Part shown: positions 1-64,000 of the stretch, piece by piece
Layout of the letters: every line of letters begins with the position of its first letter
Position numbering within the stretch: the stretch's first letter is position 1
DNA from: Lactobacillus hominis DSM 23910 = CRBIP 24.179
GTDB lineage: Bacteria; Bacillota; Bacilli; Lactobacillales; Lactobacillaceae
Direction of reading: 5' to 3'
Length of the DNA: 64,000 bases
Assembly: GCF_000296835.1 (NCBI RefSeq)
Contig: NZ_CAKE01000001.1
Span: forward strand, 1-64,000
Notes under the pieces: generated by a model
The model's input: only the letters and a program-made list of their open reading frames with translations
The model's database searches: none
Told to the model about the DNA's origin: nothing
Made by a program: the position numbers and the translations under genes

Positions 1-438
1 GTTGTAAATTATATTAAAAATAGTAAGAATCTTCTTGTTGGCCAGCATACTGCTGAACAAATTAAGATTCAAATTGGAACTGCCTTTGAAGCTGATGATA
101 GTAAACAAATTACTGTTCGCGGACGCGATGTCGTCGATGGACTTCCTAAGCAAACAACAGTAACTGCACCAGAAATTCAAAAAGCTCTTGAAGATGGCTT
201 AATGTCAATCGTTGCAGCTACTAAGGAAGTCTTAGAGCAAACACCGCCAGAGCTTTCTGCAGATATTATCGATCGCGGCATTATGCTTACTGGTGGTGGA
301 GCATTGCTGGCGAACATTGATAAGTTAATTACGTATTACTTGCAAGTTCCAGTCTTAAAAGCTGACGATCCACTAGAGGCCGTAGCTTTAGGAACAGGAA
401 TTTTACTTAAGAATATAGAAAATCACCAGAGACATTAA
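1..438 (+). CDS. mbl: MreB-family actin-like protein Mbl, 3' part (5' end outside window)
   Basis: The frame is open from base 1 and encodes the last 145 residues of an MreB/Mbl actin homolog, which polymerises under the membrane and guides cell-wall elongation. The adenosine-binding motif of the actin fold is visible near the C-terminus ([11 protein letters not shown], then the DPLEAVALGTG segment). It is clearly a paralog of the complete MreB at 22066-23067, which has the matching [11 protein letters not shown] and [11 protein letters not shown] segments. Two codons separate it from the next small gene, and rodA lies further down the same strand, which is the usual setting of mbl in lactobacilli. 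I chose mbl over mreB because the other copy sits with mreC and mreD. The missing 5' end is beyond the window, so nothing suggests it is broken. Confidence 0.9.
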   Translation, partial: VVNYIKNSKNLLVGQHTAEQIKIQIGTAFEADDSKQITVRGRDVVDGLPKQTTVTAPEIQKALEDGLMSIVAATKEVLEQTPPELSADIIDRGIMLTGGGALLANIDKLITYYLQVPVLKADDPLEAVALGTGILLKNIENHQRH

Positions 439-440
439 AG

Positions 441-626
441 ATGAATAATAGAATATTTGATCCGGAAGCGATCTTATTAAGATTAAGAAAATTCGGAAAG
501 ATCTTATTGTGTTTAATTGTGACCATGTTAATAGGAGCATTGATTGGTTGCACTGTCGCTAGTGGCAATCCGTTTGCAATCTTTTTCCCATCAACATGGA
601 TCCATTTCTTTGAGTTTTTAAACTAA
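441..626 (+). CDS. EpuA-like small membrane protein (annotated in Firmicutes as DNA-directed RNA polymerase subunit beta)
   Basis: This 61-residue protein has a basic N-terminus (RLRKFGK) followed by one strongly hydrophobic segment at about residues 19-40 and a short C-terminal tail ending [13 protein letters not shown]. Size, single membrane span and position after an mbl-type gene fit the EpuA family (Pfam EpuA), often mislabelled as an RNA polymerase beta subunit because in some species it lies near rpoB. Its function is not established. It starts 2 bases after the mbl stop and ends 1 base before yidD, so translation is probably coupled. The family call rests on length, topology and neighbourhood. 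Confidence 0.7.
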
Positions 627-627
627 C

Positions 628-921
628 ATGAAGAGATTTTTAATAGGAATAGTACGTTTTTATCAAAAGTTTATATCGCCGATTTTTCCTCCAACATGTA
701 GGTATTATCCGACTTGTTCGACTTACATGATTGATGCCTTAAAAAAGCACGGGATTTTGCTTGGGAGTATTATGGGACTTGCGCGAATTATCCGCTGCAA
801 TCCCTTTATCAGAGGAGGAGTAGATCCGGTTCCGGATAATTTTACTTTAAGGCGTAATCCTCATCCTGAGCGCTATGAGGATGAAATTATAGTGAATGCA
901 TTTCATAAGAATAAAAAATAG
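628..921 (+). CDS. yidD: YidD, membrane protein insertion efficiency factor
   Basis: This 97-residue protein is of the YidD/UPF0161 family, which assists membrane-protein insertion with YidC/Oxa1. The hallmark is the cysteine-rich segment starting at about residue 15 ([20 protein letters not shown]), followed by an amphipathic helix ([20 protein letters not shown]) and the [14 protein letters not shown] motif. Length is about normal (70-100 residues) with a charged C-terminal extension. It sits one base after the small membrane gene in the mbl-rodA operon. Confidence 0.95.
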
Positions 922-934
922 GAGTTAAGCATTT

Positions 935-1162
935 ATGTCTAGAAAATTAGAAAACATTAACATCGAAGTAAATGAAAGAAAGGGAAGCGTAAATCCAACT
1001 TGGGAAGTTATTATTCCTGGTAAAAAGACTATCGGAATTATTGAACAAGTTGAAGAACGCTATCATGCAGTTTCAAGTAAAACTAGCCATGATTTATATT
1101 CAAAGACTCTTGAAAGTGCAATTAACGAATTGCTTTCCTACTTCACTTTACATGAAAAATAA
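935..1162 (+). CDS. DUF2969 family protein
   Basis: This 75-residue soluble protein has no membrane segment. Its sequence (ENINIEVNERKGSVNPTWEVIIPGKKTIGIIEQVEERYH) matches the DUF2969 family, which I know mainly from lactobacilli and relatives, where it lies between yidD and rodA. A good Shine-Dalgarno site (AGGAG) lies upstream of the ATG. No function is known. Its conserved place between elongasome genes suggests, but does not prove, a role linked to cell-wall synthesis. Confidence 0.75.
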   Translation: MSRKLENINIEVNERKGSVNPTWEVIIPGKKTIGIIEQVEERYHAVSSKTSHDLYSKTLESAINELLSYFTLHEK

Positions 1163-1182
1163 TAAATAGTAGGGGATTATTA

Positions 1183-2373
1183 ATGGCAAAAGTTGAAAAC
1201 AAAACAGATTGGTTTGATCGAATTGCCTGGGGAGTAGTCATTCCGATTGTGTTACTGGCATTGATAAGTCTGTATTCGATTTGGGTTGCCAGCGTAAATG
1301 ATCCTCGGTCTGGCAGTCCAGTAAAAAGCGTCTTAATGCAGGCTATCTGGTATGTAATATCAATTGTCATCGTTGTTGTAGTGATGCAATTTGATGCAGA
1401 GCAGCTTTTTAGACTAGCGCCGATTGTTTATGGCATTGGGATTGTATTATTGATAGCTGTGCTGTTTTTATATAACCGGCAAGTATTTGCTGATACCGGT
1501 GCCAAGAGTTGGTTTAAATTAGGGCCTTTGACTTTCCAGCCATCTGAAGTAATGAAGCCGGCCTTTATCTTAATGCTGGCACGAGTTGTCCAAACGCATA
1601 ATGCAAAATTTGGTCATACTATAAAATCAGACTGGGTCTTGATTGGCAAAATCTTTTTATGGTTATTACCGGTAGCTGTTTTATTAAAAGCGCAAAATGA
1701 CTTCGGAACGATGCTGGTATTTATTGCCATCGTTGGTGGGGTTATCTTAGTTTCTGGAATTTCTTGGAAAATTATTGTGCCAATATATGCTGTTGTTTTT
1801 GTAATTGGAGCAACGGCAATTTTGCTGGTAGTTACACCAGGCGGTCAGGCCTTTTTAGGACACTTCTTTAGAGCATACCAGTTCCAACGTATTAATTCAT
1901 GGCTGAGCCCATCTCAAGACACTTCTTCAGGTGCATATCAGTTATGGCAGAGTATGAAGGCAATTGGGTCAGGACAGCTATTTGGTCAGGGATTTGGTAA
2001 AGTTAGCGTTTATGTGCCAGTTAGATCGACGGATATGATATTCTCAGTTATCGGGGAATCATTTGGATTTGTTGGTTGCTGCACGCTGATTTTGATCTAT
2101 TTTTATTTGATCTTTCAAATGGTTAAGATTACTTTTGAAACAAAGAATGCATTTTATTCTTATATTTCAACTGGAATCATCATGATGATCTTATTCCACG
2201 TCTTTGAAAATATCGGTATGGGAATTGATTTATTGCCATTAACTGGTATTCCATTGCCATTTGTTTCATCAGGTGGTTCAGCCCTAATTGGGAATATGAT
2301 TGGTATTGGATTGATTTTATCAATGAAATGGCACCACAAGGATTATATTTTCAGTACTGCTGGCGATTTTTAA
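1183..2373 (+). CDS. rodA: RodA, SEDS peptidoglycan glycosyltransferase of the elongasome
   Basis: This 396-residue polytopic membrane protein is of the SEDS family (RodA/FtsW/SpoVE), which polymerises lipid II together with a class B PBP. Family signatures are the LGPLTFQPSEVMKPAF segment, the AQNDFGTMLVF segment with the conserved Asp, the large extracellular loop with GSGQLFGQGFGK, and the C-terminal LPLTGIPLPFVSSGGSAL motif. About ten membrane spans can be read. It is called RodA rather than FtsW because it lies in the mbl operon. The other SEDS gene at 56922 is the likely FtsW. An AGGGG Shine-Dalgarno site precedes the ATG, and the gene ends just before a strong terminator. Confidence 0.92.
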   Translation: MAKVENKTDWFDRIAWGVVIPIVLLALISLYSIWVASVNDPRSGSPVKSVLMQAIWYVISIVIVVVVMQFDAEQLFRLAPIVYGIGIVLLIAVLFLYNRQVFADTGAKSWFKLGPLTFQPSEVMKPAFILMLARVVQTHNAKFGHTIKSDWVLIGKIFLWLLPVAVLLKAQNDFGTMLVFIAIVGGVILVSGISWKIIVPIYAVVFVIGATAILLVVTPGGQAFLGHFFRAYQFQRINSWLSPSQDTSSGAYQLWQSMKAIGSGQLFGQGFGKVSVYVPVRSTDMIFSVIGESFGFVGCCTLILIYFYLIFQMVKITFETKNAFYSYISTGIIMMILFHVFENIGMGIDLLPLTGIPLPFVSSGGSALIGNMIGIGLILSMKWHHKDYIFSTAGDF

Positions 2374-2383
2374 AAAACAATTT

Positions 2384-2416
2384 ACACGCAAGTTTTAAGC
2401 TTGCGTGTTTTTATTT
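2384..2416 (+). terminator. Rho-independent terminator of the mbl-rodA operon
   Basis: A 9-bp perfect stem (ACACGCAAG / CTTGCGTGT, arms 2384-2392 and 2400-2408) is followed by a T-rich run. It separates rodA from the accessory block downstream. Confidence 0.9.
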
Positions 2417-2666
2417 TGTTAAATTTTGTTGATGAATAGTTTTTGAAAAGAATTAAGTAACAAATAAGTTGTTTGGATCTTTTCATTGACCAAGATTTTT
2501 TGAAGTAAATATGCAGAAAAAGCTATAAGACTAAACAAATATGCTTATATGAATAAGGAATAATAATTGTATAACATAGCTTCTTTTTTATCGTAAAAAA
2601 GTCGATTTGGAAGATTTGCCAATTAAATTTCACGATCTCTTTAAGATAAAAGTGAAATCTAAAAAA

Positions 2667-3437
2667 ATGGTGAAAAAATTGCTGACAATTGGTGATTATT
2701 TAAAGCATAAACGCAAAGATATGCACTTAAGTAGAAAGGCTTTTGCTCAAGGTATTGTTGATAGTTCTTACTTAGCTCGTGTTGAGAAAAATAAAAATGA
2801 AATCAGAGCGATAACTTTTATTGAACTGTTAAATAAAAATGGCATTTCTTTAGGCGATTTTTTGGATAATATTGATATGCTGCATTTTCAAAATTATCTT
2901 TATCAAATTAAAGTGCGTGAAGCCTATATAGCAGGAGACTTAGATACCTTAATCAAGCTTAGTAAAAATCCAGTAACTTCGAATATTATGAGGATCGTAG
3001 TTAATTGGTTAATTGCAATATTAACTGATCAAATAGATACTTTTCCAGAAAAAAATAAAGTAATAATCAAGAATTTTTTGCTCGAAGTTGAATATTGGGA
3101 TGATGATGTCTTATGGATTATTGCTAATTGCTTAGGGATGTATGATTTAGATCAAGTTAATGGTATCATTAACCGTATTTTAGGTAGCTACACTGATTTT
3201 GCTGAATATAACGACTACAAGATTAAATTACTAGCTGAGATCGCGGTTAATTATTTAGAGCTTAGCATAAAAGAGGACTCGTATTCGATTAAGCAAGCTA
3301 AAGTAGCCAATTACATTGACCATCTTCCAGCTTGCTCTAGTATTTTTTATGAGAAGTTAAAAGCCAAGTATATTATGCAAACGCATCAATTGCCAAAGAT
3401 TAACGGCTCAATTTCATTTATTTTAGAATCTATCTAA
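2667..3437 (+). CDS. Rgg-like HTH transcriptional regulator (paralog 1)
   Basis: The protein has an N-terminal XRE-type helix-turn-helix (IGDYLKHKRKDMHLSRKAFA, then SSYLARVEKNKNEI) followed by about 200 residues of alpha-helical repeat-like sequence, the layout of Rgg/GadR/MutR regulators that often sense peptides. I place the start at ATG 2667 because the two paralogs (3459, 6663) begin only a few residues before the same helix. An upstream in-frame TTG at 2607 would add 20 basic residues, and neither start has a convincing ribosome site. The last ~20 residues (THQLPKINGSISFILESI) do not resemble the C-termini of the paralogs, so the tail may have diverged or be truncated. It is 21 bases upstream of paralog 2. 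Targets are unknown. Confidence 0.72.
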   Translation: MVKKLLTIGDYLKHKRKDMHLSRKAFAQGIVDSSYLARVEKNKNEIRAITFIELLNKNGISLGDFLDNIDMLHFQNYLYQIKVREAYIAGDLDTLIKLSKNPVTSNIMRIVVNWLIAILTDQIDTFPEKNKVIIKNFLLEVEYWDDDVLWIIANCLGMYDLDQVNGIINRILGSYTDFAEYNDYKIKLLAEIAVNYLELSIKEDSYSIKQAKVANYIDHLPACSSIFYEKLKAKYIMQTHQLPKINGSISFILESI

Positions 3438-3458
3438 TTTTTTAAATGAGGTTAAATA

Positions 3459-4250
3459 ATGGAAATTGGAACTCAATTAAAGAAGATAAGAATATTATTG
3501 GGTTTAACTCAAAAAGAATTCTGTGCAGATATTGTAACTGAATCATTTTATTCTCGAGTTGAAAGCAACCGCAGCAATATTAGCATGGCGAAGTTAATTG
3601 AAATTTTGAACTATAATCATGTATCTTTATATGATTTTTTTAAGCCGATAATTCAAGAGCAATTTGAAGATGAAGTAATCATTGCTTTTATCGATCAGGA
3701 TGTTTCTAAGCTAAAAAAATATTCAGAGACAACTATAGATGGACATCGAGAAATCATCAAGTTAATGGCAGCAATTTTGGAAAATAAAGATTTTAAAGTT
3801 TCAAAAGACTGCTTGGAGCAGATGAACAACTTTGTTCAAACAAATGATTTAGCTAATGAAAAGGTTTTAATTGTTCAGTTGCTTTTAGCTCATCTGAGTC
3901 CAATTGAAGACCTAGATCAGATAGTGCAGCGGCTTAGTTATGCTTCTAGTATAAATAAAGATAACCTATCTTTAAGAATTATTGCCCAAACATTGCTTGT
4001 TTGTGCACAGCGTTTTTATAAGGATAAACAGTATGAGTCTGCTAAAAAAGCGCTAGGATTAATTGATGATTTGCCTAACCGAAGTGTATTAACGTTAGAG
4101 AAAGTTTTATCCAAATATTATAAAGCCTTGATTTCAGGGGATGCAGTGCAAAGTAAAAAAATAGAAAAAGTTTTGGCAAAAATAGGATATGAAAAATATC
4201 TCAAAAATAAAAATGGTAAATATGCAGATTCTATATCTTTTTACTTATGA
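3459..4250 (+). CDS. Rgg-like HTH transcriptional regulator (paralog 2)
   Basis: This 263-residue protein has an XRE helix-turn-helix at about residues 5-60 (IGTQLKKIRILLGLTQKEFC, then ESFYSRVESNRSNIS) and a C-terminal helical domain, typical of the Rgg family. The motif ESFYS(R/K)VE and the C-terminal LPNRSVLTLE...YYKALISGD pattern recur in the regulator at 6663, so the two derive from one ancestor. A GAGG ribosome site lies at normal spacing. It lies 21 bases after paralog 1, and the zinc-ribbon gene starts about 70 bases after its stop with no terminator between, so the three are probably co-transcribed. A peptide ligand is possible but no obvious short peptide gene is adjacent. Confidence 0.78.
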   Translation: MEIGTQLKKIRILLGLTQKEFCADIVTESFYSRVESNRSNISMAKLIEILNYNHVSLYDFFKPIIQEQFEDEVIIAFIDQDVSKLKKYSETTIDGHREIIKLMAAILENKDFKVSKDCLEQMNNFVQTNDLANEKVLIVQLLLAHLSPIEDLDQIVQRLSYASSINKDNLSLRIIAQTLLVCAQRFYKDKQYESAKKALGLIDDLPNRSVLTLEKVLSKYYKALISGDAVQSKKIEKVLAKIGYEKYLKNKNGKYADSISFYL

Positions 4251-4318
4251 AATCATAAAATAGAAAATAGCTTTATAAAAAATAGGATTAATTTAGAAAG
4301 TTGAGAGTGAAAGTTAAC

Positions 4319-5230
4319 GTGAAAACCTGTCCAAACTGTGGCGCTGAAATGGAAGCAGATGTGAATTTTTGTACTGAATGTGGTAACGATATTAGAAACG
4401 TACCAGTAAATCCTGTCTCTTCTAATTCGCAACCAGTTATGCAAACTCAAACTGGCAATCAAAATCAATATAATCAAACACAAAATTATCAGGCACCTAT
4501 TCAGCCTCAAACTAGATCAAGCCAAAATCAAACCTTTAGTCGTGTTAGTGAAGGTGTAAAGAATTTTGATAAAGAGAACTTGTGGAAGTGGTTTGTAACT
4601 TCTTGGAAGACGCCAAGTGCTGAACAACAAGGTGAAAAATGGTATGGAATTGTTACTTTGCTCTTAGAAATGATTATCTTTTCTTGGGCGTTTGGTGCTG
4701 GAATTAAGAAGGCTGCTTTGGCAAATATTCATCCTGAAGCTTTGGGCTACTTTCAAGACAAAACAAATAGCTTTTTCCATTCATTGAGTTTTGATCAGTT
4801 TTTAGTTGTATTTATTACGGGAGCTGGCGTAATTGTAGCTGCCTATGTTGCTCATAAATTTGTTTATAATGATCAGTTATCAATTTGGAATTTGATTAAT
4901 CAGATTGTACAATTGAGTAATATTAATGCGATCTTAGTTTTAGTTCTATCTTTGATTTGCTGGACTAACTTGCAAAGCTCAATTACTTTAATTTTAGGAT
5001 TGATGTTGTTTATCGGTCTTTTGTTCATGATGGCAGGGGCATATACTGTTCATGAAAACCAACCAGGGCAACGTGATACATTTTATGGAATTATTATTTA
5101 CTTAGTAATTGTAGCAGCCTTTATCGCAATTACTTACTTTATTGTTAAAGGTCAAATAGTAAGTCAAATTCAAAGTACTTTTGAAATTGATGTTACTAAA
5201 TACCTTGATCCAAATAACATCCATTTTTAA
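4319..5230 (+). CDS. Zinc-ribbon membrane protein, about five to six membrane spans
   Basis: The protein opens with a zinc ribbon made of two CxxC pairs (CPNCGAEMEADVNFCTECG), followed by a Gln/Asn-rich linker (about residues 30-80) and then a C-terminal half with about five to six hydrophobic segments. The best start is GTG 4319, placing MKTCPNCG at the very N-terminus like the next gene. In-frame GTG 4307 and TTG 4301 are alternatives. No enzyme motif is visible, so function is unknown. The architecture (cytoplasmic metal-binding head, flexible linker, membrane domain) is common in poorly characterised Firmicutes proteins. It lies between two Rgg-type regulators and is followed by a second zinc-ribbon gene. 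Confidence 0.75.
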   Translation: MKTCPNCGAEMEADVNFCTECGNDIRNVPVNPVSSNSQPVMQTQTGNQNQYNQTQNYQAPIQPQTRSSQNQTFSRVSEGVKNFDKENLWKWFVTSWKTPSAEQQGEKWYGIVTLLLEMIIFSWAFGAGIKKAALANIHPEALGYFQDKTNSFFHSLSFDQFLVVFITGAGVIVAAYVAHKFVYNDQLSIWNLINQIVQLSNINAILVLVLSLICWTNLQSSITLILGLMLFIGLLFMMAGAYTVHENQPGQRDTFYGIIIYLVIVAAFIAITYFIVKGQIVSQIQSTFEIDVTKYLDPNNIHF

Positions 5231-5243
5231 GTGAATAATCTTG

Positions 5244-5270
5244 AAAGCTGAATTTATGTTCAGCTTTTTT
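5244..5270 (+). terminator. Terminator or attenuator between the two zinc-ribbon genes
   Basis: A 9-bp stem (AAAGCTGAA / TTCAGCTTT, arms 5244-5252 and 5259-5267) is followed by a T run, only about 15 bases before the next ATG. It should end most transcripts from the first zinc-ribbon gene, leaving the second gene dependent on readthrough or its own promoter, which I do not see. Confidence 0.8.
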
Positions 5271-5284
5271 CTAAGGAGAAAAAC

Positions 5285-6541
5285 ATGAAAAAATTTTGTC
5301 CACATTGTGGGACTCCAATAACTGGTAAAGAAAAGTTTTGTAAAAATTGTGGTACTGCGCTACAAAATTCCGGTCAACGTGCGAAAAATCCTAGTCAGCC
5401 AGTGCAAAATTCAGTAAGTAAACAACCTCAATCTGTTCAGCCATCAATGCAGCATCGCACTACCCAGAGGCAAAGACCGTATAAGCCAAAAAAATCAAAT
5501 AAGAAAATAATTGCTATTTGTGTGGCAGCAGCTATTATTTTAATTGCAATTGGTGGAGCGTGGTTCTTTACGCAAAAGAGTAATAATGAAGCTAGTGTTT
5601 CAACTTCTAAGCAAACCAAGACTCATAAAAAAGCAGCCAAAAAGCCAGCTAAGAAAAAGGAATATCCCAACAATCTTTGGATGTTAATGGGGTATATGAA
5701 TTATGCGCGTAAGAATTATGAAAAAGGCAAGAACGTTCATAATACTGGTGATTTAGTAAAAGCGGTAGGTAGCGATTTTAGCGATGGTACTTTACGAGTA
5801 CAACCAAATTCGAATAAGAGTTTTACAGTTTCTAATGATTACGGCAGCGTTGATGTTGCAGTTAACAAAAATAATGTTAAAGTTACCAACGATGGTATGA
5901 CCGTTGCTACTAAGACTGAATTGAAGAAGACTTTTGGCAAATATAAGAAGCAAATCCAGCAGATAAGCAAGAGCATTGATTCTGATGATGTTGCTTCTGC
6001 GCCTAAAAAGAGTGCGACTAGTAAAAGTTCTGATAATTTGAGTGAAGCAGAATTGGCCGTTGCAGCATATCTTAGTCAATTAGGAAATGGAACCCCTAAT
6101 CAGATGATAGATTATGTTAAAAAGCAGATTAATAAATCTTTAAGTGCTTCAGCAAAAGATGCAACTGGACAGGACTATATAAGCGGATTATATAGTGGAA
6201 CTTTTAAAGGAAGGAAGTATTATACAATTGCCCATAATTTTTCAACGAGTAATTATACAATTATCTACGTTGATGGAGACCAATATTCAACCCAATCCGG
6301 TGGAGCGGGCTTAGGAATGGATGGTGGAGATAATGATAAAATGACGTATTCTAAAAAAGAACTAATAAAATATTATGGGTCACATAAAAAAGAGCTAGAT
6401 GACCTAATTACTGGGTTAGAAAATGCAAAATCTCATCAAAAAGAATTATCTGATGAAATGTCAAAGCAAAGTTCACAAACATCTGATGACAACTCTGCCG
6501 ATACCAATGATGATGCCGACAATGAAGATGTCGATGATTAA
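5285..6541 (+). CDS. Zinc-ribbon, single-pass membrane-anchored protein with two related extracellular domains
   Basis: The N-terminal zinc ribbon (CPHCGTPITGKEKFCKNCG) is followed by a basic Pro/Gln linker, one membrane span at about residues 76-95 (IIAICVAAAIILIAIGGAWF), a Lys-rich stretch, and about 300 residues predicted outside the cell. That outer part contains two copies of one domain, at about residues 130-230 and 255-375. Each ends in the same pattern: DGMTVATKTELKKTFGKYKK in copy 1 and DKMTYSKKELIKYYGSHKK in copy 2. The C-terminus is Asp/Ser-rich. It may relate to Lactobacillus lipoproteins of the Lreu_0056 type, but I am not sure. Function is unknown. A strong AGGAG site precedes the ATG and a terminator follows. 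Confidence 0.75.
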   Translation: MKKFCPHCGTPITGKEKFCKNCGTALQNSGQRAKNPSQPVQNSVSKQPQSVQPSMQHRTTQRQRPYKPKKSNKKIIAICVAAAIILIAIGGAWFFTQKSNNEASVSTSKQTKTHKKAAKKPAKKKEYPNNLWMLMGYMNYARKNYEKGKNVHNTGDLVKAVGSDFSDGTLRVQPNSNKSFTVSNDYGSVDVAVNKNNVKVTNDGMTVATKTELKKTFGKYKKQIQQISKSIDSDDVASAPKKSATSKSSDNLSEAELAVAAYLSQLGNGTPNQMIDYVKKQINKSLSASAKDATGQDYISGLYSGTFKGRKYYTIAHNFSTSNYTIIYVDGDQYSTQSGGAGLGMDGGDNDKMTYSKKELIKYYGSHKKELDDLITGLENAKSHQKELSDEMSKQSSQTSDDNSADTNDDADNEDVDD

Positions 6542-6551
6542 AATATAAAAT

Positions 6552-6594
6552 AAGCTAGTAGATACTACGACTGGTATTTACTAGCTTTTATTTT
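6552..6594 (+). terminator. Terminator after the second zinc-ribbon gene
   Basis: A 9-bp stem (AAGCTAGTA / TACTAGCTT, arms 6552-6560 and 6579-6587), extended inward by GATAC/GTATT, is followed by a T-rich run. Confidence 0.88.
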
Positions 6595-6662
6595 GGCTGT
6601 TTTATAATGAGAATAAGTGTAAAATATTATTGCTCGGAAAGCTAACTTGAGGAGAACAATTA

Positions 6663-7499
6663 ATGACAATAGGAGAAGCACTAAAACAGATTCATTTGCA
6701 AGCAGGACTTACTCAAACGCAAATGGCAGCAGATATAATTACAGAGTCATTTTATTCTAAAGTTGAACGTGTCGTTCACTCAATTGATGCTGATACTTTG
6801 ATTAATTTGCTAACTGCACATCATTTGGATGTGATTCATTTCTTTACTTTAATTGCAAATCAAAAATCTGTCGCTCAGCCACATTTTGACTTAGTCAATA
6901 AAATTACTTTTGCCCAAAATAGAAAAGACATTAGGGCTTTAGATAAAATAGCCTCAGAAATCCAAAATGGGGGGGGTAGTGAGGAATTCTATCTCCAATT
7001 TCGCCTTCAGAATGCTTATGCCTGGGTATTGCATTCTAACAAGATGGTATCGTCTGAGATAAAGAAAAAGGTTAAATCGTTAATTTTGGATGAGAATTGG
7101 AATCGACCTGCATATCATTATTTAAGTCAAGCTATCATCTTTTTAGATATTGATGAAGCATATTATTTAGTTAATTCCGCTTTTAATGCCTTTAAGAGGA
7201 GTGAAAAACGCGATACGTTTTCGCTACAATTTGTGGCTTTAATTGCGGTAAATTATTTGAATTGTTGCTATCATCAAAAGGTAGATAAGAAATATACTAG
7301 TTGCGCAATTGATTTTTTGCATAGCTTACCTATAGATGCAAGTATTGGTCTTAACAGCATTTTAGGAACTTATTATGAAGCGCTTTTTAACAATGATGTC
7401 CAAACGCAAAAAATGGTTGCTCTAATTTTGAAAAAGAGTGGCTATTTATCAACTATTGAAGATACCTTAAGTAAAAAATTACTTGAAGAATTAAAATAA
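6663..7499 (+). CDS. Rgg-like HTH transcriptional regulator (paralog 3) containing a G8 tract
   Basis: This 278-residue protein has an XRE helix-turn-helix at residues 3-60 (IGEALKQIHLQAGLTQTQMA, then ESFYSKVERVVHSID) and a C-terminal helical domain like the regulator at 3459. An AGGAG site sits just upstream of the ATG. At 6969-6976 there are eight consecutive G residues, encoding Gly-Gly-Gly at about residue 103 in an otherwise AT-rich gene, just after the DNA-binding domain. Loss or gain of one G would truncate the protein there. It is transcribed alone, between two terminators, facing the stress-protein gene. Target genes and any peptide ligand are unknown. Confidence 0.78.
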   Translation: MTIGEALKQIHLQAGLTQTQMAADIITESFYSKVERVVHSIDADTLINLLTAHHLDVIHFFTLIANQKSVAQPHFDLVNKITFAQNRKDIRALDKIASEIQNGGGSEEFYLQFRLQNAYAWVLHSNKMVSSEIKKKVKSLILDENWNRPAYHYLSQAIIFLDIDEAYYLVNSAFNAFKRSEKRDTFSLQFVALIAVNYLNCCYHQKVDKKYTSCAIDFLHSLPIDASIGLNSILGTYYEALFNNDVQTQKMVALILKKSGYLSTIEDTLSKKLLEELK

Positions 7500-7503
7500 G
7501 ATC

Positions 7504-7541
7504 AAAAAATAAGTTGCCCAATTGAGCAACTTGTTTTTTTG
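7504..7541. terminator. Bidirectional terminator between rgg-like gene and usp
   Basis: A stem AAGTTGC / GCAACTT (7511-7517 and 7526-7532) has a T run on its right (7534-7540) and an A run on its left (7504-7509), so it can serve both converging genes. Confidence 0.85.
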
Positions 7542-7551
7542 ACTTTAAAAT

Positions 7552-8031
7552 TTAGTTTTTTGTATTTTTTTCAATGTCTTGTTTTTGAGCAGCTGGTTCT
7601 CTGATTACCAAAACGTCGCAACTGGATGTTCTAGTAACGTATTCAGTAATACTCCCGATTAAAAGCCTTTCTACAGCATTAAGTCCAGTAGCACCAATGA
7701 TAATTAAATCGATATTATGCTTTTTAGGGAATTCATGCGCAATGATATTCTTGGGTGATCCGAATTCAATTGAATACTTTACATCTTTTACGCCAGCATC
7801 TTTTGCTTGCTTGTAGTATTCTTCGATCTTAGCTTGGGCTTCTTTTGATACTTGTTCGACCATAGCTGAATCAAAACTAGAAACATCTTGGAAAGCTCTA
7901 GTATCAACTACATGCAAGATCTCAAGTTCAGCTTCATTTCTTTTTGCGACTTCTACAGCTTTACCAAAAGCCATTTCTGCTTCTTTTGATCCATCGACAG
8001 CGACTTGGATATGATGATATTGTTTTAGCAT
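7552..8031 (-). CDS. Universal stress protein, UspA family
   Basis: This 159-residue single-domain Usp protein starts HIQVAVDGSKEAEMAFGKAV, the conserved first strand and helix. The ATP-binding signature of this family is present in GATGLNAVERLLIGSITEYV, followed by the conserved VLVIR strand. Such proteins bind ATP and are induced by stress in many bacteria. The individual role cannot be told from sequence. It is the last gene of a minus-strand group, just downstream of a small membrane protein. A GAGGTG-type ribosome site precedes the ATG. Confidence 0.9.
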   Translation of the reverse strand: MLKQYHHIQVAVDGSKEAEMAFGKAVEVAKRNEAELEILHVVDTRAFQDVSSFDSAMVEQVSKEAQAKIEEYYKQAKDAGVKDVKYSIEFGSPKNIIAHEFPKKHNIDLIIIGATGLNAVERLLIGSITEYVTRTSSCDVLVIREPAAQKQDIEKNTKN

Positions 8032-8086
8032 ATTGTTTCACCTCTCATATATTATTTTACCAAAAAATAGCAAGGTGAGATAAAGA

Positions 8087-8371
8087 CTATGCATTAAGTT
8101 TAAGAAAACTCAGTGAAAAGATCATCACAATAATTGATCCTAAAATTAGGGTAATGAAGTTATATTCGCGACTTAGTGTGAATAAAATAAAAATGCCAAT
8201 TGCTGCCACAATAAATAAGCCAATACTCGTAAAAACAAATAGATTTTTGACCTTAGGGTTAGTTTCAAAATTAAAAATAATAAATTGACCATGACGCTGA
8301 GACCAAAGCAAATATGCTCCAGTTAAAATCAGTAAAGCAATAAAGATCAACATAAAGAGTGTAATAACCAA
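8087..8371 (-). CDS. Small membrane protein, three predicted spans, unknown function
   Basis: This 94-residue protein has hydrophobic segments at about residues 2-22, 45-66 and 70-90, separated by a short basic and polar loop (WSQRHGQFIIFNFETNPKVKN). I do not recognise the family. It lies on the minus strand between the 6S RNA terminator and usp, preceded by a GAGGA ribosome site, so it probably has its own transcript. It looks like a real gene from its start context and consistent topology. Confidence 0.6.
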   Translation of the reverse strand: MVITLFMLIFIALLILTGAYLLWSQRHGQFIIFNFETNPKVKNLFVFTSIGLFIVAAIGIFILFTLSREYNFITLILGSIIVMIFSLSFLKLNA

Positions 8372-8400
8372 CTAAATATCCTCACTTTTTATTTAGATAT

Positions 8401-8424
8401 GAAAAGAAGCGGCTAAAAGCCGCT
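8401..8424 (-). terminator. Terminator of the 6S RNA transcript
   Basis: Read on the minus strand, AGCGGCT / AGCCGCT (arms 8418-8424 and 8408-8414) forms a 7-bp GC-rich stem with a short loop followed by TCTTTTC. It ends the non-coding transcript that starts near 8630. Confidence 0.85.
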
Positions 8425-8435
8425 CCAGTTAATTT

Positions 8436-8630
8436 ACAAATAAAATCTGAGTTGACGTGCTCGAATAATGACGCCTGTTGAACCCGCAGTGTTCAAAATT
8501 TGAGCTTACGTCGCAGTGAATATGGATCCTAGAATTGACTAGTATTCCGATTCAGTAGTTATTCGCAAACTCTAACGTCTATTGTTTGATCGGTCAACTG
8601 TACTATTAATCTTCGCGATCAACTCAGATC
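8436..8630 (-). ncRNA. ssrS: 6S RNA
   Basis: This is a non-coding transcript of about 195 nt on the minus strand. The two ends are perfectly complementary over 11 bases (8619-8629 pairs with 8445-8455), giving the closing stem of a long rod-like hairpin. It has a near-consensus sigma-A promoter and its own terminator, and no open frame explains it. It lies immediately next to rarA, a location shared with 6S RNA in many Firmicutes (bsrA of Bacillus subtilis is near the rarA homolog yrvN). 6S RNA mimics an open promoter and binds housekeeping RNA polymerase, mainly in stationary phase. The identity rests on shape, size and locus. I have not run a covariance model. Confidence 0.85.
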
Positions 8631-8636
8631 AACTAT

Positions 8637-8664
8637 ATTGTATCAAAATATGACTATGTGTCAA
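8637..8664 (-). promoter_or_regulatory. Sigma-A promoter of 6S RNA
   Basis: On the minus strand a perfect -35 box TTGACA (8659-8664) and a -10 box TACAAT (8637-8642) are 16 bases apart, placing the start of transcription near 8630. It lies in the short gap after the rarA stop codon. Confidence 0.9.
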
Positions 8665-8680
8665 TAAAAGGGACTTCAAA

Positions 8681-9988
8681 TTAATTGTTTGTTTTAAGGC
8701 CGTCATTTTGCATTCTTTTAAGCGTTTCGTATTGATTTTTAAAGGCTTTTTCAAACTTAGAATTGCCCTTAGGATTAAAGTATTTTTGATTTTTCAAACT
8801 ATCTGGCAAATACTGCTGGGCAATCCAATCGTTGGCAAAGTCATGTGGATATAAGTAATTGATACCATGACCCAATTTAGATGCCCCCTTGTAGTGAGCA
8901 TCTTTTAAATTATCGGGAATTGAAGCAGAAGGCTTATTTCTAACATCATTTAGGGCTGCATCGATTGCTGAAATAGCGCTGTTGCTTTTTGGCGATAAGC
9001 AAAGTTCAATTACGGCATTAGCCAAAATAATTCTTGCTTCAGGTAAACCTACCATTTGTGCGGCCTGGACAGCAGACGTTGCATGCTGGCAAGCAGGAGG
9101 GTTTGCTAGGCCGATATCTTCGTAGGCAATAACGAGCAGGCGTCTAAAAATTGCAGGTAAATCGCCAGATTCGCATAATTGAGCTAGATAGTAGAGCGCT
9201 GCATCTGTATCAGATCCTCGAATTGATTTTTGAAAGGCGGATATTAAGTCATAATGACCATCGCCACGAGCGTCAAAAGACTGAACTTTGGTTTGGAGCG
9301 AATCTGCCATTTGCTCTTGGTCAATGATAATTTTTGAAGTGACTTGGTCTTCATCAATCAATTCTTGCTTGGTAGAGCGAACAGCTAATTCTAAAGCATT
9401 TAAGGTATAGCGCAAATCGCCGTTGCCTTTTTGAACTAATAAGTTAAGTGCATCATCGGTTAGTGATGCATTTTCTTTACCCAAACCATTTTTTTCATCA
9501 TCTAGTGCACGTGAAATTGCTTTTTTAACATCATTAGGAGCCAAACGTTCTAATTCAAAAATCTGACACCGCGACCTGATCGCAGGAGAAATCGAAATAT
9601 ATGGATTTTCAGTGGTCGCCCCGATTAAAACAATTTCGCCAGATTCCAAAAGTGGCAGGAGAAAGTCTTGCTTTGTTTTGTCTAGACGATGAATTTCATC
9701 CAGCAGCAAAATAACTGTGCCACTCATCTTCGCTTCTTGGGCGACGATTTGTAAGTCTTTTTTTGAATCGGTGGCTGCGTTAAGTTTTCTGAAAGCATAT
9801 TTAGTTGATCCAGCAATTGCGCTGGCAATGGAAGTTTTTCCAATGCCGGGTGGGCCATATAAAATCATTGAAGATAAAAGCCTTGCTTCAACCATCCGTC
9901 TAATAATTTTACCTGGACCAACCAAGTGACTTTGTCCCACAACTTCATCAATGTTAGTAGGGCGCATACGATAAGCGAGTGGTCTCAT
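8681..9988 (-). CDS. rarA: RarA/MgsA, AAA+ ATPase of replication-associated recombination
   Basis: This 435-residue AAA+ protein is related to clamp-loader subunits and acts at stalled replication forks. The Walker A motif is GPPGIGKTS (about residues 45-53), Walker B is LLLDEIHRLD, sensor 1 is GATTENP, and the arginine-finger region is SRCQIFELERL. The C-terminal tetramerisation part contains AYEDIGLANPPA and GHGINYLYPHDFANDW, both typical of RarA. Length is normal. The ATG directly abuts the stop of yueI upstream, so the two are co-transcribed and probably translationally coupled. 6S RNA follows on the same strand. Confidence 0.95.
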   Translation of the reverse strand: MRPLAYRMRPTNIDEVVGQSHLVGPGKIIRRMVEARLLSSMILYGPPGIGKTSIASAIAGSTKYAFRKLNAATDSKKDLQIVAQEAKMSGTVILLLDEIHRLDKTKQDFLLPLLESGEIVLIGATTENPYISISPAIRSRCQIFELERLAPNDVKKAISRALDDEKNGLGKENASLTDDALNLLVQKGNGDLRYTLNALELAVRSTKQELIDEDQVTSKIIIDQEQMADSLQTKVQSFDARGDGHYDLISAFQKSIRGSDTDAALYYLAQLCESGDLPAIFRRLLVIAYEDIGLANPPACQHATSAVQAAQMVGLPEARIILANAVIELCLSPKSNSAISAIDAALNDVRNKPSASIPDNLKDAHYKGASKLGHGINYLYPHDFANDWIAQQYLPDSLKNQKYFNPKGNSKFEKAFKNQYETLKRMQNDGLKTNN

Positions 9989-10456
9989 TTATTTGCCTCG
10001 GTTGAATAATTTTTGCCAAAATGACTTTTTAGTTTGTTTTGCTTCAATAGCGGTAGGGGTAATAGTTGGTGCATAGACTTGGGCAATATCGACACGCATA
10101 CGATTAATTGCAGTTTTAGAAACAACTAAGACTCCGGTAGCATCGGGTTCATTTTTGGCAGTTTCATCATTAATCAGCGTAAATTTTATATCATCTTGGC
10201 TGCATTGTCTCATTAATTTATTAATAAAATCGTTTTGCGCTATTTTGCCGTTAACTAAGATGGTGTAGCCCTTATAATCTTTTAAATGCTCTAAAAATAG
10301 GGCATCCAATTTAGGATCGGCGACTTGAGCTATGCTCATACGCACTAAAACTCTTTCTCTAAGCGAACCTAAATAGCGTCTTCGTTCATCAGGTTTAGTT
10401 TGCGGAGTTACGCCACTAGCAGCTTGCTCGACTCTTTTACTTAAATCTTCAGTCAT
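9989..10456 (-). CDS. YueI family protein (DUF1694)
   Basis: This 155-residue soluble protein matches the YueI/DUF1694 family: the N-terminal segment PDERRRYLGSLRERVLVRM and the DPKLDALFLEHLKDYKGYTILVNG region are characteristic. The function is unknown; the family is widespread in Firmicutes. A GAGGTGATC ribosome site precedes the ATG. It stands between rpsD and rarA on the minus strand, downstream of the rpsD terminator, and its stop abuts the rarA start. Confidence 0.85.
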   Translation of the reverse strand: MTEDLSKRVEQAASGVTPQTKPDERRRYLGSLRERVLVRMSIAQVADPKLDALFLEHLKDYKGYTILVNGKIAQNDFINKLMRQCSQDDIKFTLINDETAKNEPDATGVLVVSKTAINRMRVDIAQVYAPTITPTAIEAKQTKKSFWQKLFNRGK

Positions 10457-10484
10457 TTGATCACCTCGAAATTAAAAAATCTAC

Positions 10485-10518
10485 TAAAAAAGTCTTTCCA
10501 CAAATGTGAAAAGACTTT
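10485..10518 (-). terminator. Terminator of rpsD
   Basis: A 14-base stem with one mismatch (arms 10489-10502 and 10505-10518) is followed on the minus strand by a T run (A run 10485-10490 on the plus strand). It lies between rpsD and yueI. Confidence 0.85.
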
Positions 10519-10538
10519 TGACATAGAAGCTGTAAAAA

Positions 10539-11150
10539 TTAAAGCTTCTTGTTGTACCATTCAACAACAAGTGCTTCGTCAACTTCTGGTTCCATTTCGT
10601 CACGTTCAGGAAGACGAACTAAGGTACCAGTCATCTTGTTATCATCGAATGATACAAATGGTGGACGTGAAACAACTGCTTCAAGAGCATCCTTAACTTG
10701 TTGCAAGTTCTTTGACTTTTCCTTCAAGCTGATTTCTTGACCAACTTTAACTTCGTATGAAGGAATGTCAACACGCTTGCCGTCTACTAAAATGTGACCG
10801 TGGTTAACAAGTTGTCTTGCTTGTTCTCTAGTAGTTGCAAGGCCTAAACGGTAAACAATGTTGTCTAGACGACGTTCAAGCAATACCATGAAGTTAACAC
10901 CGTGCTTACCTTCACGAATCTTACCTGCGCGAATGAATAAGTTTTGGAATTGACGTTCATTCAAACCAAACATCCAACGTAACTTTTGCTTTTCTTTTAA
11001 TTGTTGACCATATTCAGAAACCTTAGCACGGTTATTTGGACCATGGTCACCAGGTGCGTAGTTACGACGACTAATTTCTTTACCAGTACCTGAAAGTGAA
11101 ATACCTAAACGTCTTGAACGCTTCCAGCTTGGGCCAGTATATCTTGACAT
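10539..11150 (-). CDS. rpsD: 30S ribosomal protein S4
   Basis: This 203-residue primary 16S rRNA-binding protein of the small subunit starts [20 protein letters not shown]. The S4 RNA-binding domain is at about residues 93-155 ([21 protein letters not shown] and [15 protein letters not shown]). It has no N-terminal zinc-binding cysteines, so it is the Cys-minus form of S4. It is monocistronic, with a long structured leader and a strong promoter upstream, as expected for the free-standing autoregulated rpsD of Firmicutes. The AGGAGGATT ribosome site is strong. Confidence 0.98.
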
Positions 11151-11194
11151 AAATATAATCCTCCATAAAAATAAAAAAATTCTTGGAGTAAAAT

Positions 11195-11325
11195 ATGAGA
11201 AATAAGTTCAACATTCGTGCATCTTAAGTTGCATGTTTCGCCCAGTGCAGCGCGGGTTACTCGTTCACTAAACGCCTTAAGATGTTGACGTTCTTGTCAC
11301 TTATTGCTGCAAATATTTTACACGA
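11195..11325 (-). promoter_or_regulatory. Structured rpsD leader (S4 autoregulatory leader candidate)
   Basis: The ~180-nt untranslated leader of rpsD folds into a composite stem: CTTATT/AATAAG (11310-11315 with 11201-11206), GTTGA/TCAAC (11284-11288 with 11208-11212) and CTTAAGAT/ATCTTAAG (11276-11283 with 11221-11228) nest in order around an inner domain rich in GC. In Bacillus subtilis ribosomal protein S4 represses its own mRNA by binding the rpsD leader. Position and complexity fit this. I infer S4 as the ligand from the gene, not from a consensus match. Confidence 0.75.
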
Positions 11326-11330
11326 CGATA

Positions 11331-11359
11331 ATTATAGTAAAAATGGCTCATAAAATCAA
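11331..11359 (-). promoter_or_regulatory. Sigma-A promoter of rpsD
   Basis: On the minus strand the -35 box is TTGATT (11354-11359), the spacer is 17 bases, and the -10 box is a perfect TATAAT (11331-11336). Transcription should start near 11325, giving a leader of about 175 nt. Confidence 0.85.
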
Positions 11360-11400
11360 GTAAGATAGTTGCATTTGGCAATGTTTATCCCCTTATTTTT

Positions 11401-11409
11401 TGCTATAAT
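11401..11409 (+). promoter_or_regulatory. Extended -10 promoter of ezrA
   Basis: TGC directly before a perfect TATAAT (11404-11409) forms an extended -10 element, which would explain why no -35 box is found at the right distance. Transcription would start about 18 bases before the ezrA ATG. Confidence 0.65.
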
Positions 11410-11434
11410 AAAAGCAGAAATTTTGGAGGATTTT

Positions 11435-13168
11435 ATGTCATCAGCTCAATCAATCATCATTATTTTAATTATTGTACTTATCATTGCTCTTGTTGCAGCT
11501 GCTGTGATCATCAATAAGTACTTCAACCATCAAATCGCTCAAATTGATCAAGCTAGCGAGCAGCTTAATGATATAACTGCAAAAGAAAATATTTCCCGTC
11601 TAGAAAAAATGGGACTTGCTGGTAAAAGTTTAGCTACTTTTGAAGAAAGCAAGAGTGCTTATCAAGAAGTTGAAACTAAGCAAATTGGCGAATTGCAGCA
11701 TTTGCTTGAACAAGCCGCTGAAACTAATGCTAAATATAATTTGTTAAAAGCTAGAAGAATAATTAAGCAGGCTGAAGAATTAGCTCAAAGTGCTCAAGAA
11801 ACCGTCGATAAGAGCAAGACCACTTTTAATGAGCTATTAGAATCAAATCGTGACAACAAGATTCAATATGCCAGCTTATTGAAAGATTATCAACAACAAA
11901 GAAAGCAAATTTTAGCTAACTCTTTTAACTATGAGCAATCTTTGACTCAATTGGAAAATGACCTAGCTTTGATTGAAGGACAATTTGATACTGTTAAGAA
12001 CTTATCTGCTCAAGGCGATCATGTTGAAGCTAAGCGCGTTTTAGATGAAATTAAAGAAAAAATTACTTCTTTAAAAAAGTCTTTGCCAGATATTCAAAAA
12101 TATGAACAAGACTTAAGGACTATTTTTGGCGAGCAGCTTGATGAAATTACTCATACTTACAAAAAAATGCTCAAAGATAAGTATCGTATTGAAGAAGTTG
12201 ATGTTTTAGAAACAATTAAACAATTACGTGAAAAGATCGAGGAAAGCCGAGCCGATTTAAGCAAGTTAGAATTAGATAAAGTAAAAAAGATTAATGATGC
12301 AATTAACGAGCGTATCGACGGCTTATATGATATTTTAACTAAAGAATTTAAGGCGCGTCCTTTTGTGGACAAGAACCAAGATAAGATTTTAAAGGTTCTT
12401 AGCCATATGAGCACTAATTCAGCTAAGCTGGTTGCTAAGCTTGAGCATATTGATGAAAGCTATGAATTAAATCATGGCGAATTGCAAGAAGCAAAAGAAT
12501 TAGAAAGTAGAGTTAACCACTTAAACGTTGACTTTGGTAGCGACTGTCAAAAACTAGCAGACGGCAAGGGCGTATATTCTGATACTGAAAGCAAATGGCT
12601 AGCAATGCTGCAAGAATTAGAGCAAATTGATAACCGCCAAAAGAAGATTTCTAAAGATGTCGATGGTTTATTTGATGCTGAAGAAATCGCAAATGATTCA
12701 ATCGATCATTTTAAGCAAGATGTTTCTTTGATTTATCGTCGAGTTGAAAGACGACAATTGCCAGGTAAGCCTGAAAGTTTTGTACAAATGTACACTTTGG
12801 TAGTTAATGAAATTTCCAAAACTAGCGAAGAATTAAATCAGGTAAGAATTAATCTGGAAAAAATTTCTCAGGAATTAATTCAGATTCAAGAAGACATTGA
12901 TCGTCTGCAAAAAGAGGCTGATGAAATTCTCAGTTCTGCAGACTTAGTTGAATTGACAATGCAATATTCTAATAAGTACCTCAATAATGCTGAAATTAAG
13001 CGTGCACGCAAGCAAGCTTATGATTTATATCAAAATAAATTTGAATATAAAGAAGCGCTTGATACGATTGCCACAGCTTTAGAAAAAGTGGAACCAGGCT
13101 CATATCAGAGAATTGAAAAAGAATATTACGATGAAAAAAAGAAAAATGATGAAGATACTAACAATTAG
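11435..13168 (+). CDS. ezrA: EzrA, septation ring formation regulator
   Basis: This is a division protein that binds FtsZ and limits Z-ring formation away from mid-cell. One N-terminal membrane span (about residues 5-27, IIIILIIVLIIALVAAAVII) is followed by some 540 residues of almost pure coiled coil (spectrin-like repeats), the EzrA layout, with total length 577 against the usual ~570. The start is ATG 11435, behind a strong GGAGG site; an in-frame ATG at 11369 lies upstream of the promoter -10 box and is not used. It is followed by a terminator, then nifS. Confidence 0.93.
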   Translation: MSSAQSIIIILIIVLIIALVAAAVIINKYFNHQIAQIDQASEQLNDITAKENISRLEKMGLAGKSLATFEESKSAYQEVETKQIGELQHLLEQAAETNAKYNLLKARRIIKQAEELAQSAQETVDKSKTTFNELLESNRDNKIQYASLLKDYQQQRKQILANSFNYEQSLTQLENDLALIEGQFDTVKNLSAQGDHVEAKRVLDEIKEKITSLKKSLPDIQKYEQDLRTIFGEQLDEITHTYKKMLKDKYRIEEVDVLETIKQLREKIEESRADLSKLELDKVKKINDAINERIDGLYDILTKEFKARPFVDKNQDKILKVLSHMSTNSAKLVAKLEHIDESYELNHGELQEAKELESRVNHLNVDFGSDCQKLADGKGVYSDTESKWLAMLQELEQIDNRQKKISKDVDGLFDAEEIANDSIDHFKQDVSLIYRRVERRQLPGKPESFVQMYTLVVNEISKTSEELNQVRINLEKISQELIQIQEDIDRLQKEADEILSSADLVELTMQYSNKYLNNAEIKRARKQAYDLYQNKFEYKEALDTIATALEKVEPGSYQRIEKEYYDEKKKNDEDTNN

Positions 13169-13221
13169 TAAGAAAAATTGCTATACTTGCTAATATAAGG
13201 TAAAATCTCAATGATGTTAAA

Positions 13222-13244
13222 AACGACCTACTGGGTCGTTTTTT
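13222..13244 (+). terminator. Terminator after ezrA
   Basis: Stem AACGACC / GGGTCGTT with a short loop (arms 13222-13228 and 13233-13240) followed by six T. Confidence 0.88.
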
Positions 13245-13261
13245 AAGAAGGGTAAGATAAA

Positions 13262-14416
13262 GTGATATATTTCGATAATAGTGCAACAACCAAAGTTTAT
13301 CCTGAAGCACTTGAAACCTATAATAAAGTTAGCGAGCAAATTTGGGGAAATCCATCAAGTTTGCACAAGATGGGCGATCGTGCTCATCAATTGTTAGAAG
13401 CTTCACGCAAGCAGATTGCTGATTTATTAGGAGTGAAACCTTGGGAGATATTTTTCACTTCAAGTGGTAGTGAGTCAGACAATTGGGCAATTAAAGGGAC
13501 AGCTTTAGCTAAAAAAGAGTTCGGCAACCACATTATTACAAGTGGCGTTGAACATGCTGCTGTGTCTAATGCAGTAAAATCTTTGGAAGATTTGGGCTTT
13601 CGCGTTACTGTTTTAGGCGTTGATAAGAATGGCCAAGTTGATCCGCAAGAATTAAAAGAAGCGCTTGATCATGATACGATTTTAGTATCGATTATGGGCG
13701 TTAATAATGAAGTGGGTTCAATTCAACCAATTGATGAGATCAGCAAGATTTTAGAAGATTATCCTAACGTTACTTTCCATGTTGATAATGTTCAAGCATT
13801 AGGCAAGAATATTTGGGATAAAGTGTTTACTGATCGCGTTGACTTAATGAGCTTATCAGCTCATAAATTTCATGCTCCGCGAGGCGTCGGTATCCTTTAT
13901 AAAAAAGAAGGTAAGATGATCAAGCCATTAATTGATGGTGGTGGTCAAGAAAAAGCGCTCCGTTCAAGTACTGAGAACTTACCGGCAATTGCAGCTAGCG
14001 CAAAAGCAATGCGTTTATATTTGGCTGATGAAAAAGACAATGTCAAACGTGAATTAGCAGTCAAAGAAAAGATCACTGAATATTTGCAAGATAAGCCAGG
14101 TATTCATATTTTTTCTCAGGATAACGATAAATTTGTACCAAGCATTCTATGTTTTGCTATGGAAGGTATTCGTGGCGAAACTTTAGTCCATACTTTGGAG
14201 GTAAAAGATATTTATGTTTCAACAACTAGTGCTTGTTCTTCTAGAAGCGGTGTGGAAGGCTCAACATTAAGCGCAATGAAAGTTGACGATAGTGTGGCTA
14301 CTGGTGCAATTCGCTTGAGTTTTGATCCATCAAACACGCCCCACCAAGCTGAGCAGTTCATTTCAGAATTTGATAAAATTTACCAGCATTTTGCACAAAT
14401 TAATCATTTGAAATAA
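13262..14416 (+). CDS. nifS: Cysteine desulfurase, NifS/IscS type, partner of ThiI
   Basis: This 384-residue PLP enzyme takes sulfur from cysteine as a persulfide. The PLP lysine lies in SLSAHKFHAPRG, and the catalytic cysteine loop is STTSACSSRSG. The start is GTG (GTG-Ile-Tyr-Phe-Asp), with an AAGGG site upstream; the N-terminal YFDNSATTKVYPEA segment is typical. It lies 9 bases before thiI, the usual Firmicutes pairing (NifZ/IscS-like with ThiI), so it probably supplies sulfur for 4-thiouridine in tRNA. A second cysteine desulfurase at 43664 is paired with mnmA. Confidence 0.93.
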   Translation: MIYFDNSATTKVYPEALETYNKVSEQIWGNPSSLHKMGDRAHQLLEASRKQIADLLGVKPWEIFFTSSGSESDNWAIKGTALAKKEFGNHIITSGVEHAAVSNAVKSLEDLGFRVTVLGVDKNGQVDPQELKEALDHDTILVSIMGVNNEVGSIQPIDEISKILEDYPNVTFHVDNVQALGKNIWDKVFTDRVDLMSLSAHKFHAPRGVGILYKKEGKMIKPLIDGGGQEKALRSSTENLPAIAASAKAMRLYLADEKDNVKRELAVKEKITEYLQDKPGIHIFSQDNDKFVPSILCFAMEGIRGETLVHTLEVKDIYVSTTSACSSRSGVEGSTLSAMKVDDSVATGAIRLSFDPSNTPHQAEQFISEFDKIYQHFAQINHLK

Positions 14417-14425
14417 GGTGAAAAA

Positions 14426-15643
14426 ATGAAATATACAGAAGTGATGGTTCGCTATGGTGAACTTTCTACTAAAGGAAAAAACAGAAAGGACTTTATTGGT
14501 CGTTTAGCAGGCAATATTACGCGTTTATTGAATGATTTTCCTGAAGTAGAAATTCATCCTAAGCATGATAGAATGCACATCGTTTTAAATGGTGCGCCTT
14601 TTGAAGAAATTGATAGCCGTTTAAAGCGGGTGTTTGGTATTCAGACATATTCCCCAACTATTAAAGTGGAAAAGACTCTTGACGCAATTAAAAAGACTTC
14701 TTTAGAGCTTATGCAAGCTACCTATCAAGATGGCATGACTTTTAAAGTTAATACGCGTCGTAGCGACCACGATTTTGAATATGATACTAATCAATTGAAT
14801 ATGATGGTGGGCGATTATCTTTTTGATAATATGCCTAACTTAAAAGTTAAGATGAAAAAGCCGGACTTAGTATTACGCATTGAAGTTAGAAAAGATGCCA
14901 TTTATATTTCTAACCAATTGATTAAAGGCGCTAGCGGTATGCCAGTAGGTACTGCAGGCAAAGCAATGATGATGCTATCTGGCGGAATTGATTCACCAGT
15001 TTCTTCATACTTAGCTTTAAAGCGTGGTGTTGAAATTGAAATGGTTCACTTCTTTAGTCCTCCTTACACTAGTGATAAAGCTTTAGCTAAGGCTAAAGAA
15101 TTGACTGGAATTTTGGCAAATTACAGTGGAAAAATCAATTTCATTGCTGTACCGTTTGCTGAAATTCAAGAACAAATCAAAGAAAAATTACCTGAAGGCT
15201 ACTTGATGACTATTCAGCGTCGTTTCATGCTACAATTAGCTGATCGCATTCGCGCAAAACGTGGCGGACTTGCAATCTTTAATGGTGAATCCGTTGGTCA
15301 AGTTGCTTCTCAAACGCTAGAATCAATGGTTGCAATTAATGACGTAACAACTACGCCGGTAATTCGTCCAGTTGCTACAATGGATAAGACTGAAATCATT
15401 CGTTTAGCTGAAGAAATTGGCACTTTTGATTTATCAATCAAGCCATTTGAAGACTGCTGTACAATTTTTGCCCCGCCTCGCCCTAAGACTAAGCCAAAAC
15501 TTGATGAAGCTAGAAAGCTAGAAGCAAGATTGGACGTTGAAGGTCTTATTCAAAGAGCAATGGATGGAATTGAAGTTACTCCAATATATCCTAACCAAAA
15601 GTTCTTAGACGATCAGGCACAAATCGACCTAGATTTATTGTAA
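14426..15643 (+). CDS. thiI: ThiI, tRNA 4-thiouridine synthetase
   Basis: This 405-residue enzyme adenylates uridine-8 of tRNA and inserts sulfur; in many bacteria it also serves thiamine synthesis. It has an N-terminal ferredoxin-like plus THUMP part (about residues 1-165) and a PP-loop ATPase with [15 protein letters not shown] near residue 180. There is no C-terminal rhodanese domain, as normal for Firmicutes, so the sulfur must come from the adjacent cysteine desulfurase. The ribosome site AGGTG is 6 bases before ATG. A terminator follows. Confidence 0.96.
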
Positions 15644-15651
15644 AAATAAAA

Positions 15652-15679
15652 GAGTTAGCAGAAACTGCTAGCTTTTTTT
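15652..15679 (+). terminator. Terminator after nifS-thiI
   Basis: Stem GTTAGCAG / CTGCTAGC (15654-15661 and 15665-15672) with a 3-base loop and seven T. Confidence 0.88.
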
Positions 15680-15697
15680 GTTAAAAAGGTAAAAAAC

Positions 15698-16417
15698 ATG
15701 AGAATTGATAAATACCTAGCCAATATGAACGTTGGCTCGAGAAAAGAAGTACATAAATTAATTAAGGCTGGTATGGTTTCTGTAAATGATGCAATTATTA
15801 AGACTCCTAAAATGCAAGTTCAAGAAGACGATAATGTGATGGTCGGCGATCAAAAAATTAGCTACCAAAAATATCATTACTTTTTGATGAATAAGCCTAA
15901 AGGAGTTTTGTCCGCGACTGAAGATTTCCACCAAAAAACAGTAATTGATTTATTAGATAAAAAAGATCAATATCAAAATTTAGCTCCCGTTGGCCGGCTG
16001 GATAAAGATACGACGGGGCTATTAATTATCACTAATGACGGTCAGTTTACTCATGAATTGCTCGCACCAAACAAACACGTTGATAAAGTTTACTGGGCAA
16101 AGATTGCTGGAGTAGCTGATGAAAATACAGTAAATAAATTTGCAGAGGGGCTTGAATTGGGCGATGGAACGCAATTAAAACCTGCCAAGCTCGAAATTTT
16201 AAAGCAAGATATTGATAGAGATAGCAGTGAAATTGAGATTACAATTAGCGAAGGTAAATATCATCAAATTAAAAGAATGTTTGCAAGTTTAGGGATGCAG
16301 GTAGTCGAGTTAAAAAGATTATCCATGGGCAGCTTAAAATTAGACGATAGTTTGCAACGTGGACAATATCGCGAGCTAACAGATGAAGAATTAGCTGGAT
16401 TAAAAAATAAAGCATAG
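15698..16417 (+). CDS. rsuA: 16S rRNA pseudouridine synthase, RsuA family
   Basis: This 239-residue enzyme has an N-terminal S4 RNA-binding domain (MRIDKYLANMNVGSRKEVHKL, residues 1-60) and a pseudouridine synthase domain with the catalytic aspartate in GRLDKDTTGLLI. The second signature is ISEGKYHQIKRMFASLG. The family (RsuA/RluB/RluE/RluF) modifies rRNA. The length and the H-Q-I-K-R-M-F pattern favour RsuA, which acts on U516 of 16S rRNA (E. coli numbering). Single gene between a terminator and the valS leader. Confidence 0.9.
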   Translation: MRIDKYLANMNVGSRKEVHKLIKAGMVSVNDAIIKTPKMQVQEDDNVMVGDQKISYQKYHYFLMNKPKGVLSATEDFHQKTVIDLLDKKDQYQNLAPVGRLDKDTTGLLIITNDGQFTHELLAPNKHVDKVYWAKIAGVADENTVNKFAEGLELGDGTQLKPAKLEILKQDIDRDSSEIEITISEGKYHQIKRMFASLGMQVVELKRLSMGSLKLDDSLQRGQYRELTDEELAGLKNKA

Positions 16418-16467
16418 CCAAAATCGCAATAAGTTTGCTCATTGAACTTTAATATCTATTTTTTTCA

Positions 16468-16476
16468 TGCTATAAT
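16468..16476 (+). promoter_or_regulatory. Extended -10 promoter of the valS leader
   Basis: TGC followed by a perfect TATAAT (16471-16476) forms an extended -10 element at the start of the T-box transcript. No -35 box is at proper spacing. Confidence 0.7.
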
Positions 16477-16487
16477 CAAAAACAAAG

Positions 16488-16708
16488 CAAAAGTTAAGAG
16501 GTACTAGCTTCATTAACAGAGAAAGGCCATCTTGCTGAAAGGCTGGAAGATAGTTTGTAGCTTAACTGCTAATTTACTGAATTAATAGTAAGTTTATTCG
16601 GATATAGCACCGTTATCGCTTTAAAGAGAAATAGAATTAATTCTATTTAATTTAGGTGGTACCGCGGAAAATTTTCGTCCTAGACATTTTGTCTAGGACT
16701 TTTTTTAT
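16488..16708 (+). promoter_or_regulatory. T-box leader of valS, specifier codon GTA (Val)
   Basis: A tRNA-sensing leader controls valS by antitermination. The T-box core AGGTGGTACCGCG is at 16654-16666. Stem I closes with GTTAAG (16493-16498) pairing with CTTAAC (16561-16566). Just inside that closing stem sits the specifier GTA (16557-16559) followed by a purine, so the leader reads a valine codon. The terminator stem (16677-16686 with 16691-16700) and T run (to about 16707) end just before the valS ribosome site. Uncharged tRNA-Val should stabilise the antiterminator. This leader accounts for the 305-base gap between rsuA and valS. Confidence 0.95.
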
Positions 16709-16722
16709 GGAGGCAGATTTTA

Positions 16723-19362
16723 ATGACGGATTTAGCGCCAAAATATGATCCAAATGAAGTCGAAAAAGGCAGATACCAAGAATGGTTGGATGAAGACTTA
16801 TTTAAGCCATCTGGCGATAAAAAAGCTCATCCCTATTCAATCGTAATCCCACCACCAAACGTAACTGGTAAGTTGCACTTGGGACATGCATGGGATACAG
16901 CAATTCAAGATACTTTGATTCGTTTTAAGCGTATGCAAGGCTATGACACGCTTTACTTACCAGGAATGGATCATGCGGGTATTGCTACTCAAGCTAAAGT
17001 TGAAGCAAAATTGCGTAAGCAAGGCAAAGATCGTCACCAAATGGGGCGTGAGGCTTTCGTTAAGCAAGTTTGGGAATGGAAAGATGAATACGCAAATATT
17101 ATCAAGGGACAATGGGCTAAGATGGGTCTATCTCTTGATTACTCACGTGAAAGATTCACTCTTGATAAAGGTTTGTCAAAAGCTGTAAAGAAAGTCTTTG
17201 TTCAACTTTACAATGAGGGCTTGATTTACCGTGGTGAATACATTATTAACTGGGACCCAGAATTACAAACTGCATTAAGTGATATTGAAGTTATTCACAA
17301 AGATGACAAGGGTGCTTTTTACCACATCAAGTATCCATTTGCTGATGGTTCAGGTTATGTAGAAATTGCTACTACTCGTCCAGAAACCATGTTTGGTGAT
17401 ACTGCTGTTGCAGTTGCTCCTGGGGATGAACGCTACAAAGATATTGTTGGCAAAGAATTGATCTTGCCACTAGTTGGTCGTCATATTCCAATTATTGAAG
17501 ATCAACACGTAGATCCAGAATTTGGTACTGGTTTAGTTAAGATTACACCAGCTCATGACCCTAACGATTTCCAAGTAGGTAATCGTCACAACCTTGAAAG
17601 AATCAATGTTATGAACGATAACGGCACTATGAATGAAGAAGCTGGCAAATACGCTGGCATGGATCGTTTTGAAGCACGTAAAGCTTTAGTTGAAGACCTT
17701 GAAAAAGAAGACTATTTAATTAAGGTTGAACCAATTGTTCACTCAGTTGGTCACTCAGAACGTTCTGGCGTACAAGTTGAACCAAGACTTTCTAAGCAAT
17801 GGTTCGTTAAGATGAGGCCACTTGCTGAGCAAGTTCTTAAAAATCAAAAGACTGATGGCAAAGTTAACTTTGTGCCAGAAAGATTTGAACAAACTTTAAA
17901 TCACTGGATGGAAGATGTTCATGACTGGGTAATTTCTCGTCAGTTATGGTGGGGCCACAGAATTCCAGCTTGGTACAACAAGAAGACTGGTGAAACTTAC
18001 GTTGGCGAAGAGGCTCCTAAAGATATTGAAAACTGGCAGCAAGATCCAGATGTTTTAGATACTTGGTTTTCAAGTGCCTTATGGCCATTTTCAACTTTAG
18101 GCTGGCCAGATACTGATAGTCCAGACTTTAAGCGCTACTTTCCAACTAATACTTTAGTTACTGGTTACGACATTATTTTCTTCTGGGTATCCAGAATGAT
18201 TTTCCAAGGTTTGCACTTTACGCAAAAACGTCCATTTAACGATGTTGTTTTGCACGGATTAATGCGTGATGAACAAGGTCGTAAGATGAGTAAGTCATTA
18301 GGCAATGGTGTTGACCCAATGGATGTTGTTGATAAATATGGTGCTGATGCTTTGCGCTGGTTCTTATTAAACGGTACTGCTCCTGGTCAAGATACCCGTT
18401 ACGATCCTAAGAAGTTAGCCGCAGCTTGGAACTTTATTAACAAGATTTGGAATGCAAGTCGTTTTGTAATTATGAACTTGCCTGCAGATGCAAAACCTGC
18501 TCATATGCCAGATGTTTCTAAGTTTGACTTAGCAGATAGCTGGATTTTTGACCGTTTGAACCATACTGTTGGTGAAGTTACTCGTTTGTTTGATGAGTAT
18601 AAGTTTGGTGAAGCAGGTCGTGAATTATACAACTTTATCTGGAACGACTTTTGTGATTGGTATATTGAAATTTCTAAGGTTGCTTTAAATGGTGATGATG
18701 AAGAATTAAAGACTAGAAAACAAGAAAACTTAATTTGGATTCTTGATCAAATCTTGCGTTTGATGCACCCAATTATGCCATTTGTTACTGAAAAATTATG
18801 GCTTTCAATGCCTCATGAAGGCAAGTCCATCATGATTGCTAAATATCCTGAAGTTCATGCTGAATTTGAAAACAAGCAAGCAGACAGCGATATGGCATTC
18901 TTGATCGAAATTATTAAAGCAGTACGTAACATCCGTATGGAAGTTAACGCTCCAATGTCTAGTCAAATCGACATCATGATTCAATTAGACGATGAAGCAA
19001 ACAAGCATATCTTAGATGAAAACGCAGATTACGTAGAAAACTTCTTACACCCAAAGAAGTTGGAAGTTTCAAGCAATATCGAAGCACCAAAACTTGCTAA
19101 GACTGCCGTTATTCCAGGGGCTCAAGTATTTGTACCACTCACCGAATTAGTGAATGTTGACGAAGAATTGGCTAAGATGGAAAAAGAAGAAAAGCGTCTT
19201 GAAGCAGAAGTTGAACGTGCTAAGAAGAAGCTTTCAAATCAAGGCTTCGTAGCACATGCTCCAGAAGCTGTTGTCAATAAGGAAAAAGAAAAGCAAGCTG
19301 ATTACGAAAGTCAATTAGCAGGCGTTCGTGATAGAATTAAAGAATTGAAAGAAAGCAACTAA
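16723..19362 (+). CDS. valS: Valyl-tRNA synthetase
   Basis: This 879-residue class Ia synthetase charges tRNA-Val. The HIGH-type motif is in [16 protein letters not shown] (about residues 43-58) and the KMSKS loop in [11 protein letters not shown] (about residues 522-532). A CP1 editing domain lies between them, and the C-terminus is a coiled-coil arm (about residues 805-879). Length is normal. The AGGAGG-like ribosome site (GGAGG) lies after the T-box terminator. folC begins 3 bases after the stop, so the two are co-transcribed and folate ligase is under the valine T-box. Confidence 0.98.
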
Positions 19363-19365
19363 TTA

Positions 19366-20610
19366 ATGCAAGTACAAGAAGTTATTCATAATATTGAAAC
19401 TTTGCCACGATTGCATGAAAAAAACGATTTATCTTATATCAAGAAAGTTTTAGCTTTTCTTGATAATCCGCAAGATAAGGTCAAAACAATTCATATAACT
19501 GGCACTAATGGCAAGGGGTCGACTTCTTATTATCTTTCAAATTTAATAAAAAAGGCCGGTTGTAAAACCGGTCTTTTTGTTTCACCATATGTTGAAAGAT
19601 TTAATGAGAGAATTCAGTTAAATAATGAACAAATTAGCGATAGCGACCTGATCAAGGGTTATAATGCCATATCTAATGCAGTTACCGAATTAAAGAAAGC
19701 AGATCCGAAGTTTAATTTGGTTACTTTTGAATTTGAAACAGCACTAGCATTTTGGTATTTTTCTTACAAAAAATGCGATTATGCTGTTATCGAAGTTGGT
19801 ATTGGTGGACAACATGATAAAACTAACGTGATTACGCCTGAAGTAAGTATTATTACGACTGTTGGCTTAGATCACGAGAAAATTATTGGTCCGACTATCG
19901 AAGATATTGCCCGAGAAAAAAGCGGTGTAATTAAGCCACGTGTTCCGGTAGTTTTAGGAAATGTTCCAGACAGCGTTTTGGATATTTTGATAGATAAGGC
20001 AAAAAAAGAAAGTGCATCAGTTTATTTATTAGGCAAAGATTTTGTTGTGAGCGATCAGAAAAATATCGTTTATCAAGATCAAGATGAAAAAATGATTTTT
20101 GACAAACGACCTAGATCTGAAAGTTATGATTTAGCAGTGGCCTACAGGGTATTTAAGTTATTGCATTTATCTTTAAGTCCTAAAAAAGTGCAAGAGGCAC
20201 TTAATAATACGCAAATTCCCGGTCGCTTTGATGTAATTCAAAAAAAACCATTGATTATTTTGGATGGAGCGCATAATATTCAAGCAATTACTCAGCTGCT
20301 TAATTATGTGCACGAGCTGCCTGCTAAAAAGTATAAATTTCTAGTAGGGATGATGAAAGATAAAGATCTAAAAGAAGTTCTTGCTTTATTTAATCCCCAG
20401 GACCAATTATATTTAACGCGGATTGACTATCCGCGCGCAGCTAAGTGGGAAGATTTTAAAGATGCAATCAAACAAAAAGCGATTTATGATGAAGATTATA
20501 AAAAGTTATTTGATCAACTGGTAAATGAATTGCAAGATGATGAAGTACTTGTAGTCACTGGTTCATTTTATCTAGTAGGAGCCCTTTTAAATTATTGGAG
20601 GCATAGATGA
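19366..20610 (+). CDS. folC: Folylpolyglutamate synthase / dihydrofolate synthase
   Basis: This 414-residue Mur-ligase-like enzyme adds glutamate to folates, which keeps them in the cell. The ATP-binding loop is ITGTNGKGSTSYYL (about residues 43-56); the conserved GIGGQHDKTNVI segment and the C-terminal LDGAHN motif (about residue 304) are present. It starts 3 bases after valS and overlaps the HAD gene by 4 bases (ATGA), so it has no own promoter. Whether it has dihydrofolate synthase activity as well cannot be told. Confidence 0.95.
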   Translation: MQVQEVIHNIETLPRLHEKNDLSYIKKVLAFLDNPQDKVKTIHITGTNGKGSTSYYLSNLIKKAGCKTGLFVSPYVERFNERIQLNNEQISDSDLIKGYNAISNAVTELKKADPKFNLVTFEFETALAFWYFSYKKCDYAVIEVGIGGQHDKTNVITPEVSIITTVGLDHEKIIGPTIEDIAREKSGVIKPRVPVVLGNVPDSVLDILIDKAKKESASVYLLGKDFVVSDQKNIVYQDQDEKMIFDKRPRSESYDLAVAYRVFKLLHLSLSPKKVQEALNNTQIPGRFDVIQKKPLIILDGAHNIQAITQLLNYVHELPAKKYKFLVGMMKDKDLKEVLALFNPQDQLYLTRIDYPRAAKWEDFKDAIKQKAIYDEDYKKLFDQLVNELQDDEVLVVTGSFYLVGALLNYWRHR

Positions 20611-21284
20611 GAGTTAAAGGCCTAAAAGAAGAGATCAATGGTTTAATTTTTGATATGGATGGTTTGTTAGTTAATTCTGAGCATTTATATTGGCAAGCTA
20701 ACATTCAAGCAGCCAAAGAATATGATTTGAGTATCCCAGAAGATTCATATTTAAAATTAGTTGGTTCAAGTGCCAAAGATATGGAGAATTTTTATCATAA
20801 ATACTTTAAAACAATTAAATTGCGCGACCAGTTCATCAAAAGAACAGATGAATTAGTTTGGCAATGGGCTGATGAAGGTAAATTAAAATTGCGCCCTGGC
20901 GTGCAAGAAGCATTAGATTTTTTTGATCAAAATCATTTAAAGATGTCGATTGCTTCAAGTAATTATGATGAATATGTGCAAAAATTTTTATGGGTAACAG
21001 GAATCAGAAACTATTTTTCTTTTCATTTGAGCTATAAAGATGTTTTGCAAGATAAACTTCAGCCTAAGCCTGCGCCAGATATTTATTTATTAGCTCAAGA
21101 AAAAATGGATTTAGCTAAAGATGAATTGTTAGTTTTTGAAGATTCAAGTACTGGCGTGCAAGCAGCTGCTAGCGCTGGATTAGACTGCATTATGGTGCCT
21201 GATTTAAAACCTGCTAGTGAAAATGACAAAAAGCATGCTCTAATTTGTAAGGATTTTTATGAAGTAATAAATAAAATAAATTAA
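20607..21284 (+). CDS. HAD-superfamily phosphatase, beta-phosphoglucomutase-like subgroup
   Basis: This 225-residue HAD hydrolase has motif I FDMDGLLVNSE (catalytic aspartates), motif II SIASSNY, and motif III/IV KPAPDIYLLA ... VFEDSSTGVQAA, with an alpha-helical cap after motif I. The subgroup holds phosphosugar phosphatases and beta-phosphoglucomutases; the substrate cannot be deduced. It overlaps folC by 4 bases and lies upstream of radC in the same run of genes. Confidence 0.88.
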   Translation: MRVKGLKEEINGLIFDMDGLLVNSEHLYWQANIQAAKEYDLSIPEDSYLKLVGSSAKDMENFYHKYFKTIKLRDQFIKRTDELVWQWADEGKLKLRPGVQEALDFFDQNHLKMSIASSNYDEYVQKFLWVTGIRNYFSFHLSYKDVLQDKLQPKPAPDIYLLAQEKMDLAKDELLVFEDSSTGVQAAASAGLDCIMVPDLKPASENDKKHALICKDFYEVINKIN

Positions 21285-21315
21285 AGTTAGTGTAATAAAT
21301 AGTGGAGGTTTAAAT

Positions 21316-21939
21316 ATGGATAAATTAAAAGCAAAACACTATTTATTACAAAGCGATCGTCAATTAGTTAGTGAATTACGCGAAATTCTTGAACAAAAAG
21401 AAATTAAGGACTTTATTCAGTTTCAAGATTTTTTAGATCAAAATAATATTAAAAATTTTGTAGATTTTTGGAATTATTGTACAGGCAGTAAATGCGATGA
21501 TAGATTAGCAATTTGGGCGCAAATTTTTATCAAAAGAATTAAAGCGTTAAATACCGGCAATTTAGAAAGATTTATGTCTTCTTCGCAAGTCGGATATTAC
21601 TTAACCAATAAATTAAGCGGTCAAAATCAAGAACAACTTTACGGGATTTATTTAGATTCAAAAAATAAAATTATCGCTGAAAAATTGATCTTTCAGGGCA
21701 CTTTAAATAAAGCTGTCGTCCATCCTAGAGATATTTTTAGATGGGCGCTAATATACAATTGTGCGTCATTTTTTGTGGTGCATAACCATCCTAGCGGCGA
21801 CACGGCTCCGTCGCCTCAAGACCTTAAAATTACTAAGCAAATTAGCGATGCAAGCAAGATGATGGGGATTCAATTTATGGATCATTTTATTGTTTCTGAC
21901 AGCTCATATTTAAGTTTTAGAGAGTCACAACTTCTTTAA
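21316..21939 (+). CDS. radC: RadC family JAB/MPN-domain protein
   Basis: This 207-residue RadC-family protein has the C-terminal JAB1/MPN metalloprotease-like fold and the JAMM signature HNHPSGDTAPSPQD (His-x-His ... Asp), and ends FIVSDSSYLSFRE. The N-terminal helix-hairpin-helix region is present but divergent. Despite the historic name, a role in DNA repair is doubtful. It stands just before mreB, an arrangement conserved in many bacteria. GGAGG precedes the ATG. Confidence 0.93.
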   Translation: MDKLKAKHYLLQSDRQLVSELREILEQKEIKDFIQFQDFLDQNNIKNFVDFWNYCTGSKCDDRLAIWAQIFIKRIKALNTGNLERFMSSSQVGYYLTNKLSGQNQEQLYGIYLDSKNKIIAEKLIFQGTLNKAVVHPRDIFRWALIYNCASFFVVHNHPSGDTAPSPQDLKITKQISDASKMMGIQFMDHFIVSDSSYLSFRESQLL

Positions 21940-21984
21940 AGGTTTATAAAGTCTAAAAGCCATCTCTTAAGATTGGATTTTGTA

Positions 21985-21993
21985 TGCTATAAT
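21985..21993 (+). promoter_or_regulatory. Extended -10 promoter of mreBCD
   Basis: TGC directly before a perfect TATAAT (21988-21993), about 70 bases before the mreB start, in the gap after radC. No matching -35 box. Confidence 0.65.
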
Positions 21994-22065
21994 ATCAAGG
22001 ACTAAATAAAGACGATTTAGGCACTTTTTAAATCATGAAAATAACTAATTAAGGAGAGATTTGGT

Positions 22066-23067
22066 GTGTTTGGATTAGGTTCAAAGAATATTGGTATTGA
22101 TTTGGGAACAGCCAATACCCTGGTATATATTGAAGGTAAGGGAATCGTATTGCGCGAGCCTTCAGTAGTAGCCAAAAATACACAAACTGGAGAAATTATT
22201 GCCGTAGGTTCTGAAGCTAAAGAAATGATCGGTAGAACTCCTGGAACTATTAGAGCAATCCGTCCAATGAAAGATGGTGTAATTGCTGATTACGATACTA
22301 CTGCTGCAATGCTTAAGTACTTTATGGAAAAAACAGTCGGTAATTCTAAGCCAGCTGCTATGATCTGTGTTCCTTCAGGCGTAACTGAAGTTGAAAAAAG
22401 AGCAGTTATCGATGCAGCTCGCGTAGCAGGCGCCCGTGAAGCATACGTTATTGAAGAACCATTTGCTGCAGCTATTGGTGCAGGACTTCCAGTTATGGAT
22501 CCTACTGGTTCAATGGTTGTTGATATTGGTGGTGGTACTACTGATGTTGCTACTATTTCATTAGGTGGTATTGTTTCTTCTAGATCAACTAGAATGGCTG
22601 GCGATAAGTTCAACAGTGCTATTTCTACTTACATTCACCAAAACTTTAACTTGTTAATTGGTGAAAGAACAGCTGAAACAATCAAGATTCAAATTGCTTC
22701 TGCTTCAGTTGAAAAGGCAAAAGAAATTGAATCTATGAATATCAGAGGTCGTGATTTGGTAACTGGTTTACCAAAATCAATCGATGTTGATGCAGAAGAT
22801 GTTTCTAAAGCTATTCAAGAAGTAGTACAAAACATCATCGTTGCTATTAAAGAAACTTTAGAAGAAACTTCCCCTGAAATTGCTGCTGATGTTATTGATC
22901 ACGGAATCGTTTTAACAGGTGGTGGAGCTTTGTTAAAGAATTTACCTGAAGTAATTTCTGACGCAACAAAGGTTCCTGTATTTATTGCACAAGATCCACT
23001 TGACTGTGTTGCTATCGGAACCGGTGAATCTCTTAAGAACATTGAAGTAATGCGTAAAAGACGTTAA
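22066..23067 (+). CDS. mreB: MreB, actin-like cell-shape protein
   Basis: This 333-residue complete MreB forms membrane-bound filaments that orient lateral wall synthesis. The actin-fold phosphate loops are [17 protein letters not shown] (residues 8-24) and [19 protein letters not shown], and the adenosine motif is [11 protein letters not shown]. The start is GTG at 22066, behind AAGGAGAG. It is followed by mreC and mreD, so this is the mreB of the elongasome, with Mbl encoded at the left end of the window. Confidence 0.97.
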
Positions 23068-23075
23068 TTATTAAG

Positions 23076-23100
23076 AGGTCGGAATAAAGCCGGCCTTTTC
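23076..23100 (+). terminator. Weak terminator or attenuator between mreB and mreC
   Basis: A 7-bp stem with one G-T pair (AGGTCGG 23076-23082, CCGGCCT 23090-23096) is followed by only four T. It may cut mreC and mreD expression below that of mreB. Confidence 0.6.
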
Positions 23101-23120
23101 TTATTAGGAAAATAACTCAA

Positions 23121-23972
23121 ATGAAAAAATTTTTTAGAAATAAAAAAGTCTTGACAATTTTTGTAGTCATCATTGCAATTTTGAGCATTCTTTCCATAAC
23201 AGTGCGCATGCGTAATCGTCGAAATACACCATTATTTATCCAAAAGATGGGCAATGATACAGTTACAATCATGACTCAGATGGTGAATTGGCCTCTCAAT
23301 TTGGTAACTGGCGGAGTAAGCAATGTTCAAGACTTATTGAATACTCAACAAGAAAATGACCATCTCAAAAAGCAAGTCGACGATTTAGGTCAAACAAAAG
23401 CTCGCAATAATACTTTGGAATCAGAAAACAGTCAATTAAAAGCTGCTTTAAAATTAAAGAGTACACTTTCTGATTATGACATTATTAATGGGTCAGTTAT
23501 TTCTCGGGCTCCTGATACTTGGTCTGATATTTTAGTTATTGACCAAGGTTCACGTGCAGGAGTTCAAAAAAATATGGCTGTAATGTGCGGTGGTGGATTG
23601 ATTGGTCGAATTATTGAAGTAAGTGCTACTAGTTCAAAAGTTGAGTTAATTACCTCAACTGATAAATCTGCAAACCGCTTTTCTGTTCAAGCAAAAAGCA
23701 GCAACGGCAAAATGGTCCACGGTATTATTTCTGTAAATGGCGATAGTCAATTGACCTTTACTCAAGTTGTTGATGGTAGAAGACTAAAAAAGGGCACACG
23801 TGTATATACAAGCGGTATGGGTGGAAGATCACCTAAAGGTTTGTTAGTAGGGACAGTTCAAAAGACAACTAGAGATAGTTTTGGATTGTCTGACGTGATT
23901 CAAATAAATCCTGCTGGTAATTTAAACGATCCTTCTATTGTTTCAGTCATTCGCAGGAAGGTGGAAGACTGA
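23121..23972 (+). CDS. mreC: MreC, rod shape-determining protein
   Basis: This 283-residue bitopic protein links MreB/MreD to PBPs outside the membrane. It has an N-terminal membrane span (about residues 10-30, VLTIFVVIIAILSILSITV), a coiled coil (about 68-110), and a C-terminal beta-barrel domain with IINGSVISRAPDTWSDILVID and GGGLIGRIIEVS, both typical of MreC. Length is normal. The stop overlaps the mreD start (TGATG). Confidence 0.95.
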   Translation: MKKFFRNKKVLTIFVVIIAILSILSITVRMRNRRNTPLFIQKMGNDTVTIMTQMVNWPLNLVTGGVSNVQDLLNTQQENDHLKKQVDDLGQTKARNNTLESENSQLKAALKLKSTLSDYDIINGSVISRAPDTWSDILVIDQGSRAGVQKNMAVMCGGGLIGRIIEVSATSSKVELITSTDKSANRFSVQAKSSNGKMVHGIISVNGDSQLTFTQVVDGRRLKKGTRVYTSGMGGRSPKGLLVGTVQKTTRDSFGLSDVIQINPAGNLNDPSIVSVIRRKVED

Positions 23973-24505
23973 TGAATATATTACGACGCTGGTATGTTGC
24001 AATTGCCTTATTTGCTGCTTTAATTCTTGATGGCATTTGTAGTTTTCGTCTGCAGAGCATTTTATTTCATGGATTTGGCGGAGCTGCTTGTTGGTTTACG
24101 GTAGTGGGTATTGTCTTAATTGGACTTTGCGATGACCAAAATATTGATAATGTCTGGCTTAGTTTAGGAATTGGATTAATTGCAGATGTCTTTTATATGG
24201 GATTTATTGGTGTCTATACTGTAATTTTTCCAGCAATTTGCTTTTTAAGCGAAAAAGTTGCTAGATTTTTACCAGAAATATTTATTTCAAGATTAATTGT
24301 TAGTTTATTAGCTTATTTGCTAGTGGATATTTATGTTTTTCTAGTCTGCAATGCAGTAGGAGTGATTAGCGTTTCTACTTTAGACTTAGTAAAGTCATTT
24401 TTGCCAAGTTTAATAATGTGTTTAATTATCTTTTTAATCACATATGCATTTTGGGTTTGGCTAGTAGAAAAATACCCATTCTTAGATAAGCGCACACCAT
24501 ATTAA
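23972..24505 (+). CDS. mreD: MreD, rod shape-determining membrane protein
   Basis: This 177-residue integral membrane protein has about five to six spans and lies in the mreC-overlapping position typical of mreD. Sequence conservation in the family is low; the call rests on topology (FAALILDGICSF start, LIADVFYMGFIGVYTVIFP segment) and on position. A strong terminator follows. Confidence 0.92.
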   Translation: MNILRRWYVAIALFAALILDGICSFRLQSILFHGFGGAACWFTVVGIVLIGLCDDQNIDNVWLSLGIGLIADVFYMGFIGVYTVIFPAICFLSEKVARFLPEIFISRLIVSLLAYLLVDIYVFLVCNAVGVISVSTLDLVKSFLPSLIMCLIIFLITYAFWVWLVEKYPFLDKRTPY

Positions 24506-24543
24506 AAGGGATGTCATTTGATATGACATCCCTTTATTTTTTT
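24504..24543. terminator. Terminator after mreD, also serving the opposite DUF4044 gene
   Basis: A 13-bp stem (arms 24504-24516 and 24523-24535) is followed by T-rich sequence on the plus strand. On the minus strand the A run at its left edge gives a short T run, so it can also end the small gene at 24545-24664. Confidence 0.9.
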
Positions 24544-24544
24544 G

Positions 24545-24664
24545 CTATTGAATTAAATATTGAAGACCTACCGCAAAGACACCGAATAAAGTAATAATTG
24601 CCATTAGCCATGCCATTACGATAGTTAATTTTTGAAAACCAGATTTTTTCTTTTTCTTGCGCAT
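24545..24664 (-). CDS. DUF4044 small membrane protein (39 residues)
   Basis: A short minus-strand gene has a perfect AGGAGG ribosome site 7 bases before its ATG. The product begins MRKKKKKSGFQK and continues into one hydrophobic segment (LTIVMAWLMAIITLFGVFAV), a lysine-rich head plus one membrane span, matching the DUF4044 family of lactobacilli. No function is known. It lies between mreD and the DUF3397 gene, facing both, and accounts for most of that gap. Confidence 0.8.
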   Translation of the reverse strand: MRKKKKKSGFQKLTIVMAWLMAIITLFGVFAVGLQYLIQ

Positions 24665-24771
24665 GCCAAAACCTCCTATAATGCTTTTATTCTAGCTTAG
24701 CAGATAAAGTTTTGCAATTTAATATTTATGTCTAACAAAATAATGTAAAATAAAGTGAATGGAGGAAAATT

Positions 24772-25107
24772 ATGCAGTTAATTTGGATTTTTTTGTTACC
24801 TATTATCGGTCTAGCATTTGCAGCGCTAGTTGCACGTGTGTTTCCGAAGGCAAAATTTAGAGGATACGACGTCTTGCCATTCTTCTTTGTTGCTGCTTGT
24901 CAGATGATTACAGCGCAAAATCATAAACCATCTTTTTTGCCATATGGTTTTTTGCTATATTTTGTGTTAGTAATTATTATTGCTGTGCGAATTGCTATTG
25001 AAAATAAAAATATTTCTCTAGGAAAAACTATTCGTGTTTTGTGGAACTATCTGACTGCATGTTCAATTTTCTGGTATGTGGGTTTGTTAATCTTAGTAAT
25101 AATTTAA
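24772..25107 (+). CDS. DUF3397 family membrane protein
   Basis: This 111-residue protein has about four hydrophobic segments (IWIFLLPIIGLAFAALVARV; LPFFFVAACQMI; LLYFVLVIIIAVRIA; NYLTACSIFWYVGLLILVII). Length, topology and location just upstream of mraZ fit DUF3397, a Firmicutes family of unknown function. GGAGG precedes the ATG and a terminator follows, so it is monocistronic. Confidence 0.75.
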   Translation: MQLIWIFLLPIIGLAFAALVARVFPKAKFRGYDVLPFFFVAACQMITAQNHKPSFLPYGFLLYFVLVIIIAVRIAIENKNISLGKTIRVLWNYLTACSIFWYVGLLILVII

Positions 25108-25149
25108 TAACTTTCCCCACCATTTACCACAATATAATAATAAATACTG

Positions 25150-25186
25150 AAAGGCTGTAATCGTTGAGATATCAGCCTTTTTATTT
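25150..25186 (+). terminator. Terminator upstream of the mraZ-divIVA cluster
   Basis: Stem AAAGGCTG / CAGCCTTT (arms 25150-25157 and 25173-25180) with T-rich tail. Confidence 0.8.
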
Positions 25187-25245
25187 TTGCAAAATAATTA
25201 GTGGAAAAAATAAATAGTATAATAAGAAAAAAATTGGGTAATCTT

Positions 25246-25270
25246 GTGGTAGAAAGTGGTGATTTGTGGT
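25246..25270 (+). promoter_or_regulatory. MraZ boxes: three GTGGT repeats at 10-base steps
   Basis: GTGGT begins at 25246, 25256 and 25266, exactly one helical turn apart, about 30-55 bases before the mraZ ATG. MraZ is known to bind such direct GTG(G/T) repeats with about 10-base periodicity in its own promoter, so this is the expected autoregulatory operator of the division cluster. A TATAAT (25218-25223) lies just upstream, but no good -35 box goes with it. Confidence 0.8.
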
Positions 25271-25299
25271 AAATTATTCATTGGAAAGGGGGCTAGACC

Positions 25300-25731
25300 A
25301 TGTTCATGGGTGAGTATCATCACAATCTGGACAGTAAAGGTCGGCTGATTATACCAGCTAAATTCAGAGACCAGATTGGTGAAAACGTAGTATTTACTCG
25401 TGGCATGGAGGGCTGTATTTTTGGCTATCCTTTACCAGAATGGCAAAAAATCGAAGCTAAGTTAGCCAAACTTCCCCTGACGAAGAGAAGTGCTCGTAAG
25501 TTTACGAGACTTTTTTACTCAGGTGCGATGGAAACGGAGTTCGACAAGCAAGGACGTGTCAATCTGACCACGACGCTAAAAACGCATGCTGGACTTGAAA
25601 AAGAATGTGTGATCGTTGGCGTCTCAGATCGAATTGAAATTTGGTCAGCACAGCGCTGGGCAGATTTTGCTGAAGATGCTAACGAGAACTATGACGACAT
25701 CGCTGAAGACTTGGATGACATCGAACTTTAA
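25300..25731 (+). CDS. mraZ: MraZ, transcriptional regulator of the division and cell-wall cluster
   Basis: This 143-residue protein has two SpoVT/AbrB-like domains. Conserved parts are MGEYHHNLDSKGRLIIPAKF (N-terminal half) and the matching FDKQGRVNLTTTLKTHA (second half). MraZ forms a ring and binds direct repeats in its own promoter, which are visible upstream. A GGGGG-rich ribosome site precedes ATG 25300. It is the first gene of the mraZ-divIVA run and ends 2 bases before rsmH. Confidence 0.97.
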   Translation: MFMGEYHHNLDSKGRLIIPAKFRDQIGENVVFTRGMEGCIFGYPLPEWQKIEAKLAKLPLTKRSARKFTRLFYSGAMETEFDKQGRVNLTTTLKTHAGLEKECVIVGVSDRIEIWSAQRWADFAEDANENYDDIAEDLDDIEL

Positions 25732-25733
25732 TT

Positions 25734-26681
25734 ATGGAATTCAAGCATTATAGTGTACTTTTACACGAAACAATAAAGAATTTAAATCCAAAAAATGATG
25801 GTCTTTATGTAGACGCAACTTTTGGTGGCGGAGGCCATGCTCGATATTTACTCAGCAAGTTGAAATCAGGAACTGTTGTTGGATTTGATCAAGATGAATA
25901 TGCTATCTCAGCGGCAAAGTTGAACTTTGCAGATAATTTAGCAAAAAACAGTGAGCCGAGGTTAGAATTAGTTCATGATAACTTTTGTCATTTGAAAGAT
26001 GAACTAGTAAAGCTAGGTTTTTCAGATGGGATTGATGGTATTTATTATGATCTTGGAGTTTCCTCTCCTCAATTTGATCAACCAGAACGCGGCTTCTCTT
26101 ATCGCTTTAATGCTCGATTAGATATGAGAATGGATCAAAGCCAAGAGTTAGATGCTTACACAATCGTCAATACTTGGTCGCAAAAAGAGATCGCTGATAT
26201 TTTATATCAGTATGGTGATGAAAAGTTTTCTCGCCAAATTGCTCGAAAGATTGTCGAAAGCCGCAAAGATCATCCGATTGTTACAACTTTTGATTTAGTT
26301 GAAATTATTAAAGATGCTATTCCTGCCTTTGCAAGAAGAAGTGGGGGACATCCTGCTAAAAAGACTTTTCAGGCAATTAGAGTAGCAGTTAATAATGAAA
26401 TGGATGTTTTAAAAGAATCTTTGCAAGAAGCAATTGATCTTTTGAAACCAGGTGGAAGAATTTGTGTAATCACTTTTCAGTCGCATGAAGACAAAATCGT
26501 TAAAAAGATGTTTAAAAAATATTCAGAAGTTGAGATCCCTCGGGGAATGCCGATGGCTCCAGCTGATGAAAAACCAACATTGCGACTAGTGAGTCGCAAA
26601 CCTATCATGGCAGGTAGCGATGAATTAAGGGAAAATAATCGCTCACACAGTGCCAAGTTGAGGGTTGCAGAAAAGTTATAA
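25734..26681 (+). CDS. rsmH: RsmH (MraW), 16S rRNA m4C1402 methyltransferase
   Basis: This 315-residue SAM-dependent methyltransferase modifies C1402 of 16S rRNA. The SAM motif is VDATFGGGGHARYLL (about residues 26-40), and the catalytic region has YYDLGVSSPQFDQPERGFSY. The conserved HPAKKTFQAIRVAVNNE and CVITFQSHEDKIVK segments are present. It is the second gene of the dcw cluster, as in most bacteria. Confidence 0.97.
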   Translation: MEFKHYSVLLHETIKNLNPKNDGLYVDATFGGGGHARYLLSKLKSGTVVGFDQDEYAISAAKLNFADNLAKNSEPRLELVHDNFCHLKDELVKLGFSDGIDGIYYDLGVSSPQFDQPERGFSYRFNARLDMRMDQSQELDAYTIVNTWSQKEIADILYQYGDEKFSRQIARKIVESRKDHPIVTTFDLVEIIKDAIPAFARRSGGHPAKKTFQAIRVAVNNEMDVLKESLQEAIDLLKPGGRICVITFQSHEDKIVKKMFKKYSEVEIPRGMPMAPADEKPTLRLVSRKPIMAGSDELRENNRSHSAKLRVAEKL

Positions 26682-26706
26682 ATAGTAGTATTTAAAGGAG
26701 AAAGCA

Positions 26707-27072
26707 ATGGCTGATAGCTCAGCAAGAAATTTAAATTATCAACAGACCGTTCAACGTGAGACTGAGCAACCAGGCAAAACGATAGTTCTTAATCCTAAAA
26801 GCGTTCCCTGGAGCCGCTTAGAAAAGGCGTTAATGGTTATAGGAAGTGTGATTACACTTGGCTTAATGACTATGTTGGTGTCAGCCAGCGTTGCTTCAAC
26901 TAATGCCCAGCACACATTAGCCAAAGAAGAACAAACTATTACTTCTAAGCAAAATCACAATACCGATCTTCGTCAAGAAGTCGGCGAACTAACATCAACT
27001 AGCCGAATGAACAAAATTGCTAAACAACAAGGTTTACGCCTTATTGAAAGCAATATTAGGAATGTCCGTTAA
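26707..27072 (+). CDS. ftsL: FtsL, division protein
   Basis: This 121-residue bitopic protein has a cytoplasmic N-terminus of about 45 residues, one span (about 47-69, VIGSVITLGLMTMLVSASVA) and a leucine-zipper-like coiled coil. It forms a complex with DivIB and DivIC that activates septal PBP2B/FtsW. Sequence is poorly conserved, so the call rests on size, topology and position between rsmH and the PBP gene, whose start overlaps the last base. Confidence 0.9.
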   Translation: MADSSARNLNYQQTVQRETEQPGKTIVLNPKSVPWSRLEKALMVIGSVITLGLMTMLVSASVASTNAQHTLAKEEQTITSKQNHNTDLRQEVGELTSTSRMNKIAKQQGLRLIESNIRNVR

Positions 27073-29225
27073 TGAAAAAATTCAATAATTTAAACAAAAA
27101 TAGATCCAAAGCCCACGGCTACCGCTTTACGGTGGGGAGAATCCTCCAAATAGTCTTGGCTTTGGTTTTTCTTGTATTTATAGGTAGATTTTTATATATT
27201 GGTATCTCGCAAAAAGTTGCAGGACAAAACTTAAGCAAGCGTACTAACCAGCTCTATAGTCGCAATGAAGTCCTTAAAGCAACGCGTGGTTCTATTTATG
27301 ATCACAATGGCTTAACCATTGCAGAAGATTCACATACTTATACGGTGTATGCTATTTTGGATAAAAGCTCTGTTACTTATAACAATAAACCGATGTATGT
27401 AGTAAATAAGGCAAAAACTGCACAAAAGTTATCGGAAGTTCTACCTTTAAGTAAAGAAGAAATATTAAAATATTTAAATCCAAAGCATAAAGCTTATCAA
27501 GTCCAATTTGGGACAGCAGGATCTGGTTTGACCATGAGACAGCGCAAGCAAATTGAAGCAATGAAATTGCCTGGAATTAGATTCATGGAAACTGCATCAC
27601 GTTTATATCCAAATGGTGCTTTTGCTTCTCACGTAGTAGGTCTTGCTCAGCTGCAAAATAATAAAAAGACTCGCCAGCATGATTTAGTGGGAACCATGGG
27701 ACTTGAGCAATATTTCAATAAGCAGCTGTCTGGTAAAGATGGTTATCGCGAAGCATTTGTTGATGCTGAAAATTATCAAATGCCAAATAGTAGCCATACT
27801 TTTAAACCAGCTAAAAATGGCGACGACATTTATTTAACTCTTGATTCGCAACTGCAGTCTTATTTAGAAAATTTGATGACAAAAGTTCAAAATAAATATA
27901 AGCCTAAAAGCTTAACAGCGGTTGTTGAAGATGTAAAAACTGGTAAAATATTAGCTGCTTCACAAAGACCTACTTTTGATCCGGAAACTAAAAAGAATCT
28001 CGATTCAAATTGGCGTAATATTTTGGTACAAGATTCATATGAAGCAGGTTCTGTATTTAAAATTTTGTCGATGACTGCAGCAATTCAATCTGGACATTAT
28101 AATCCAAATGAATACTATAGATCCGGATCAATTACGCTTAATGGTTCAACGATTCACGACTGGAATGTGTCTGGTTGGGGAAGCATCCCGATGTCGCAAG
28201 CCTTTCCTCGTTCAAGTAATGTCGGTATGGCAACTTTAGAACAAAAGATGGGCAATGCAACTTGGAAAGAGTATCTTAACAAGTTTAAGATTGGTCAGAA
28301 AACTAACGTTACTTTGCCTGGTGAAAATCCAGGTTACGTAAACATTAAAACTAATCTGGATGGGGCAGTTACTTCATTTGGTCAGGGCGTAACTGTAAAC
28401 GTCATGCAAATGATGCAAGTTTATAGTGCCTTGGCAAATGATGGGCAAATGCTTAAACCGCAATTTGTAGAAAAAATTGTTTCTCCATCTGGCAAAGTAG
28501 TTTCTAAGTTTCATAAAGAAAAAGTAGGCAAACCAGTATTTTCAAAACAAACTGCTCAAACTACATTAAAATTAATGCAGGATGTTTTAAATCCAAAATA
28601 TGGTACTGGTGTTGCCTATAAGATGCCAGGCAAGAGCATTGCAGTTAAAACTGGGACGGCGCAAATTGCCTCACCAAAAGGCGGTTATCTATCAGGAGCT
28701 AACAACTATATCTTCTCAGTTGTTGGATTAACGCCTGCAAATAATCCACGTTACTGCGTATATCTGACAATGCGCCAGCCACAAAAGATGTCAGACCCTG
28801 CAGAAACAATCCTTGCTTCAATATTCAAACCAGTTATGAATCGTTTAATTTCATCAATGTCACAAAGTAGCGTACATGTTGTTACGGTTCCGCAGTTGAC
28901 AAATAAAAAGCTTGCCCAAGCAAAAGAAAGTGCTGCAAACGAAGGTTTAAATGTTGAAATTATCGGAACAGGACAAAGCGTAATTCGTCAAGCTTATGCT
29001 GCAGGAGCTAAAACAGAGTCTGGCAATAAAGTATTTGTCTTTACTGGCGGCACAATTTATTGTCCAGATATGCAAGGCTGGAGCAAGGAAGATGTCGCTA
29101 ACTTTAGTAGCAGTGCCCAAATTCCAATTACAATTAATGGTACGGGCAAAAAAGTTACATCTCAAAGTATCACAAAAGGTCAAGTTATTAATAGAAACAG
29201 TAAATTATCAGTTACTCTAAAATAA
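27072..29225 (+). CDS. pbp2B: Penicillin-binding protein 2B, septal transpeptidase with PASTA domains
   Basis: This 717-residue class B PBP cross-links septal peptidoglycan. It has a membrane span at about residues 22-42, a PBP dimer domain, then a transpeptidase domain with the SxxK motif SVFK (in YEAGSVFKI), the SxN motif SSN (FPRSSNVGM) and KTG in VKTGTAQIA. Two C-terminal PASTA-like segments follow (from VVTVPQLTNKKLAQAKESA and IYCPDMQGWSKEDVANF). The layout equals Bacillus PBP2B. It abuts ftsL and precedes mraY. Confidence 0.95.
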   Translation: MKKFNNLNKNRSKAHGYRFTVGRILQIVLALVFLVFIGRFLYIGISQKVAGQNLSKRTNQLYSRNEVLKATRGSIYDHNGLTIAEDSHTYTVYAILDKSSVTYNNKPMYVVNKAKTAQKLSEVLPLSKEEILKYLNPKHKAYQVQFGTAGSGLTMRQRKQIEAMKLPGIRFMETASRLYPNGAFASHVVGLAQLQNNKKTRQHDLVGTMGLEQYFNKQLSGKDGYREAFVDAENYQMPNSSHTFKPAKNGDDIYLTLDSQLQSYLENLMTKVQNKYKPKSLTAVVEDVKTGKILAASQRPTFDPETKKNLDSNWRNILVQDSYEAGSVFKILSMTAAIQSGHYNPNEYYRSGSITLNGSTIHDWNVSGWGSIPMSQAFPRSSNVGMATLEQKMGNATWKEYLNKFKIGQKTNVTLPGENPGYVNIKTNLDGAVTSFGQGVTVNVMQMMQVYSALANDGQMLKPQFVEKIVSPSGKVVSKFHKEKVGKPVFSKQTAQTTLKLMQDVLNPKYGTGVAYKMPGKSIAVKTGTAQIASPKGGYLSGANNYIFSVVGLTPANNPRYCVYLTMRQPQKMSDPAETILASIFKPVMNRLISSMSQSSVHVVTVPQLTNKKLAQAKESAANEGLNVEIIGTGQSVIRQAYAAGAKTESGNKVFVFTGGTIYCPDMQGWSKEDVANFSSSAQIPITINGTGKKVTSQSITKGQVINRNSKLSVTLK

Positions 29226-29244
29226 GGATTAAAGGAGCTAAAAA

Positions 29245-30204
29245 ATGCAATATAGTTTAATACCATTTATCTCAAGCTTTGCGCTGACGGTAATAGTATT
29301 ACCATTATTTATCGGTTTTATGAGAATGCACCACGAAGGACAACAAATTCGTGATGAAGGACCAAAATGGCATGAAAAAAAATCAGGAACTCCAACTATG
29401 GGAGGAGTTGTATTTGTCTTAGCAGCAATCATTTCTACAATTTGGGTTGCTTTATGGCAAAAAGATTTAACTAAAGTTGGCTGGATTTTAATCATTGCTT
29501 TCTTTGGTTACGGCCTGATTGGCTTTTTAGATGATGGTATCAAGCTATACTTTAAACGTAATTTAGGTTTAAGAGCTTGGCAAAAACTATTAGGTCAAAT
29601 AATTATTGCAGCATTAATTATTTTCATTGCTTACACTGATCATTTTCCATTTGAACTTTACATTCCATTTATGGGTGTTGTTCAAAATGTATTTCTATTT
29701 TCAATTTTTGTACTCTTTTGGCTAGTTGGTTTTTCAAATGCTGTTAACTTATCAGATGGATTAGATGGTTTAGCTACTGGTTTATCAATCATTGCCTATG
29801 GTACATACGCATATTTAGCTTATAAACAAAACAACGTTATCATTCTTATTTTTACTTTGAGTGTAATTGGTGGTTTAGTTGGCTTCTTAATTTTTAACCA
29901 CAAACCAGCTAAAATATTTATGGGTGATGCCGGCTCGCTTGCCTTAGGTGGCGGACTTGCTGCAGTAGCAATTTTCTTGCATCATCCTTGGTCATTATTG
30001 TTAATCGGAATCGTCTTTGTTTTAGAAACTTTAAGCGTTATTTTGCAAGTTATTTCCTTTCAAACTACTGGAAAGAGAATCTTTAAGATGACGCCTATTC
30101 ACCACCACTTTGAAATGCTTGGTTGGTCTGAATGGAAAGTCGATATTGTATTTTGGTTAGTTGGTTTAGTTGGAAGCATTATTTATTTATGCATTTGGAG
30201 ATAA
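29245..30204 (+). CDS. mraY: MraY, phospho-MurNAc-pentapeptide transferase
   Basis: This 319-residue ten-span membrane enzyme makes lipid I from UDP-MurNAc-pentapeptide and undecaprenyl phosphate. Diagnostic segments are [28 protein letters not shown] (the aspartate pair), [29 protein letters not shown] and the histidine motif [11 protein letters not shown]. The gene follows pbp2B directly, without murE between, and MurD comes next. Confidence 0.97.
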
Positions 30205-30213
30205 AATAAAAAA

Positions 30214-31596
30214 ATGAAACACGTTAAGACATATGAAGATAAAAATGTACTTGTTCTTGGTTTAGGAAAGAGTGGTTTTGCAGTTAGCGAATTGCTTTTG
30301 AAGCTTGGAGCCAAACTTACTTTAAACGATAAAAAAGATCTTTCAGATAATGAGCATGCACAAGAACTTGAAAAAAAAGGCGTACGTGTAATTTCAGGAC
30401 ATCACCCAGTTGATTTATTTGATAAAGAAAAATTTGATTATTTAGTCAAAAATCCAGGAATTCCTTATGAAAACCCAATGGTGCAAAAAGCTCAAGAAAA
30501 AAATGTTCCAGTTATCACTGAACCAGAAGTCGCTCTTAGCGTAAGCGAGGCGCCATATGTCTGCGTAACAGGTTCAAATGGTAAGACTACTACAGTAATG
30601 CTCACACAAAGAATCATGGACCATTATTTAAGCAAAGACGGTCATCATGCATATGCAGTAGGAAATATTGGGGTACCAATTTCTGAAGTAGTTGAAAAAG
30701 CCACTGATAAAGATTTGTTAGTAGTAGAAATTTCTAGCTTCCAATTAATGGGTGTAACTGATATTAAGCCAAAAGTTGCAGCAATTGTTGATATTTATAA
30801 CAATGTTCACCTTGACTACCATAAGACATTTGATAATTATGTTGCAGCAAAATTAAGAGTTACTCAGAGTCAAGATAGCTCAGATTTTTTTGTAGCTAAC
30901 TTTGATCAAAAAGATATTTTTGCAAAAGAAAAGGCTGCAACTAAAGCTAAGATAATTACTTTCTCAGAAACAGATCCAAAAGCTGATTATTATATCGGCA
31001 AAGAATATTTGGAAAGTCATGACGATCACAAAATTATGAAGAAATCAGAAATCAAAATTCCTGGTATTCATAATGAACAAAACAGTTTGGTTGCCATTGC
31101 AATTTCAAAAATCTTAGGTGCAAGCGACGAAGATATTCAAAGCGTACTTTCTACATTTAGTGGTGCTAAACATCGTTTACAATATGTTAAAACATATAAT
31201 GGTCGCAAGATTTATAATGATTCAAAATCAACAAACATTGAAGCTGCTTCAGTAGCTATTCCTTCATTTGAACAGCCACAAGTTTTAATTGCTGGAGGTC
31301 TTGATCGAGGTTTTATGTTTGATGATTTGGTACCATTATTTAAGAAGCACGTAAAAGCAATTGTTCTTTACGGTGAAACCAAGTATTTATTAGCTGATGC
31401 TGCAAGAAAAGCTGCCATCAAAGATATTGTGATTGTTAATACCTTACAAGAAGCAGTTCCAAAAGCATATGAATTAAGTGATGAAGGCGATGTAATCCTA
31501 TTTTCACCAGCATGTGCTTCATGGGATCAATTTAATACTTTTGAACAACGTGGGGACTTCTTTGTTAAATTTATAGAGGAATTAAAGACCAAATAA
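30214..31596 (+). CDS. murD: MurD, UDP-MurNAc-L-alanine:D-glutamate ligase
   Basis: This 460-residue ligase adds D-Glu to the peptide stem. The ATP loop is VTGSNGKTTTVM (about residues 115-126); the N-terminal NAD-like fold starts VLVLGLGKSGFAVSELL, and the C-terminal domain has NDSKSTNIEAASVAI and FSPACASWDQFNTFEQRG. Length is normal. It lies between mraY and murG in the standard order. Confidence 0.97.
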   Translation: MKHVKTYEDKNVLVLGLGKSGFAVSELLLKLGAKLTLNDKKDLSDNEHAQELEKKGVRVISGHHPVDLFDKEKFDYLVKNPGIPYENPMVQKAQEKNVPVITEPEVALSVSEAPYVCVTGSNGKTTTVMLTQRIMDHYLSKDGHHAYAVGNIGVPISEVVEKATDKDLLVVEISSFQLMGVTDIKPKVAAIVDIYNNVHLDYHKTFDNYVAAKLRVTQSQDSSDFFVANFDQKDIFAKEKAATKAKIITFSETDPKADYYIGKEYLESHDDHKIMKKSEIKIPGIHNEQNSLVAIAISKILGASDEDIQSVLSTFSGAKHRLQYVKTYNGRKIYNDSKSTNIEAASVAIPSFEQPQVLIAGGLDRGFMFDDLVPLFKKHVKAIVLYGETKYLLADAARKAAIKDIVIVNTLQEAVPKAYELSDEGDVILFSPACASWDQFNTFEQRGDFFVKFIEELKTK

Positions 31597-31598
31597 TT

Positions 31599-32708
31599 AT
31601 GAGAGTGATTTTTACAGGTGGCGGAACAGGTGGCCACATTTATCCAATAATGGCGTTAATTGAAAGACTTAAAGAAAGAAAATTAGTTACTAACGAAGAT
31701 ATTCTTTTTGTCGGAACTAAAAAGGGTTTGGAATCTAAAATTGTACCTGCAGCTGGGGTTCCATTTGAAACTTTGAACGTTCAAGGTTTTGATCGACGTC
31801 ATATCTTAAGAAATTTTGAAACTGTAAAGTTATTTTTGGAAGCAACTAAGCAAGCTAAAAAAATAATTACTGAATTTAAGCCTGATATTGTAGTCGGAAC
31901 AGGTGGCTATGTATGCGGGGCTATGGTTTATGAAGCAGCTAAGATGAAAGTACCAACGCTGATTCATGAATCTAATTCAGTGGTTGGTTTAGCTAATAAA
32001 TTCTTAGCTCATTATGTTGATAAGGTTTGTTACACTTTTGACGATGCCGCAAAACAATTTTCTGAGAAAAAGAAATTAGTTAAGACCGGTAATCCACGTT
32101 CGCAGCAAGTTTTAGGCTTAAATAAAGAAAAAGTTGATATTGCTAAAAAATGGGGACTTAACCCGGAAGTGCCAACAGTATTGATCTTTGGTGGTTCTCG
32201 CGGAGCCTTAGCAATTAATAGAATTGTGATGAAGTCTTTAAAAGAATTAGAGCAAAAGCCATACCAGGTTATTTGGGCAACTGGACAATTATATTACGGC
32301 AAAATCAAAGAAGAACTTGCTGGTAGAAAAATTAATTCTAATGTTCAAATAGTTCCTTATATTGACAATATGCCGGGACTTTTGCCACAAATGACTTGTG
32401 TAGTATCTCGTTCAGGAGCAACAAGCTTAGCTGAATTTACTGCTTTAGGCGTACCTGTAATTTTAATTCCAAGTCCTAATGTAACTCATAACCATCAATA
32501 CAAAAATGCGATGGATATGGAAAAAGCGGGAGCAGCTTTAGTAATTTCTGAAGATGATTTAAACCCTAATAATTTTGTTTCATCTATTGATCATATTTTG
32601 TTAGATAGTCAATATGCGCAAAAAATGAGTGCAGCATCTAAAAAATTAGGTGTTCCAGATGCTTCTGATCAAGTAATTTCTGTAATGGAATCATTAATTA
32701 AAAAATAG
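31599..32708 (+). CDS. murG: MurG, lipid II synthase (GlcNAc transferase)
   Basis: This 369-residue GT28 glycosyltransferase adds GlcNAc to lipid I on the inner membrane face. The N-terminal GGGTGGHIYP loop, the HESNSVVGLANK segment, GGSRGA and the VVSRSGATSLAE donor-binding motif are all present. The ATG follows the murD stop by 2 bases. Confidence 0.97.
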   Translation: MRVIFTGGGTGGHIYPIMALIERLKERKLVTNEDILFVGTKKGLESKIVPAAGVPFETLNVQGFDRRHILRNFETVKLFLEATKQAKKIITEFKPDIVVGTGGYVCGAMVYEAAKMKVPTLIHESNSVVGLANKFLAHYVDKVCYTFDDAAKQFSEKKKLVKTGNPRSQQVLGLNKEKVDIAKKWGLNPEVPTVLIFGGSRGALAINRIVMKSLKELEQKPYQVIWATGQLYYGKIKEELAGRKINSNVQIVPYIDNMPGLLPQMTCVVSRSGATSLAEFTALGVPVILIPSPNVTHNHQYKNAMDMEKAGAALVISEDDLNPNNFVSSIDHILLDSQYAQKMSAASKKLGVPDASDQVISVMESLIKK

Positions 32709-32736
32709 GCCATGTTAAAAGTAAGAGGTGAGGCAG

Positions 32737-33591
32737 TTGGCTAAAGAAAAGATTACTAAAAAAGATCCTAAAAAGCAGCTTTCAGGCTGGCTAGATTATC
32801 GATCAAAAGAAAATAATCCTAATAATCCCAAAGTTTCTGCCTCATTAAAGAAGTTGCAAGCTGAAAGGCGACATGCACTTTTAACTAGGCTAGGCGTAAT
32901 TATTTTTACTTCTGTTTGTTTTATTTTAATATTAGGATATTTTGTTTCACCTAAGGCTAATGTCGCCAGTGTTCAAATAAAAGGCGCTCCAGAATTAAAT
33001 AGCTCTCAAATTGTAAAAGCAAGTGGCATTAATAGCCAAGATAAAGTTTTGGGGACCTTTTTAAAGCAAAAGCAATATAGCCAAAAATTAAGTGCTGCTT
33101 TTCCTGAAATTGAATCAGTTAAAATAAGTACCAGTCATTTAAACAATGTAATTTTTAATATTAAAGAAAAAAAAGTAATTGGCTATATTTCTGAAAAGGA
33201 TAACCACTACCGTAAGATTTTGGCTAACGGAAAAGTGGGGAGTCAGACTTTATCTGCGAAAGAAATAGACAAACAAAAACCAATTTTTATTGGTTATAAT
33301 AAACGTGCATCTTTGAAAGAAGATTTAGATATTTATTCTAAGCTACCAGTTAAAGTTCAAAATCAAATTAAAGTGATGAGTGGTGAAACAAATCGTCCTA
33401 CTCAGATTATTTTTGTTATGAATGATAATAATGTGGTGATTGGCAACACATCAACCATTGCATCAAAGATTAAATATTATGAAAAAATCAAGAATCAACT
33501 AAAGCAGCCATCAGTAATTGACTTAGAAATCGGTGCATTTTCTAGACCTTTGTCAAATGATGAAAAGAATCGGTTAAGAATAGCGCCATAA
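32737..33591 (+). CDS. divIB: DivIB/FtsQ, division protein
   Basis: This is a bitopic division protein with a cytoplasmic N-terminus of about 55 residues, a span (LGVIIFTSVCFILILGYFV) and an extracellular POTRA domain (ANVASVQIKGAPELNSSQIV). It works with FtsL and DivIC. I choose TTG 32737 as start because AGAGGTGA, a near-perfect Shine-Dalgarno site, ends 5 bases before it; the in-frame GTG 32728 lies inside that site. The product is 284 residues. It sits between murG and ftsA, the normal FtsQ place. Confidence 0.9.
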   Translation: MAKEKITKKDPKKQLSGWLDYRSKENNPNNPKVSASLKKLQAERRHALLTRLGVIIFTSVCFILILGYFVSPKANVASVQIKGAPELNSSQIVKASGINSQDKVLGTFLKQKQYSQKLSAAFPEIESVKISTSHLNNVIFNIKEKKVIGYISEKDNHYRKILANGKVGSQTLSAKEIDKQKPIFIGYNKRASLKEDLDIYSKLPVKVQNQIKVMSGETNRPTQIIFVMNDNNVVIGNTSTIASKIKYYEKIKNQLKQPSVIDLEIGAFSRPLSNDEKNRLRIAP

Positions 33592-33655
33592 CTATACGAA
33601 TCAATGGATGTTATGTTAAAATTTTAACTAAAAGTAGAATTGTGGGGGCATTATT

Positions 33656-35026
33656 TTGGATAAAACTAATTTATTAGTGGGATTAGATATTGGTACCACT
33701 TCAATTAAGGCAGTTGTCGCAGATACTGCTTCAAATGAATTAAGAGTTATTGGAGCAGCTAGCGCTCCAACTAAAGGGATGCGGCATGGCAAGATCGTTG
33801 ATATTGATCAGACCGCTAGCGCTATTGCGTCTGCTTTGAAAAAAGTATCAGAAAAAACAAATTCAAAGATTTACCGAGTTGTAACTGGAATTCCTGTTGG
33901 ATTATTGCAACTTGAAGAAGCTAAAGGTTTAATCAATATCGGTGAACAAGGTCAAGAAGTTGGCGATAGCGATGTCAAGCGTGTACTTTCATCTGCTATT
34001 AGCTCTTCTTTAAAAGAGGGTTGGGAACCGATCGCATTTTTACCTAATAAGTTTTTGATTGATGGTAGAACAGATGTTGATGATCCTCGAAAAATGATTG
34101 CCCACTCTTTAGAAATACACGGTATTCTACTTACTGCTCCAACAACTGATTTGCATAATATTAAAAAAGCAATTGAAAGAGCGGGATATCAGAATAACTT
34201 CTTTGTTCCAACTCCTTTAGCAATTGCTAGCGTAGCCTTAGACGAAGGCGAAAGGACTTTTGGTGCAATTATCTTAGACTTGGGCGGTGGCACTACAACT
34301 GCTACTGTGATTCACGAAAATAAGATTAAATATGCCACAATCGATCTTGAAGGCGGAAGCGACATTACAAATGATATTTCGGTAGTTTTGAATACATCAA
34401 AAAACGAAGCTGAAAAAATCAAACGTGAATTTGGCTACGCTGACCCAAATTTAACCTCTACAGATAACAAATTTCCAGTTAACGTGGTGGGCGAAAGCGC
34501 ACCGCAAATGATTGATGAAGAATATTTAAGCGAAATTATTAACGCACGTTTAGAGCAAATTTTAGACCGAGTAGGTAATGGCCTAGATGATCATGATGCA
34601 TTTAAATTGCCAGGTGGTGTTGTGATTACTGGTGGTTCTAGTGCTTTACAAGGAACTGATGACGTTGTTAAAGACAACTTCCAAGTTAAAGCTAGAATTT
34701 TCCAACCTGACCAAATGGGATTAAGAAATCCTTTATATGCCGCGGGTTTTGGCGTAGTAAAATACGCTTATAGCTTAGCGGATATTGATTATTTGGTTAA
34801 CAGTGTAATTTATGGCGGTCAGATTACACCAAAAATATCTGAAGATAATAATTCAGAAAAGATGAAGTTTTTCAAAAGACCGCAGACAACTAGTGAAATA
34901 ACTAGAAAAGAAGATTATAATAAAACTAATGTGGCACAAAGTGCTCATGAATCTGACACGGATGCCAGAGACACTAAAAAGAATAAAAAAGGACTCAGAG
35001 ATTTCTTTAAGAAATTCTTTGATTAA
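33656..35026 (+). CDS. ftsA: FtsA, actin-like division protein
   Basis: This 456-residue protein anchors FtsZ filaments to the membrane. The actin-fold phosphate loops are GLDIGTTSIKAVVAD and IILDLGGGTTTATVI; the adenosine motif is GVVITGGSSALQG. The C-terminal amphipathic helix (LRDFFKKFF) is the membrane anchor. The start is TTG 33656, behind a GGGGG ribosome site. It is followed 19 bases later by ftsZ. Confidence 0.96.
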   Translation: MDKTNLLVGLDIGTTSIKAVVADTASNELRVIGAASAPTKGMRHGKIVDIDQTASAIASALKKVSEKTNSKIYRVVTGIPVGLLQLEEAKGLINIGEQGQEVGDSDVKRVLSSAISSSLKEGWEPIAFLPNKFLIDGRTDVDDPRKMIAHSLEIHGILLTAPTTDLHNIKKAIERAGYQNNFFVPTPLAIASVALDEGERTFGAIILDLGGGTTTATVIHENKIKYATIDLEGGSDITNDISVVLNTSKNEAEKIKREFGYADPNLTSTDNKFPVNVVGESAPQMIDEEYLSEIINARLEQILDRVGNGLDDHDAFKLPGGVVITGGSSALQGTDDVVKDNFQVKARIFQPDQMGLRNPLYAAGFGVVKYAYSLADIDYLVNSVIYGGQITPKISEDNNSEKMKFFKRPQTTSEITRKEDYNKTNVAQSAHESDTDARDTKKNKKGLRDFFKKFFD

Positions 35027-35045
35027 TTAAGGGTGGTTTAGTTAG

Positions 35046-36368
35046 ATGGATTTTACTTTCGATTCGGATGACAACAAAAATGCAGTCATTAAAGTAATCG
35101 GTGTCGGTGGCGCCGGTGGTAATGCTGTTAATCGAATGATAGATGAAGGCGTTCAAGGCGTATCATTTATCGCAGCCAATACAGATGTGCAAGCATTAAA
35201 TAGCAATAAGGCTGAAAACAAGATTCAACTTGGGCCAAAGTTAACTAGAGGTTTAGGCGCAGGTTCACATCCAGAAGTAGGTCAAAAGGCTGCTGAAGAA
35301 AGTCAACAAACGATTGAAGATTCACTTAAAGGCGCAGATATGATTTTTATCACTGCCGGAATGGGCGGTGGTACTGGTACCGGTGCAGCTCCAGTAATTG
35401 CTAAGATTGCTCGTGAAACGGGCGCTTTAACAGTTGGTGTTGTCACTCGTCCATTTACATTCGAAGGACCTAAGCGTTCTAAAAATGCGGCTGAAGGAAT
35501 TAGTCAATTAAAACAATATGTTGATACTTTAGTTATTATTGCAAATAACCGTTTATTAGAAATGGTTGATAAGAAGACTCCAATGATGGATGCCTTCAAA
35601 GAAGCAGATAATGTTTTGCGTCAAGGTGTGCAAGGTATTTCTGATTTGATCACTTCTACCGACTACGTTAACTTGGACTTTGCCGATGTTAAGACAGTAA
35701 TGGAGAATCAAGGAGCTGCCTTAATGGGTATCGGTCGTGCAAGTGGCGAAAATAGAACTGTAGAAGCTACTAAATTAGCTATCTCTTCACCGCTTCTTGA
35801 AGTTTCAATTGATGGTGCTAAGCAAGTATTGCTTAACATTACTGGTGGACCAGATTTGACGTTGTTTGAAGCCCAAGATGCTTCTGACATTGTTTCTAAA
35901 GCCGCTGGTGATGGAGTGAACATTATCTTTGGTACTTCAATCAACGCTAATTTAGGCGATGAAGTAGTAGTTACAGTAATTGCTACTGGTATTGATGCAG
36001 AAGTTGAAGAAGAAGCTTCTAAGCAGCCAAGCCGTCCTGGACGCAGAAGTCGGGTTCAAGCTGAGCCACATCATTCAGAAAATACTTCAACAGTAAATTC
36101 TGAAGATAGACCAAATGAAAAACAAGAAAATGTAGCTCCTGCTACTGATCAAGCACCTAGCCAAGATCAAGATTCATTATTAGATCCAACTAGTGTTTGG
36201 AAACAAGATAAACAAGAAAATAAACGTCCAGAACCAATGAAACAAGAACAACAAGATAAGTTCGATTCATTTGATTCTGACAATCAAAATGGTATTTCAC
36301 AAATTGAAACTAATGCCGATGATGATGAAAGCGACATTCCGTTCTTTAGACATCGTCGTAAGCGTTAG
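35046..36368 (+). CDS. ftsZ: FtsZ, tubulin-like division GTPase
   Basis: This 440-residue protein forms the Z-ring. The tubulin signature [16 protein letters not shown] is at about residue 107-122, with N-terminal [15 protein letters not shown] and T7-loop region [11 protein letters not shown]. An acidic and glutamine-rich linker (about residues 320-425) is long, and the C-terminal peptide ([12 protein letters not shown]) is the docking tail for FtsA and SepF. It is followed by sepF. Confidence 0.99.
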
Positions 36369-36386
36369 TTCTAGGAGGAATAAATT

Positions 36387-36812
36387 ATGGCATTTGATAA
36401 ATTAGGCAGATTTTTTGGTATTGCCGAAGATGAAGATATGAATGAAAGTTCATATACTGAAGAAATGGATACTACTCCAGAACCTGAAAAAAATGAAAGA
36501 CGTGCTAATGTAGTTTCAATTAACTCAGGTAGCGCTCCAACTAGCAAGATTGTTTTATACGAACCACGTGTATATTCAGATGCAAAAGAAGTTGCTCAAA
36601 ACTTATTAAGCAACAAGGCAATTATCATTAATTTTGCACGTATGGATGATGCGCAATCACGTAGAATTGTTGATTTTATCACTGGTACAGTTTATGCACT
36701 TAACGGTGAAATTCAACGTGTTGGAGATAAGATTTTCTTAGCAACTCCACCAAAATTTGAAACTGATGGAAAAATTGCTGAATTAGTAGATAAGAAAGAT
36801 AATATCGATTAA
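36387..36812 (+). CDS. sepF: SepF, FtsZ-bundling protein
   Basis: This 141-residue protein has an N-terminal amphipathic membrane anchor (MAFDKLGRFFGIAEDED) and a C-terminal SepF domain with EPRVYSDAKEVAQNLLSNKA and FITGTVYALNGEIQRVGDKI. It aligns FtsZ filaments and can replace FtsA in part. AGGAGG precedes its ATG; its stop overlaps the yggT start by one base (TAATG). Confidence 0.96.
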   Translation: MAFDKLGRFFGIAEDEDMNESSYTEEMDTTPEPEKNERRANVVSINSGSAPTSKIVLYEPRVYSDAKEVAQNLLSNKAIIINFARMDDAQSRRIVDFITGTVYALNGEIQRVGDKIFLATPPKFETDGKIAELVDKKDNID

Positions 36813-37096
36813 TGCAAGCTTTATTAGTTATATATCAAATTGTAAATACTGTTATTTACATATACAGTTTATTAATTGTGATATATACTCTTTTAACTTG
36901 GGTGCCGCGCTTATTAAATTCAGCGATCGGACGTATATTAGCTAAGATTGTAGAACCATATTTAGGTTGGTTTGAGAGGATAATTCCTCCAATTGCTGGA
37001 ATTTCTTTTGCGCCTGTAGTTGCACTTTTAGTACTGTATTTAATTAATAATTATGCTTTGCGTGGTATAATTCTTTTCTTAATGAGATTTGTATAA
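36812..37096 (+). CDS. YggT family membrane protein
   Basis: This 94-residue protein has two hydrophobic helical pairs and the YggT-type pattern (LLTWVPRLLNSAIGRILAKIVEPYLGWFERIIPP). Its function is not settled; in Firmicutes it lies between sepF and ylmH as here, suggesting a link to division or wall synthesis. Overlap of one base with sepF shows co-translation. Confidence 0.9.
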   Translation: MQALLVIYQIVNTVIYIYSLLIVIYTLLTWVPRLLNSAIGRILAKIVEPYLGWFERIIPPIAGISFAPVVALLVLYLINNYALRGIILFLMRFV

Positions 37097-37112
37097 AGCG
37101 TAAATTTACAAA

Positions 37113-37913
37113 ATGACACAAAAACGACAAGCAAGTAGTTTTTATCAACATTTTGATTATGAAGAAAGACCGGAAGTAGACTACTACACCGGTCTTTTTA
37201 ATCGCCTTATTTACCAACAAGAGCCGATTTTAACGGATTTTATTAATCCAAGGCAGATGTATATCTTTAAAGAAATTGTCGGTAATGAAGCGCAAATTTA
37301 TCATGATGGTGGATATAAAAATGCAGAAAAACAAAGGGCACTGTTGTGCGATTGGAATGCTCCATATAATTTAGAGCATTTTGAAGTACAGCCTTTGCAG
37401 ATTGAATATAATAAAAAATGGGATAAATTGACACATAGTCAAATTTTAGGAGTCTTGGCCAATTCCGGCGTCGAAATAAGCTCTTTTGGTGATATCATCA
37501 ATGATGAAGAAGATAACTGGCAAATTTTTGTAAAAAAAGATTTGACTGATTTCTTTATTCGAAATATTACTCGCATTGGACGCAGCAAGGTTAAATTAAA
37601 GCCAATTTCGCGTAATGAAGTTTTAAATGTGGCTGATGATGCCACTAGCAAGTCTGCTGTCAGTATTTCTTTGCGTTTAGATGCAGTAATTGCCAGTGCA
37701 GCCAATATGTCACGCAGTCAGGTTAAAGAGAGCATAAATAATGGAAATATAAAATTAAATTGGCATGTAGTACAAGAATCTAATATAATTGTCAATGTAT
37801 ACGATATTTTGAGTATTCGTCATTTCGGACGAATCCAATTAGAAAAAATTAGCCATACAAGTAAAGGAAAATATCGTTTAGAGTTTAAAGTTTGGCAAAC
37901 AAAGAAAAGGTGA
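37113..37913 (+). CDS. ylmH: YlmH, RNA-binding S4-domain protein
   Basis: This 266-residue YlmH-family protein has an N-terminal domain with TDFINPRQMYIFKEIVG and a C-terminal S4 RNA-binding domain (SLRLDAVIASAANMSRSQVKE, about residues 187-255). YlmH has been linked to ribosome rescue in Bacillus. The gene stands between yggT and divIVA, as in B. subtilis. The ATG has no strong Shine-Dalgarno site (only about 16 bases separate it from the yggT stop). Confidence 0.92.
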   Translation: MTQKRQASSFYQHFDYEERPEVDYYTGLFNRLIYQQEPILTDFINPRQMYIFKEIVGNEAQIYHDGGYKNAEKQRALLCDWNAPYNLEHFEVQPLQIEYNKKWDKLTHSQILGVLANSGVEISSFGDIINDEEDNWQIFVKKDLTDFFIRNITRIGRSKVKLKPISRNEVLNVADDATSKSAVSISLRLDAVIASAANMSRSQVKESINNGNIKLNWHVVQESNIIVNVYDILSIRHFGRIQLEKISHTSKGKYRLEFKVWQTKKR

Positions 37914-37917
37914 GATT

Positions 37918-38748
37918 ATGTCATTAACTCCAATGGACATTCATAATAAACAATTTGATAAAAAAATGCGTGGTTATGACGAAGATCAAGTAGATAGTTT
38001 TTTAGATAGAGTTGTTGATGCCTACGGGGATGTTTTAGACAAAAACGTAGATTTAAAAAATGAAAATGTTGAATTAAAGAACGAAATCAAAGAATTAAAA
38101 GCTAAGATCGAAAAATACGATCGCATTAAAGATTCTTTGAATAATTCATTAATCAGCGCTCAAGAAAATGCGGACGAAATTACTCAAAAGGCACGTCAAA
38201 AAGCAAATGATATTTTGGCTGAAGCAAAGACTAATGCTTCTTCAAAACAAGAAGACTTAAAGAGCCAATATGAAACTTTGAGCAATGACTATGAACTTCT
38301 TAAAGGAAAAGTATCAGACTTCAGAGAGCAAACTAAGAAGCTTTTGCAAGATCAATTAAAAGAGTTAGATGATCACGACTGGCAATACTACTTAGATAAG
38401 TACTATGGGCGTTCTCGTCTTTATCCAGCAGATGGCTCGCAACCAATTCTTGCAAACTCAGACAGTTCTGAACCTGATTCAGGTACAGTCAACGTAGGAG
38501 ATCAAATTGATGTGAATGTTGATCAAAATCAGCCTGAACAAGAACAAACTTTAAATACGGTTGACAAAGCTACAGAAAATGAAGTAAACTCTGAACAAGA
38601 TCAAAAAGAAGATGATGCTCCTAAGATTTTAGAAGGAGATTCTCCAGTACATGAAGATCAAGCTCCTCAAGTAACTCCAGATTCTACTCCTAATACAAAT
38701 GACGGACCGATGATCATTTTCCCAGATGATTATAAAGATCATAAATAA
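37918..38748 (+). CDS. divIVA: DivIVA, pole and septum scaffold protein
   Basis: This 276-residue protein begins MSLTPMDIHNKQFDKKMRGY, the conserved DivIVA membrane-curvature binding head, then forms a long coiled coil (residues 25-135). The C-terminal ~110 residues are acidic and low-complexity (Glu, Gln, Asp, Pro), longer than in Bacillus. It recruits division and wall enzymes to curved membrane. AGGTGAG precedes its ATG; the Ile T-box starts after its stop. Confidence 0.94.
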   Translation: MSLTPMDIHNKQFDKKMRGYDEDQVDSFLDRVVDAYGDVLDKNVDLKNENVELKNEIKELKAKIEKYDRIKDSLNNSLISAQENADEITQKARQKANDILAEAKTNASSKQEDLKSQYETLSNDYELLKGKVSDFREQTKKLLQDQLKELDDHDWQYYLDKYYGRSRLYPADGSQPILANSDSSEPDSGTVNVGDQIDVNVDQNQPEQEQTLNTVDKATENEVNSEQDQKEDDAPKILEGDSPVHEDQAPQVTPDSTPNTNDGPMIIFPDDYKDHK

Positions 38749-38769
38749 TTAAGTCGACAGTAAAACAAG

Positions 38770-38940
38770 TATGAAACTCAGCGATTTGGCGATGGTGGAA
38801 GGCCAATAACTCAGAAAGTTGATCAGCTGCCAATAGACTTAAACGTAACCCATACGATACATGGATTGAGTGGAACAGAGATGTTCAATTTAGGTGGTAC
38901 CACGATTAGCTTCGCCCTATTTTAGGGCGGAGCTTTTTTG
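38770..38940 (+). promoter_or_regulatory. T-box leader of ileS, specifier codon ATC (Ile)
   Basis: The T-box core AGGTGGTACCACG is at 38892-38904. Stem I closes with CAGC (38779-38782) pairing with GCTG (38826-38829), and just before that 3' arm lies ATC (38822-38824) followed by a purine, the same layout as the GTA specifier of the valS leader. The terminator stem (38908-38918 with 38924-38934, one G-T pair) and six T precede the ileS ribosome site. It senses uncharged tRNA-Ile. Confidence 0.94.
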
Positions 38941-38957
38941 GTTAGAAAGGAAAAAAT

Positions 38958-41762
38958 ATGAGAATCAAGGATACATTGAATTTAGGTAAAACTAAATTTA
39001 AGATGCGTGGAAATCTTCCAGTTAGAGAAGCCGAATGGCAAAAACAATGGGAAGAAAACAAATTATATGAACAAAGATTAAAGCTTAACGAAGGTAAGCC
39101 TCGTTTTGATTTACACGATGGCCCTCCATTTGCTAACGGTAATATTCACATGGGACACTCTTTAAATAAGATCTCTAAAGATATTATCGTTCGCTTTAAG
39201 AACATGAATGGCTACTATGCACCATATGTACCTGGTTGGGATACTCACGGCCTTCCTGTAGAACAACAATTGGCTAAAAAGGGCGTTGATCGCAAGACTA
39301 TGGATCGCGCAAAATATCGTGAATTATGTCGCCAATTTGCCCAAGAACAAGTTCAAAAACAAATGGCTGACTTTAAGCGTTTGGGCGTAATGGCTGATTG
39401 GGATCACCCATACATTACCCTTCAACCGGAATTTGAAGCTGAAGAAATTAGAGTCTTTGGTGAGATGTTTAAAAAAGGCTACATCTATAAGGGTAAAAAG
39501 CCAGTATATTGGTCATGGTCAAGTGAATCAACTTTAGCTGAAGCCGAAGTTGAATATCACGACATTAAGTCACCTCGAATCTATGTTGCTTTTCCAATTA
39601 AAGACGGTAAAGGAATCTTAGATTCAGATGTTTCATTAGTAATTTGGACAACTACTCCTTGGACTATTCCAAGTAACGTAGGTATTACTGTTAACCCTAA
39701 ATTTGACTATTCAGTAGTTGAAGTTAATGGTAAAAAATACGTAATTGGTAGCGATCGTTTGCCAGCAGTTGCCGAAGACTTAGGCTGGAACGACTATAAA
39801 GTTCTTAAGACGCTTAAAGGGACTGATTTTGACCATATGACTTATAGACATCCACTCTATGATAAGAATGGATTGGGCGAATATGGTCTAGTTATGAACG
39901 ACACTTACGTAACTGATGATGATGGTACTGGCTTAGTTCACAACGCTACTGGTTTTGGTGAAGATGACTACAACGTTGGTCGTCGTTATGGTATACCTGT
40001 ATTTGGTCCAATGGATGCCCAAGGTAGATTTACTAAGGAAGTTCCAGATCCAGACTTAGTTGGTATGTTTTATGATGATGCAAATAAAGTAGTTGCTGAA
40101 AAGCTTGAAAAAGCAGGAGCTCTTTTAAAGCTTGACTTCTTTACACACTCATACCCACATGACTGGCGTACTAAGAAGCCAGTAATTTACCGTGCAACTA
40201 CTCAATGGTTTGCTTCAATTGATAAGTTTAGAGATCAAATTTTAGATCAAATTGAAAAAGCTGATTTCATTCCATCATGGGGTAAAACACGTCTTTACAA
40301 CATGATTAAAGATCGTGGCGATTGGGTAATTTCGCGTCAACGTGCCTGGGGCGTTCCACTTCCAATTTTCTATGCAGAAGACGATACTCCAATCGTGACG
40401 CCGGAAACTATTGAACACGTAGCTGAGATCTTTGAAAAAGAAGGCTCAAACGCTTGGTACACCCACAGCGCAGAAGAATTATTGCCAGAAGGCTTTACTT
40501 CAGAACATTCACCAAATGGAAAATTCAGAAAAGAAACTGATATCTTAGATGTTTGGTTTGACTCAGGTTCTTCATGGGCTGGAGTAATGAAACAAAGAGA
40601 TGGACTTAACTTCCCAGCTGATTTATACCTTGAAGGTAGCGACCAATACCGTGGTTGGTTTAACTCAAGTTTGATTACTTCAGTTGCTGTAACTGGAAAA
40701 GCTCCATACAAGCAAGTTTTATCACAAGGATTTGTGCTTGATGATAAGGGTCACAAGATGTCTAAGTCATTAGGTAATGTAATTTCACCGAATGATGTAA
40801 TCAAGCAAATGGGTGCTGAAATTATTCGTTTATGGGTGGCTAGCGCTGATACAACTTCGGATGTTGCAGTTTCACAAGAAATTTTACGTCAAAGTGCTGA
40901 AGCCTACCGTAAAATCAGAAATACTTTCCGGTTCATGCTTGCGAATACTTCTGACTTTGATCCTAAGGCTGATACAATTGCTTACCCAGACATGGCTGGC
41001 GTTGACCAGTTTATGGAAGTTAAACTGAATCGTTTAGTTCAAGAAGTCTTAGATGCTTACAACAAATACGATTTTAATAGTGTTTACAAGAAGGTATTTA
41101 GCTTTATTTCAAACGACTTATCTGCATTTTACTTAGACTTTGCTAAGGACATCTTATACATCGATACTCAAGATAGTGAATCTCGTCGTTCAATGCAAAC
41201 TGTTATTTACGATGTTTTAGTTAAATTGGCTAAAGTATTAACACCAATCTTGCCACACACTATGGAAGAAATTTGGAGCTTTTTGAAAGAAGACGAAGAA
41301 TACGTACAATTGAGCGATATGCCGGAAGTTGATCATTTTGCTAATGAAGATGAAGTTTTAGCAAATTGGACTGAATTTATGGTTGTACGTTCAGATGTCT
41401 TGAAGGCTTTGGAAGTTGCTAGAAATGAAAAAGTAATCGGTAAGTCATTTGAAGCTCACTTAACTTTGCATCCAAATAAAGAAACTAAGGAATTATTAGA
41501 TAAATTAGACAGTAATATTCGTCAAATTTTGATCGTTTCAGAATTAACTTTGACTGATGATGAATTGACTGGTGACAATGTTCAAGATCTTAAGTCAGGT
41601 CAGATTTTAGTAGAACATGCTGAAGGTGAAGTTTGTCCAAGATGTCGTCGTATTACTAATGATGTAGGTAGCGACGCAAGATTCCCTGATTTATGTGCGC
41701 GTTGTGCTAATATTGTAGCTGAGAGTTATCCTGAAGCAATTGAAGAAGGACTTGAGAAATAA
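38958..41762 (+). CDS. ileS: Isoleucyl-tRNA synthetase
   Basis: This 934-residue class Ia synthetase has the HIGH-type motif in [17 protein letters not shown] (about residues 54-70) and KMSKS in [11 protein letters not shown] (about 595-605). A large editing domain lies between them, and the C-terminal zinc finger [11 protein letters not shown] ... CARC (about 894-920) is intact. The last base of its stop is the first base of the next gene's ATG. Confidence 0.98.
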
Positions 41763-41986
41763 TGCGTACAGGAACAGTAAAGCAATTTGATAAAAATTCA
41801 GCTTTTGGTTTTATTGATGATGACTTAACCCATTCATCATACTTTGTTTTTTATAAATCTATTAAGGAACAAGGATATAAGAGTCTTGAAGTTGGTCAAC
41901 GTGTATACTATCAATTGGCCCAAGGCAAAAATGGGCTACAATGTATTAATGTTTACATTGATCATGACAAACAAGGGGAGAATTAA
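41762..41986 (+). CDS. Divergent cold-shock-domain-like protein
   Basis: This 74-residue protein starts [20 protein letters not shown], close to the first strands of cold-shock domains, and continues YFVFYKSIKEQGYKSLEVGQRVYYQL, matching their second half. The RNP1 site, usually KGFGFI, reads SAFGFI, and RNP2 (VFVH) reads YFVFY, so two usual RNA-contact residues are changed. It is translationally coupled to ileS (overlapping TAATG) and followed directly by the NUDIX gene. Nucleic-acid binding is inferred from fold only. Confidence 0.72.
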   Translation: MRTGTVKQFDKNSAFGFIDDDLTHSSYFVFYKSIKEQGYKSLEVGQRVYYQLAQGKNGLQCINVYIDHDKQGEN

Positions 41987-42550
41987 ATGGATCTTAATGA
42001 GACCGAAATCTCAAATAAAACTGTTTTTGAAGGTCGTTTAATCGACTTAAATATTGAAACAGTTTCTCTTCCTAATGGTAAAACTGCTATTCGTGAAGTG
42101 GTCAAACACCCTGATGCAAGTGGCGCAATTGCTATTAACGAAGACAAAAAGATGCTTTTAGTTAAGCAGTGGCGTGAGCCGATTAAGCAAGTCACCTTAG
42201 AAATTCCAGCGGGATTAATTGATCCTACTGATGCTTCACCATTAGAGGCAATGAAGCGTGAATTAAATGAAGAGGGCGGCTATAAAGCTGACTATTGGGA
42301 GAAAATAACTGAATTTTATTCATCTCCAGGTTTTTGTGACGAAAAAATGTATCTTTTTTATTGCGATACGTTAACTAAGCTAGAAGATAAGCGCCCATTA
42401 GATGAAGACGAGTTTTTGACTCAAGAATGGTACAGCTTAGATGAATTAAAACAGTTGTTAGCTCAAGGTAAGATAGTTGATTCAAAGACAGTAATGGCAA
42501 TTACAGTTTGGGAAAATATGTTATTAACTGGACAGCAAAACAATGACTGA
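41987..42550 (+). CDS. nudF: NUDIX hydrolase, ADP-ribose pyrophosphatase type
   Basis: This 187-residue enzyme of the ADP-ribose pyrophosphatase group (NudF) cleaves ADP-ribose to AMP and ribose 5-phosphate. The NUDIX box is at about residues 76-99, with the REL...EEGGY core (MKRELNEEGGYKA). The usual first Glu of the box reads Asp (PTDASPLEA) and there is one extra residue, a variation worth noting but still compatible with metal binding. It has GGGGAG before the ATG and overlaps the next gene by 8 bases. Confidence 0.9.
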   Translation: MDLNETEISNKTVFEGRLIDLNIETVSLPNGKTAIREVVKHPDASGAIAINEDKKMLLVKQWREPIKQVTLEIPAGLIDPTDASPLEAMKRELNEEGGYKADYWEKITEFYSSPGFCDEKMYLFYCDTLTKLEDKRPLDEDEFLTQEWYSLDELKQLLAQGKIVDSKTVMAITVWENMLLTGQQNND

Positions 42551-42842
42551 AAAAAGGGCTCAGTACCGCAAAAAACAAAAGCGTGATAGTTTATCTAAGC
42601 TCTTAAAAAGAGCAAAAGATGATCGCAAGACAAATTCTGATAGCGTAGATGTAAATCCTGAGTTTGTAAATAATTCTGACCAGCAAGATCAAAAGACAAG
42701 TTATCGTAAAGCTTTTAGCAATGAGCAAAAGCAAGATCTGCGTGATGAAAAAATTGCACGCTTAAAAAGAAGATTAAATTGGGCTATTGCAGTAGTTATC
42801 GTCTTGATCATTATTGTTTTAATTGCCTTATTCAATTTTTAG
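42543..42842 (+). CDS. Small basic protein with one C-terminal membrane span
   Basis: This 99-residue protein has a strongly charged N-terminal 75 residues (many Lys, Arg, Asp) and one C-terminal hydrophobic span (LNWAIAVVIVLIIIVLIALF). I do not recognise a named family. Overlap with nudF and the short distance to mtnN show it belongs to the ileS-mtnN run. A tail-anchored topology is likely. Confidence 0.7.
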   Translation: MTEKRAQYRKKQKRDSLSKLLKRAKDDRKTNSDSVDVNPEFVNNSDQQDQKTSYRKAFSNEQKQDLRDEKIARLKRRLNWAIAVVIVLIIIVLIALFNF

Positions 42843-42862
42843 ATTTAGATAGGAAATTTTAA

Positions 42863-43564
42863 ATGAAAATTGCAATTATCGTACCAATGCCTCAAGAGGC
42901 AGAGTTCTACGAAAAGCATTTCCAATCTGAAAGTAAAGAAATGTTCGGATCAACTGAATTCGAACATTTTTCTCTTAATGGAAATGATATCTACTTAGGA
43001 CTTAGTGGAATCGGGAAAGTTAATGCTGCTATGAACTTAGCTAGCTTATTGACTAAAGAAAAGATCGACTTAATTTTTATGACTGGTTCTGCAGGATCAC
43101 TTCAAGATAATGTGCATCGAAAAGATTTGATTTTACCAAATAAATTTATGTATCACGATGCTCATAATACAAATGCTGGTGACTATGTCGAAGGACAGAT
43201 TCCACAAGAGCCAGCAGGTTATGTATTAGATAGTGATGCTAGAAATAAATTTAAAGGGTATCTAACTAAAAACAATGTTGATTTTAAGGAAGGGATGATT
43301 GTTACAGGTGACAGTTTCATCTCTTCACAAGAGCAAAAAGATGCAATTAAGAAGAACTTTCCTGATGCTTTAGGAGTAGAGATGGAAGGGGCTGCTTTTG
43401 CACAAGTAGCAAATCATTTCAATACTCCATTAGTTGCGATGCGAGCAATTTCTGATAACGGCGATGAAAATGCTGATAATGACTTTGATAAGTTCGTGAA
43501 AGAAGTTGGTCAAAAGGCAGCTGAAATAATCTCTTCTTACTTGGAAGAAAATGTTTTAGATTAA
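42863..43564 (+). CDS. mtnN: MtnN (Pfs), 5'-methylthioadenosine / S-adenosylhomocysteine nucleosidase
   Basis: This 233-residue enzyme hydrolyses MTA and SAH and feeds autoinducer-2 synthesis and methionine salvage. The signature MTGSAGSLQ and the purine site VEMEGAAFAQVA with catalytic Asp in MRAISDNGDE are present. It is the last gene of the run, before a strong terminator. No luxS is nearby. Confidence 0.95.
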   Translation: MKIAIIVPMPQEAEFYEKHFQSESKEMFGSTEFEHFSLNGNDIYLGLSGIGKVNAAMNLASLLTKEKIDLIFMTGSAGSLQDNVHRKDLILPNKFMYHDAHNTNAGDYVEGQIPQEPAGYVLDSDARNKFKGYLTKNNVDFKEGMIVTGDSFISSQEQKDAIKKNFPDALGVEMEGAAFAQVANHFNTPLVAMRAISDNGDENADNDFDKFVKEVGQKAAEIISSYLEENVLD

Positions 43565-43569
43565 AAAAT

Positions 43570-43603
43570 AAGACCTAGTTTATCGTAACTAGGTCTTATT
43601 TTA
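43570..43603 (+). terminator. Terminator of the ileS-mtnN operon
   Basis: Perfect 11-bp stem (arms 43570-43580 and 43587-43597) with a 6-base loop and T run. Confidence 0.9.
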
Positions 43604-43663
43604 TGTTAGAATATAACAGCATACACTTATAAAAGGTAAGCAAAAAATAGAAGGAGTATTTTT

Positions 43664-44821
43664 ATGGCTACAAAAAATATATATCTTGATAACGCTGCAA
43701 CAACTCCTATGGATCCAAAAGTAATTAGTAAAATTAACGATGAGATGATTAACGATTTTGGTAATGCATCCAGTCAGCATGCTTTTGGACGAAAAGCAAG
43801 ACAAGTTGTTGACCAGGCCCGTCAGCAATTGGCTAAAACCATTAATGCTCACGAAAAAGAAATAATTTTTACCAGTGGAGGGTCTGAAAGTAATAATAAT
43901 GCTATTTTTGGTACTGCTCGAGCACGCCAAAATATTGGTAAAAAAATTATTACTACCAAAATTGAACATCCTTCAGTTTTAAACCCAATGAAGCGTCTTG
44001 AAAATGAGGGATTTAATGTAGTTTATCTTGATGTAGATCAAACCGGGCATATTGATTTAGAGCAATTAAAAAAAGAATTAACTGATGATACTATTTTGGT
44101 ATCAACTATGGCTGTTAATAATGAGGTTGGCTCAATTATGCCACTTCAAAAAATTGGCGATCTAGTTAAAGACAGCAATGCATATTTCCATGTTGATGAT
44201 GTTCAAGGCTTTGGTACGATCGATATTGATGTTCAAAAAATGCATATTGATTTGCTTTCAGTTTCTGCTCATAAGGTAAATGGACCTAAATTTTTGGGAT
44301 TTTTATATGAAAGAGATGGCATTGAAGTTAGCGACTTGCTCTTAGGTGGAGAACAAGAACTTAAGCGTCGTCCTGGAACTGAAAATGTGCCTGGAATTGC
44401 TGGTTTTGGCGTAGCTGCTAAAGAATTAAATGAATTAGATAAAGCTGACATACAAAAAAAATATCAAGAATTTCAAAAGATTATTTTAAACGAATTAGAT
44501 AAAGATCAAATTGACTATGAAATTAACGGCAGTATTAATGGTCAAGTATCGCACCACGTATTGAATTTGTGGCTCAAAGGAGTCGGAACTTACTCTGCTT
44601 TAACAAACTTAGATTTGGCTGGTTTTGCCGTTTCTGGCGGATCTGCATGTACAGCAGGCTCGCTTAATCCATCTCATGTTTTGACAGCAATGTATGGAGC
44701 AGATTCTGATCGTTTAGCTGAATCAATTAGAATTAGCTTTGGCAGATTTACAACGCAGCAAGATGTTGAAGAATTTGCTCAAGCATTAGTTAAAATGTGT
44801 CAGCGATTGGCTAAAAGATAG
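43664..44821 (+). CDS. iscS: Cysteine desulfurase, IscS/NifS type, partner of MnmA
   Basis: This 385-residue PLP enzyme is the second in the window. PLP lysine is in SVSAHKVNGPKFLG; the catalytic Cys loop is SGGSACTAGSLNPSHVL; the N-terminus YLDNAATTPMDPKV is typical. It is a distinct subgroup from the 13262 copy. It lies upstream of DUF1831 and mnmA, the standard Lactobacillus arrangement, so it likely supplies sulfur for 2-thiouridine at the tRNA wobble base. AAGGAG precedes the ATG. Confidence 0.93.
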   Translation: MATKNIYLDNAATTPMDPKVISKINDEMINDFGNASSQHAFGRKARQVVDQARQQLAKTINAHEKEIIFTSGGSESNNNAIFGTARARQNIGKKIITTKIEHPSVLNPMKRLENEGFNVVYLDVDQTGHIDLEQLKKELTDDTILVSTMAVNNEVGSIMPLQKIGDLVKDSNAYFHVDDVQGFGTIDIDVQKMHIDLLSVSAHKVNGPKFLGFLYERDGIEVSDLLLGGEQELKRRPGTENVPGIAGFGVAAKELNELDKADIQKKYQEFQKIILNELDKDQIDYEINGSINGQVSHHVLNLWLKGVGTYSALTNLDLAGFAVSGGSACTAGSLNPSHVLTAMYGADSDRLAESIRISFGRFTTQQDVEEFAQALVKMCQRLAKR

Positions 44822-44916
44822 CTTTTTATTATTACTTAGTTTTGTATAATAGTATATAGAAATTAAAAACTTGACACTTACTAAAAATAAGATAATAATA
44901 TTGAAAGTGATATTTT

Positions 44917-45252
44917 ATGGCAAATACAGTAATTATTAATGGCGATACTCGTAAATTTACGATCAATCCTGAAATTAAGCGCTACGCATTGATTGATGCA
45001 GGCTTCACGCGTTCAAAAAGAGGCAACTTTATGTATAAGCATCCCTTATACAATGATTCTCCCTACAACGCAACTTGTCAGTTGAAATTAACAATGAACG
45101 AAGATTTAGATCATTTGACGATGGTTGTAACTGATAATAATGGCTTGCAAAAGGTCAATATTTTCAAAAATAAGCAACTTAAGCCAATGGTTGAATTACT
45201 TAATTTCATTTTGAAGGATCTCGAAGATCGCCAGATTATTGCGCCTTGCTAA
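44917..45252 (+). CDS. DUF1831 family protein
   Basis: This 111-residue soluble protein matches DUF1831, a small family of lactobacilli and related Firmicutes found between iscS and mnmA. Its function is not known; position suggests a sulfur-transfer or tRNA thiolation role, which is inference. A possible promoter (TTGACA at 44871-44876, with AT-rich -10 about 16 bases on) precedes it, so it and mnmA may be transcribed apart from iscS. Confidence 0.78.
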   Translation: MANTVIINGDTRKFTINPEIKRYALIDAGFTRSKRGNFMYKHPLYNDSPYNATCQLKLTMNEDLDHLTMVVTDNNGLQKVNIFKNKQLKPMVELLNFILKDLEDRQIIAPC

Positions 45253-45264
45253 AAGGAGAAATAG

Positions 45265-46395
<1,131 letters not shown>

Positions 46396-46401
46396 TTTTT
46401 C

Positions 46402-46439
46402 AGAGCTAAGTTTGCTTGATGCAAATTTGGCTCTTTTTT
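46402..46439 (+). terminator. Terminator after mnmA
   Basis: A 14-bp stem with two G-T pairs, followed by T run. Confidence 0.88.
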
Positions 46440-46509
46440 ATTGTTGTCTTTGTAAATGACCTTCTAAAAACTTATAATTGTTTATATACTGAATGGAGAA
46501 TAAAAGAAA

Positions 46510-47175
46510 ATGAAGCTATATTTTGTTAGACATGGAAAAACTAAATGGAATTTAGAGGGGCGTTATCAAGGAGGAAGTGGTAATTCGCCACTTTTACCAG
46601 AAAGTTACGAAGATATTAAAAAATTGGCAGACTATCTAGATTCAAAACAAATAAAATTTAAGGCCTTTTATGCAAGTCCTTTGCAAAGAGCTTTAACTAC
46701 TGCTGTAATGCTTAGAAACGATATGGGTATAAGTGTGCCTGTCATTGTCGATGAGCGCATTAAGGAGTTTAATTTAGGCGATTTAGAGGGGATGAAGTTT
46801 GTTGATGCAGAAAAACAATATCCTGCTCAAATTAAGGCCTTTCGCTATGAACCAGATCGTTATGATCCATCTACCTTTCATGGTGAAAATTTTGACCATA
46901 TGATTGCACGTGGAAAAGACTTGATTAATGATATAGTTAAACGTTATCCAAATAAAGACGATAATGTCTTGTTAGTTAGTCACGGTGCCGCATTATGTGC
47001 ATTAACCAGAACTTTGGAAGGTTACTCAATTGCTGACATCCGCAAGCGCGGAGGCTTGACTAACACTAGTTTGACAGTTTTGGAAACTGATGATGGTGGT
47101 AAAACTTTCCAAGAAAAACTTTGGAATGAAACTTCTTATTTAGATCGTAAAATTACAAGTAGAGATACAATCTAA
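46510..47175 (+). CDS. Histidine phosphatase (phosphoglycerate mutase-like)
   Basis: This 221-residue protein has the RHG motif FVRHGKTKWNLEGRYQG at the N-terminus and the second catalytic histidine in VLLVSHGAALCALTR. The family includes cofactor-dependent phosphoglycerate mutases, but the sequence lacks the full PGM pattern, so a phosphatase of broad specificity is more likely. Substrate unknown. Its stop overlaps the next start by one base (TAATG). Confidence 0.88.
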   Translation: MKLYFVRHGKTKWNLEGRYQGGSGNSPLLPESYEDIKKLADYLDSKQIKFKAFYASPLQRALTTAVMLRNDMGISVPVIVDERIKEFNLGDLEGMKFVDAEKQYPAQIKAFRYEPDRYDPSTFHGENFDHMIARGKDLINDIVKRYPNKDDNVLLVSHGAALCALTRTLEGYSIADIRKRGGLTNTSLTVLETDDGGKTFQEKLWNETSYLDRKITSRDTI

Positions 47176-47819
47176 TGGATAAAAAAATAATGAAAATCTA
47201 TGACGCGGGAGATCATGACCGCGCCATTCATTTATTAATTAAAAAAATAGATAATGAACCAAAAAATGTTGATAATTATTTGCAATTAGCGACGTTTTTA
47301 ATTGAACAAAATTCTGCTCAGCAAGCTTTAGAATTATTGCAAAAAGCTCAAGTGGTAGTAGATCAGCCGGAAAAATCAAGTTATGATATTGCGGTTTGCT
47401 ATTACATGCTAGGCGAATTCGAAAAATCACTTAAACTGATAGATTCTTTGCCTAATGATGATGAAACTTTGTACCAAAAATCGTTGATTTTTATGAAAAT
47501 GGGGCAATATCAAAAAGCACTTGCTTTTGCATTAACTATCAAAAAACAAGACAACAAAATCTTGGAATTATTAGGTGACATTTGGCTAAGTTTAGGTGAA
47601 TTAAAAGCAGCTCATGATAGTTTTGCTAAAGTTCCAGAAAAACAGCGTTCAGCTAAAGTTAATTTTTTGCTTGGCTTAACCATATTTGATAAGGATCAAA
47701 AACAAGCTGAACAGTTCTTTAGCGAAGCTAAAAAGTTAGACAAAAATTATGTTGCACAAGCTGAAAAACAATATTCAGCGATTGCAAAATTGATTAGAGG
47801 AAAAGATGGCTCAAATTGA
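47175..47819 (+). CDS. TPR-repeat protein
   Basis: This 214-residue protein is built of about five tetratricopeptide repeats (YLQLATFLIEQNSAQQALELL; DIAVCYYMLGEFEKSLKLI; YQKSLIFMKMGQYQKALAFA and others). It has no signal peptide. It overlaps recD2 by 14 bases and the upstream phosphatase by one, so it is expressed with them. The same neighbour pair is common in Firmicutes. Its partner is not known. Confidence 0.85.
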   Translation: MDKKIMKIYDAGDHDRAIHLLIKKIDNEPKNVDNYLQLATFLIEQNSAQQALELLQKAQVVVDQPEKSSYDIAVCYYMLGEFEKSLKLIDSLPNDDETLYQKSLIFMKMGQYQKALAFALTIKKQDNKILELLGDIWLSLGELKAAHDSFAKVPEKQRSAKVNFLLGLTIFDKDQKQAEQFFSEAKKLDKNYVAQAEKQYSAIAKLIRGKDGSN

Positions 47820-50235
47820 ATTTAATGGACGGTTAAACAGTATCGTCTTTGAGAACAATCAAGATCTTTTTAAAATACTAGATGTCGATGTTTTGACGCA
47901 AATTCCTGATTTGGACCGTGAAGATATTAGAGTAACGGGAAATTTTGGCGATTTGCAGATCGGCGCGACATATCATTTTATAGGCGAATTAACTGTCCAT
48001 CCTAAGTTTGGCCAGCAGTTTAAGGCAAGTTCGTATAACTCAATTTTGCCGCATGAAGAATCAAGTTTAATTAAATATCTTAGTTCTGATCGCTTTCCTG
48101 GGATTGGTAAAAAAGCAGCGGAAAAAATTATTGATGAATTAGGTACTGATGCCTTAGACGTCATTAAGCAAAATCCTAATAAAATCTCGAATTTATCATT
48201 AACTTCCAAGCAAAAAGATGTTTTATTAAATGGAATAAATAAGATGGATTCGTTTTCGGATATTGTTTTGAAATTGGCTAAATATGGTATTCGAAAAAAG
48301 GTTGCTGCAAATATTTACAAAGTGTATCATGGCGAGTCAATAAAAAAACTAGAAGCCGATCCTTACTCTTTAATTGGAGAAATTCGTGGCTTTGGTTTTA
48401 AAAGTGCGGATACAATAGGTCAAGAATTAGGAATTCCAATCAATGACCCACGCAGACTAAAGGGTGCAGTCAGTCAAGTTTTAGAAAATGCTTTAGCTCA
48501 AGAAGGCGATACTTATGTTGAGCTAAAAGATTTATTGACGCAAGCGGATGATTTGTTAGCAATTGAAGGCTATGATGCTTTAGCTAATGCAATTAATGAA
48601 TTGCAAGAAGCTGGTAAAGTGGTAATTGATGGTGAAAAGGCTGCTTTGAGCAATGTTTATAATTTAGAAAATGATATTGCCCGTGATTTACAAAGATTAG
48701 TGAACACGCGTCCTAGTGTTAAAAAATATTCGGATAAAGAAATTGAGCGTGCCATCGAAAAAGCTGAAAAATTACTAAAAATTAGCTATGATGAAACGCA
48801 AAAAGAAGCCATTAAAAATGCCTTGAATAATCCAATTTCCATTTTGACAGGTGGTCCTGGGACAGGAAAGACGACAATTATCAATGGAATTTTGTTATGC
48901 TTGCAGCAACTGGAAGATATTCCGACAGCTACTTTATATAGCAATGATCCGCCATTTTTACTAGCAGCACCAACTGGAAGAGCAGCTAAGAGAATGGGCG
49001 AAGTTACTAATGTTTCGGCTAAGACTATTCACCGTTTATTGGGTCTTGGAATTGGCGAAAACAGCAATATCAGTGATCTTAATGAACTAAATGGAGAAAT
49101 TTTAATTGTCGATGAAATGTCGATGGTTGATATGTTCTTATTTAAGATGCTAATTGAAAGTATAGATACTACAAAGCATATTGTTTTTGTTGGAGACCAA
49201 GACCAGTTGCCATCTGTTGGAGCCGGAAATGTCTTTAGCGATTTGATTGCGTCACATGCTTTTCCAACAACCAGATTAAAGTTTATTCACCGTCAAGGCG
49301 ACGATTCATCAATCATTACCTTAGCTCACGCAATTAATGAAGAAAAAGCGGCAAATATTATTTTTTCTAAAACTCAGAATTATTCTTTCATTCCATGTAA
49401 TAGCCAGCAGATTGCACCTGCTATTGAACAAATTGTAAATTACGCCTTAAAAAAAGGCTTTGATAAAGATGACATTCAAGTTTTAGGAGCAATGTATGCA
49501 GGTAGCGGTGGTATCAACAATTTAAACGATATCCTGCAAAACATCTTAAATCCTAAAGATGCTCAAGCCAAGCATTTAAAAGCTCATAATGAAGTTTTTA
49601 AAATTGGTGATCGAATCTTGCAATTGCAAAATAATCCTGAAAAAGACATCTATAATGGCCAAATCGGAAAAATTATTTCAATTGATGAAGACAATAAGAC
49701 AGAGTGCTTGGTTGCTAATTTTGATGGGCGAGAAGTCAAGTTTGGTCTGAAGGATTTAGCTGATTTAACACGTGCTTATGCAATAACCATTCATAAGTCG
49801 CAAGGTTCGGAATTTCCGCTTGTAGTTTTAAATTTAACGATGCAAAACTACATGATGCTACGTCGAAATTTGCTTTATACTGCTATTACTCGTGCAGAGA
49901 AAAATCTCGTGATGGTTGGTGAAAAAAGAGCTTATGAAATGGCTTTGAATACTTCCGGCAATGACCGGAAAACTGATTTAACGCGAAAGATAAGAACGCT
50001 ACTCAAAATCAAAGATACTGATGATTCTAAAAAGAAAGAAAAATCTACTATATCCAAAAATGAGCAGACAATTGAAACCAATGAACAAACTAGTTTAGAT
50101 TTAACTAGTGAGCCAAGCGATGAAGGTCTAGAAGCAGAGCAGATTTTAACGCCACAATTGATCTATTCGGGTAAAATTGATCCGATGATCGGAATGGATA
50201 ATATTGAATTAAAACCACATATGATTGAAAAGTAG
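47806..50235 (+). CDS. recD2: RecD2, SF1B 5'-3' DNA helicase
   Basis: This 809-residue RecD-like helicase of organisms without RecBC partners has an N-terminal extension with helix-hairpin-helix repeats (FPGIGKKAAEKI, IRGFGFKSADTIG). The Walker A motif is TGGPGTGKTTII, Walker B VDEMSMVD, and the C-terminal motifs are AITIHKSQGSEFPLVV and YTAITRAEKNLVMVG. The last ~80 residues are charged and low-complexity. The ATG lies inside the TPR gene. Confidence 0.96.
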   Translation: MAQIEFNGRLNSIVFENNQDLFKILDVDVLTQIPDLDREDIRVTGNFGDLQIGATYHFIGELTVHPKFGQQFKASSYNSILPHEESSLIKYLSSDRFPGIGKKAAEKIIDELGTDALDVIKQNPNKISNLSLTSKQKDVLLNGINKMDSFSDIVLKLAKYGIRKKVAANIYKVYHGESIKKLEADPYSLIGEIRGFGFKSADTIGQELGIPINDPRRLKGAVSQVLENALAQEGDTYVELKDLLTQADDLLAIEGYDALANAINELQEAGKVVIDGEKAALSNVYNLENDIARDLQRLVNTRPSVKKYSDKEIERAIEKAEKLLKISYDETQKEAIKNALNNPISILTGGPGTGKTTIINGILLCLQQLEDIPTATLYSNDPPFLLAAPTGRAAKRMGEVTNVSAKTIHRLLGLGIGENSNISDLNELNGEILIVDEMSMVDMFLFKMLIESIDTTKHIVFVGDQDQLPSVGAGNVFSDLIASHAFPTTRLKFIHRQGDDSSIITLAHAINEEKAANIIFSKTQNYSFIPCNSQQIAPAIEQIVNYALKKGFDKDDIQVLGAMYAGSGGINNLNDILQNILNPKDAQAKHLKAHNEVFKIGDRILQLQNNPEKDIYNGQIGKIISIDEDNKTECLVANFDGREVKFGLKDLADLTRAYAITIHKSQGSEFPLVVLNLTMQNYMMLRRNLLYTAITRAEKNLVMVGEKRAYEMALNTSGNDRKTDLTRKIRTLLKIKDTDDSKKKEKSTISKNEQTIETNEQTSLDLTSEPSDEGLEAEQILTPQLIYSGKIDPMIGMDNIELKPHMIEK

Positions 50236-50256
50236 AGAGAAATCTCTGCTTTTTTT
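50231..50256 (+). terminator. Terminator after recD2
   Basis: An 8-bp stem with one G-T pair (AGTAGAGA / TCTCTGCT) overlaps the recD2 stop codon and is followed by seven T. Confidence 0.75.
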
Positions 50257-50353
50257 ATAGATTGTTGTAGACGGACTATACCAATGTATGTGTAATTGTG
50301 TACAGAAATCACTTTCGAATAGAAAAAAGAGTCTTTTTTGAAGGGAGATTTGT

Positions 50354-50800
50354 ATGGATTCAAAAAATAATAAAACCAGTTGGCTCCAAAATCATCTAAT
50401 GCCAGTAGCTGCCAAATTGGGTCAAAACACAAGCCTGATATCTCTGCGTGATGGTATTACTCTTGCTATGCCTTTAATCATTGTTGGTTCGATCTTCATG
50501 ATTATCAGTTCTTTCCCAGTTCCTGGTTTTGATAGCGAGGAATTGAAGCAAGTTGTAAAGTTGGCTCATCCAAATGGCGCTTTAGTTATGAGCACGATTG
50601 GAACAAGTCAAGAAGGATTCGGTGCAAGCTTTATTGAACAAACTGCGATTAGAAATAAGATTTGTGGTGTAGATATTCAACATATTGGGGATGCTGCTTG
50701 GGGTATACAATCTCCATTTGAAAACATTTATCCTTTAAGCAAAGCGATTCGTGGCGAGCGCCACACCATTAGTCGAATGGCTAGATCAATTAATAGATAG
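50354..50800 (+). CDS. Truncated PTS EIIC (cellobiose/lactose type) N-terminal remnant with foreign tail
   Basis: The first ~60 residues match the N-terminus of cellobiose/lactose family PTS permeases (HLMPVAAKLGQNTSLISLRDG, then the first span AMPLIIVGSIFMIISSFPV). A complete EIIC is about 430 residues, so most of it is gone. From about residue 75 the sequence (GTSQEGFGASFIEQTAIRNK, IQHIGDAAWGIQSPFENIY, RGERHTISRMARSINR) is soluble and does not look like EIIC; it ends like the C-terminus of an unrelated enzyme that I cannot identify. This suggests a deletion that fused two gene ends. It keeps a strong AAGGGAG site but is probably non-functional. Confidence 0.65.
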   Translation: MDSKNNKTSWLQNHLMPVAAKLGQNTSLISLRDGITLAMPLIIVGSIFMIISSFPVPGFDSEELKQVVKLAHPNGALVMSTIGTSQEGFGASFIEQTAIRNKICGVDIQHIGDAAWGIQSPFENIYPLSKAIRGERHTISRMARSINR

Positions 50801-50835
50801 AAAAATACGGATTCACTTTTGTGAATCCGTATTTT
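50801..50835. terminator. Bidirectional terminator between EIIC remnant and lipid kinase
   Basis: A perfect 14-bp stem (arms about 50802-50815 and 50821-50834), with A run on the left and T run on the right, between two converging genes. Confidence 0.9.
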
Positions 50836-51775
50836 AATGCAAAAGATTAAAACTAGAAATTGAAAATTCTAAATCGAAGTTGCGACTACCCAATTCTTCA
50901 CCATCAATTTGTCCAAATTCTAATGGTTTTGTTCTAACTGAAATTTTTTCCCCTTCATAATAATGAAAATGAGGATCTTTCATATGCGAACCATTACGCA
51001 ATAATTTGCTAAACAGATATATAAACTTCAAAGTAGAAGGTTTTTCAACAACTATGGTATATAATTTGTGGCTGGTCGGGTCGGCAATTGGCAAGATAGG
51101 AACGCCACCACCAAAGTAGGGATGGTTAGTAGTGGTTACTAAATAAGCATCCTTAAAGTGGTGTATTTGATGATTAAGGCTGATAGTTGCTTCAAATGTT
51201 TCTTGGTTAGCCAACGCATTAAGAATATTGATACCATAACTTAAATTTCCAATATTAAAATAATTTAGTCTATCTCTCAACTTAGAATTATTTGTCTGTG
51301 CAACTACATATGCATCAAAGCCTATGCCTAAATTATTTGCCAGATAGGTATTGGTATTACGGTCAAGATCATGGCACTGAATACAATCTATTTTTGAAAT
51401 GATCGGATTTTTTAATAATTTATCGATTAATTTACTCGGATCTTGAATTAATTTTGTTGCTTTGGCAAAATCATTACCAGTTCCAGCTGGCAAATATGCA
51501 ATTGGAGTATCAGGATAATCAGATTTTTTAACACCATTTAATGTTTGATTTAAAGATCCATCACCGCCGATTACTAGCAATATTTTTTGAGAATCATTTT
51601 TGATTCGGTTAGCCGTTGATTTGGCGAGCAGAGGTGTTTGGCCTGAATAATGGGACACTTCGAAAAAATAAGTAATTTTTCTTTTGTCTAATTCACGCTT
51701 AACTTCTTTAAATACTTCTGATCCTTTATTTGAGCCAGAAATTGGATTAACTATTAAATAAAACTCTTTTGTCAT
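50834..51775 (-). CDS. Diacylglycerol kinase / YegS-like lipid kinase
   Basis: This 313-residue lipid kinase starts FYLIVNPISGSNKGSEVF, with the nucleotide motif VIGGDGSLNQTLNGV and PAGTGNDFAKATK, the standard DagK signature. The C-terminal half carries the beta-sandwich domain with QIDGEEL. Soluble Gram-positive DgkB recycles diacylglycerol from lipoteichoic acid synthesis. This gene may be such a paralog; the exact lipid cannot be told. It is on the minus strand downstream of rnjA's terminator. Confidence 0.88.
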   Translation of the reverse strand: MTKEFYLIVNPISGSNKGSEVFKEVKRELDKRKITYFFEVSHYSGQTPLLAKSTANRIKNDSQKILLVIGGDGSLNQTLNGVKKSDYPDTPIAYLPAGTGNDFAKATKLIQDPSKLIDKLLKNPIISKIDCIQCHDLDRNTNTYLANNLGIGFDAYVVAQTNNSKLRDRLNYFNIGNLSYGINILNALANQETFEATISLNHQIHHFKDAYLVTTTNHPYFGGGVPILPIADPTSHKLYTIVVEKPSTLKFIYLFSKLLRNGSHMKDPHFHYYEGEKISVRTKPLEFGQIDGEELGSRNFDLEFSISSFNLLH

Positions 51776-51789
51776 AATTTTTTATAAAT

Positions 51790-51816
51790 AAAAGAACCCT
51801 TAAAAAGGGTTCTTCT
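51790..51816 (-). terminator. Terminator of rpoY-rnjA
   Basis: On the minus strand a 9-bp stem (AAGAACCCT / AGGGTTCTT) is followed by a T-rich stretch (TTTTATTT). Confidence 0.78.
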
Positions 51817-51839
51817 TGATTTAGAACCTACAATCTTAA

Positions 51840-53525
51840 CTATTTCTTTTCAATGATCATTGGTAAAATCATTGGACGTCTTTCAGTCTTAGAATATAGG
51901 AAATCTTGTAAGTTTTCAATGATTGCTTTTTTAATGTCTCTTTCAGAAGGACGAGGATTTTTGGCCATTTCTTCACGTAAAATGTGATAAACGTGCTTTT
52001 GAGCGGCACTGATCAAGTCCGTTGATTCACGCATGTAGACAAATCCACGACTGAGAATGTCAGGACCAGCTAATACTCTTTGATGCTTATAATCTACAGT
52101 AGCTACAACAACTACTAGACCTTCCTCAGCTAAGATTTGACGATCGCGGACAACTACATTGCCAACATCAGCACTACCGGAAGTATCAACGAATACATCT
52201 GGGATATTGATGTGACCGGCAATTCTTGAACTGTCTTTAGTTAATGCTAAGACATCACCGTTTTTTAATACAAAAGTATGGTCAGCTGGCATTCCAGTAG
52301 ATTGAGCTGTTTCAGTGTGAACAACTTGCATTCTGTATTCACCGTGAACCGGAATAAAGTATTCTGGTTTGGTAATTTCAATCATCATCTTTTGTTCTTC
52401 TTGACCACCGTGACCAGAAGTATGGACATTATGGATTTTACCATGAACCACTTTAGCGCCAGCTTCAGTTAACTTGTTGATTAAATGGTTAACGCTGGTG
52501 GTGTTTCCTGGAATTGGGTTAGAAGAAAAGATTACAGTATCGTTTGGCTGCAATGAAATTTGACGGTGAGTACCGTTGGCAATTCTAGATAAAGCTGCTA
52601 ATGGCTCACCTTGAGAACCAGTACACAAAATCATGGCCTTTTCAGGTGGAGTATGGTTGATTTCATTTGCATCAACTAAAGTGCCTTCAGGAATTTTTAG
52701 ATAACCTAAATCAATACCATTTTGGACACCGTTTTCCATTGAACGACCAAAGATTGCAACTTTTCTTCCAGTGTCAACAGCTGCTTGAATAGCAGTTGAA
52801 ACACGGTATAAGTTAGAAGCAAAAGTGGCAAAGATGATTCTGCCATCAATACCAGTAATGATATTGTGCAATGATTTTGCAACAAAACGTTCTGACTTAG
52901 TAAAAGTAGGAACTTCAGCATTAGTAGAGTCACTTAAAAGTGCCAAAACACCTTCGTTACCTAAACGAGCCATTTCTTGAAAATCAGGAGCAGGTTGATT
53001 CATTACTGGAGTTAGGTCTAACTTAAAGTCGCCAGTAAATAAAATCGCCCCTTGCGGTGTATGTACTGCTATTCCCAAAGTATCAGGAATAGAGTGGGTT
53101 GTTCTAAAGAATGAAACTGAAAGTTTAGGGAATTTTAAGACAGTGTCTTCATGTTCTTCATAAAGCTTACTTGTCTTTAATAAACCATGTTCTTCGAGTT
53201 TTCCTCTAATTAATGAAAGAGCAAATGGCGTAGCATAAACAGGTATTTCTGGAATCTTTTCTAAAAGGTAAGGAATACCGCCAATGTGGTCTTCATGTCC
53301 GTGAGTAACTACGAGAGCTTTGATTTTATCTCTATTTTTAACAAGATACGAGTAATCCGAGATAACGTAGTTAATTCCCATTTCATCGTCTTCAGGGAAT
53401 TTGATACCGCAGTCCATAATGATAATTTCATCTTGGAATTGGACACAGTACATATTACGGCCAATTTCGCCTAAACCCCCGATGGCGAAAATGCCGACTT
53501 CATTATTTTTAAGTTTAACCGACAT
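51840..53525 (-). CDS. rnjA: Ribonuclease J1
   Basis: This 561-residue metallo-beta-lactamase/beta-CASP ribonuclease has 5' exonuclease and endonuclease activity on mRNA. The metal motif HGHEDHIGGIPYLL is at about residues 76-89; further metal ligands are in ILFTGDFKLD and the beta-CASP motifs SDSTNAE and CTGSQGEPLAALSRI; HVSGH-type motif reads HTSGHGGQEE. Called J1 because it follows rpoY directly. Its ATG overlaps the rpoY stop. Confidence 0.95.
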   Translation of the reverse strand: MSVKLKNNEVGIFAIGGLGEIGRNMYCVQFQDEIIIMDCGIKFPEDDEMGINYVISDYSYLVKNRDKIKALVVTHGHEDHIGGIPYLLEKIPEIPVYATPFALSLIRGKLEEHGLLKTSKLYEEHEDTVLKFPKLSVSFFRTTHSIPDTLGIAVHTPQGAILFTGDFKLDLTPVMNQPAPDFQEMARLGNEGVLALLSDSTNAEVPTFTKSERFVAKSLHNIITGIDGRIIFATFASNLYRVSTAIQAAVDTGRKVAIFGRSMENGVQNGIDLGYLKIPEGTLVDANEINHTPPEKAMILCTGSQGEPLAALSRIANGTHRQISLQPNDTVIFSSNPIPGNTTSVNHLINKLTEAGAKVVHGKIHNVHTSGHGGQEEQKMMIEITKPEYFIPVHGEYRMQVVHTETAQSTGMPADHTFVLKNGDVLALTKDSSRIAGHINIPDVFVDTSGSADVGNVVVRDRQILAEEGLVVVVATVDYKHQRVLAGPDILSRGFVYMRESTDLISAAQKHVYHILREEMAKNPRPSERDIKKAIIENLQDFLYSKTERRPMILPMIIEKK

Positions 53526-53752
53526 TAATCTTTGTCAGAATCAAAAGTTGTCAGCTTAAAATCTGGACTTTGCTTTTCGTAAGCAAGGGAATTTCCAGTT
53601 AGTTCTTGGATGAGTTCAATATTATAGGGGGTATTATCCTCAACCATAGTTCTTGCTGCAACTAAATTATCTGCTTCAACATAAAGAGTTTGGGTAGTTT
53701 CTCTTCTTGGATTAACGATCTGGTCTTTTTGGTATAAAACTTTGTAGATCAT
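53525..53752 (-). CDS. rpoY: RpoY, RNA polymerase epsilon subunit
   Basis: This 75-residue protein of the former DUF1447/YkzG family is a small RNA polymerase subunit of Firmicutes. The pattern [27 protein letters not shown] matches the family. It is encoded directly upstream of rnjA with one-base overlap, the conserved Firmicutes arrangement linking transcription and mRNA decay. AAGGAG precedes the ATG by about 9 bases. Confidence 0.92.
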
Positions 53753-53802
53753 TTGTTAAATCTCCTTATTTTTTATAAACGTTCTAATTTTGAGTAAGTA
53801 AA

Positions 53803-53856
53803 TACGCAATACCAGTAAAAAACGCGTTTAAATTTGTTTTAACTAATTATTGCGTA
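53803..53856 (-). promoter_or_regulatory. Long inverted repeat in the rpoY-rnjA leader
   Basis: A perfect 9-bp inverted repeat (TACGCAATA at 53803-53811, TATTGCGTA at 53848-53856), extended inward by AGT...AAAA / TTTT...ACT, forms a hairpin of about 54 nt in the untranslated leader of rpoY-rnjA (minus strand). The loop includes an ACGCGT palindrome. There is no T run, so it is not a terminator. It could protect the 5' end or be a regulatory site, which is inference. The rest of the gap 53753-53960 holds only AT-rich sequence. Confidence 0.6.
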
Positions 53857-53960
53857 ACGTGTACAAACTCAATGCTATTAAAAATTTTATCATAAATCAT
53901 CACTTAAGTATATAAATAGGTTTGTAAAAAACATAAATGAATGCCATTATAAAATAATAA

Positions 53961-53990
53961 TTGACAACTTATGATAATTAAGACTATGAT
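53961..53990 (+). promoter_or_regulatory. Promoter of a small plus-strand RNA
   Basis: Perfect -35 box TTGACA (53961-53966), 18-base spacer, -10 box TATGAT (53985-53990), reading away from rpoY toward the short RNA at 53997-54088. Confidence 0.75.
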
Positions 53991-53996
53991 ATAAAT

Positions 53997-54088
53997 GGTA
54001 AATGACTTGGGGTGATAAAGTTGTTTACCAGAAGTATCTTCATTCTTCTTAAGTAACATGGGAAGTGCTGGTTAGCCAGCACTTTTTT
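53997..54088 (+). ncRNA. Candidate small RNA (about 90 nt) or leader-peptide transcript
   Basis: A promoter and a strong terminator frame about 90 nt with no gene downstream on this strand. The 5' end forms a hairpin GGTAAA (53997-54002) / TTTACC (54024-54029). In its loop lies GGGGTGAT, a ribosome site, followed by TTG 54021, which opens an 11-codon frame (MFTRSIFILLK) ending TAA at 54054-54056. It may be a small RNA with masked translation, a short peptide, or an attenuated leader left without its gene. No known family was recognised. Confidence 0.6.
54064..54088 (+). terminator. Terminator of the small RNA
   Basis: Perfect 8-bp stem AGTGCTGG / CCAGCACT (54064-54071 and 54076-54083), tetraloop TTAG, followed by six T. 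Confidence 0.9.
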
Positions 54089-54097
54089 GTATCCAAA

Positions 54098-54147
54098 ATA
54101 AAATGTGGATGTAAGCTTTACTATATAACTTATATCCACATTTTTTA
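54098..54147. terminator. Terminator of def (minus strand), bidirectional
   Basis: A 10-bp stem (arms 54101-54110 and 54134-54143), extended inward by GTAAG/CTTAT, has T-rich flanks on both sides. It ends the def transcript. Confidence 0.8.
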
Positions 54148-54161
54148 TTATGTATTGAATT

Positions 54162-54716
54162 TTAAGAAATTACGACTGTATCTTCTGCAAGAGTAAATGG
54201 ATTTTCCTTATTAATTCTGTCGTAGAATAAATGTCCATTTAAGTGATCTATTTCGTGAGAAGCAACAATTGCTGGATAATCCTTTAAGCGAATAGTCTTT
54301 TCTTGCCCGTCAACAGTATAATAATGAATCTTTAATTTATCTGGACGTGGAACGTAGCCTTCAATATCTTTATCAACACTCAAACAACCTTCGCCTTCAG
54401 CAAGGCAAGCTTTACGAACTGATTCAGATAAAATCTTTGGGTTAACAAAAACTTCCTTAAAAATAATGTTGCCTTTATCATCAGGAACTAAAAGGGCAGC
54501 CATTTGAATACTACGTCCAACTTGTGGAGCAGCCAAACCAACTCCGGCCCTTAATTGATGTTTTTGGGCAATTTTTGGATCTTGAGAATCGATTAAGTAT
54601 TGCATCATTTCCTCAGCAAAGTCTTTATCTTCTTGAGAGAGAGGAAAAGTTAATGGCTCAGCAACTTTTCTAAGTACTGGATCACCATCACGAACAATAT
54701 CATGCATTAAAATCAC
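54162..54716 (-). CDS. def: Peptide deformylase
   Basis: This 184-residue metalloenzyme removes the formyl group from nascent proteins. The three motifs are [10 protein letters not shown] (residues 59-68), EGCLSV (about 110-115) and the metal site [11 protein letters not shown]. It is the longer type-2 form of Gram-positive bacteria. The start is GTG 54716, because AGGAGG (54725-54730) is 8 bases away, whereas ATG 54707 would be 17 bases away. Monocistronic. Confidence 0.95.
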
Positions 54717-54823
54717 TAAAAAATCCTCCTTTAGTTAAAATAATTATTATAATTATCATATCAGTTACTAGATTTTACGGCAATAAACAAAATTGGGGTT
54801 GAGTGAAAGATGACTTGTATATA

Positions 54824-54852
54824 TTGACCTTGACTATATTTTTTGGTAAAAT
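54824..54852 (+). promoter_or_regulatory. Sigma-A promoter of typA
   Basis: -35 box TTGACC (54824-54829), 17-base spacer, -10 box TAAAAT (54847-54852). It should start a leader of about 110 nt. Confidence 0.75.
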
Positions 54853-54919
54853 CTGAAAACGAAACTATTACAGAATAAAAGCTTCATCAAACTGCATTAT
54901 TTATTTTTGCATAAAAGGG

Positions 54920-54944
54920 CTGTGACTGAAGTCACAGTTTTTTT
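54920..54944 (+). terminator. Intrinsic terminator inside the typA leader
   Basis: A 7-bp stem CTGTGAC / GTCACAG (54920-54926 and 54931-54937) with loop TGAA is followed by seven T, ending one base before the in-frame ATG 54945 and 24 bases before the true typA start. It is downstream of the typA promoter, so it should stop or lower typA transcription unless it is overcome. Confidence 0.75.
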
Positions 54945-54968
54945 ATGAAGTTCGGGGAGGAATTTCTT

Positions 54969-56810
54969 TTGCAAAGAAGAGACGATATTAGAAACATTGC
55001 GATTATTGCGCACGTTGACCACGGTAAGACTACTTTGGTTAACCAATTATTAAAACAATCAGATACATTACCAGAACACATGAATCTTGAAGATCGTGCG
55101 ATGGACTCAAATGCGATTGAACGTGAACGTGGTATTACTATTTTATCTAAGAACACTGCTGTTAAATATGGCGATACTACTATTAATATTTTGGATACGC
55201 CAGGACACGCCGACTTCGGTGGTGAAGTAGAACGTATCATGCACATGGTTGATGGTTGTTTGCTTTTAGTTGATGCTTACGAAGGAACTATGCCTCAGAC
55301 TCGTTTTGTTTTGAAAAAAGCATTGGAAGCTGGAGTAAAGCCAATCGTAGTTATTAACAAGATTGACCGTCCAGGTGCTCGTCCAAAAGAAGTTTTAGAT
55401 GAAGTCTTAGAATTATTTATTGAATTAGGTGCTAATGATGAACAACTTGATTTCCCAGTTGTTTACGCATCTGCTTTAAACGGAACTTCTTCATATGATT
55501 CAGATCCTGCTAAGCAAGAAGAAACTATGGATCCAATTTTTGACACTATCGTTAAAAATATTCCAGCTCCAGTTGATAATTCTGATGAACCTCTTCAATT
55601 CCAAATCACTATGCTTGATTGGGATGACTATGTGGGTCGTATTGGGGTAGGCCGTATTTACCGTGGTAAAGTTAAGGTTGGCGATAACATCACTGTTATG
55701 AAACGTGATGGTTCAACTCAAAACTTCCGCGTTACTAAACTATTTGGTTACTTTGGTTTGAAGCGTAACGAAATCAAAGAAGCTAAGGCCGGCGATATCA
55801 TTGCTATTTCTGGTATTAATGACATCTACGTTGGTGAAACTATTGCTGACGCTCAAAAGCCTGAAGCATTGCCATTGCTTAAGATTGATCCACCTACTTT
55901 ACAAATGGACTTTGTAGCAAATGATTCTCCATTTGCTGGTCGTGAAGGTGATCAAGTTACTCCTAAGAAACTTGAAGATCGTTTAATTCGTCAAACTCGT
56001 ACTGATGTTTCATTGAAAGTTGAACCAACTGATCAATTGAATGCCTGGACTGTTTCTGGTCGTGGTGAATTGCACCTTTCAATTTTAGTTGAAGAATTAC
56101 GTCGTGAAGGTTTTGAATTGCAACTTTCACGTCCTAAGGTTATTTACCGTGAAATCGATGGTAAATTATGCGAACCATTTGAAGCTGTTCAAGTTGATAC
56201 TCCAGATGAATATGTTGGTTCTGTTATCGACTCACTTTCTCAAAGAAAAGGTGAGATGAAGAACATGGAAGCAACTGGAAATGGTCAAACACGTTTGACT
56301 TTCTTGGTTCCTTCACGTGGATTAATTGGTTACAATAATGAATTTATGTCTCAAACTGCTGGTTACGGTATCATGAACCATACTTTTGAAAAGTATGCTC
56401 CAGTAATTAAGAACTGGGAACCAGGTCGTCGAAATGGTGCGCTTGTTTCGATCAACCAAGGTCAATCAACTACTTACTCGCTTCAATCAGTTGAACAACG
56501 TGGTGAACTATTCATCGGTGCTGGTGTTGAAGTTTACGAAGGTATGATTGTTGGTCAATCAAGCCGTGAACGTGATATTGCTGTTAACGTAACTAAGGGT
56601 AAGAACTTAACTAACACCCGTGCTGCAGGTAAAGACCACTCAGCTTCAATTAAGACTCCTAAGAAGTTAACTTTGGAAGAAGCTATCGAATTCTTGAACG
56701 ATGATGAATACTGTGAAGTAACACCTGAAAGTATTCGCCTTCGTAAGAAGATTTTGAACACTAACGAACGTAAGAAAGCCGACAAAAAGCGTGGTAAAGC
56801 TAACGGCTAA
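54969..56810 (+). CDS. typA: TypA/BipA, ribosome-associated translational GTPase
   Basis: This 613-residue GTPase of the elongation-factor family acts in ribosome assembly and stress and cold growth. G1 is [11 protein letters not shown]3 [12 protein letters not shown]4 [11 protein letters not shown]-like domains and the BipA-specific C-terminus ([21 protein letters not shown] region) follow. The start is TTG 54969 ([16 protein letters not shown]), with GGGGAGG at 8 bases; the upstream in-frame ATG 54945 would lie before that site and add residues not usual in TypA. Confidence 0.95.
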
Positions 56811-56830
56811 TTCTTAATCAGAATAGTAAA

Positions 56831-56857
56831 AAGCAAGGTTTAAGCCTTGCTTTTTTC
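56831..56857 (+). terminator. Terminator after typA
   Basis: Stem AAGCAAGG / CCTTGCTT (56831-56838 and 56845-56852) with T run. Confidence 0.88.
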
Positions 56858-56881
56858 GTTAATAAAAATACTTAAAACAAG

Positions 56882-56890
56882 TGATATAAT
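56882..56890 (+). promoter_or_regulatory. Extended -10 promoter of ftsW
   Basis: TGA directly before a perfect TATAAT (56885-56890), about 30 bases before the ftsW GTG. No good -35 box. Confidence 0.65.
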
Positions 56891-56921
56891 AGTTAAGAAT
56901 TTAGCTTAAGGAGTTGCCATC

Positions 56922-58106
56922 GTGCGAGAAAAATTAAAATATTTAGATTATTCGATACTCATACCTTATTTAGTTCTTTGTCTATTAGGCGTGATCATGA
57001 TTTATTCCGCTAGTTCCGACATATTGCTAGTGAATGGCTTTAAGCCCGATGTCTATATGAAAAGACAAATTTTATATTTTTTGGCTGCTTTTGTGGTTTT
57101 TGGTATACCGACATTTGCAATGAAACTAGGTATTTTCAAAAATAAGAAATTTGTGCTTGGCTTTTTAGCGATTTCATTTTTAATGCTTTTGTTTTTAGTA
57201 GCCTTAAAAATCATTAGTCATGGTCGAGCTGCGGTTAATGGAGCGGTAGGTTGGATAAATTTGGGATTTATTAATATTCAACCAGTAGAAATTGCTAAAT
57301 TATCTTTAGTACTATATTTAGCTTATGTTTTAGCCAGAAGAGATGGTAAATTTGTTCCCGGGCATATCTGGGAAAACCTGTCAGGTCCAACTATCATTTC
57401 TTTTTTCATGATTGGTTTAGTAATTATTGAGCCAGATTTTGGTGGATCGGCAATTTTATTCATGATCGTGTTTGTTATGTATAGTGTTTCTGGCATTCCT
57501 ACAAAATTAGCTATAAAGTGGTTAGTTGCTTTATTTGTAGCAATTGTTCTTTTAATGGTAGTTTTGTTAGTGTGGTCACCTGATTTTATTAAAAATTCCT
57601 ATCAATTCCAGCGCTTGCTTGCTTTTGTACATCCCTTCAAGCTAGAACGAACTGGTGGCGCACAATTGGTAAATTCTTACTATGCTATTCATAATGGTGG
57701 ATTATTTGGTGTAGGCTTAGGAAACTCAATGCAAAAAAGAGGTTATTTGCCTGAACCATATACTGACTTTATTTTGTCCATTGTTGCCGAAGAGCTAGGC
57801 GTTATCGGAGCAATAGTACTGGTCACTTTAATTTTCTTCTTGATTTGGAGAATTATGGAAGTGGGAGTTCATGCGATGTCTCAGTTTAACGCTTTAGTAT
57901 GTTTTGGCGTTGCCACGATGCTTTTTACAGAAACTTTATTTAATGTTGGAGCAGTTTTGGGATTATTGCCAATTACAGGGGTTACGCTGCCGTTTATTTC
58001 ATATGGTGGTTCGTCTTTAATTGTCTTGACTGCTGCTTTAGGTATTGTTTTGAATATTTCAGCTAATGAAAAAAGAAAATTACAAGAAAGTAGAAGAGTA
58101 ATTTAA
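56922..58106 (+). CDS. ftsW: FtsW, SEDS glycosyltransferase of the divisome
   Basis: This 394-residue polytopic SEDS protein works with PBP2B to make septal peptidoglycan. Signatures are AVGWINLGFINIQPVEIAKL, EPDFGGSAILF with the conserved Asp, NGGLFGVGLGNSMQKRGYLPEPYTD (about 260-285, split by short gaps) and LPITGVTLPFISYGGSSL. The start is GTG behind AAGGAG. It is called FtsW since the other SEDS gene (1183) lies with mbl. It is 20 kb from the rest of the division cluster, as usual in lactobacilli. Confidence 0.93.
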   Translation: MREKLKYLDYSILIPYLVLCLLGVIMIYSASSDILLVNGFKPDVYMKRQILYFLAAFVVFGIPTFAMKLGIFKNKKFVLGFLAISFLMLLFLVALKIISHGRAAVNGAVGWINLGFINIQPVEIAKLSLVLYLAYVLARRDGKFVPGHIWENLSGPTIISFFMIGLVIIEPDFGGSAILFMIVFVMYSVSGIPTKLAIKWLVALFVAIVLLMVVLLVWSPDFIKNSYQFQRLLAFVHPFKLERTGGAQLVNSYYAIHNGGLFGVGLGNSMQKRGYLPEPYTDFILSIVAEELGVIGAIVLVTLIFFLIWRIMEVGVHAMSQFNALVCFGVATMLFTETLFNVGAVLGLLPITGVTLPFISYGGSSLIVLTAALGIVLNISANEKRKLQESRRVI

Positions 58107-58441
58107 TGGGATTAGTATTTGATGATAAAAAATCTGAAAAAATCCAAAATCGCAGAGGTTTGATTATTTGGCTCTATCAAAGTAGGGATCAATACAAATT
58201 GCGTCCTTATGGCGATATAGTTTATTTTTCTCAAAAAAATAAATATGTAATGATGTACATTCCCGCGGATAAAAAAGAAGAGACAATTAACGAGTTGAAA
58301 AAGCAGCGCTTTGTTAAATATGTTGAAGAATCACGCCACAGCGACCTTGATTTTAGCGATGAGCATGAAGAAAAAATAATGAATGAATTAAAGGTAGCTG
58401 CCGAAAAAATTATTGCAGAAAATGAGGATTATAAAGTATGA
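58106..58441 (+). CDS. YlbG family protein (DUF2129)
   Basis: This 111-residue soluble protein has the YlbG pattern (RRGLIIWLYQSRDQYKLRPYGDIVYFSQKNKYVMMYI). Family of unknown function, conserved before rsmD in Firmicutes. One-base overlap with ftsW and four-base overlap with rsmD. Confidence 0.88.
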   Translation: MGLVFDDKKSEKIQNRRGLIIWLYQSRDQYKLRPYGDIVYFSQKNKYVMMYIPADKKEETINELKKQRFVKYVEESRHSDLDFSDEHEEKIMNELKVAAEKIIAENEDYKV

Positions 58442-58986
58442 GAATTATTTCTGGTAAATATGCAAAAAGAAATTTATATACTTTAAAAAGCAATTCTACT
58501 CGTCCAACAAGCGATAAAGTAAAAGAGTCTGTTTTTAATTCATTGGGACAATTCTTTTCAGGCGGTAATGTTTTAGATCTTTATGCAGGTAGTGGTGCTT
58601 TAGGCATTGAAGCTGTGTCGCGTGGCTATGATCATGCTTATTTAGTGGACATTAACTCTCAAGCCTGCAATATTATCAAGAAAAATGTGGCTCTGACAAA
58701 AGAAAAAGATAGGTTTAATGTCATTAGAAATAGCGATTTTAAGGCTTTAAAGATTTTTGAAACTCAAACAATAAAATTTGATTTGGTCTTTTTAGATCCG
58801 CCATATGCAAAAGAAAAAATTGTTAAAGTAATGAATACTTTGCTGAAATATGATTTGTTAAATGACCACGCTTTGGTAGTGGCAGAAACAGATCAGCATA
58901 CTGAACTTCCAGAAGTAGATGGTTTTATTTTAAATAAGGATCATCATTTGGGACGAACAAAAGTTAAGGTATATGAAAGGCAGTAA
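58438..58986 (+). CDS. rsmD: RsmD, 16S rRNA m2G966 methyltransferase
   Basis: This 182-residue SAM methyltransferase starts MRIISGKYAKRNLYT. SAM motif VLDLYAGSGALGIEAVSRG and catalytic DPPY motif (VFLDPPYAKEKI) are present. It methylates G966 of 16S rRNA (E. coli numbering). Overlaps ylbG; coaD follows 1 base after its stop. Confidence 0.95.
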   Translation: MRIISGKYAKRNLYTLKSNSTRPTSDKVKESVFNSLGQFFSGGNVLDLYAGSGALGIEAVSRGYDHAYLVDINSQACNIIKKNVALTKEKDRFNVIRNSDFKALKIFETQTIKFDLVFLDPPYAKEKIVKVMNTLLKYDLLNDHALVVAETDQHTELPEVDGFILNKDHHLGRTKVKVYERQ

Positions 58987-58987
58987 A

Positions 58988-59482
58988 ATGGTTAAGGCGA
59001 TATTTCCAGGGAGTTTTGATCCGATTACTAATGGTCATGTAGAAACTATTCAAACGGCATCTAAAATGTTTAATAAGGTTTATGTAGTGATTATGACCAA
59101 CACTAGCAAAAAATATCTTTTTGATGAAGATGAACGATTTAAATTAGCGCAAGATGTTTTTAGCGATTATGAAAATGTTGAAGTAATTGCCAGACCAACT
59201 GATCTAGCTGTCAATGTTGCTAAAGATTTAGGTGCGCAAATAATTGTTCGCGGATTACGCAATGATGCTGATTTTAATTACGAACGCGAAATTGCAGCGA
59301 TCAATAAAACTTTGGCTCCAAATTTGAATACAGTTTTGCTTTTAACTAGTCCTGAGAATTCCTTTATTTCTTCTAGTATGATCAAGGAAACTGCGACTTT
59401 TGGTGGGGATGTTTCTCATTTAGTGCCTAGGGAAGTTGCTCAAGCTTTAAAAATAAAAATGGAGTCAAAGTATGACGCATAA
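58988..59482 (+). CDS. coaD: Phosphopantetheine adenylyltransferase
   Basis: This 164-residue enzyme makes dephospho-CoA. The T/HxGH motif is FPGSFDPITNGHVE and the C-terminal ISSxxIKE motif reads FISSSMIKE. I take ATG 58988 as the start, as GAAAGG precedes it properly and MVKAIFPGSFDP is the normal N-terminus; an in-frame ATG at 58973 lies inside rsmD. It overlaps the next gene by 11 bases. Confidence 0.95.
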   Translation: MVKAIFPGSFDPITNGHVETIQTASKMFNKVYVVIMTNTSKKYLFDEDERFKLAQDVFSDYENVEVIARPTDLAVNVAKDLGAQIIVRGLRNDADFNYEREIAAINKTLAPNLNTVLLLTSPENSFISSSMIKETATFGGDVSHLVPREVAQALKIKMESKYDA

Positions 59483-60503
59483 TAAAAAAAGCAATAAGTT
59501 ACGATATTGGCTAATTGGGGTAGCCATTTTTTTGGCTTTAACTATTTTTTGTGTTTGGCCGACTAAGTACTATATTGAAGCCCCAGGTGAAACTGCCTCT
59601 TTGAGTCAATATGTAAAATTGGGCAAACAATCAGGTAGAAAGAATTTTTACTTGGTTACAGTTTCTGAAAGACCAGCGGTAATGATCGATTATTTGACAT
59701 CATATCTAAGACCTTTTGATAGCAGATATACGGCCCAAGAATTGATGGGAAATTCGACTAGTCAAGAATACGATCAAATGCAGGAATATTATATGCAAAC
59801 TAGCCAAAATAATGCGATATATTATGCTGCCAAAAAAGCTAAAGTACCTGTAAAGCAGCGTTATCTCGGTGTTTATGTGATGTCGATAATGTCTAATTCA
59901 AATTTTAAAAATAAGCTTAAAGTTGGTGATACAGTAACTAGTGTCAATAACGTAAAGTTTAAGTCAACGCAAGAATTAATGAATTATGTTAATCATCTGG
60001 GGCCTAATTCTAAAGTTACGCTTTCAGTTTTAAGAAAGGGACAAAAAAAGACTTATACTGCTAAGACAGTTTCTTTAAAAGGTACTAAACGCAGTGGAAT
60101 TGGAATTAGTCTAGTTGACCGTACCGAAGTTGTTACGGATCCTAAGATAAAGATTGATGCTGGCGATATTGGGGGTCCTTCTGCAGGATTAATGTTTAGC
60201 TTAGAGTGTTATCAATTATTTACTAAAAAAACGCTGAGTAATCAAAAAGTTGCCGGTACTGGTACGATTGATGAAAAAGGTCACGTTGGTATAATTGGTG
60301 GTATTGAGAAAAAAGTTGTTTCTGCTGATAAATCTGGGATGAAAATATTTTTTGCTCCGACTGATCAACCTGATGGCGTAAAAAAATCAGATACTAATTA
60401 TGAGCAAGCTAAGCAAACTGCCAAAAAGATTCATTCAAAAATGAAGATTGTTCCAGTTTCTAATTTTGCAGACGCATTAAATTATTTACAACATCATAAT
60501 TGA
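59472..60503 (+). CDS. ylbL: YlbL/SepM family PDZ-Lon membrane protease
   Basis: This 343-residue protein has an N-terminal membrane span (residues 12-30), a PDZ domain (YLGVYVMSIMSNSNFKNKLK to LSVLRKGQKKTYT, about 132-205) and a C-terminal Lon-type serine protease domain. The catalytic Ser lies in GGPSAGLMF and the Lys in the following EKKVVSADKSG region. The best-known relative, SepM of streptococci, trims the competence pheromone. Here the role is unknown. It precedes comEA and comEC. Confidence 0.9.
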   Translation: MTHNKKSNKLRYWLIGVAIFLALTIFCVWPTKYYIEAPGETASLSQYVKLGKQSGRKNFYLVTVSERPAVMIDYLTSYLRPFDSRYTAQELMGNSTSQEYDQMQEYYMQTSQNNAIYYAAKKAKVPVKQRYLGVYVMSIMSNSNFKNKLKVGDTVTSVNNVKFKSTQELMNYVNHLGPNSKVTLSVLRKGQKKTYTAKTVSLKGTKRSGIGISLVDRTEVVTDPKIKIDAGDIGGPSAGLMFSLECYQLFTKKTLSNQKVAGTGTIDEKGHVGIIGGIEKKVVSADKSGMKIFFAPTDQPDGVKKSDTNYEQAKQTAKKIHSKMKIVPVSNFADALNYLQHHN

Positions 60504-60507
60504 AATT

Positions 60508-60531
60508 AAAGAGGTGAAAGCCTCTTTTTTT
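60508..60531 (+). terminator. Terminator after ylbL
   Basis: Stem AAAGAGG / CCTCTTT (60508-60514 and 60521-60527) with T run. Confidence 0.8.
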
Positions 60532-60578
60532 AGATAGAAATACCTCTTTTTCGTGTAATAAAGAATGAGGTGTTTTAA

Positions 60579-61250
60579 ATGATATTAGAAAAAATCAAAG
60601 AAATTTGGGAAGAAAAAAAGATATATGTTATTGCAGCTATTGGCGTGCTAGGCGTTATTGGTTTTTATTTTCATAGTCAAGGAGAAAAAGTTGATAATAG
60701 CGAAGTATTGAATTCTCAAGTTCAATCAGGCAAGACAAGTGAAAATACTAATCAATCAAGCGAATCTACTAACTTTCAGCAGTCTGTAAAATCTAATAAG
60801 GTTACGGTTGATATTTCTGGCGCAGTCAAGCATGGTGGCGTTTATACTTTGAAAAATGGTGCGCGTTTGAATGACCTAATTGAAGCAGCAGGTGGTTTAG
60901 AAAAAAGAGCTCAAATTAAAGCAATTAACCGCGCTCAACTATTAAAAGACCAGGATCAAATTTATGTGCCTTATGAAGGAGAAAAAGTTGATTTACCAAA
61001 TACTCAAATGAATTCTTCTTCAAGTCAGGATGCGGCTAGTTCAAGTAGTCAAAGCGGCGAACAAGTCCATTTAAATAGCGCTACGGTAGCTGATTTACAA
61101 AAATTAAATGGAATTGGAGAAAAAAGAGCGGAGCAAATTATCCAATTTCGTGATCAAAATGGTGGTTTTAAACAAATAGAGGATTTAACCAAAGTTAGCG
61201 GAATTGGAGAAAAGACTTTTGAAAAACTCAAGCCACAATTGGCTCTCTAA
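60579..61250 (+). CDS. comEA: ComEA, DNA-binding receptor for transformation
   Basis: This 223-residue protein has an N-terminal span (about residues 15-28), a Ser/Asn-rich linker, a SLBB domain (VTVDISGAVKHGGVYTLKNG, about 70-140), a Ser-rich stretch, then two helix-hairpin-helix motifs (ADLQKLNGIGEKRAEQIIQF and DLTKVSGIGEKTFEKLKPQL). This is the complete ComEA layout; it would bind DNA outside the membrane and pass it to ComEC. It overlaps comEC. Confidence 0.93.
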   Translation: MILEKIKEIWEEKKIYVIAAIGVLGVIGFYFHSQGEKVDNSEVLNSQVQSGKTSENTNQSSESTNFQQSVKSNKVTVDISGAVKHGGVYTLKNGARLNDLIEAAGGLEKRAQIKAINRAQLLKDQDQIYVPYEGEKVDLPNTQMNSSSSQDAASSSSQSGEQVHLNSATVADLQKLNGIGEKRAEQIIQFRDQNGGFKQIEDLTKVSGIGEKTFEKLKPQLAL

Positions 61251-63492
61251 TTGTTTGAATCCAGGCTTTTTACTTTTAGTAGGTCTTGAATTAGTTGCAT
61301 TATCTTTTACTATTTTTCAGGCAAATAAATTTAGTCAGTTAATCGTATGTCTTTTAATTTTTGGCTATCTGCTGACACTTTTATATTTTAAATATAAAAA
61401 ACAGTTGAAGGTATTTTTAGCGATACTGGTTATTTTTGTAGGCTATTTTTTATTAGCGAAAAAAGGTCCGGATCAGCCCAATCTAAATCAACCACTAATT
61501 ATTTATCCGGATCAGGTAAAGATAAATGATGATTTTTTATCTGGACAGGGGAAAATTGGCAAGCAGCCAGTTTCTCTGGCTTTTAAAATACGTGAGAACG
61601 AAGCAAATGCTTTAAAAGACGATCAAATTTTGATTTTGCATAATGTGCAAGCAGATATTCAAGAAATAGATGGACCCACGACGCCGGGACAATTTAATTT
61701 TAAGAAATATAATCAAGGCAAAGATATTTATTGGCAGTTAAAAATTAAGAATTATCAAGCCATGATCAAAAAGCCAAATTTTAGTGAGCAAATACATATC
61801 TTAAGGTCGAAAATTCAAAATTATTTTGCTCAATTTCCACAAAATGTAAGATTCTTAGCAAGTGAAATGATTCTAGCGCAAAATCCGACAGATGAAACAA
61901 AAACCATTTTAGAAAACTATCGCGACTTGGGTGTAATTCATCTATTGAGTATTTCTGGACTACATGTAGGACTTTATACAATAGTCATTGCAGCTTTTTG
62001 TACACTGCTTAAACGTACAGAAGTTGAAACTGTAATAATTTGCAGTATTTTTTTGTTAATTGAAGTACTTTTGTCAGATTTTCAGCCTGGATTTGTTAGA
62101 GCTAGTTTAAGCTATATTTTGGCTAGCTTCTTTAACTTGAAGAAAATTCCATTAGCAGCAGGGGATCGATTAGGATTGGCGGTATTAATTCATCTGCTTA
62201 TTAAGCCTAAGCTATTTTTTAGTTCAGGTGCGATTTTGTCTTATTTACTGGTCTTTGGCTTAGAGTTAACCAATAATTTAAGCAAGTTAAGGCAAAATAT
62301 AAAATTAAATTTATTGATTAATCCGGTTTTGCTTTTTAGTTTTTATCGCATTAATATTTTGACGATTTTGTACAATATGATAATTGTGCCGGTTTTTAAT
62401 TATGTGTTATTGCCGTTAACTTTTATTGCAATCACGTTAGGCAAGTTTCTACCATCAATAGTTGATATGATAGAAAAATTGTTTTTATTTATAATGAGAA
62501 TAATTGAAATGATTGCAAATACCAAATTAGGGATGCTGACTTTTGGTCAATTAAAGTGGTGGCAGGCGATTTTCCTGCTTTTAGTTACAGTTGTTAGTAT
62601 TTTACTGCCATCATTAGAATTAACAAAGCTAAGGTTGAAATATTGGGTGGTAGTTAGTTACTTGATAATCTTTATTCAGATTCATTTTCCTTTATATGGA
62701 CAAGTAACTTTCATCGATGTAGGACAGGGCGATAGTATTTTAATTACGACACCTTTTAAACGTAAAGCTTATTTAATTGATACAGGCGGAAAAGTTAGTT
62801 TCGGTAAGAAAAAATCTCAACCGCAAGTTAATCGTATTACTTTACCATTTTTGTACAGTCAAGGAATTGATCATTTAGATGGAATATTTTTATCGCATCA
62901 AGATGCGGATCATGTAGGAGATTTAGGACCTTTACTTGATCAAATTAAAGTGAAAAAATTATATTTTGCAAAAGGACTAACAGATAATCCATCTTTTAGA
63001 AAAAGAATTGCCAATCATACTAATCAAATAAAGCTAGTCCCGCTTCTTGCTAATGATCAAGTCAAAGAGGGGGGACTAGTTTTCAATGTTGTTTATCCGT
63101 TTCAACCAGGTCTTGGTAAAAATGAAGATTCATTGTCTTTGTATTTTGAAATTGCACATAAGAAGTGGCTTTTTACTGGGGACTTAGACCGAAATGGTGA
63201 AAGAAAAATTATGGAGCATTATGGTCTTAAAGTAGATTATTTTAAATTGGGACATCATGGAAGTAAAACTGCTACTGATCCTGAATTTATGAAAAAGCTT
63301 ACTCCTGAATTGGTTTTTATTTCTTCTGGGAGAAATAATCGTTTCGGACATCCCCATCCAGAAACGTTGCAAACCTTGCAAGCACTTAATATCCCTGCCT
63401 TAAATACACAAGATAGTGGTACAATTACATGGACATACTCGAAATTTGGACCAAGTAAATTTACTACATTTTTATCAAGGAAAAATAAATGA
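61219..63492 (+). CDS. comEC: ComEC, DNA uptake channel
   Basis: This protein has about ten membrane spans with a competence domain (ISGLHVGLYTIVIAAF) and a C-terminal metallo-beta-lactamase domain (FIDVGQGDSILI; metal motif HQDADHVGD; FTGDLD; KLGHHGSK; SGRNNRFGHPHPE). The full set of domains looks intact. TTG 61219 with GGAG 9 bases before is my start (757 residues); TTG 61204 is an alternative. It overlaps comEA by 32 bases, so translation is coupled. holA overlaps its end by 4 bases. Confidence 0.92.
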   Translation: MKNSSHNWLSNCLNPGFLLLVGLELVALSFTIFQANKFSQLIVCLLIFGYLLTLLYFKYKKQLKVFLAILVIFVGYFLLAKKGPDQPNLNQPLIIYPDQVKINDDFLSGQGKIGKQPVSLAFKIRENEANALKDDQILILHNVQADIQEIDGPTTPGQFNFKKYNQGKDIYWQLKIKNYQAMIKKPNFSEQIHILRSKIQNYFAQFPQNVRFLASEMILAQNPTDETKTILENYRDLGVIHLLSISGLHVGLYTIVIAAFCTLLKRTEVETVIICSIFLLIEVLLSDFQPGFVRASLSYILASFFNLKKIPLAAGDRLGLAVLIHLLIKPKLFFSSGAILSYLLVFGLELTNNLSKLRQNIKLNLLINPVLLFSFYRINILTILYNMIIVPVFNYVLLPLTFIAITLGKFLPSIVDMIEKLFLFIMRIIEMIANTKLGMLTFGQLKWWQAIFLLLVTVVSILLPSLELTKLRLKYWVVVSYLIIFIQIHFPLYGQVTFIDVGQGDSILITTPFKRKAYLIDTGGKVSFGKKKSQPQVNRITLPFLYSQGIDHLDGIFLSHQDADHVGDLGPLLDQIKVKKLYFAKGLTDNPSFRKRIANHTNQIKLVPLLANDQVKEGGLVFNVVYPFQPGLGKNEDSLSLYFEIAHKKWLFTGDLDRNGERKIMEHYGLKVDYFKLGHHGSKTATDPEFMKKLTPELVFISSGRNNRFGHPHPETLQTLQALNIPALNTQDSGTITWTYSKFGPSKFTTFLSRKNK

Positions 63493-64000
63493 ATATCTTA
63501 TCATTATTTAAACAATCTAATTCTAAAATTCCGCAAACTTTAATTTTGGGAGAAGATGCTTTTTTAAATGACTATTTAGCTCGAAAATTTGTAGCTCAAG
63601 AGCAATTTAAAGATTTCGAACATATCACTCTTGATTGCAGCGAAGATGGGTTAGATGAATTAATGGCTAATTTAACTGAATCTTCTCTTTTTGATAATCA
63701 AAAAATTATTATTGCAAAAAATCCTTTCTTTTTAACTGCGAAAGTTGCAGCTAAATATAAAAAAGATATTGAAAAGCTACAAGTAATTATTGAGCATTTA
63801 AATGAAATAGAAAATATTGTAGTTTTTGTTGCAAATTATGAGAATATTGATCGCAGAAAAAAGATTAGTAAGGCTTTAATGAAACAAGTTAACGTCGTTG
63901 AAACCAAGTTAAAACCTTATGAAATTAGTGGCTTTTTAAAGGCATTGATTAAACAAGAAGGCTATACAATTACTAATCAAGCCTTGCAAATGTTAATCCA
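63489..64000 (+). CDS. holA: HolA, DNA polymerase III delta subunit (3' end outside window)
   Basis: The first 170 residues of the clamp-loader delta subunit, YqeN/HolA type. The N-terminus MNILSLFKQSNSKIPQTLILGEDAFLND and the segment SLFDNQKIIIAKNPFFLTAK match the family; a full protein is about 320-340 residues. The ATG overlaps the comEC stop (ATGA). It continues past the right end, so it is not broken. The comEA-comEC-holA order is normal in Firmicutes. Confidence 0.92.
   Translation, partial: MNILSLFKQSNSKIPQTLILGEDAFLNDYLARKFVAQEQFKDFEHITLDCSEDGLDELMANLTESSLFDNQKIIIAKNPFFLTAKVAAKYKKDIEKLQVIIEHLNEIENIVVFVANYENIDRRKKISKALMKQVNVVETKLKPYEISGFLKALIKQEGYTITNQALQMLI

Follow-up and report, generated by a model that had tools for sequence, protein, structure and literature searches.

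In the genome of Lactobacillus hominis, a promoter and a terminator lie close together in the gap between rpoY and def, and the question that they raise is what the short transcript between them would be for. Within the window, i.e., the whole 64,000-nucleotide stretch of DNA that was analysed, the first-pass annotation had described a TTGACA promoter in this gap, a strong terminator, and no gene following on the plus strand. All three observations were borne out: the −35 box is accompanied by a TATGAT after an 18-nt spacer, the terminator hairpin runs into a T-run (Table 1), and rpoY (53525–53752) and def (54162–54716), named via the Pfam families RpoY and Pep_deformylase, respectively, are both on the minus strand, with the next long plus-strand gene, typA at 54945, approximately 850 nt beyond the terminator. 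The promoter matched 11 of 12 consensus positions in a promoter scan. When promoter-plus-terminator units were defined by a promoter of at least 11 of 12 positions, a stem of at least seven pairs with four GC, and a T-rich tail, a rule that was adjusted until the small RNA (sRNA) locus itself qualified, this locus was the sole unit on both strands of the window, and no such unit turned up in any of 100 Markov-1 sequences (64 kb each, searched on one strand). A stock promoter scan of positions 53000–55000 returned four promoter-like sites, fewer than the shuffled sequences (mean 8.4), and the output of a stock terminator scan did not include the sRNA terminator, we think because the extension of the stem swallows the T-run. 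The 160-nt sRNA stretch is present in a single copy in the window genome, and the 22-mer of its core has a single match within the 64-kb window at up to three mismatches. Sequences resembling TTTTATCATA occur at the putative rpoY promoter in most of the rpoY–def gaps inspected.

Table 1. Features of the rpoY–def gap, in window coordinates
Feature	Position	Strand	Remarks
Putative rpoY promoter	53889..53916	−	9/12 consensus; divergent from sRNA promoter
SigA-type/sigma-70 promoter	53961..53990	+	−35 TTGACA 53961–53966, 18-nt spacer, −10 TATGAT 53985–53990
Predicted small RNA, ~92 nt	53997..54088	+	Putative start, 7 nt after −10
5′ hairpin	53997..54029	+	12 bp, loop GGGGUGAUA; pairing kept, sequence variable
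11-codon frame MFTRSIFILLK, TTG start	54021..54056	+	Judged not a gene
Core hairpin AGAAG-UAUCUUCAUU-CUUCU plus UAA	54030..54052	+	Near-invariant; proposed CU-rich pairing site
Intrinsic terminator AAGTGCTGG-TTAG-CCAGCACT	54063..54088	+	T-run 54083–54088
def terminator hairpin	54100..54144	−	Inverted repeat, by eye

The predicted RNA folds into three hairpins with an energy of −32.6 kcal/mol, compared with −18.8 kcal/mol (sd 3.25) for shuffled sequences (z = −4.2; 0 of 200 shuffles as good), and a three-hairpin RNA of approximately 90–105 nt is predicted throughout the family described below. The 5′ hairpin had been thought to hide both a Shine–Dalgarno (SD) site and a TTG start codon. In the predicted fold, this holds for the TTG, which is buried in the 3′ arm, but not for the SD-like run GGGGTGAT, which forms an exposed loop (54009–54017). 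In L. kefiranofaciens (G019; locus L047, 590–766), about 25 nt at the start of the RNA are duplicated in tandem (ATATGTAGTGAATGATTTATAAA twice), so that the 5′ arm of the first hairpin is present there in two copies.

The locus is a real feature that recurs beyond one genome. We located def in 72 of the 75 Lactobacillus genomes, and the gap downstream of it was measured in 70; the two that were left out of this measurement (G001 and G077) gave no covariance-model match in a whole-genome search. The sRNA unit was present in 21 Lactobacillus species, in the same gap and the same orientation, opposite def, and all carriers share the core AGRAGTNYCTTCANTCTTCT. In 20 carriers the rpoY–def gap is 332–413 nt long, and in the remaining one (G094) the contig ends before rpoY, leaving 237 nt available. 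The other 49 of the 70 gaps, of 120–226 nt, lack the sRNA, and the best model score at these loci was 22.7 bits (E = 0.02), on the def strand. A 22nd match, antisense, was left out by a stricter cut-off before the family was counted. The RNAs fall into two clades. Clade A (n = 5) comprises the window, G094, G009 (L. rodentium), G005, and G080, and has the core loop UAUCUUCAUU and the linker UAAGUAACAU; clade B (n = 16) has the core loop UCUCUUCAAU or close variants and the linker UAAUUCCC, with UAGUUCCC in one member. A covariance model built from the 16 clade-B sequences alone found all five clade-A members in whole genomes (E = 1.7e-5 to 4.2e-4), which is an independent confirmation of the family, and gave a match at E ≤ 0.1 in 21 of the 75 genus genomes. 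An additional weak match in G080 (E = 0.015), at a gene end, looks like an ordinary terminator and was judged to be due to chance.

A scan of a species-genome collection with a degenerate 22-mer returned 16 stretches, 15 of them in Lactobacillus and all within the 21 carriers, including L. rodentium, L. gallinarum, L. kitasatonis, L. ultunensis, and L. kefiranofaciens, as well as L. hamsteri, L. agrestimuris, L. kalixensis, and L. xujianguonis. This collection is incomplete, and six carriers whose sequences fit (G000, G005, G008, G061, G062, and G064) were not returned. The sixteenth stretch, in Prochlorococcus, is by eye without the promoter–RNA–terminator layout and was judged to be a chance match. 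In the family search (301 genomes, 15 of the same genus), none of the 286 genomes outside the genus had a match at E ≤ 0.01 under stricter filters, among the matches listed. The sRNA is thus restricted to Lactobacillus among the genomes searched. In a species without the sRNA, the clade-B core 22-mer recurs with one mismatch (locus L186; G089 contig 1, near 750715), within a long coding frame that by eye resembles a kinase gene; the corresponding site in three relatives differs from the 22-mer at three positions, and the copy is probably fortuitous.

When the presence of the sRNA was mapped onto a quick protein tree built from def, rpoY, and the beginning of rnjA (69 rows, without row L009, where the contig ends), it required five changes, three of them forced by starred branches, versus 17.6 changes when the presence labels were shuffled. 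The five changes mean that the sRNA is dispensable. The simplest story is an ancestral sRNA followed by several losses, e.g., in most close relatives of the window species, and independent gains into one gap are less likely. This patchy distribution, with its several changes on the tree, is also what a selfish or mobile small element, or an antitoxin RNA, sitting in a permissive gap would produce. Such an element is nevertheless highly improbable, given that each of the 21 carriers has a single match, apart from the weak hit in G080, always in one gap, that phages, plasmids, and viral contigs contained no match to the sRNA, and that the sole frame noticed opposite the sRNA is broken in relatives.

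The constraint within the family is unevenly distributed along the RNA. In the core hairpin, 18 of 23 columns are invariant in the 21 species and the identity between clades A and B is 0.90; the corresponding values are 0.28 for the 5′ hairpin, 0.36 for the linker, 0.33 for the terminator, 34% and 26% for the flanks (the former upstream), 89% for the −35 box, and 81% for the T-run. Over all 21 members, the −35 box has a mean pairwise identity of 0.88, versus 0.36 in the upstream flank. In clade B, the spacer following the −35 box (TAAAATAAC...; e.g., loci L023, L025, L030, and L043) also showed a mean identity of 0.70, versus 0.45 in the 20 nt upstream, in a comparison of 15 of the 16 members without G019; it could be an operator through which the sRNA is itself regulated.

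In an alignment of the 21 sequences fitted to the structure, two-sided changes were seen in 11 of the 23 pairs (52 cells), no shuffle of 500 was as high on any of five measures, and the slid controls were all lower. Such changes affected four of nine pairs in the 5′ hairpin and seven of eight in the terminator. An unfitted MAFFT alignment of clade B likewise contained seven pairs with two-sided changes in 17 cells (0 of 500 shuffles), and, of the five measures, the count of further pair types was reached there by 53 of 500 shuffles. In the core stem, variation at the five inner pairs is confined to one cell, a G-U in G005, and the outermost pair is disrupted in three; covariation therefore gives no proof of this stem. 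From the unfitted 21-row alignment, RNAalifold recovered only hairpins 2 and 3, presumably owing to misalignment of the 5′ hairpin in it. Judging from these sequences, the conserved unit is the RNA itself, consisting of a variable 5′ hairpin with compensatory changes, a core hairpin, and a covarying terminator. Promoter and terminator, whose lack of conservation had been named beforehand as grounds for abandoning the locus, are kept in all 21 species, and their recurrence together with the core hairpin and compensatory changes favours the small regulatory RNA that was one of the options first proposed.

Another of those options was a tiny peptide, MFTRSIFILLK, whose translation would be gated by the 5′ hairpin. 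Its frame runs from the TTG at 54021–54023 to the stop at 54054–54056, with GGGGTGAT in frame 4 nt upstream of the TTG, and RSIFILLK followed by a stop can be read in all five clade-A members, in which the RNA core is also near-identical. The combination of SD-like run and TTG, however, occurs in one of the 21 members, the window itself. The run GGGGTGAT is missing in 19 of 21 and is shared by the window with G094, its closest relative, which has TTA at the start position, and the other four clade-A members offer a GTG in frame as candidate start, with no SD-like run. In all 16 clade-B members, the stop after the core is missing and the frame continues (RSLFNLLN... or close variants), reaching a stop further down in seven and staying open within the stretch read in nine. 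An in-frame ATG, GTG, or TTG is present in 11 of 16 clade-B members and 16 of 21 overall, those of clade B without an SD-like run by eye. The 5′ hairpin changes its sequence freely while keeping its pairing, so that the comparison of frame with structure conservation that had been suggested came out for the structure. With start, SD-like run, and stop all unconserved, MFTRSIFILLK was judged not to be a gene, and a functional peptide under controlled translation is hardly credible. A 51-aa antisense frame (53904–54059, minus strand) was also rejected: it is interrupted by stops in G094, G009, and G005, its start was not found in the 16 clade-B members, and in G080 it contains N's and no stop in the stretch read. 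At this locus, we found neither a conserved hydrophobic small ORF overlapping or adjacent to the sRNA, as in type I toxin–antitoxin systems, nor a conserved short ORF with a regulated gene on the same strand, as in leader peptides and attenuators.

The position of the RNA, divergent from the putative rpoY promoter and on the strand opposite def, would also suit a cis element, whether a relic attenuator, as had been proposed, a 5′ leader, or an antisense RNA that restrains rpoY or def. We regard this as very unlikely. No same-strand gene follows directly, and in all 21 members, which maintain promoter and terminator, the first downstream gene is def, encoded on the opposite strand. By its coordinates, moreover, the RNA lies between the rpoY promoter and the def terminator hairpin without reaching either, and hence should overlap neither mRNA, and 49 of the 70 gaps have the identical rpoY/def arrangement without any sRNA.

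With a promoter and a terminator of its own, no neighbouring gene on its strand, a conserved structure, a conserved seed-like region, and no conserved ORF, the locus shows features by which an sRNA gene is recognised from sequence, and its product is very probably a functional non-coding RNA. A CU-rich loop under such constraint is typical of the seed regions of sRNAs, and base-pairing is the probable mode of action. The reading that we prefer, with a probability of roughly 0.6, is a genus-restricted, stand-alone, trans-acting sRNA whose CU-rich core pairs with the translation starts of mRNAs. An sRNA gene fixed in the rpoY–def gap of part of Lactobacillus would be transcribed from its own promoter into a three-hairpin RNA; the 5′ hairpin would probably serve for protection and spacing; the CU-rich core hairpin (AGAAG-UMUCUUCAWU-CUUCU), as the active part, would open and base-pair in trans with purine-rich translation starts, presumably blocking ribosome entry; and the terminator hairpin would close the RNA.

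Candidate targets were found in individual species. In the window genome, the ATG of a gene for a histidine phosphatase (Pfam His_Phos_1; contig 22 of G000, near 7267) lies within a 14-nt sequence, AAGAAGAATGAAGA, that is perfectly complementary to the core; in G094, the complement at the start of this gene is 13 nt long. The clade-B orthologues, inspected among 30 loci of which L198 was unparsed and had its start region read separately, do not retain the site. The predicted pairing with the window site is −19.8 kcal/mol for core B and −19.6 kcal/mol for core A; the two cores pair equally strongly, and therefore the match is not clade-specific. An MFS transporter gene starts with AAGAATGAAGAAACTTAC, which is complementary to the clade-A core over the start codon (L121 1501–1520, L191, and L195, in G009, G080, and G005, respectively); 11 nt across the ATG are covered in G009 and G005, G080 reads identically, and the gene was found at E ≤ 1e-60 in these three of the 75 genus genomes. 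An apparent compensatory ATG/TTG change in this lead was discarded, the TTG cases (G008, G012, G036, and G089) being internal sites in an unrelated gene. It is conceivable, but rather unlikely, that the entire 20-nt core hairpin acts as an antisense element covering start codons, with the core frozen and the targets swapped from clade to clade: the histidine-phosphatase AUG (14 nt) in the window species and the MFS AUG (11 nt) in the L. rodentium subclade.

Broader searches gave graded results. Complements of the 20-mer with up to three mismatches numbered 10 non-self matches versus one for the reversed control in four clade-A genomes, and 11 versus seven for the control in five clade-B genomes. 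Most of these overlapped a called frame, under rough calling in which the cut loci L119 and L124 were mis-centred, and codon patterns (AAG, GAA) may lie behind the excess. For exact 11-mers, there were 26 non-self matches versus 10 in the control in four clade-A genomes and, with the clade-B 11-mer, 32 versus 21 in three genomes, with no recurring start-adjacent match among 30 of the 35 places. In a weak test of preference for ribosome-binding sites, based on 57 roughly called window genes, three of 100 shuffled cores were as low as core A, which is suggestive, and 44 of 100 were as low as core B, for which a preference is absent. No target conserved family-wide was found in these partial searches.

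This last result, and the near-invariance of both arms of the core stem along with the loop, which goes beyond the needs of a pure pairing seed, would also fit a protein-binding decoy or scaffold, in which the core stem and loop are the site of an RNA-binding protein that is titrated or guided. We consider this unlikely: no Rfam family with such a site was matched at threshold, no candidate protein was identified, the loop is CU-rich as in known pairing sRNAs, and invariance of the stem is also compatible with a long pairing site that unfolds when it meets its target.

The base-pairing sRNA proposed here would matter in several respects. Lactobacillus sensu stricto is important in the gut, the vagina, and dairy products, and to our knowledge few stand-alone regulatory RNAs have been characterised in it. 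A near-frozen 23-nt core in 21 species, together with sister species that lack the sRNA, offers a natural with/without comparison and a clean target for deletion. The locus also illustrates how a peptide reading drawn from a single genome dissolves on comparison with relatives.

In comparison with known RNAs, a search of Rfam 15 at E ≤ 1 with the sRNA region and five relatives gave only sub-threshold hits to other families (L20_leader, STnc400, STnc370, EF3314_EF3315, and LPR17), which were rejected as all lying below the gathering scores; those to STnc370 (L025) and LPR17 (L029) overlap the terminator end of the sRNA. The sub-threshold L20_leader match in the window (26.4 bits versus a gathering score of 58.7) lies at 50793–50904 on the minus strand. 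The Lactobacillales motifs Lacto-rpoB, Lacto-usp, L17 downstream element, lactis-plasmid, and Lacto-int were identified by comparative genomics (Weinberg 2010; PMC2864571) and, as far as the accessible text of that study goes, share the bacterial order with our sRNA but differ from it, as none of the accessioned motifs was matched in Rfam, while Lacto-int, without an Rfam number, is outside this comparison. In the accessible part of a 2018 study of the L. acidophilus complex, the core transcriptome includes seven short ORFs of 72–113 aa, regarded as possible peptides or RNAs (PMC6099100); these exceed the coding length of the sRNA. The SIPHT predictions of 2008 (PMC2527527) might hold the locus in their supplement. 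A literature search by title and abstract, with subscription papers and supplementary tables outside its reach, returned no description of the locus, and the sRNA thus seems to be an undescribed family, within the searchable literature, of a known kind, the base-pairing sRNAs.

The closest likenesses are with sRNAs carrying C-rich loops. In RsaE/RoxS and similar sRNAs, according to the accessible parts of the reports, an unpaired pyrimidine-rich motif is expected to meet purine-rich ribosome-binding sites (PMC4132741; see also PMC8216469 and PMC5419742). Such a motif is also predicted in the Lactobacillus sRNA, but its core is CUUC-rich, clade A lacks UCCC, there is no Rfam hit, and the distribution is limited to one genus. 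LhrC of Listeria monocytogenes, as far as the accessible descriptions go, is similarly a stand-alone RNA made up of stem-loops and a terminator, with an apical loop that carries a CU-rich motif, and clade B also has UUCCC in the linker. The differences are that the Lactobacillus sRNA is present in a single copy, compared with five for LhrC, and that UCCC occurs in the 16 clade-B members but is absent from the five clade-A members, including the window, so that the redundant UCCC motifs of LhrC are lacking. Homology is not indicated either: LhrC is represented in Rfam, where the sRNA gave sub-threshold hits to other families. On this reading, the Lactobacillus sRNA would be no member of the LhrC family but would work like LhrC and the other CU-rich sRNAs of low-GC Gram-positive bacteria.
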